DNA of 12,423 nt from an uncultured Collinsella sp. (GTDB lineage Bacteria; Actinomycetota; Coriobacteriia; Coriobacteriales; Coriobacteriaceae): assembly GCA_900551655.1 (NCBI GenBank), contig URWM01000021.1:1-12423 (forward strand). The letters run 5' to 3'. A program made the translations under genes and the position numbers. Below are positions 1 to 12,423 of this stretch, one piece after another. The notes beneath the pieces were generated by a model. The model ran no database searches. It worked only from the letters and a program-made list of their open reading frames with translations, and had not been told where the DNA came from. Each line of letters starts with the position of its first letter. Positions within the stretch are counted from its first letter, which is position 1.

Positions 1-322
1 AAAGGTTCACGAGCTCCCCTGCGACGCGGCAGACCCTCGGCTGCCCCTCGTAAAGGATGCAGAAGACACGGTCGAGGTCCGACGGTTCGACCAGGCTGTA
101 CCGGCAGTCCGCGTACAGTGCGCAGCCCCTCCCGCGCGGGTCGCCGTCCGAGTCCTCATCCGGCTCATGATGGCGCACCTCGACCCAAAGGCCCCCCAAC
201 ACATCGTCGAACCCGAAATCGAGCTCCGCCTGGACGCTCTCGCCGAACGCATCGCCCAGGGCGAGCTCCGGCACCTTCGTCACACGGCCGTCCAGCCACT
301 CAATCTCTGTCATCGCGCGCAT
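1..322 (-). CDS. Hypothetical small acidic protein, 3' end missing at contig edge
   Basis: An open frame of 107 codons runs from an ATG at 322 to the first base of the window without a stop, so the C-terminus is lost. A good Shine-Dalgarno (GGAAGGGG) lies 8 bases before this ATG, which favours it over the in-frame ATG at 313. Codon third positions are strongly G/C, like the housekeeping genes further right and unlike the AT-rich island, so this is probably resident chromosome. The protein begins MRAMTEIEWLDGRV, is rich in Asp and Glu, has an acidic stretch near residues 53-61 (EPDEDSDGD), Cys at 67, 73, 88 and 98, and no membrane segment. I do not recognise a family. Small acidic soluble proteins of this look include immunity proteins, but nothing here shows that role. 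Confidence 0.6.
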   Translation of the reverse strand, partial: MRAMTEIEWLDGRVTKVPELALGDAFGESVQAELDFGFDDVLGGLWVEVRHHEPDEDSDGDPRGRGCALYADCRYSLVEPSDLDRVFCILYEGQPRVCRVAGELVNL

Positions 323-822
323 GGTCCAAGCCCCTTCCGACACGGGATTGTCAGCTCAACCCGACCCTTACCCATACGGACGAACATAACTCGCCAGGGG
401 AAGCCCCTGAAGGCCGTGCGCCACAACATGAGGCCGAATCCGCCCCCGGCTGGACAGGCCAACAACGAAGGAGCACACGGAACCGGCGCGGCGTTACAAC
501 CGTCCCGGCAAGCGTGTCACTTGGCCAAGTCATGATGCCGACAAACCCGGAAATGCTCCAACGGAGCGCCGAACGAGGGTAACAATATAAAGCCGTGCAA
601 CACGCGTTGGACGACCAGAACAACCCAAACAAAGGCCTGCCGGTCCCACCTTCAAGCCCAATAGCAAAATGTGCATCAGCGGATTTGCAGCGATACAAGT
701 CTCAACCGTCACCATTACACCGCAGCGCGCCTAGTCCCACTCATCCTACTGCAAATGTCCCAGAACGAGAAAATGACCAGCTTAACATGCCACCCTTTAT
801 ATCCGCACGCGCGTAATTCAAC
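323..822. other. About 500 bases without a convincing gene
   Basis: Open frames exist here on both strands, but none combines a ribosome binding site, consistent codon use and a protein-like composition. They are rich in Arg, Pro, Ser and Cys, as shadow frames in GC-rich DNA are. The left half is GC-rich like the flanking chromosome, and base composition drifts towards AT to the right, so the left edge of the low-GC island probably lies in this stretch. I see no tRNA, integrase, transposase or clear direct repeat that would mark an attachment site. Confidence 0.5.
395..409. repeat. Short perfect inverted repeat upstream of the 1-322 gene
   Basis: CAGGGG, a 3-base spacer AAG, then CCCCTG form a perfect 6-bp stem about 75 bases before the minus-strand ATG at 322. 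There is no T-run on either strand, so an ordinary Rho-independent terminator is unlikely. It could be an operator or a 5'-leader hairpin of the minus-strand gene, or chance. Confidence 0.3.
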
Positions 823-1449
823 TCATAAGGACCGGCTATCCCTTACCTGTGACACAATCTCAAACGCACAGAACAGAATCATCAGTCCAATCATCGCATA
901 AGAGGCAGCCGAACCTTCAAGCACTATTCCACAAAGAACAATCTCCGCGCCGCCAATAAGAACTGTTACCAGGCGCTCTGCCTTTTTGCTCTCGCCGCTC
1001 GCATAAAAAGGCGGCAAAGCGCACAAGATCACATATAGCCCGGGAAGGGAATACAGGATCGATAGTCCAAGCCCCCCATCAACCGCAGTGCTTTGCGTAA
1101 GAATCAACTGAACCCAAACGGCAATTATCACTGAGCAGGTTGTCGATAAAAGAAGACTAGAAATATAGCACGCAACAAAGTTCCGTCGCATTCGAACAGA
1201 GAAATCCGCGAACTCTCTTCGCCGCGTGGAAACAATAAGGTACACAGAAATTGCAATAGAACCAATCAGAGAAAACAGCGGAACAACCAGCAATTCAAGC
1301 TTATTACCCCATCGATCAACCACACCCCCACTCCAATGAGCGGGAATTGTATCAGGGAGGACTGACCAAGCCGCCCATAGAATCAGAAATGGAAGAATAG
1401 AGAGGATGAAAGATGATAACACTGCAGCTATTTTTTTTGAGGCTCTCAT
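823..1449 (-). CDS. DUF1648 / SdpI-like membrane protein, candidate immunity protein
   Basis: A 208-residue integral membrane protein with about six hydrophobic segments (roughly residues 9-29, 53-73, 92-115, 127-148, 161-178 and 181-200). After the first helix comes LPDTIPAHWSGGVVDRWGNK (residues 31-50), matching the DUF1648 signature LPxxIPxHW...G..D.WG.K. DUF1648 is found in SdpI, the immunity protein against the Bacillus toxin SdpC, and total length is close to SdpI (about 207 residues). The later SdpI-type RTPW motif is not visible, so it is only a partial match. It is transcribed away from the RiPP precursor, which suits an immunity or resistance role, but that is inferred from context. 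The start is uncertain: ATG at 1449 has AAGGAG 11 bases upstream, while an in-frame GTG at 1476 has GGAG 6 bases upstream and would add MGAQGDAES. Base composition is AT-rich like the rest of the island. Confidence 0.75.
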   Translation of the reverse strand: MRASKKIAAVLSSFILSILPFLILWAAWSVLPDTIPAHWSGGVVDRWGNKLELLVVPLFSLIGSIAISVYLIVSTRRREFADFSVRMRRNFVACYISSLLLSTTCSVIIAVWVQLILTQSTAVDGGLGLSILYSLPGLYVILCALPPFYASGESKKAERLVTVLIGGAEIVLCGIVLEGSAASYAMIGLMILFCAFEIVSQVRDSRSL

Positions 1450-1524
1450 CGATTCCGCATCTCCTTGCGCGCCCACATTCCACTCCGCCTCAAATCAAGT
1501 ATAAATAAAAACTTAAATGCAAGT

Positions 1525-1552
1525 TTGTTTTGATTAGTATGGAAACTATATC
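1525..1552 (+). promoter_or_regulatory. Candidate promoter for the RiPP operon
   Basis: In the AT-rich divergent intergenic region, TTGTTT (1525-1530) and TATATC (1547-1552) are separated by 16 bases and point towards the precursor gene at 1648, giving a 5' leader of roughly 90 bases. Matches to consensus are only moderate. In the opposite direction I find a TATACT but no well-spaced -35 for the membrane protein. Confidence 0.3.
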
Positions 1553-1575
1553 AATTTAGTTCTAATTTGTTCGTA

Positions 1576-1590
1576 GTATCAAATCGATAC
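1576..1590. repeat. Small palindrome in the divergent intergenic region
   Basis: GTATC, a 5-base spacer, then GATAC form a perfect 5-bp inverted repeat downstream of the candidate promoter and before the precursor's ribosome binding site. It could be an operator or a leader hairpin. No regulator gene is visible in the island to pair it with. Confidence 0.25.
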
Positions 1591-1634
1591 CGACACTAGC
1601 ATGACGTAGCCTTTCAAGACAGCTATTCAACATT

Positions 1635-1640
1635 GGAGGT
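1635..1640 (+). promoter_or_regulatory. Strong ribosome binding site that fixes the precursor start
   Basis: GGAGGT lies 7 bases before the ATG at 1648. An in-frame TTG at 1633 would overlap this site and adds only five residues, so the ATG is the better start. The near-consensus site suits a highly translated precursor peptide. Confidence 0.75.
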
Positions 1641-1647
1641 CACCGCT

Positions 1648-2373
1648 ATGGACAATGTGAACCACCTAAACGAACTCTCAATACAGTCCCAGCTTAGCAT
1701 CCTTGAAAAACTGGTCGCGGACGCGGAACAATCTACCGACGCAAGACGCGATTTCGAAGCTCAGCCTCGTGCCGTATTCCAGAAATATGGAATTACAGAC
1801 CTCCAAATCAAAGCGGGAAATCGAAAAGTCTCTCTGTACGAACTGGTGGAGTCAACCGAAAAGGAGGCGCGTGTCCCCGTTGCACGCGCAGTATATCGTC
1901 GTATCCAACTTGCATATTATGACGAGGACAACGAAGCTGAGCCGCAAACGATACCTCTCGTAAACGTTGTACTTAATGCAAACGCAGTAACGAACGCAAA
2001 CATCATTCTGAACGCAAACGGAATGGCAAACGCAAACGCGAATGCTCAAAACAACGCCAACCTTAAGTACGACGTCAACACAATGGGCTATGGATCAGCT
2101 ATTTTTATGAACAAACCTGATGTTGTTGAACTATCGGAATCGTACAAACAAACTTCTGTTTTCAGGAAATTTGATCAAGAGGGCTTGAGTGCAGCGAGGC
2201 AAGCAGCCATGCTTAAAACAGCAATCAAGAATTCCAGCTCCAATACCATCAACCCCGAAGGGGCTTCCAATGGGGTCGCCCGCGGGTCTTATCGCTCCGT
2301 CGAATTCGAAGTTACTTACTCCGAGAACGAAGGGACCTTGGTAATCACCGACGCCCGTTTGCTCGCGGCATGA
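1648..2373 (+). CDS. Putative RiPP precursor with nitrile-hydratase-like leader and Asn hexad repeat
   Basis: A 241-residue Cys-free protein with three parts. Residues about 9-50 resemble nitrile-hydratase-like leaders: an amphipathic helix (LSILEKLVADAEQ) followed by DFEAQPRAVFQKYGI, which fits the usual pattern of a helix, a DP-like turn and a small GI ending. Residues 106-138 are an Asn-rich repeat built on NAN triplets every six residues. Residues 139-241 are a polar tail containing an Ala-rich helix (about 179-195), a Ser/Asn-rich linker (195-212) and a strand-rich end (SYRSVEFEVTY...). No signal peptide or membrane segment is seen. The stop overlaps the start of the radical SAM gene (ATGA), indicating translational coupling with its modifying enzymes. 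Absence of Cys rules out sacti-, ranthi- and lanthipeptide thioethers. In known proteusins the core lies at the C-terminus, so the long tail is odd. A secreted or structural repeat protein is the main alternative. Precursor role: moderate confidence. Confidence 0.7.
   Translation: MDNVNHLNELSIQSQLSILEKLVADAEQSTDARRDFEAQPRAVFQKYGITDLQIKAGNRKVSLYELVESTEKEARVPVARAVYRRIQLAYYDEDNEAEPQTIPLVNVVLNANAVTNANIILNANGMANANANAQNNANLKYDVNTMGYGSAIFMNKPDVVELSESYKQTSVFRKFDQEGLSAARQAAMLKTAIKNSSSNTINPEGASNGVARGSYRSVEFEVTYSENEGTLVITDARLLAA
1963..2061 (+). repeat. Hexad Asn repeat (NANxxx) inside the precursor
   Basis: Codons 106-138 encode Asn at 106, 110, 112, 116, 118, 122, 124, 128, 130, 132, 135, 136 and 138. 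NAN triplets begin at 110, 116, 122 and 128, separated by AVT, IIL and GMA, so the register is exactly six residues (18 bases). The DNA shows the same period through repeated gaacgcaaac-like units. The intervening residues are hydrophobic or small. The last copy is less regular (ANAQNNAN). Confidence 0.85.
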
Positions 2374-3449
2374 TTTCCGAAAGCTCGCAGCACGTGCTGT
2401 TCCGCAGACCTCGAATGCTGACATTTATAACAACATATAAATGTGGCGCTGTGTGTGATCATTGTCTGATGAGCTGCACTCCGAACAACAGTGACAGGCT
2501 TACTCTTCCCCAAATGCGGCAATTCATCGATAGCTTCGCCGAAGTATGCGTCGGAAGTGGTGTTGTTGTGTTTACGGGCGGAGAATGCACCCTTCTTGGC
2601 GATGACCTTCTCGAGGCCATCGCATATGCGAATTCTTTAGGACTCTTTACTCGAATTGTAACGAATGCGTGGTGGGCAAAAAGCGAAAGAGACGCAGAAA
2701 CGTTCCTCAACGAATTGAAGTCATGTGGCCTTGACGAAATCAATATCAGCTGCGACGACTTTCATGCGGAATATATACCCCTCGAGAATGTGCGCAACCT
2801 TTGGAACTCAGCAAAAACAATGGGCTTTCAAACTCTCGGCATTGCGGTCTGCAGAGATAACAACAGTACAATCAGCCCGGCATACCTGTGCAAGTACCTT
2901 AATGAAGACATTCCACTCCTGCATCAGTTCGACGATAATACCCAGCCTCCCAGCGCGCCAGCCCGCTTCATCACGGATTCAGGCATCACGCGAATTGGGC
3001 GCGCACGAAATCTCAGTCTCAACCAAAATGCGCGACCGCAGGCACGTCTCTTAGCGTCACACTGTTCCGACTGCGGCCGAGACTTCGTTATTTCCCCAAA
3101 CTGCCATCTTGCACCCTGCTGCGGAATAAATGCAGAGGGAACTTGGCTTTTCGATCTTGGCAAAATCAATCTGACGGATGACATTAATGAACTGCAGCTG
3201 CTCCTACTTAATTACATACAATACATAGGACCAGGAGGACTGCTGAAGCACTTGCGCACGAGCGGAGGCCTTTCTTCATTTGGGCGCTCAAGCTACCTCT
3301 CTCAATGCGAGATTTGCGAAGACATCGCCCTCTCGAAAGAGGCACAGACCTGTCTTGCAAAGCTAGCTCCTAAACTGGCAGCCGACTTGATTGTCGAGAC
3401 TAAATTCGAGACTACCTTTATCGGAAATGGGTCTGATATACATGATTGA
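2370..3449 (+). CDS. Radical SAM peptide-modifying enzyme
   Basis: A 359-residue radical SAM protein. The CX3CX2C cluster motif is at Cys25, Cys29 and Cys32 (YKCGAVCDHC) and binds the 4Fe-4S cluster that cleaves S-adenosylmethionine; GGE at residues 70-72 is the usual SAM-contact motif after a hydrophobic strand. The C-terminal part is Cys-rich: Cys232, 235, 245, 250, 251, 313, 316 and 328, including DCGRDFVISPNCHLAPCCG, which resembles a SPASM/twitch-type auxiliary cluster region. The start ATG overlaps the precursor stop by one base, and its 3' end overlaps the methyltransferase start, so the three genes form an operon. The natural substrate is therefore probably the preceding Asn-rich peptide. 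Likely reactions on a Cys-free substrate are L-to-D epimerisation or C-C/C-O/C-N cross-linking; the sequence does not decide which. Family assignment is firm, reaction is inferred. Confidence 0.85.
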   Translation: MISESSQHVLFRRPRMLTFITTYKCGAVCDHCLMSCTPNNSDRLTLPQMRQFIDSFAEVCVGSGVVVFTGGECTLLGDDLLEAIAYANSLGLFTRIVTNAWWAKSERDAETFLNELKSCGLDEINISCDDFHAEYIPLENVRNLWNSAKTMGFQTLGIAVCRDNNSTISPAYLCKYLNEDIPLLHQFDDNTQPPSAPARFITDSGITRIGRARNLSLNQNARPQARLLASHCSDCGRDFVISPNCHLAPCCGINAEGTWLFDLGKINLTDDINELQLLLLNYIQYIGPGGLLKHLRTSGGLSSFGRSSYLSQCEICEDIALSKEAQTCLAKLAPKLAADLIVETKFETTFIGNGSDIHD

Positions 3450-4584
3450 AGTGCTACCCTCTTTAAATTCGCTCTCGAGTAATCCACTCCGTAGATTGGA
3501 CACTCTTGGAGTAACAGATTTTTTAGACACACTTGACATATCTATAGATCCTTTTGAATGCGCGCATCGCATCTGGGATCAACTTGACAGGGAGCATCAA
3601 GAGATCGTCTCCTTCCTGATGCTAGGTGGAGAGATTGATCTCGATTCAGAAGTGGCAAAAAGAAGTCTGCTGAAAGGCACTGTTGAAACCATAGCCTCAC
3701 TCGGGCTGCTAAGCAAGCACAATGGCAATGCCTCCCTTTCCGGTTTATCTCTAATCCGATATCATGGCATCTGGCTTTTTGCCGATGCGCCATCACCCTC
3801 GCCTTTACTATATTTTGGCTCTGATTCAATTGGGCTCGCTCGTCGGCTAAGCCCATCCCCCGGAAAGAATGCCTTAGACCTCTGCTCTGGACCAGGCATC
3901 CAGGCACTCATACTGGCAAAATCTGGAATGCACGTCACGGCGATAGATATCAATCCAATCGCCTCAGAAATCTGCCAACTAAACGCACTGGTCAATGGTA
4001 TTAGCGAAGATTTAACTGTTCTAACCGGAAGTCTCTACAACGCACTAAACAATATCGAAAGCTCTTGCAGCTATGAACTCATTACGGTGAATCCTCCTTT
4101 GCTCCCAATCCCAGAAGACGTACCATACCCCTTCGTTGGCGATGGCGGCCCAGATGGCCTCAACATCACAAGCAAGGTTATTCGAGGTGCAGGAGATAAA
4201 CTCACTGATAGCGGATATCTCTCTGCAATTGGAATGATTGGCCTTGGAACCAACAATCAATCAGCATTTGAACGAATACAGAACGATTTGTTGCAAGCTG
4301 GCCTCAATGGTGTCTTGACAATAATCTCGAGCTTTAACCTCGGACCCCAATCTGGCTGGATCGACGGTATCGCATACACATCTGTTGCACATGCTCCAGG
4401 AAAATATTCCAGCAAAGAGGAGGCTGTAAAAGAGATATCGCGCGCATACAAAAAAATCCACTACGACCGCGTCTGCACCTATCACTTGAAGGCGTGGAGG
4501 GAGAGACAGCCCTTTCAAAATCCCATCCTAACGATTCAAGACTGCTCCGCAGATGGCAACCCACTTGGCCCCTGGATCCTCTAA
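3442..4584 (+). CDS. Class I SAM-dependent methyltransferase with NPPL motif
   Basis: A 380-residue protein with an N-terminal helical domain (about 1-100), a short beta linker (RYHGIWLFADAPSP), then a Rossmann methyltransferase domain. Motif I is ALDLCSGPG (144-152), motif II is VTAIDINP (165-172) and motif IV is NPPL (217-220). The (N/D)PP(Y/F/L) motif is typical of enzymes methylating planar nitrogen, such as PrmC/HemK on Gln amides and N6-adenine or rRNA guanine methylases, and the overall order resembles the actinobacterial two-domain MTS-type family. Placed last in the precursor operon, it may methylate Asn side-chain amides of the product; that is inference. The start is uncertain: ATG 3442 overlaps the radical SAM stop by 8 bases and has a GGAAATGGG stretch about 10 bases upstream; ATG 3427 and TTG 3391 are in frame. 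Codon use is AT-rich like its neighbours. Confidence 0.8.
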   Translation: MIEVLPSLNSLSSNPLRRLDTLGVTDFLDTLDISIDPFECAHRIWDQLDREHQEIVSFLMLGGEIDLDSEVAKRSLLKGTVETIASLGLLSKHNGNASLSGLSLIRYHGIWLFADAPSPSPLLYFGSDSIGLARRLSPSPGKNALDLCSGPGIQALILAKSGMHVTAIDINPIASEICQLNALVNGISEDLTVLTGSLYNALNNIESSCSYELITVNPPLLPIPEDVPYPFVGDGGPDGLNITSKVIRGAGDKLTDSGYLSAIGMIGLGTNNQSAFERIQNDLLQAGLNGVLTIISSFNLGPQSGWIDGIAYTSVAHAPGKYSSKEEAVKEISRAYKKIHYDRVCTYHLKAWRERQPFQNPILTIQDCSADGNPLGPWIL

Positions 4585-4610
4585 AGCATCCGTCATACGA
4601 AAGCAGGTCA

Positions 4611-4648
4611 ATAGGCTGCGCGCCACTCTCTGATGACGCGCAGCCTAT
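4611..4648. terminator. 12-bp perfect hairpin after the methyltransferase
   Basis: ATAGGCTGCGCG (4611-4622) pairs perfectly with CGCGCAGCCTAT (4637-4648) around a 14-base loop, 26 bases after the methyltransferase stop. The trailing sequence (ctcatttcccc) has only a weak T-run, so it is either an imperfect Rho-independent terminator or an RNA 3'-end stabiliser. It would separate the biosynthetic operon from the exporter stump at 4852. Confidence 0.55.
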
Positions 4649-4795
4649 CTCATTTCCCCCGCGCTTTACCGAGCCCGACTCACACCTCATAGTTGGCACC
4701 GGTTTTCAAAATGCAAGATTCCGCATACAAAATCACTTCTTCTGTCTAGGTGGCAGACCTACGATTTTTGTAGTATAAAGTTCCTCTCAATGCCT

Positions 4796-4815
4796 TCAAT
4801 CTATTTCGAGATTGA
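4796..4815. repeat. 7-bp inverted repeat before the exporter stump
   Basis: TCAATCT and AGATTGA are separated by 6 bases (ATTTCG). It lies 36 bases upstream of the ATG at 4852 and could be an operator or a leader hairpin for the exporter gene. The rest of 4649-4851 is AT-rich and I see no gene in it. Confidence 0.3.
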
Positions 4816-4851
4816 GAAGAACTTGCATCGGGTTTCATAGAAGCGATATAG

Positions 4852-5079
4852 ATGATACGTTTTGTCCTATCTATATTCCGACATACATCAGGATGCCTCG
4901 TCTTTATCGTCATTTCAATAGTCGGCTTGGCCCTTTCCCACATTGCCCCCTTTTTGAACGGTAAATTAATTGACTTCCCGCACGTGGACCTCGTGGACAG
5001 GCCCCCTTGTGTAGCTGCACCCGAGGCGCCTCCCCGTCGCCCTCCAGCGCCGGGGTTCCCCTCCATCACGAAGAGGTAA
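4852..5079 (+). pseudogene. ABC exporter, truncated after the first membrane helix
   Basis: The first ~42 residues (4852 to about 4977) look like the N-terminus of an ABC exporter permease: a basic start (MIRFVLSIFRH), one long hydrophobic helix (VFIVISIVGLALSHIAPF) and then LNGKLID, matching the PxxxGxxID pattern that ends the first helix in this superfamily. After that the frame enters GC-rich DNA and becomes a Pro/Arg-rich shadow ending in a TAA at 5079, so the remaining membrane helices and the whole ATPase domain are missing. An in-frame TAG just before the ATG fixes the start. Its AT-rich composition and position make it the likely exporter of the island's RiPP, lost at the junction. 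If the contig is misassembled here, the intact gene may exist elsewhere. Confidence 0.55.
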
Positions 5080-5165
5080 TCCCCGTCCGGCCTCGCCGTC
5101 TCTGCAACGCCGAGCCTCCCGAGCGACTCGAGGAGGGCGGGCTCGTCCCAGGAGATTTGACAATA
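4966..5165 (-). pseudogene. Frameshifted C-terminal remnant of an unknown GC-rich gene
   Basis: On the minus strand a codon-biased frame starts without a start codon near 5159 (ISWDEPALLESLGRLGVAE..., then DGDYLFVMEGNP), with an in-frame TAG just upstream at 5168-5166. Removing one extra base near 5051 continues it as ALEGDGEAPRVQLHKG, and removing one G from the five-G run at 5002-5006 continues it as PVHEVHVREVN followed by TAA at 4968-4966. The composite reads like a natural acidic protein end of about 60 residues, with the strong G/C third positions of the chromosome. The N-terminus is absent. I do not recognise the family. Both lesions are single-base gains, one in a homopolymer, so sequencing error is possible; otherwise it is a decayed gene left at the island's edge. 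Confidence 0.45.
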
Positions 5166-5200
5166 CTATAGAGACACGTCCCAAATTAGCTACTCAGTAG

Positions 5201-6076
5201 TTACTGCTGCTGGGCGCGGCGGGCGGCTCGGCGGGCCCTTGCTTCCTGGATCTCATCGAGGTGAGCGATGATCTCGGAGGCGCTCTCCTCGATCGCCTTG
5301 CCGTCGGTACGCACTACAAAGCAACCCAGGCGCTTCATGAGAGCACGAGCCTCCTCGAGCTCGCTTCGCACGCTCTCGGGCTCGGCATAGGAACCGGCAA
5401 CGGCACGCGCATAGTCGTCGCCCAGGCGGCTATCGCGAATCTCGGAAATCACATCGACGGTCGAAATCAGACCGAACAACCGCAACGGATCGACCTCGTA
5501 AATCGACTTGGGCGGCTCCATACCGTGCGCCAACGGAACGTTGGCGACCTTGTAGCCCTGATAGGCCAAATACATCGACAGCGGCGTCTTGGACGTGCGG
5601 GATACACCCAGCAGCACGATATCGGCATCCGACAGATCATCGCAGCCGCGCCCGTCATCGTGCTCGACAAAGTACTCCATGGCCTCGATGCGGTGGAAAT
5701 ACCTGTCATCGGTCTTATGGATCACACCCGCCACTCCTTTTGGCGGCACGCCAATAAGCGACGACAGCACCGCGAGCGACGGGCCGATCAGGTCGACCGA
5801 GCGAATGTGCAGCATGCCCAAGTAGTCGAGTACGCGAGCACGAAGCGCCGGGTCGACGATGGTATGGAACACGGCGATATCGCGATGGTCGGCATCGACT
5901 CGCGGGCCCACAAACGACTTGACCTGCTCCACCGAGGTCACCTTAGACAGACGTAAAACACGAAAAGCCCCTTCATCAAATTGCCCGGAGGCCGCAAGCA
6001 CCACCTCACAAGCGGTATCACCGAGCGAGTCGGAGATAACGATAACGGTGGGACGAGCGGTGACCGGGCAATCCAT
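5201..6076 (-). CDS. ppsR: Bifunctional kinase-pyrophosphorylase regulating PPDK / PEP synthase (DUF299)
   Basis: A 291-residue protein of the DUF299 (PF03618) family. These enzymes inactivate pyruvate phosphate dikinase, or PEP synthase, by ADP-dependent phosphorylation of an active-site Thr, and reactivate it by phosphate-dependent dephosphorylation. Visible hallmarks are the N-terminal strand and turn VIVISDSLGDTA (11-22), the P-loop-like LLGVSRTSKTPLSMYLA (155-171), and NVPLAHGMEPPKSIYEVDP after it. Length is slightly above the usual ~270 because of an Ala/Arg-rich tail ending RAARRAQQQ. AAGGAG lies 6 bases before the ATG. It is the last gene of the operon; glyS ends 34 bases upstream, and that gap holds a small hairpin (TGCGC-ATAA-GCGCA, 6090-6103). 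Its expected target gene ppdK is not in this window; the DNA past its stop is the scar next to the island. A perfect 11-base palindrome (CTACTCAGTAG, 5190-5200) abuts the stop codon. Confidence 0.92.
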   Translation of the reverse strand: MDCPVTARPTVIVISDSLGDTACEVVLAASGQFDEGAFRVLRLSKVTSVEQVKSFVGPRVDADHRDIAVFHTIVDPALRARVLDYLGMLHIRSVDLIGPSLAVLSSLIGVPPKGVAGVIHKTDDRYFHRIEAMEYFVEHDDGRGCDDLSDADIVLLGVSRTSKTPLSMYLAYQGYKVANVPLAHGMEPPKSIYEVDPLRLFGLISTVDVISEIRDSRLGDDYARAVAGSYAEPESVRSELEEARALMKRLGCFVVRTDGKAIEESASEIIAHLDEIQEARARRAARRAQQQ

Positions 6077-6110
6077 GCGGGGCTCCTTTTGCGCTTATGC
6101 GCAGGCTAGC

Positions 6111-8207
6111 TTACTTTTTGCGGGCAAGCTCACCAATGTTGGCGATGCCGGAGAATACGGCCTCGAAGCGGTTGAGCAGCTTAAGGCGATTATCGCGGAG
6201 CTGCTCGTCCTTGTCCATGACCATGACCTCGTCAAAGAAACGGTCGATGGGGGCACGCAGGGCGGCCAGAGCGGTAAACGCGGCAGGGTAATCCTCGGCA
6301 GCAAGGGCGGCATCGACAGCGGTCTGAGCGGCCTCGGAGGCGTCGGCAAGCGCAAGCTCGACCTCGCCCATCAGGCTGCGGTCGTACTCCGCACCCAGCT
6401 CGGGCTTGGAGATATGCGCGGCGCGGGCGTAGGCAGTCGCCAGGTTGTCGAAGGTCTCGGCGTCGTTCTTGCGGGCCTCGTCGAGGGCGGCGCAGCGGGC
6501 GAAAAAGACCGACGGGGCAATGATGTGCACCGCGGATACGGCGGCGACGGTATCGGCCGGGATCTTCTCGTCACGGGCCATGCTCACCAGACGACCGTGG
6601 AAGAAGTCGCGGACCTGCTGGGCAACCTCGGCGGCGTCAAACTCAATGCCCTGCTCGCTATAGAGCTCGAGTGCAAAGTCGATGAGCGACGTCGGGTCAA
6701 TCGGCAGACGGTCGCGCAGGATGTTGATGATGCCGATGGCGGCACGACGCAGCGCGTACGGGTCGGAGGAGCCGGTCGGGGGCTCGCCGATGGCAAAGAT
6801 ACCGGCGATGGTATCGAGCTTGTCGGCGCAGGCCACGATGCAGCCAGCGGTGCCCTCGGGCAGCTCGTCGCCGGCAAAGCGGGGACGATAGTGATCGCGA
6901 ATAGCGTGAGCGACCTCTTCGTTCTCCCCCATCGCGATGGCGTAGTAACCGCCCATCACACCCTGCTGGCTCGTGAACTCGACGACGGCGTTGGACACCA
7001 GGTCGGCCTTGCACAAGTGCGCGGCGCGGCCGGCATCGGCGGCCAGGTGGGCACCCAGGTGAGCCTCGCGGGCAATAGCGAGCGCGAGCTGCTCAATACG
7101 CTCGGACTTAGAGAGCACGCTGCCGAGCTTCTCCTGGAAGGCGACCTTGGCCAGGCGCTCACGGAACTCATCGAGGGAGATCTTCAGATCCTCCTCGTAG
7201 AAGAACTTGGCGTCGTCCAGGCGGGCGCGCACAACGCGCTCGTTGCCGTCGATCACGCGCTCGGCATTCTCGGGCTTGCTGTTGGAGACAATCACGAACT
7301 CACGCGTCAGCTTGCCCTCGCCGTCATAGATCGGGAAGTAGCGCTGGTTGGTGAGCATAGACTCGCAGATGATCTCGTGCGGGACCTTGAGGAACTCCTC
7401 GTCGAAGGTACCGACGAGCACCGTCGGCCACTCGCAGAGGTTGATGACCTCCTCGAAGACCTTCTTGGGCGTATCGACGTGGCAGCCGGGGCGCGCAGCC
7501 TCGACCTCGGCGATACCGGCAAGGATGGCCTCGCGACGGCGCTCGGCAGAAAGCACGCCTGCGTCCTCGAGCACCTGCTCGTAAACAGCGGGGCTGGCGA
7601 CCACATGGTCACCGGGGCCAAGCACGCGATGACCGCGCGTGGTGTTACCACTCGTCACGTCGGCAAACGACACGGGCACAACGTCCTCGCCCAGAAGGCA
7701 GCAGATCCAACGGACCGGACGAACAAAGGTCGCGTGCTCGTGGCCCCAGCGCTGAGAGCGGTAGTTGGGCCACTGCAGGCCGGCGATGGTCTTCTCGCAC
7801 AGGGCCGTCAGGATCGGGGTGGCCGGGGCGGAAGGAATGTTCTTCTCGGCAAAGACGTACTCACGGCCGTCGGTGTCCTCGCGACGAACCAGATCCTCGG
7901 CAGCCACACCGCACTTGCGGGCGAAGCCCTGGGCGGCCTTGGTGGCGTTACCGTCGGCATCGAAGGCGATGTTGGCCGCGGGGCCACGCTTGACCTCGTG
8001 AACCTCATCGGTCGCGGTGGCGACGTCGGCAACGAGCGCGGCCAGGCGACGCGGGCTCGAGATCACGCGGACCTCGCCGTGAGCCAGACCGGCCTCGTCG
8101 AGACCCTTGGCGATCATGGTACCGAGCTGTTTGACGGCATTGTTCAGCGGTGCAGAGGGCATTTCCTCCGTACCGATCTCAAACAGGAAATCCTTAGCGT
8201 CTGCCAT
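6111..8207 (-). CDS. glyS: Glycine-tRNA ligase beta subunit
   Basis: A 698-residue beta subunit of the alpha2beta2 bacterial-type glycyl-tRNA synthetase, which recognises tRNA-Gly and works with the catalytic alpha subunit in the cytoplasm. The N-terminus DFLFEIGTEEMPSAPL is the family signature, and the body contains the expected blocks, such as RGHRVLGPGDHVVASPA, EFLKVPHEIICESMLTNQRYFP and the HD-like region around VMGGYYAIAMGE and DKLDTIAGIF, ending in an anticodon-binding helical domain. Length is normal for the family. It begins 3 bases after the glyQ stop, with an AGGTGG ribosome binding site inside the end of glyQ, so the two subunits are translationally coupled. The whole gene is intact with no frameshift. 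Confidence 0.97.
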   Translation of the reverse strand: MADAKDFLFEIGTEEMPSAPLNNAVKQLGTMIAKGLDEAGLAHGEVRVISSPRRLAALVADVATATDEVHEVKRGPAANIAFDADGNATKAAQGFARKCGVAAEDLVRREDTDGREYVFAEKNIPSAPATPILTALCEKTIAGLQWPNYRSQRWGHEHATFVRPVRWICCLLGEDVVPVSFADVTSGNTTRGHRVLGPGDHVVASPAVYEQVLEDAGVLSAERRREAILAGIAEVEAARPGCHVDTPKKVFEEVINLCEWPTVLVGTFDEEFLKVPHEIICESMLTNQRYFPIYDGEGKLTREFVIVSNSKPENAERVIDGNERVVRARLDDAKFFYEEDLKISLDEFRERLAKVAFQEKLGSVLSKSERIEQLALAIAREAHLGAHLAADAGRAAHLCKADLVSNAVVEFTSQQGVMGGYYAIAMGENEEVAHAIRDHYRPRFAGDELPEGTAGCIVACADKLDTIAGIFAIGEPPTGSSDPYALRRAAIGIINILRDRLPIDPTSLIDFALELYSEQGIEFDAAEVAQQVRDFFHGRLVSMARDEKIPADTVAAVSAVHIIAPSVFFARCAALDEARKNDAETFDNLATAYARAAHISKPELGAEYDRSLMGEVELALADASEAAQTAVDAALAAEDYPAAFTALAALRAPIDRFFDEVMVMDKDEQLRDNRLKLLNRFEAVFSGIANIGELARKK

Positions 8208-8210
8208 GGC

Positions 8211-9122
8211 TTACGCCACCTCGCCTTCCTGATCGGCATTCTCGTTGATTCCGGCGACCTCGGCCATATAGGCCTCGCAGCACGCCTTGGCGACGGCGCG
8301 GACGCGCAGAATGTAGTTGGCGCGCTCGACTGCGGACAGCGCACCGCGGGCATCGAGCAGGTTGAAGGCATGGCTGCACTTCATGACGCAGTCATATGCC
8401 GGCAGCGGCAGCTTGCGCTCCAGGCAGGAGTGGCACTCGGCCTCGTAGTCGTCAAACTTCTGACGCATCATCTCGACGTTGGCGACCTCAAAGTTGTAAG
8501 CGCTGAACTCGCGCTCGTTCTCCAGGAACACGTCGCCGTAGGTCATGGGCGTGCCATCGGGCAGGTAGCTCCACACCAGGTCGTAGACCGAGTTGACACC
8601 CTGGGCATACATGGCGATACGCTCCAGGCCATAGGTGATCTCGACGGGCACAGGGTCGACCTCGATGCCGCCCACCTGCTGGAAGTACGTAAACTGCGTG
8701 ACCTCCATGCCATTAAGCCAGACCTCCCAGCCAAGGCCCCAAGCGCCGAGCGTCGGGCTCTCCCAGTCGTCCTCGACAAAGCGGACGTCATGGTCGTTGG
8801 GGTCCAGGCCAATGGCGGCCAGCGAACCCAGGTAGAGCTCCTGGGCGTTGACCGGCGAGGGCTTGATGAGCACCTGGAACTGATAATAGTGCTGCATGCG
8901 GTTGGGGTTCTCGCCGTAGCGGCCGTCGGCGGGACGGCGGCAGGGCTGCGCATAGCAGGTGCGCCACTCGGCGGGACCGAGCGAGCGCAGCGTGGTCGCG
9001 GTATGGAAGGTACCGGCACCGACCTCGGAGTCATAGGGCTGCATAATGACGCAGCCCTGCTCGCCCCAGTACTGCTGGAGGCGCAGGATGATGTCTTGGA
9101 AGGAAAGCGATGAAGCGTTCAT
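8211..9122 (-). CDS. glyQ: Glycine-tRNA ligase alpha subunit
   Basis: A 303-residue class II aminoacyl-tRNA synthetase alpha subunit that forms glycyl-adenylate. Diagnostic stretches are [35 protein letters not shown], then [19 protein letters not shown] (motif 2 region) and [20 protein letters not shown] (motif 3 region, with the GLER arginine). The ATG start gives the expected N-terminus; GAGGGG lies 11 bases upstream and AGAGG immediately before it. The 59-base gap to lepB contains a TATAGT (9169-9174 on the minus strand) that could be a -10 box for a separate glyQS promoter, but no matching -35 is visible. It is co-oriented with lepB upstream and glyS downstream. Confidence 0.97.
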
Positions 9123-9181
9123 GCCTCTAATATCCCCTCGTCGAAACGATTACACGGTTAGGTACTGTACTATAGCGGTTT

Positions 9182-9745
9182 TTAGTCGAAAGCGCCGATA
9201 CGGTTGAGCGGCCAGTAGCGCACAAGCGCCACGGCGATCAAGTCGGAGCGGTCGACGGGGCCAAAGTAGCGGGAGTCAGCAGAGTTCTCGCGGTTGTCGC
9301 CCATCACCCACACACAGTCGTCAGGGACGGTGTAGGGATAGCTCACCTGAGCAGCGGGCGCCTGGACGGAAAGCGGCCAGCTCATGCCAGTCGTATAGTC
9401 CTCGTCGAGCGCCTGGCCGTCAACGACGACCTTGCCGTCCTGCAGGTCGACCGTCTGACCGGCCGTAGCAATAACGCGCTTTACCAGCACGTCATGCTCG
9501 GACGTGGCATCGGGGTTGTGGAACACCACGATATCGCCCTGCTTGACGGGCTGCCCAAGCTCGAGGCTCACCTTTTGCGCCAGGATCTGGTCGCCGATTT
9601 CGATCGTGGACTCCATGGAACCGGTAGGCACCACAAAGGGCTCGACCACAAACGAGCGAATCAAGAAGGTGGCGACCAGTGCGATCGCGACAACCACGAC
9701 CCACTCAAACGCACCCTTTAGCACGGAATGCTGCGATGGAACCAT
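9182..9745 (-). CDS. lepB: Signal peptidase I
   Basis: A 187-residue type I signal peptidase that cleaves signal peptides from exported proteins at the outer face of the cytoplasmic membrane. One membrane helix (about 15-32) is followed by the catalytic Ser43 in VVPTGSMESTIEIGDQ, the Lys89 general base in VLVKRVIATAG, and the conserved GDNRENSADSRYFGPV box (149-164). Length is normal for the Gram-positive single-helix form. The frame is open further upstream, but that extension only overlaps trmD in another frame; the ATG at 9745, 2 bases after the trmD stop and preceded by GAGGAG at 5 bases, is the supported start. Its position after trmD suggests co-expression with the translation genes. 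Confidence 0.95.
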   Translation of the reverse strand: MVPSQHSVLKGAFEWVVVVAIALVATFLIRSFVVEPFVVPTGSMESTIEIGDQILAQKVSLELGQPVKQGDIVVFHNPDATSEHDVLVKRVIATAGQTVDLQDGKVVVDGQALDEDYTTGMSWPLSVQAPAAQVSYPYTVPDDCVWVMGDNRENSADSRYFGPVDRSDLIAVALVRYWPLNRIGAFD

Positions 9746-9747
9746 TC

Positions 9748-10506
9748 TCACTCCTCGCTCTGCGAATACGAAGCGTCCAGGATCTCCTGCGCGTACGCGC
9801 GCTCCTCGGGCGTGAGCCGCGCCGTCTCGATAAGATCGGGACGCCAACGACAGGTACGCTCGATGGCGTTTTTGCGACGCCAGGCATCGACCTTGGCGTG
9901 GTCGCCGCTTACGAGCACTGGAGGCACGCCCTCGCCATTAAACTCGGCGGGGCGGGTGTACTGCGCGTACTCGAGCAGGCCACCGTCCTCGGCGGTCGAG
10001 AAGGACTCGTCCACGTTGCTCATCTCGTCGCCCAAGGCTCCGGGAATGAGCCGTACGACGGCGTCGGCAACGACCATAGCGGGCAGCTCGCCGCCCGTGA
10101 GCACGTAGTCGCCGATCGACAGACGCTCGTCGGCATACGCATAGGCGCGCTCGTCGACGCCCTCGTAACGGCTGCACACAAACAGCAAGCGCTCACTTTT
10201 GAGCAGGCGCTCAGCCACATGCTGCGTAAAGGGCTCGCCGCAGGGGGTGAAGAACACTACAGTGGGCTTGGGACCCTCGGAACTGATGGCCTCGATGGCC
10301 TCGGCAATGGGCTCAACCTTCATGAGCATGCCCTGGCCGCCGCCATACGGCTCGTCATCGACGGTGCGATGGCGGTCATGCGTCCAGTCGCGCAGGTTAT
10401 ACGCCTTAAAATCAAAAAGGCCGGCCTTGCGGGCGCGGCCCAAAATCGACGTGGACATGACGGGCTCAAACATCTCGGGAAAGACCGAAAGGGTCTCAAT
10501 CAGCAT
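9748..10506 (-). CDS. trmD: tRNA (guanine-N1)-methyltransferase, m1G37
   Basis: A 252-residue SPOUT-class enzyme that methylates N1 of G37 next to the anticodon, preventing +1 frameshifting. Family blocks are intact: IETLSVFPEMFEPVMSTSI at the start, DDEPYGGGQGMLMK, the trefoil-knot region LLFVCSRYEGVDER and SIGDYVLTGGELPAMVVADA, and the C-terminal YTRPAEFNGEGVPPVLVSGDH. GGGAGGA sits a few bases before the ATG. It starts 10 bases after the rimM stop and ends 2 bases before lepB, so it is embedded in the operon. The order rpsP-(KH)-rimM-trmD is widely conserved in bacteria. Confidence 0.97.
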   Translation of the reverse strand: MLIETLSVFPEMFEPVMSTSILGRARKAGLFDFKAYNLRDWTHDRHRTVDDEPYGGGQGMLMKVEPIAEAIEAISSEGPKPTVVFFTPCGEPFTQHVAERLLKSERLLFVCSRYEGVDERAYAYADERLSIGDYVLTGGELPAMVVADAVVRLIPGALGDEMSNVDESFSTAEDGGLLEYAQYTRPAEFNGEGVPPVLVSGDHAKVDAWRRKNAIERTCRWRPDLIETARLTPEERAYAQEILDASYSQSEE

Positions 10507-10516
10507 GCTGTCCTCC

Positions 10517-11038
10517 CTACCTGTCCATATCGATCAAGCCGTCCATAACGTGGACGGGAATTGTTCCTGTGTCGGGAAGATCGAGCACAACCTGCTCGAT
10601 CACGGGAATCAGCACCTCGCCGTACCGATCACCCTCGACAACCCAAACATCGTTGGCGGGCGTCGACATGATCTCAACGATCGTTCCGAGCAAACCGAGG
10701 CGCTCATCAACCACCTCGCGACCCATCAGGTCGGTATAGGCGGCGTCGAGCGAATCGAGCTCGAAGTCGTCACGATTAGCCAGCACATAGCATCCGGTGA
10801 TGCCCTCGGCGGCCGTCAAGTCGTCTATGCCCTCAAACGAGACCAGATCGCCATCGCCCGTATCGGTGACGGATACGACCGTACAAAAGCGGTCACGCTT
10901 GAGCGCCGGCGGCGTCAAGGCGACACGCATACCCGGCTCCAATACAGAAGGAAGCCCCCGCAGCGGCTGCGCGAGGACCTCCCCCTTCCTTCCGTGCGGC
11001 TTGACCACACGGGCGATGTTTTTGTACTGGGACCTCAA
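10517..11038 (-). CDS. rimM: Ribosome maturation factor RimM
   Basis: A 173-residue 16S rRNA processing factor that binds ribosomal protein S19 and helps mature the 30S head. The N-terminal beta-barrel begins YKNIARVVKPHGRKGEVLAQPL, and the C-terminal PRC-barrel spans about residues 95-170 (DLMGREVVDERLGLLGTIVEI ... VLIPVIEQVVLDL). The start must be a TTG at 11038: the frame is closed by a TAG shortly upstream, no ATG or GTG is available before the conserved IARVVKPHG, and the TTG is 4 bases after the khpA stop. Only a weak ribosome binding site (TAGG) is seen, so translation is probably coupled to khpA. Slightly acidic C-terminus, normal length. Confidence 0.93.
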   Translation of the reverse strand: MRSQYKNIARVVKPHGRKGEVLAQPLRGLPSVLEPGMRVALTPPALKRDRFCTVVSVTDTGDGDLVSFEGIDDLTAAEGITGCYVLANRDDFELDSLDAAYTDLMGREVVDERLGLLGTIVEIMSTPANDVWVVEGDRYGEVLIPVIEQVVLDLPDTGTIPVHVMDGLIDMDR

Positions 11039-11042
11039 GGTC

Positions 11043-11327
11043 CTAGCCCAGAACCTCTACCTCGACAGCAGTGTCGAGGCGAGCGGCCAGTGCACGGGCG
11101 AGCGTGCGAATGGCCTTGATGGTACGGCCACGACGGCCGATGACCTTAGCTACGTCATCCTCGGCAACCGAAACCTCAATCGTAGAGGCGTCGTCACCAT
11201 CGATGACCTCAAGGCTCACGGAATCCGGGTCGTCGACGATCTGAACAACGAGATATTCGACGAGATCGGCGATGCGATCTGAGAGCATTGCCTCACCCTC
11301 GAGCTGTGCAGCGTCAACCTCAGGCAC
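11043..11327 (-). CDS. khpA: KH-domain RNA-binding protein KhpA
   Basis: A 94-residue protein made almost entirely of one type II KH domain, with LVEYLVVQIVDDPDSVSLEV and the GxxG RNA-binding loop in VAKVIGRRGRTIKAIRTLARAL. KhpA, alone or with KhpB/Jag, binds RNA and affects cell division and envelope growth in Gram-positive bacteria. The chosen GTG at 11327 overlaps no gene but sits 3 bases after the rpsP stop with GGAG 6 bases upstream. An internal ATG at 11288, preceded by GAGGGTGAGG, would give 81 residues, closer to the usual ~76-80, so the true start could be either. Placement between rpsP and rimM is the standard one. Confidence 0.92.
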   Translation of the reverse strand: MPEVDAAQLEGEAMLSDRIADLVEYLVVQIVDDPDSVSLEVIDGDDASTIEVSVAEDDVAKVIGRRGRTIKAIRTLARALAARLDTAVEVEVLG

Positions 11328-11330
11328 GAT

Positions 11331-11672
11331 TTACTCCTCGGCGCCCTCAGCGGCCTCAGCGGCAGCCTTAGCGGCCTCGGCCTCTTTGGCGAGCTGCTTC
11401 TTGGACTTCTTGACGACGGTCTCGGTCTTCTCGCCCTCGTTGGCGGCCTTGACCAGAGCGGCGACGGCGTCGGTGAGCTGAGCGCCCTTGGACTGCCAGT
11501 CGGCGATCTTCTCGAGATCGAGGTTGATGGTCTTGGGGGCGGTCATCGGGTTGTAGCGGCCAACCTCCTCGATGATACGACCGTCACGCGGGGCGCGGGA
11601 ATCGGCGACGACGACACGGTAGTACGGACGCTTCTTAGCGCCGTGACGAGCAAGGCGAATCTTGACTGCCAA
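11331..11672 (-). CDS. rpsP: 30S ribosomal protein S16
   Basis: A 113-residue S16 protein, first gene of the operon. The core [20 protein letters not shown], then [19 protein letters not shown] and the tail of the domain through about residue 80, is fully conserved. The last ~35 residues are a Lys/Ala/Glu-rich extension ([19 protein letters not shown]...) that makes it longer than the typical 80-90 residues. The start is a TTG at 11672: GGAGGAG lies 6 bases upstream, and the family N-terminus is M-A-V-K-I-R. An ATG 36 bases further up would add a sequence that overlaps this ribosome binding site, so it is rejected. Confidence 0.96.
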
Positions 11673-11678
11673 AGGAAA

Positions 11679-11685
11679 CTCCTCC
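11679..11685 (-). promoter_or_regulatory. Strong ribosome binding site that fixes the TTG start of rpsP
   Basis: GGAGGAG on the minus strand, 6 bases before the TTG at 11672. It shows that a very strong site compensates for a rare start codon in a highly expressed ribosomal gene. Confidence 0.8.
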
Positions 11686-11691
11686 AACCAA

Positions 11692-11706
11692 GCAGCTTTA
11701 GGCTGC
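11692..11706 (-). repeat. Leader hairpin just before the rpsP ribosome binding site
   Basis: GCAGC and GCTGC flank a 5-base loop (CTAAA) in the rpsP 5' leader, ending 6 bases upstream of the GGAGGAG site. It could influence ribosome access or be chance; the stem is only 5 bp. Confidence 0.3.
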
Positions 11707-11728
11707 AACTACAAACAAACAGTTGAAC

Positions 11729-11757
11729 ATAATACGCCATCGACGCGGGCAGGTGAA
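11729..11757 (-). promoter_or_regulatory. Candidate promoter of the rpsP-khpA-rimM-trmD-lepB operon
   Basis: On the minus strand TTCACC (11757-11752) and TATTAT (11734-11729) are spaced by 17 bases; the -10 matches five of six consensus bases and the -35 four of six. It would give a leader of about 50 bases before the TTG start. Confidence 0.45.
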
Positions 11758-11861
11758 GTCCGTGAGACCAACTTCTTCGGTGTAGTCGAGGGCAAATCCA
11801 TATCTTAGACAAGAATTCACGATTTGCAAGCACATCCACGCACCCCACATGAGCTGCGCGG

Positions 11862-11867
11862 TATACT
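11862..11867 (+). promoter_or_regulatory. Candidate -10 box of dinB, implying a leaderless mRNA
   Basis: TATACT ends 6 bases before the ATG at 11874, so transcription would start on or next to the A of the start codon. There is no Shine-Dalgarno sequence in front of this ATG. No good -35 hexamer is seen at 16-18 bases. Confidence 0.4.
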
Positions 11868-11873
11868 CATGAC

Positions 11874-12353
11874 ATGGAAAGACGCGAACATACATACGGT
11901 TATGAGGATGCTGCGGGCGTCACGCCGCCGCCCTGGACGGGTCCGGCGGTGGGCCTCATGGACCTCGATGCATTTTTTGCGAGCGTGGAGATGCTCGATC
12001 ATCCCGAATGGCGCGGAAAGCCGCTCATCGTGGGCGGAGACGCCGAGTCGCGCGGCGTCGTGTCCACATGTTCGTACGAGGCACGTCGCTTTGGCGTGCG
12101 CTCTGCCATGGCCTCGGCCGAGGCGCGGCGCTTGTGCCCGCAAGCCATTTGGACGCACGGGCACTTTGATCGCTACCGCGAGGTGAGCGCGCAGGTCATG
12201 GCGATTCTTGCCGAGGAGACGCCGCGCGTTGAGCGCGTATCCATCGACGAAGCCTTTATCGATATCACACCGGGTCGCTTTGCGCCCGAGGACCCACTGC
12301 TGGTTGCACGGCGTATAAGCGACCGTGTGGCAGCGCTGGGAGTGACGTGCTCC
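11874..12353 (+). CDS. dinB: DNA polymerase IV (Y family), 3' end missing
   Basis: The first 160 residues of a translesion DNA polymerase. After a ~28-residue N-terminal extension comes GLMDLDAFFASVE with the first catalytic Asp (Asp30 here), then GKPLIVGGDAESRGVV, SYEARRFGVRSAMASAEA, and the second catalytic pair Asp125-Glu126 in RVERVSIDEAFIDIT, all diagnostic of DinB palm and fingers. The genomic frame ends at residue 160 (GVTCS, base 12353), where the family continues with a stretch like IGxxxxK; instead the contig turns into sequencing adapter, so the thumb and little-finger domains are absent because of assembly, not biology. It is divergent from rpsP. The ATG at 11874 lacks a ribosome binding site; the conserved domain alone could also start at the ATG of residue 29. 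Confidence 0.93.
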
Positions 12354-12423
12354 CTGTCTCTTATACACATCTCCGAGCCCACGAGCCGTAGAGGAATCTC
12401 GTCTGCCGTCTTCTGCTTGAAAA
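12354..12423 (+). other. Untrimmed Nextera sequencing adapter (artefact)
   Basis: CTGTCTCTTATACACATCT (12354-12372) is the Tn5/Nextera mosaic end. It is followed by CCGAGCCCACGAG, an 8-base stretch GTAGAGGA (12388-12395) in the index position, and ATCTCGT-TGCCGTCTTCTGCTTG-like sequence ending in A's, that is the Illumina i7 adapter and P7 end, with two mismatches (12386 and 12403). All bases from 12354 on are non-genomic. Reverse-strand frames here give the well-known artefact peptide MCIRDR. Confidence 0.97.

What the first reader, a model, noticed from the sequence alone, without database searches (positions are those of the whole stretch)
823..4977. AT-rich island carrying a probable undescribed RiPP cluster in a Coriobacteriia-type genome
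Precursor, radical SAM enzyme and methyltransferase overlap or abut with coupled starts. A divergent SdpI-like membrane protein and an exporter stump flank them. The composition differs clearly from the GC-rich housekeeping genes, and no transposase, integrase or tRNA is visible to explain arrival. The combination of a Cys-free, Asn-hexad precursor with a long C-terminal tail, a Cys-rich radical SAM and an NPPL methyltransferase does not match any RiPP class I can name exactly; polytheonamide-like proteusins are the nearest.
Basis: partly seen in the sequence, partly recalled or inferred. Interest (0 to 1): 0.88.

Follow-up and report, generated by a model that had tools for sequence, protein, structure and literature searches.

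The report
Pore-peptide gene cluster in gut Collinsella
A human gut bacterium carries genes that look set to turn an asparagine-patterned protein segment into a membrane-piercing peptide of the polytheonamide type by an unusual pair of enzymes; no experiment has tested it.

Summary
In a 44-51% GC island of a Collinsella aerofaciens-type genome, precursor, radical SAM and methyltransferase genes overlap, beside a divergent SdpI/DUF1648 gene and a truncated ABC exporter.

The radical SAM protein is an epipeptide-epimerase (EpeE/YydG) relative and keeps the proposed H-donor cysteine (C251 = EpeE C223). The methyltransferase's nearest solved relative is AerE, the aeronamide D-Asn N-methyltransferase; AerE's Y137, D141 and N231 are conserved. 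Core Asn residues (NANxxx hexads) lie one beta-helix turn apart, mostly on one parity.

The gene set recurs in another Collinsella, an unnamed Coriobacteriales genome, and Klebsiella and Thermus plasmids. Eight relatives without the methyltransferase (0 of 8, one archaeal) show no comparable Asn hexads.

Best explanation: an alternating D/L, Asn-N-methylated beta-helical membrane peptide, polytheonamide-like in outcome but made with an epipeptide-type epimerase and carrying a C-terminal follower (DUF5969). All chemistry and activity is inferred. The truncated exporter may mean that this copy is silent or uses an ABC exporter encoded upstream.

The parts
823..1449 (-). divergent SdpI-type membrane protein (DUF1648), presumed self-protection; the ORF extends to GTG 1476
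   Evidence: PF07853 E 9.1e-13; RefSeq start as in L021; an SdpI or DUF1648 gene also beside the other four methyltransferase-bearing loci that have a precursor
1635..1640 (+). ribosome-binding site GGAGGT of the precursor
   Evidence: read from sequence
1648..2373 (+). precursor, 241 aa: leader + core + follower
   Evidence: same-type precursors in L015, L016, L023, L024
1648..1959 (+). leader (residues about 1-104), with a segment DFEAQPRAVFQKYGI that resembles NHLP leader ends by eye
   Evidence: no Pfam or NCBIfam leader model at E<=1
1960..2088 (+). predicted core (residues about 105-147) with NANxxx hexads at 110-139
   Evidence: periodicity; borders inferred, cleavage sites unknown
2125..2364 (+). 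C-terminal follower, DUF5969 (residues about 160-239)
   Evidence: PF19394 E 2.9e-8, 34.4 bits, cut-off 25
2370..3449 (+). EpeE/YydG-type radical SAM epimerase, 359 aa; C25/C29/C32 cluster motif, C250-C251
3442..4584 (+). AerE-type side-chain amide N-methyltransferase, 380 aa, NPPL motif
   Evidence: AerE 7rc2 3.8e-28 profile, 2e-6 single sequence; AerE first by fold from a low-confidence model; Y137/D141/N231 conserved in 6 of 6
4852..4977 (+). N-terminal stump of an ABC exporter, cut at the GC-rich junction
   Evidence: same junction in L001, L018, L059 and L002; a full-length homologue follows the methyltransferase in L015
5157..5186 (+). IS110-type right-end sequence at the island's right edge
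   Evidence: 30 bases at 97% to sequence just after an IS110 transposase gene; motif in 11 of 43 genus genomes; alignment to L002 stops at 5187

Best explanation
This is a ribosomal-peptide pathway for a membrane-active beta-helical peptide. (1) The 241-aa precursor is made with leader, about 43-residue core and DUF5969 follower [sequence shown; roles inferred]. (2) The EpeE-type radical SAM enzyme abstracts C-alpha hydrogens and C251 returns hydrogen on the other face, giving D-residues at alternate positions, one parity holding the Asn [enzyme family and Cys shown; repeated alternate action inferred]. (3) The AerE-type methyltransferase N-methylates Asn side-chain amides, which then stack one above another every six residues, one helix turn, and clamp the helix [homology and active-site residues shown; reaction inferred from AerE/PoyE]. 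(4) Leader and follower are cut off and an ABC exporter releases the peptide, which enters membranes of competitors; SdpI/DUF1648 protects the maker [inferred]. In this lineage the cluster's own exporter is truncated, so release must use another exporter, such as the ABC exporter encoded upstream in the same island, or the locus is decaying.
Against: The exporter is cut at the same junction in the window and in the four other genomes where the junction was read (G001, G005, G006, G004). Characterised epipeptides have only two epimerised residues (PMC8326336, passages), so 15-20 is extrapolation. L016 is weak: 2 lag-6 pairs, whole-protein shuffle P 0.066, and in the test its Asn-richest 40 residues are not the core and show nothing (0 lag-6 pairs, 6 of 10 even). 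Identity to AerE is about 18% and the methyltransferase model is poor (pLDDT 59). AerE-like genes also occur without an EpeE-like gene nearby, e.g. beside phosphonate genes in Rhizobium. Two of the eight methyltransferase-less precursors have stray lag-6 Asn pairs. No protease gene in the cluster. The 13 loci are not evolutionarily independent; 5 of the 6 sequences of the methyltransferase search model come from them. Database forms with a frame-changed leader (P0015, 107 member sequences) or truncated follower (P0020, 148) circulate.
Confidence: 0.65

Rival explanations
1. The enzymes are as described, but in C. aerofaciens the locus no longer yields a secreted product: it is a remnant carried by a mobile island, its exporter cut at the junction.
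For: Exporter stump, same junction in L001, L018, L059 and L002, the last with a further 2-base loss in the stump; frame-changed leader and truncated-follower forms P0015, P0018, P0020 (107, 25 and 148 member sequences) and leader remnants; dN/dS not low in some comparisons: SdpI 0.87 and precursor 0.78 against L002, radical SAM 1.34 against L003.
Against: Precursor and radical SAM are full length in L001, L002, L003 and L018, and the methyltransferase in L001, L002 and L018 (L003's contig ends inside it); an ABC exporter of the same general type lies upstream in the island; the main precursor cluster P0001 has 878 member sequences. The other dN/dS values of the cluster genes are 0-0.58; few changes make all of them weak.
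Confidence: 0.3
2. Epimerisation is sparse (two or a few residues, as in epipeptides) and the peptide is a methylated membrane peptide without a full beta-helix.
For: Epipeptides carry two epimerised residues (PMC8326336, passages); the enzyme is EpeE-type.
Against: Parity and one-turn spacing of Asn in four of five methyltransferase loci have no obvious use in an alpha-helix; several methyltransferase-less relatives have long Val/Ala/Ile-rich stretches.
Confidence: 0.2
3. The radical SAM protein does another peptide reaction, such as a cross-link or backbone excision at the M-G-Y-G motif after the hexads.
For: MGYG stands in the Collinsella variants with a core that were read; radical SAM RiPP enzymes are versatile (recall).
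Against: CC pair of EpeE in 23 of 23 and a fold match far above the sactipeptide and other radical SAM maturases listed; MGYG is absent from the Klebsiella and Thermus precursors.
Confidence: 0.07
4. The Asn-rich stretch is low-complexity drift in an ordinary protein; the gene neighbours are coincidental.
For: Simple composition; short DNA repeats can slip.
Against: The same pattern in different hosts beside the same two enzymes.
Confidence: 0.02

Closest known systems
Polytheonamide / aeronamide pathways (proteusins; PoyA-PoyE, AerA-AerE)
   Same: Asn at one-turn spacing in the core; AerE-type amide N-methyltransferase with Y137, D141 and N231 conserved; expected beta-helical membrane peptide
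   Different: Epimerase is EpeE-type; no NHLP leader model match; no dehydratase or B12 radical SAM C-methyltransferase found among the window ORFs scanned (those of the known pathways: partly PMC11285071 passages, partly recall); about 95-residue C-terminal follower; SdpI-type neighbour
Epipeptides (epeXEPAB / yydFGHIJ)
   Same: Epimerase family, including the donor Cys
   Different: Precursor is 241 aa with a follower, not a short EpeX; a methyltransferase is present; no EpeP-like peptidase or EpeAB transporter among the genes scanned
SDP toxin and immunity (SdpC/SdpI; recalled)
   Same: SdpI/DUF1648-type membrane protein beside a presumed membrane-peptide precursor
   Different: No SdpC family match for the window precursor; the peptide is predicted to be enzymatically modified
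Pfam DUF5969 (PF19394)
   Same: The precursor tail is a member; RefSeq names the gene 'DUF5969 family protein'
   Different: Pfam gives no function; here it is read as a RiPP follower

Membership tests
Proteusin (polytheonamide type) | NHLP or Nif11 leader homology | tested here: inconclusive
   No leader family at E<=1 for the window precursor nor among the NCBIfam hits of L015, L016, Klebsiella and Thermus; only the S. canus relative hits TIGR04509 'NHLP-related' at 0.0012, below cut-off. A shared 'F..NP' segment is by eye only
Proteusin (polytheonamide type) | PoyD/AerD-type radical SAM epimerase | tested here: inconclusive
   The enzyme is placed positively with EpeE by sequence and fold; [quoted passage not shown] No PoyD sequence or structure was compared here
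Proteusin (polytheonamide type) | Asn side-chain N-methyltransferase of PoyE/AerE type | tested here: met
   homology only, activity not tested
Proteusin (polytheonamide type) | Asn spaced by six in the core | tested here: met
Proteusin (polytheonamide type) | Alternating D/L product forming channels | not testable with these tools
   Needs expression and chemistry
Epipeptide | EpeE-family epimerase with donor Cys | tested here: met
Epipeptide | Short EpeX-type precursor with EpeP peptidase and EpeAB transporter | tested here: not met
   241-aa precursor with DUF5969 tail; none of the six window ORFs scanned is a peptidase or EpeAB
DUF5969 (PF19394) | Score above Pfam gathering cut-off | tested here: met
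   34.4 bits against 25. Relatives: L016 only 12.9 bits, L015 and Klebsiella no DUF5969 hit, although their tails align by MAFFT

The most novel reading that the evidence does not exclude
A second, separately assembled biosynthetic route to polytheonamide-type beta-helical channels: an epipeptide-family epimerase, recruited for alternate D-residue patterning, is joined with an AerE-type Asn methyltransferase where the core carries Asn hexads. Methyltransferase-free members with Val/Ala-rich, gramicidin-like cores exist in bacteria, viral contigs and an archaeal plasmid, so a broad class of ribosomal D/L-helix peptides, including one in human gut Collinsella, has been overlooked.
Probability: 0.5. 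Interest if true: 0.9.

Novelty: new variant of a known kind. Interest (0 to 1): 0.77.

Why it matters
Polytheonamide-type channels are known (recall, and PMC11285071) from a sponge symbiont and a few environmental bacteria; a gut commensal with a plausible maker would bring that chemistry into the human microbiome. The matched presence of Asn hexads and the AerE-type enzyme gives a testable link between core sequence and enzyme. It also offers an EpeE-family enzyme that may act many times along one peptide, and a proposed role for a domain of unknown function. RefSeq starts this radical SAM gene 33 codons late in the record seen, which removes the cluster motif and may hide it from genome mining.

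Tried and rejected
NHLP leader membership: no model hit. Phage origin: no phage record for the Klebsiella radical SAM protein; no viral contig for the window radical SAM protein or the methyltransferase profile; nine viral-contig loci with the wider radical SAM profile, seven of them (L048-L054) with full or split relatives, two weak. RNA families: none. 'Plasmid 6' label of NZ_OY725717 (899 kb, with ribosomal-protein and tRNA-synthetase genes): read as a chromosome piece. Splicease reading of MGYG: not shared by the Klebsiella and Thermus precursors. The 55-nt direct repeat around the L015 cluster has no counterpart in the window. Selection tests: too few changes. E. coli genomes, megablast only: no cluster; one genome with a match over the SdpI gene alone. 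PoyD/AerD families were not searched. Not in print: the ten paper searches list no title or abstract start on this enzyme pairing, and DUF5969 is in no held paper; only listings were seen, except passages of PMC8326336 and passages plus one section of PMC11285071. Subscription journals are mostly not held; Cogan et al. 2022 was not held (seen only as a reference).

Rows dropped before the 5-against-8 count: L044 (near copy of L043), L048-L050, L053, L054 (same precursor type as L051, core within 6 changes), L022 (has the methyltransferase, no precursor found beside a transposase-like ORF), L017 (yyd-like, precursor not identified), L032 (distant, no precursor assigned), C. aerofaciens L001-L003 and L018 (as window), the Macrococcus and A. 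tepidum records and G783 (not fetched), L045-L047 (other radical SAM families), L028/L029 (methyltransferase homologues, no EpeE-like gene found), L033/L034 (fetched, not analysed), L055/L056 (weak). Database homologues P0052-P0170 have no DNA context here.
Full report
What is there. The window comes from a Collinsella aerofaciens-type genome: three named C. aerofaciens contigs hold the radical SAM gene at 97-100% identity, and genome G001 matches the window over 11.8 kb at 96.6% (L018). Genes right of 5201 (PEP synthase regulator, glyS/glyQ, lepB, trmD, rimM, rpsP; names) lie in 56-67% GC; the island has 44-51%. Borders: SdpI/DUF1648 823-1449(-), precursor 1648-2373, radical SAM 2370-3449, methyltransferase 3442-4584, exporter stump 4852-4977.

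Precursor. It has 241 aa, no Cys, an N-terminal leader, a core with hexads NANAVT-NANIIL-NANGMA-NANANA-QNNANL (residues 110-139), and a tail that is Pfam DUF5969 (34.4 bits, cut-off 25). In the 40 residues richest in Asn, lag-6 Asn pairs number 10 (shuffle mean 3.95) and 78 of 91 Asn pairs have even spacing (mean 44.3); none of 5000 shuffles reaches either. Of the 22 aerofaciens-type database variants with a recognisable core, 18 have the 34-residue stretch; four differ, by -6, -12, +3 and -2 residues. Two of four length changes are whole hexads; DNA slippage could also give this.

The family. Radical SAM profile hits: 7 of 396 Coriobacteriia genomes at E<=1e-30, six of them full length. Besides four aerofaciens-type genomes these are G028 (L015: DUF1648, precursor, radical SAM, methyltransferase, full-length ABC exporter) and G361 (L016: SdpI, precursor, radical SAM, methyltransferase, an exporter further upstream beyond a transposase-like ORF); the seventh, G023, is a yyd-like locus. 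DUF5969 is found in 4 of 43 genus genomes, 4 of 396 class genomes and 1 of 296 phylum genomes, the hits being the same four genomes throughout. Wider Actinomycetota searches gave 3 of 396, 2 of 138, 3 of 5 and 3 of 226 genomes, G001 and G361 included and the rest mostly other radical SAM families. In plasmid records (13 with a match) the set recurs in Klebsiella sp. PL-2018 pmk4 (core NALALA-NANAVA-NANALA-NANIMA-NVNGWA) and Thermus aquaticus pTA14 (NANWKV-NANVHY-...), sequences. Rhizobium leguminosarum Vaf10 has the two enzymes beside a transposase-like ORF. Loci with the radical SAM and a candidate precursor but no AerE-type gene in the fetched stretch (about 4-8 kb a side): Eleftheria terrae, Streptomyces canus, the archaeon Halocatena salina, Lactococcus lactis, Enterococcus mundtii, two 7-8 Mb Actinomycetota genomes (one counted), a viral-contig group (one counted) and L052. 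Over these 13 loci the methyltransferase goes with Asn hexads: 5 of 5 against 0 of 8 at two or more lag-6 pairs in 25 residues. An uncorrected exact test would give 1 in 1287, but the loci are related, the threshold was set after seeing the data, L016 passes only just, and the precursors of the eight were chosen by position and composition. Lactococcus and L052 have stray lag-6 pairs, and L052 has three core Asn of one parity, so the rule is not absolute.

Mechanism. Alternate D-residues let a peptide wind as a beta-helix of about six residues per turn, as in gramicidin and polytheonamide (recall; the turn for polytheonamide in PMC11285071). Asn of one parity at i and i+6 would stack along the outside, and N-methylation would stabilise that stack. 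A core of about 43 residues is close to polytheonamide's length (recall). SdpI-type neighbours fit a membrane target. Shown: genes, families, conserved residues, periodicity, co-occurrence. Inferred: every reaction, cleavage, export, pore activity.

Mobility and decay. Against L018 and L001 the island up to about 5190 is 97-100% identical; from there to about 11000 identity is 84-98%, then rises again to 98-100%. Precursor dS is 0.006 against 0.16-0.43 in the two genes right of the island, a sign of recent transfer or a sweep. In L002 the same island ends at window position 5187 and runs into different DNA, so it sits at two chromosomal places. The last 30 bases match sequence just after an IS110-family transposase gene; that motif occurs in 11 of 43 genus genomes and lay beside the transposase gene in four of the seven loci printed. 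The exporter stump ends at the GC-rich junction near 4977, in L001, L018, L059 and L002 as here. An ABC exporter of the same general type lies upstream in the island (L021 4523-6127, 22.7% identity to the L015 exporter) with a PqqD protein, another radical SAM protein and a 51-aa Val/Ala-rich peptide, perhaps a second pathway.

Verdict. The finding is real, and the nearest known chemistry is polytheonamide/aeronamide. I do not file it as a proteusin: the epimerase is placed in another family and no leader model matches, though neither test excludes kinship. It works, most likely, like one. I rate it a new variant of a known kind; the lack of any experiment and the truncated exporter limit confidence (lowered from 0.66 to 0.65 after checking that the exporter is cut in all five genomes read).

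Noticed in passing
window 2370-2469; L021 12001-12100: RefSeq starts the radical SAM gene at Met34, losing the CxxxCxxC motif, and calls it 'hypothetical protein'; the G028 homologue P0067 is truncated alike.
   Followed up: yes
L021 4523-8888 (left of the window): A second RiPP-like set in the same island: ABC exporter, weak DUF3784 protein, PqqD protein, radical SAM protein, 51-aa Val/Ala-rich peptide.
   Followed up: partly
window 5157-5187; L002 10789-10817: Island ends in an IS110-type end and lies at two different chromosomal places in Collinsella.
   Followed up: partly
window 1-5190 against L018, L001: Island nearly identical between lineages whose next two genes differ at dS 0.16-0.43: recent transfer or sweep.
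   Followed up: partly
L015 6570-6624 and 12159-12213: 55-nt direct repeats (96%) frame the whole G028 cluster, a possible 5.6-kb insertion boundary.
   Followed up: no
P0012-P0050 (13 of P0023-P0050 read): Database forms with frame-changed leader, truncated follower (P0020, 148 member sequences) or leader joined to foreign frames: apparent decay forms.
   Followed up: partly
L017 7260-10615: By eye a yyd/epipeptide-like locus in another Collinsella (peptidase, two ABC parts), its radical SAM gene split by an in-frame TAG.
   Followed up: no
L023 8142-13002: In the Klebsiella plasmid the set is followed by a 562-aa protein without Pfam match, a lysine-acyltransferase-like protein and HlyD/peptidase-ABC exporter genes.
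   Followed up: no
L048-L054: IMG/VR contigs carry an EpeE-like gene with a Val/Ala-core precursor; in L051 and L054 it lies by eye next to phage tail genes, and in L054 the radical SAM gene is interrupted by a transposase-like ORF.
   Followed up: partly
L027 4434-6035: An archaeal (Halocatena) plasmid has an EpeE-like gene with a Val/Ala-core precursor.
   Followed up: partly
L024 6248-7270; L025 3245-4555: Serine hydrolase genes beside the Thermus (beta-lactamase-like) and Eleftheria sets; possibly leader removal.
   Followed up: no
L028 4920-6068; L029 4980-6077: AerE-type methyltransferase homologues in Rhizobium plasmids, beside phosphonate genes, with no EpeE-like gene seen.
   Followed up: no
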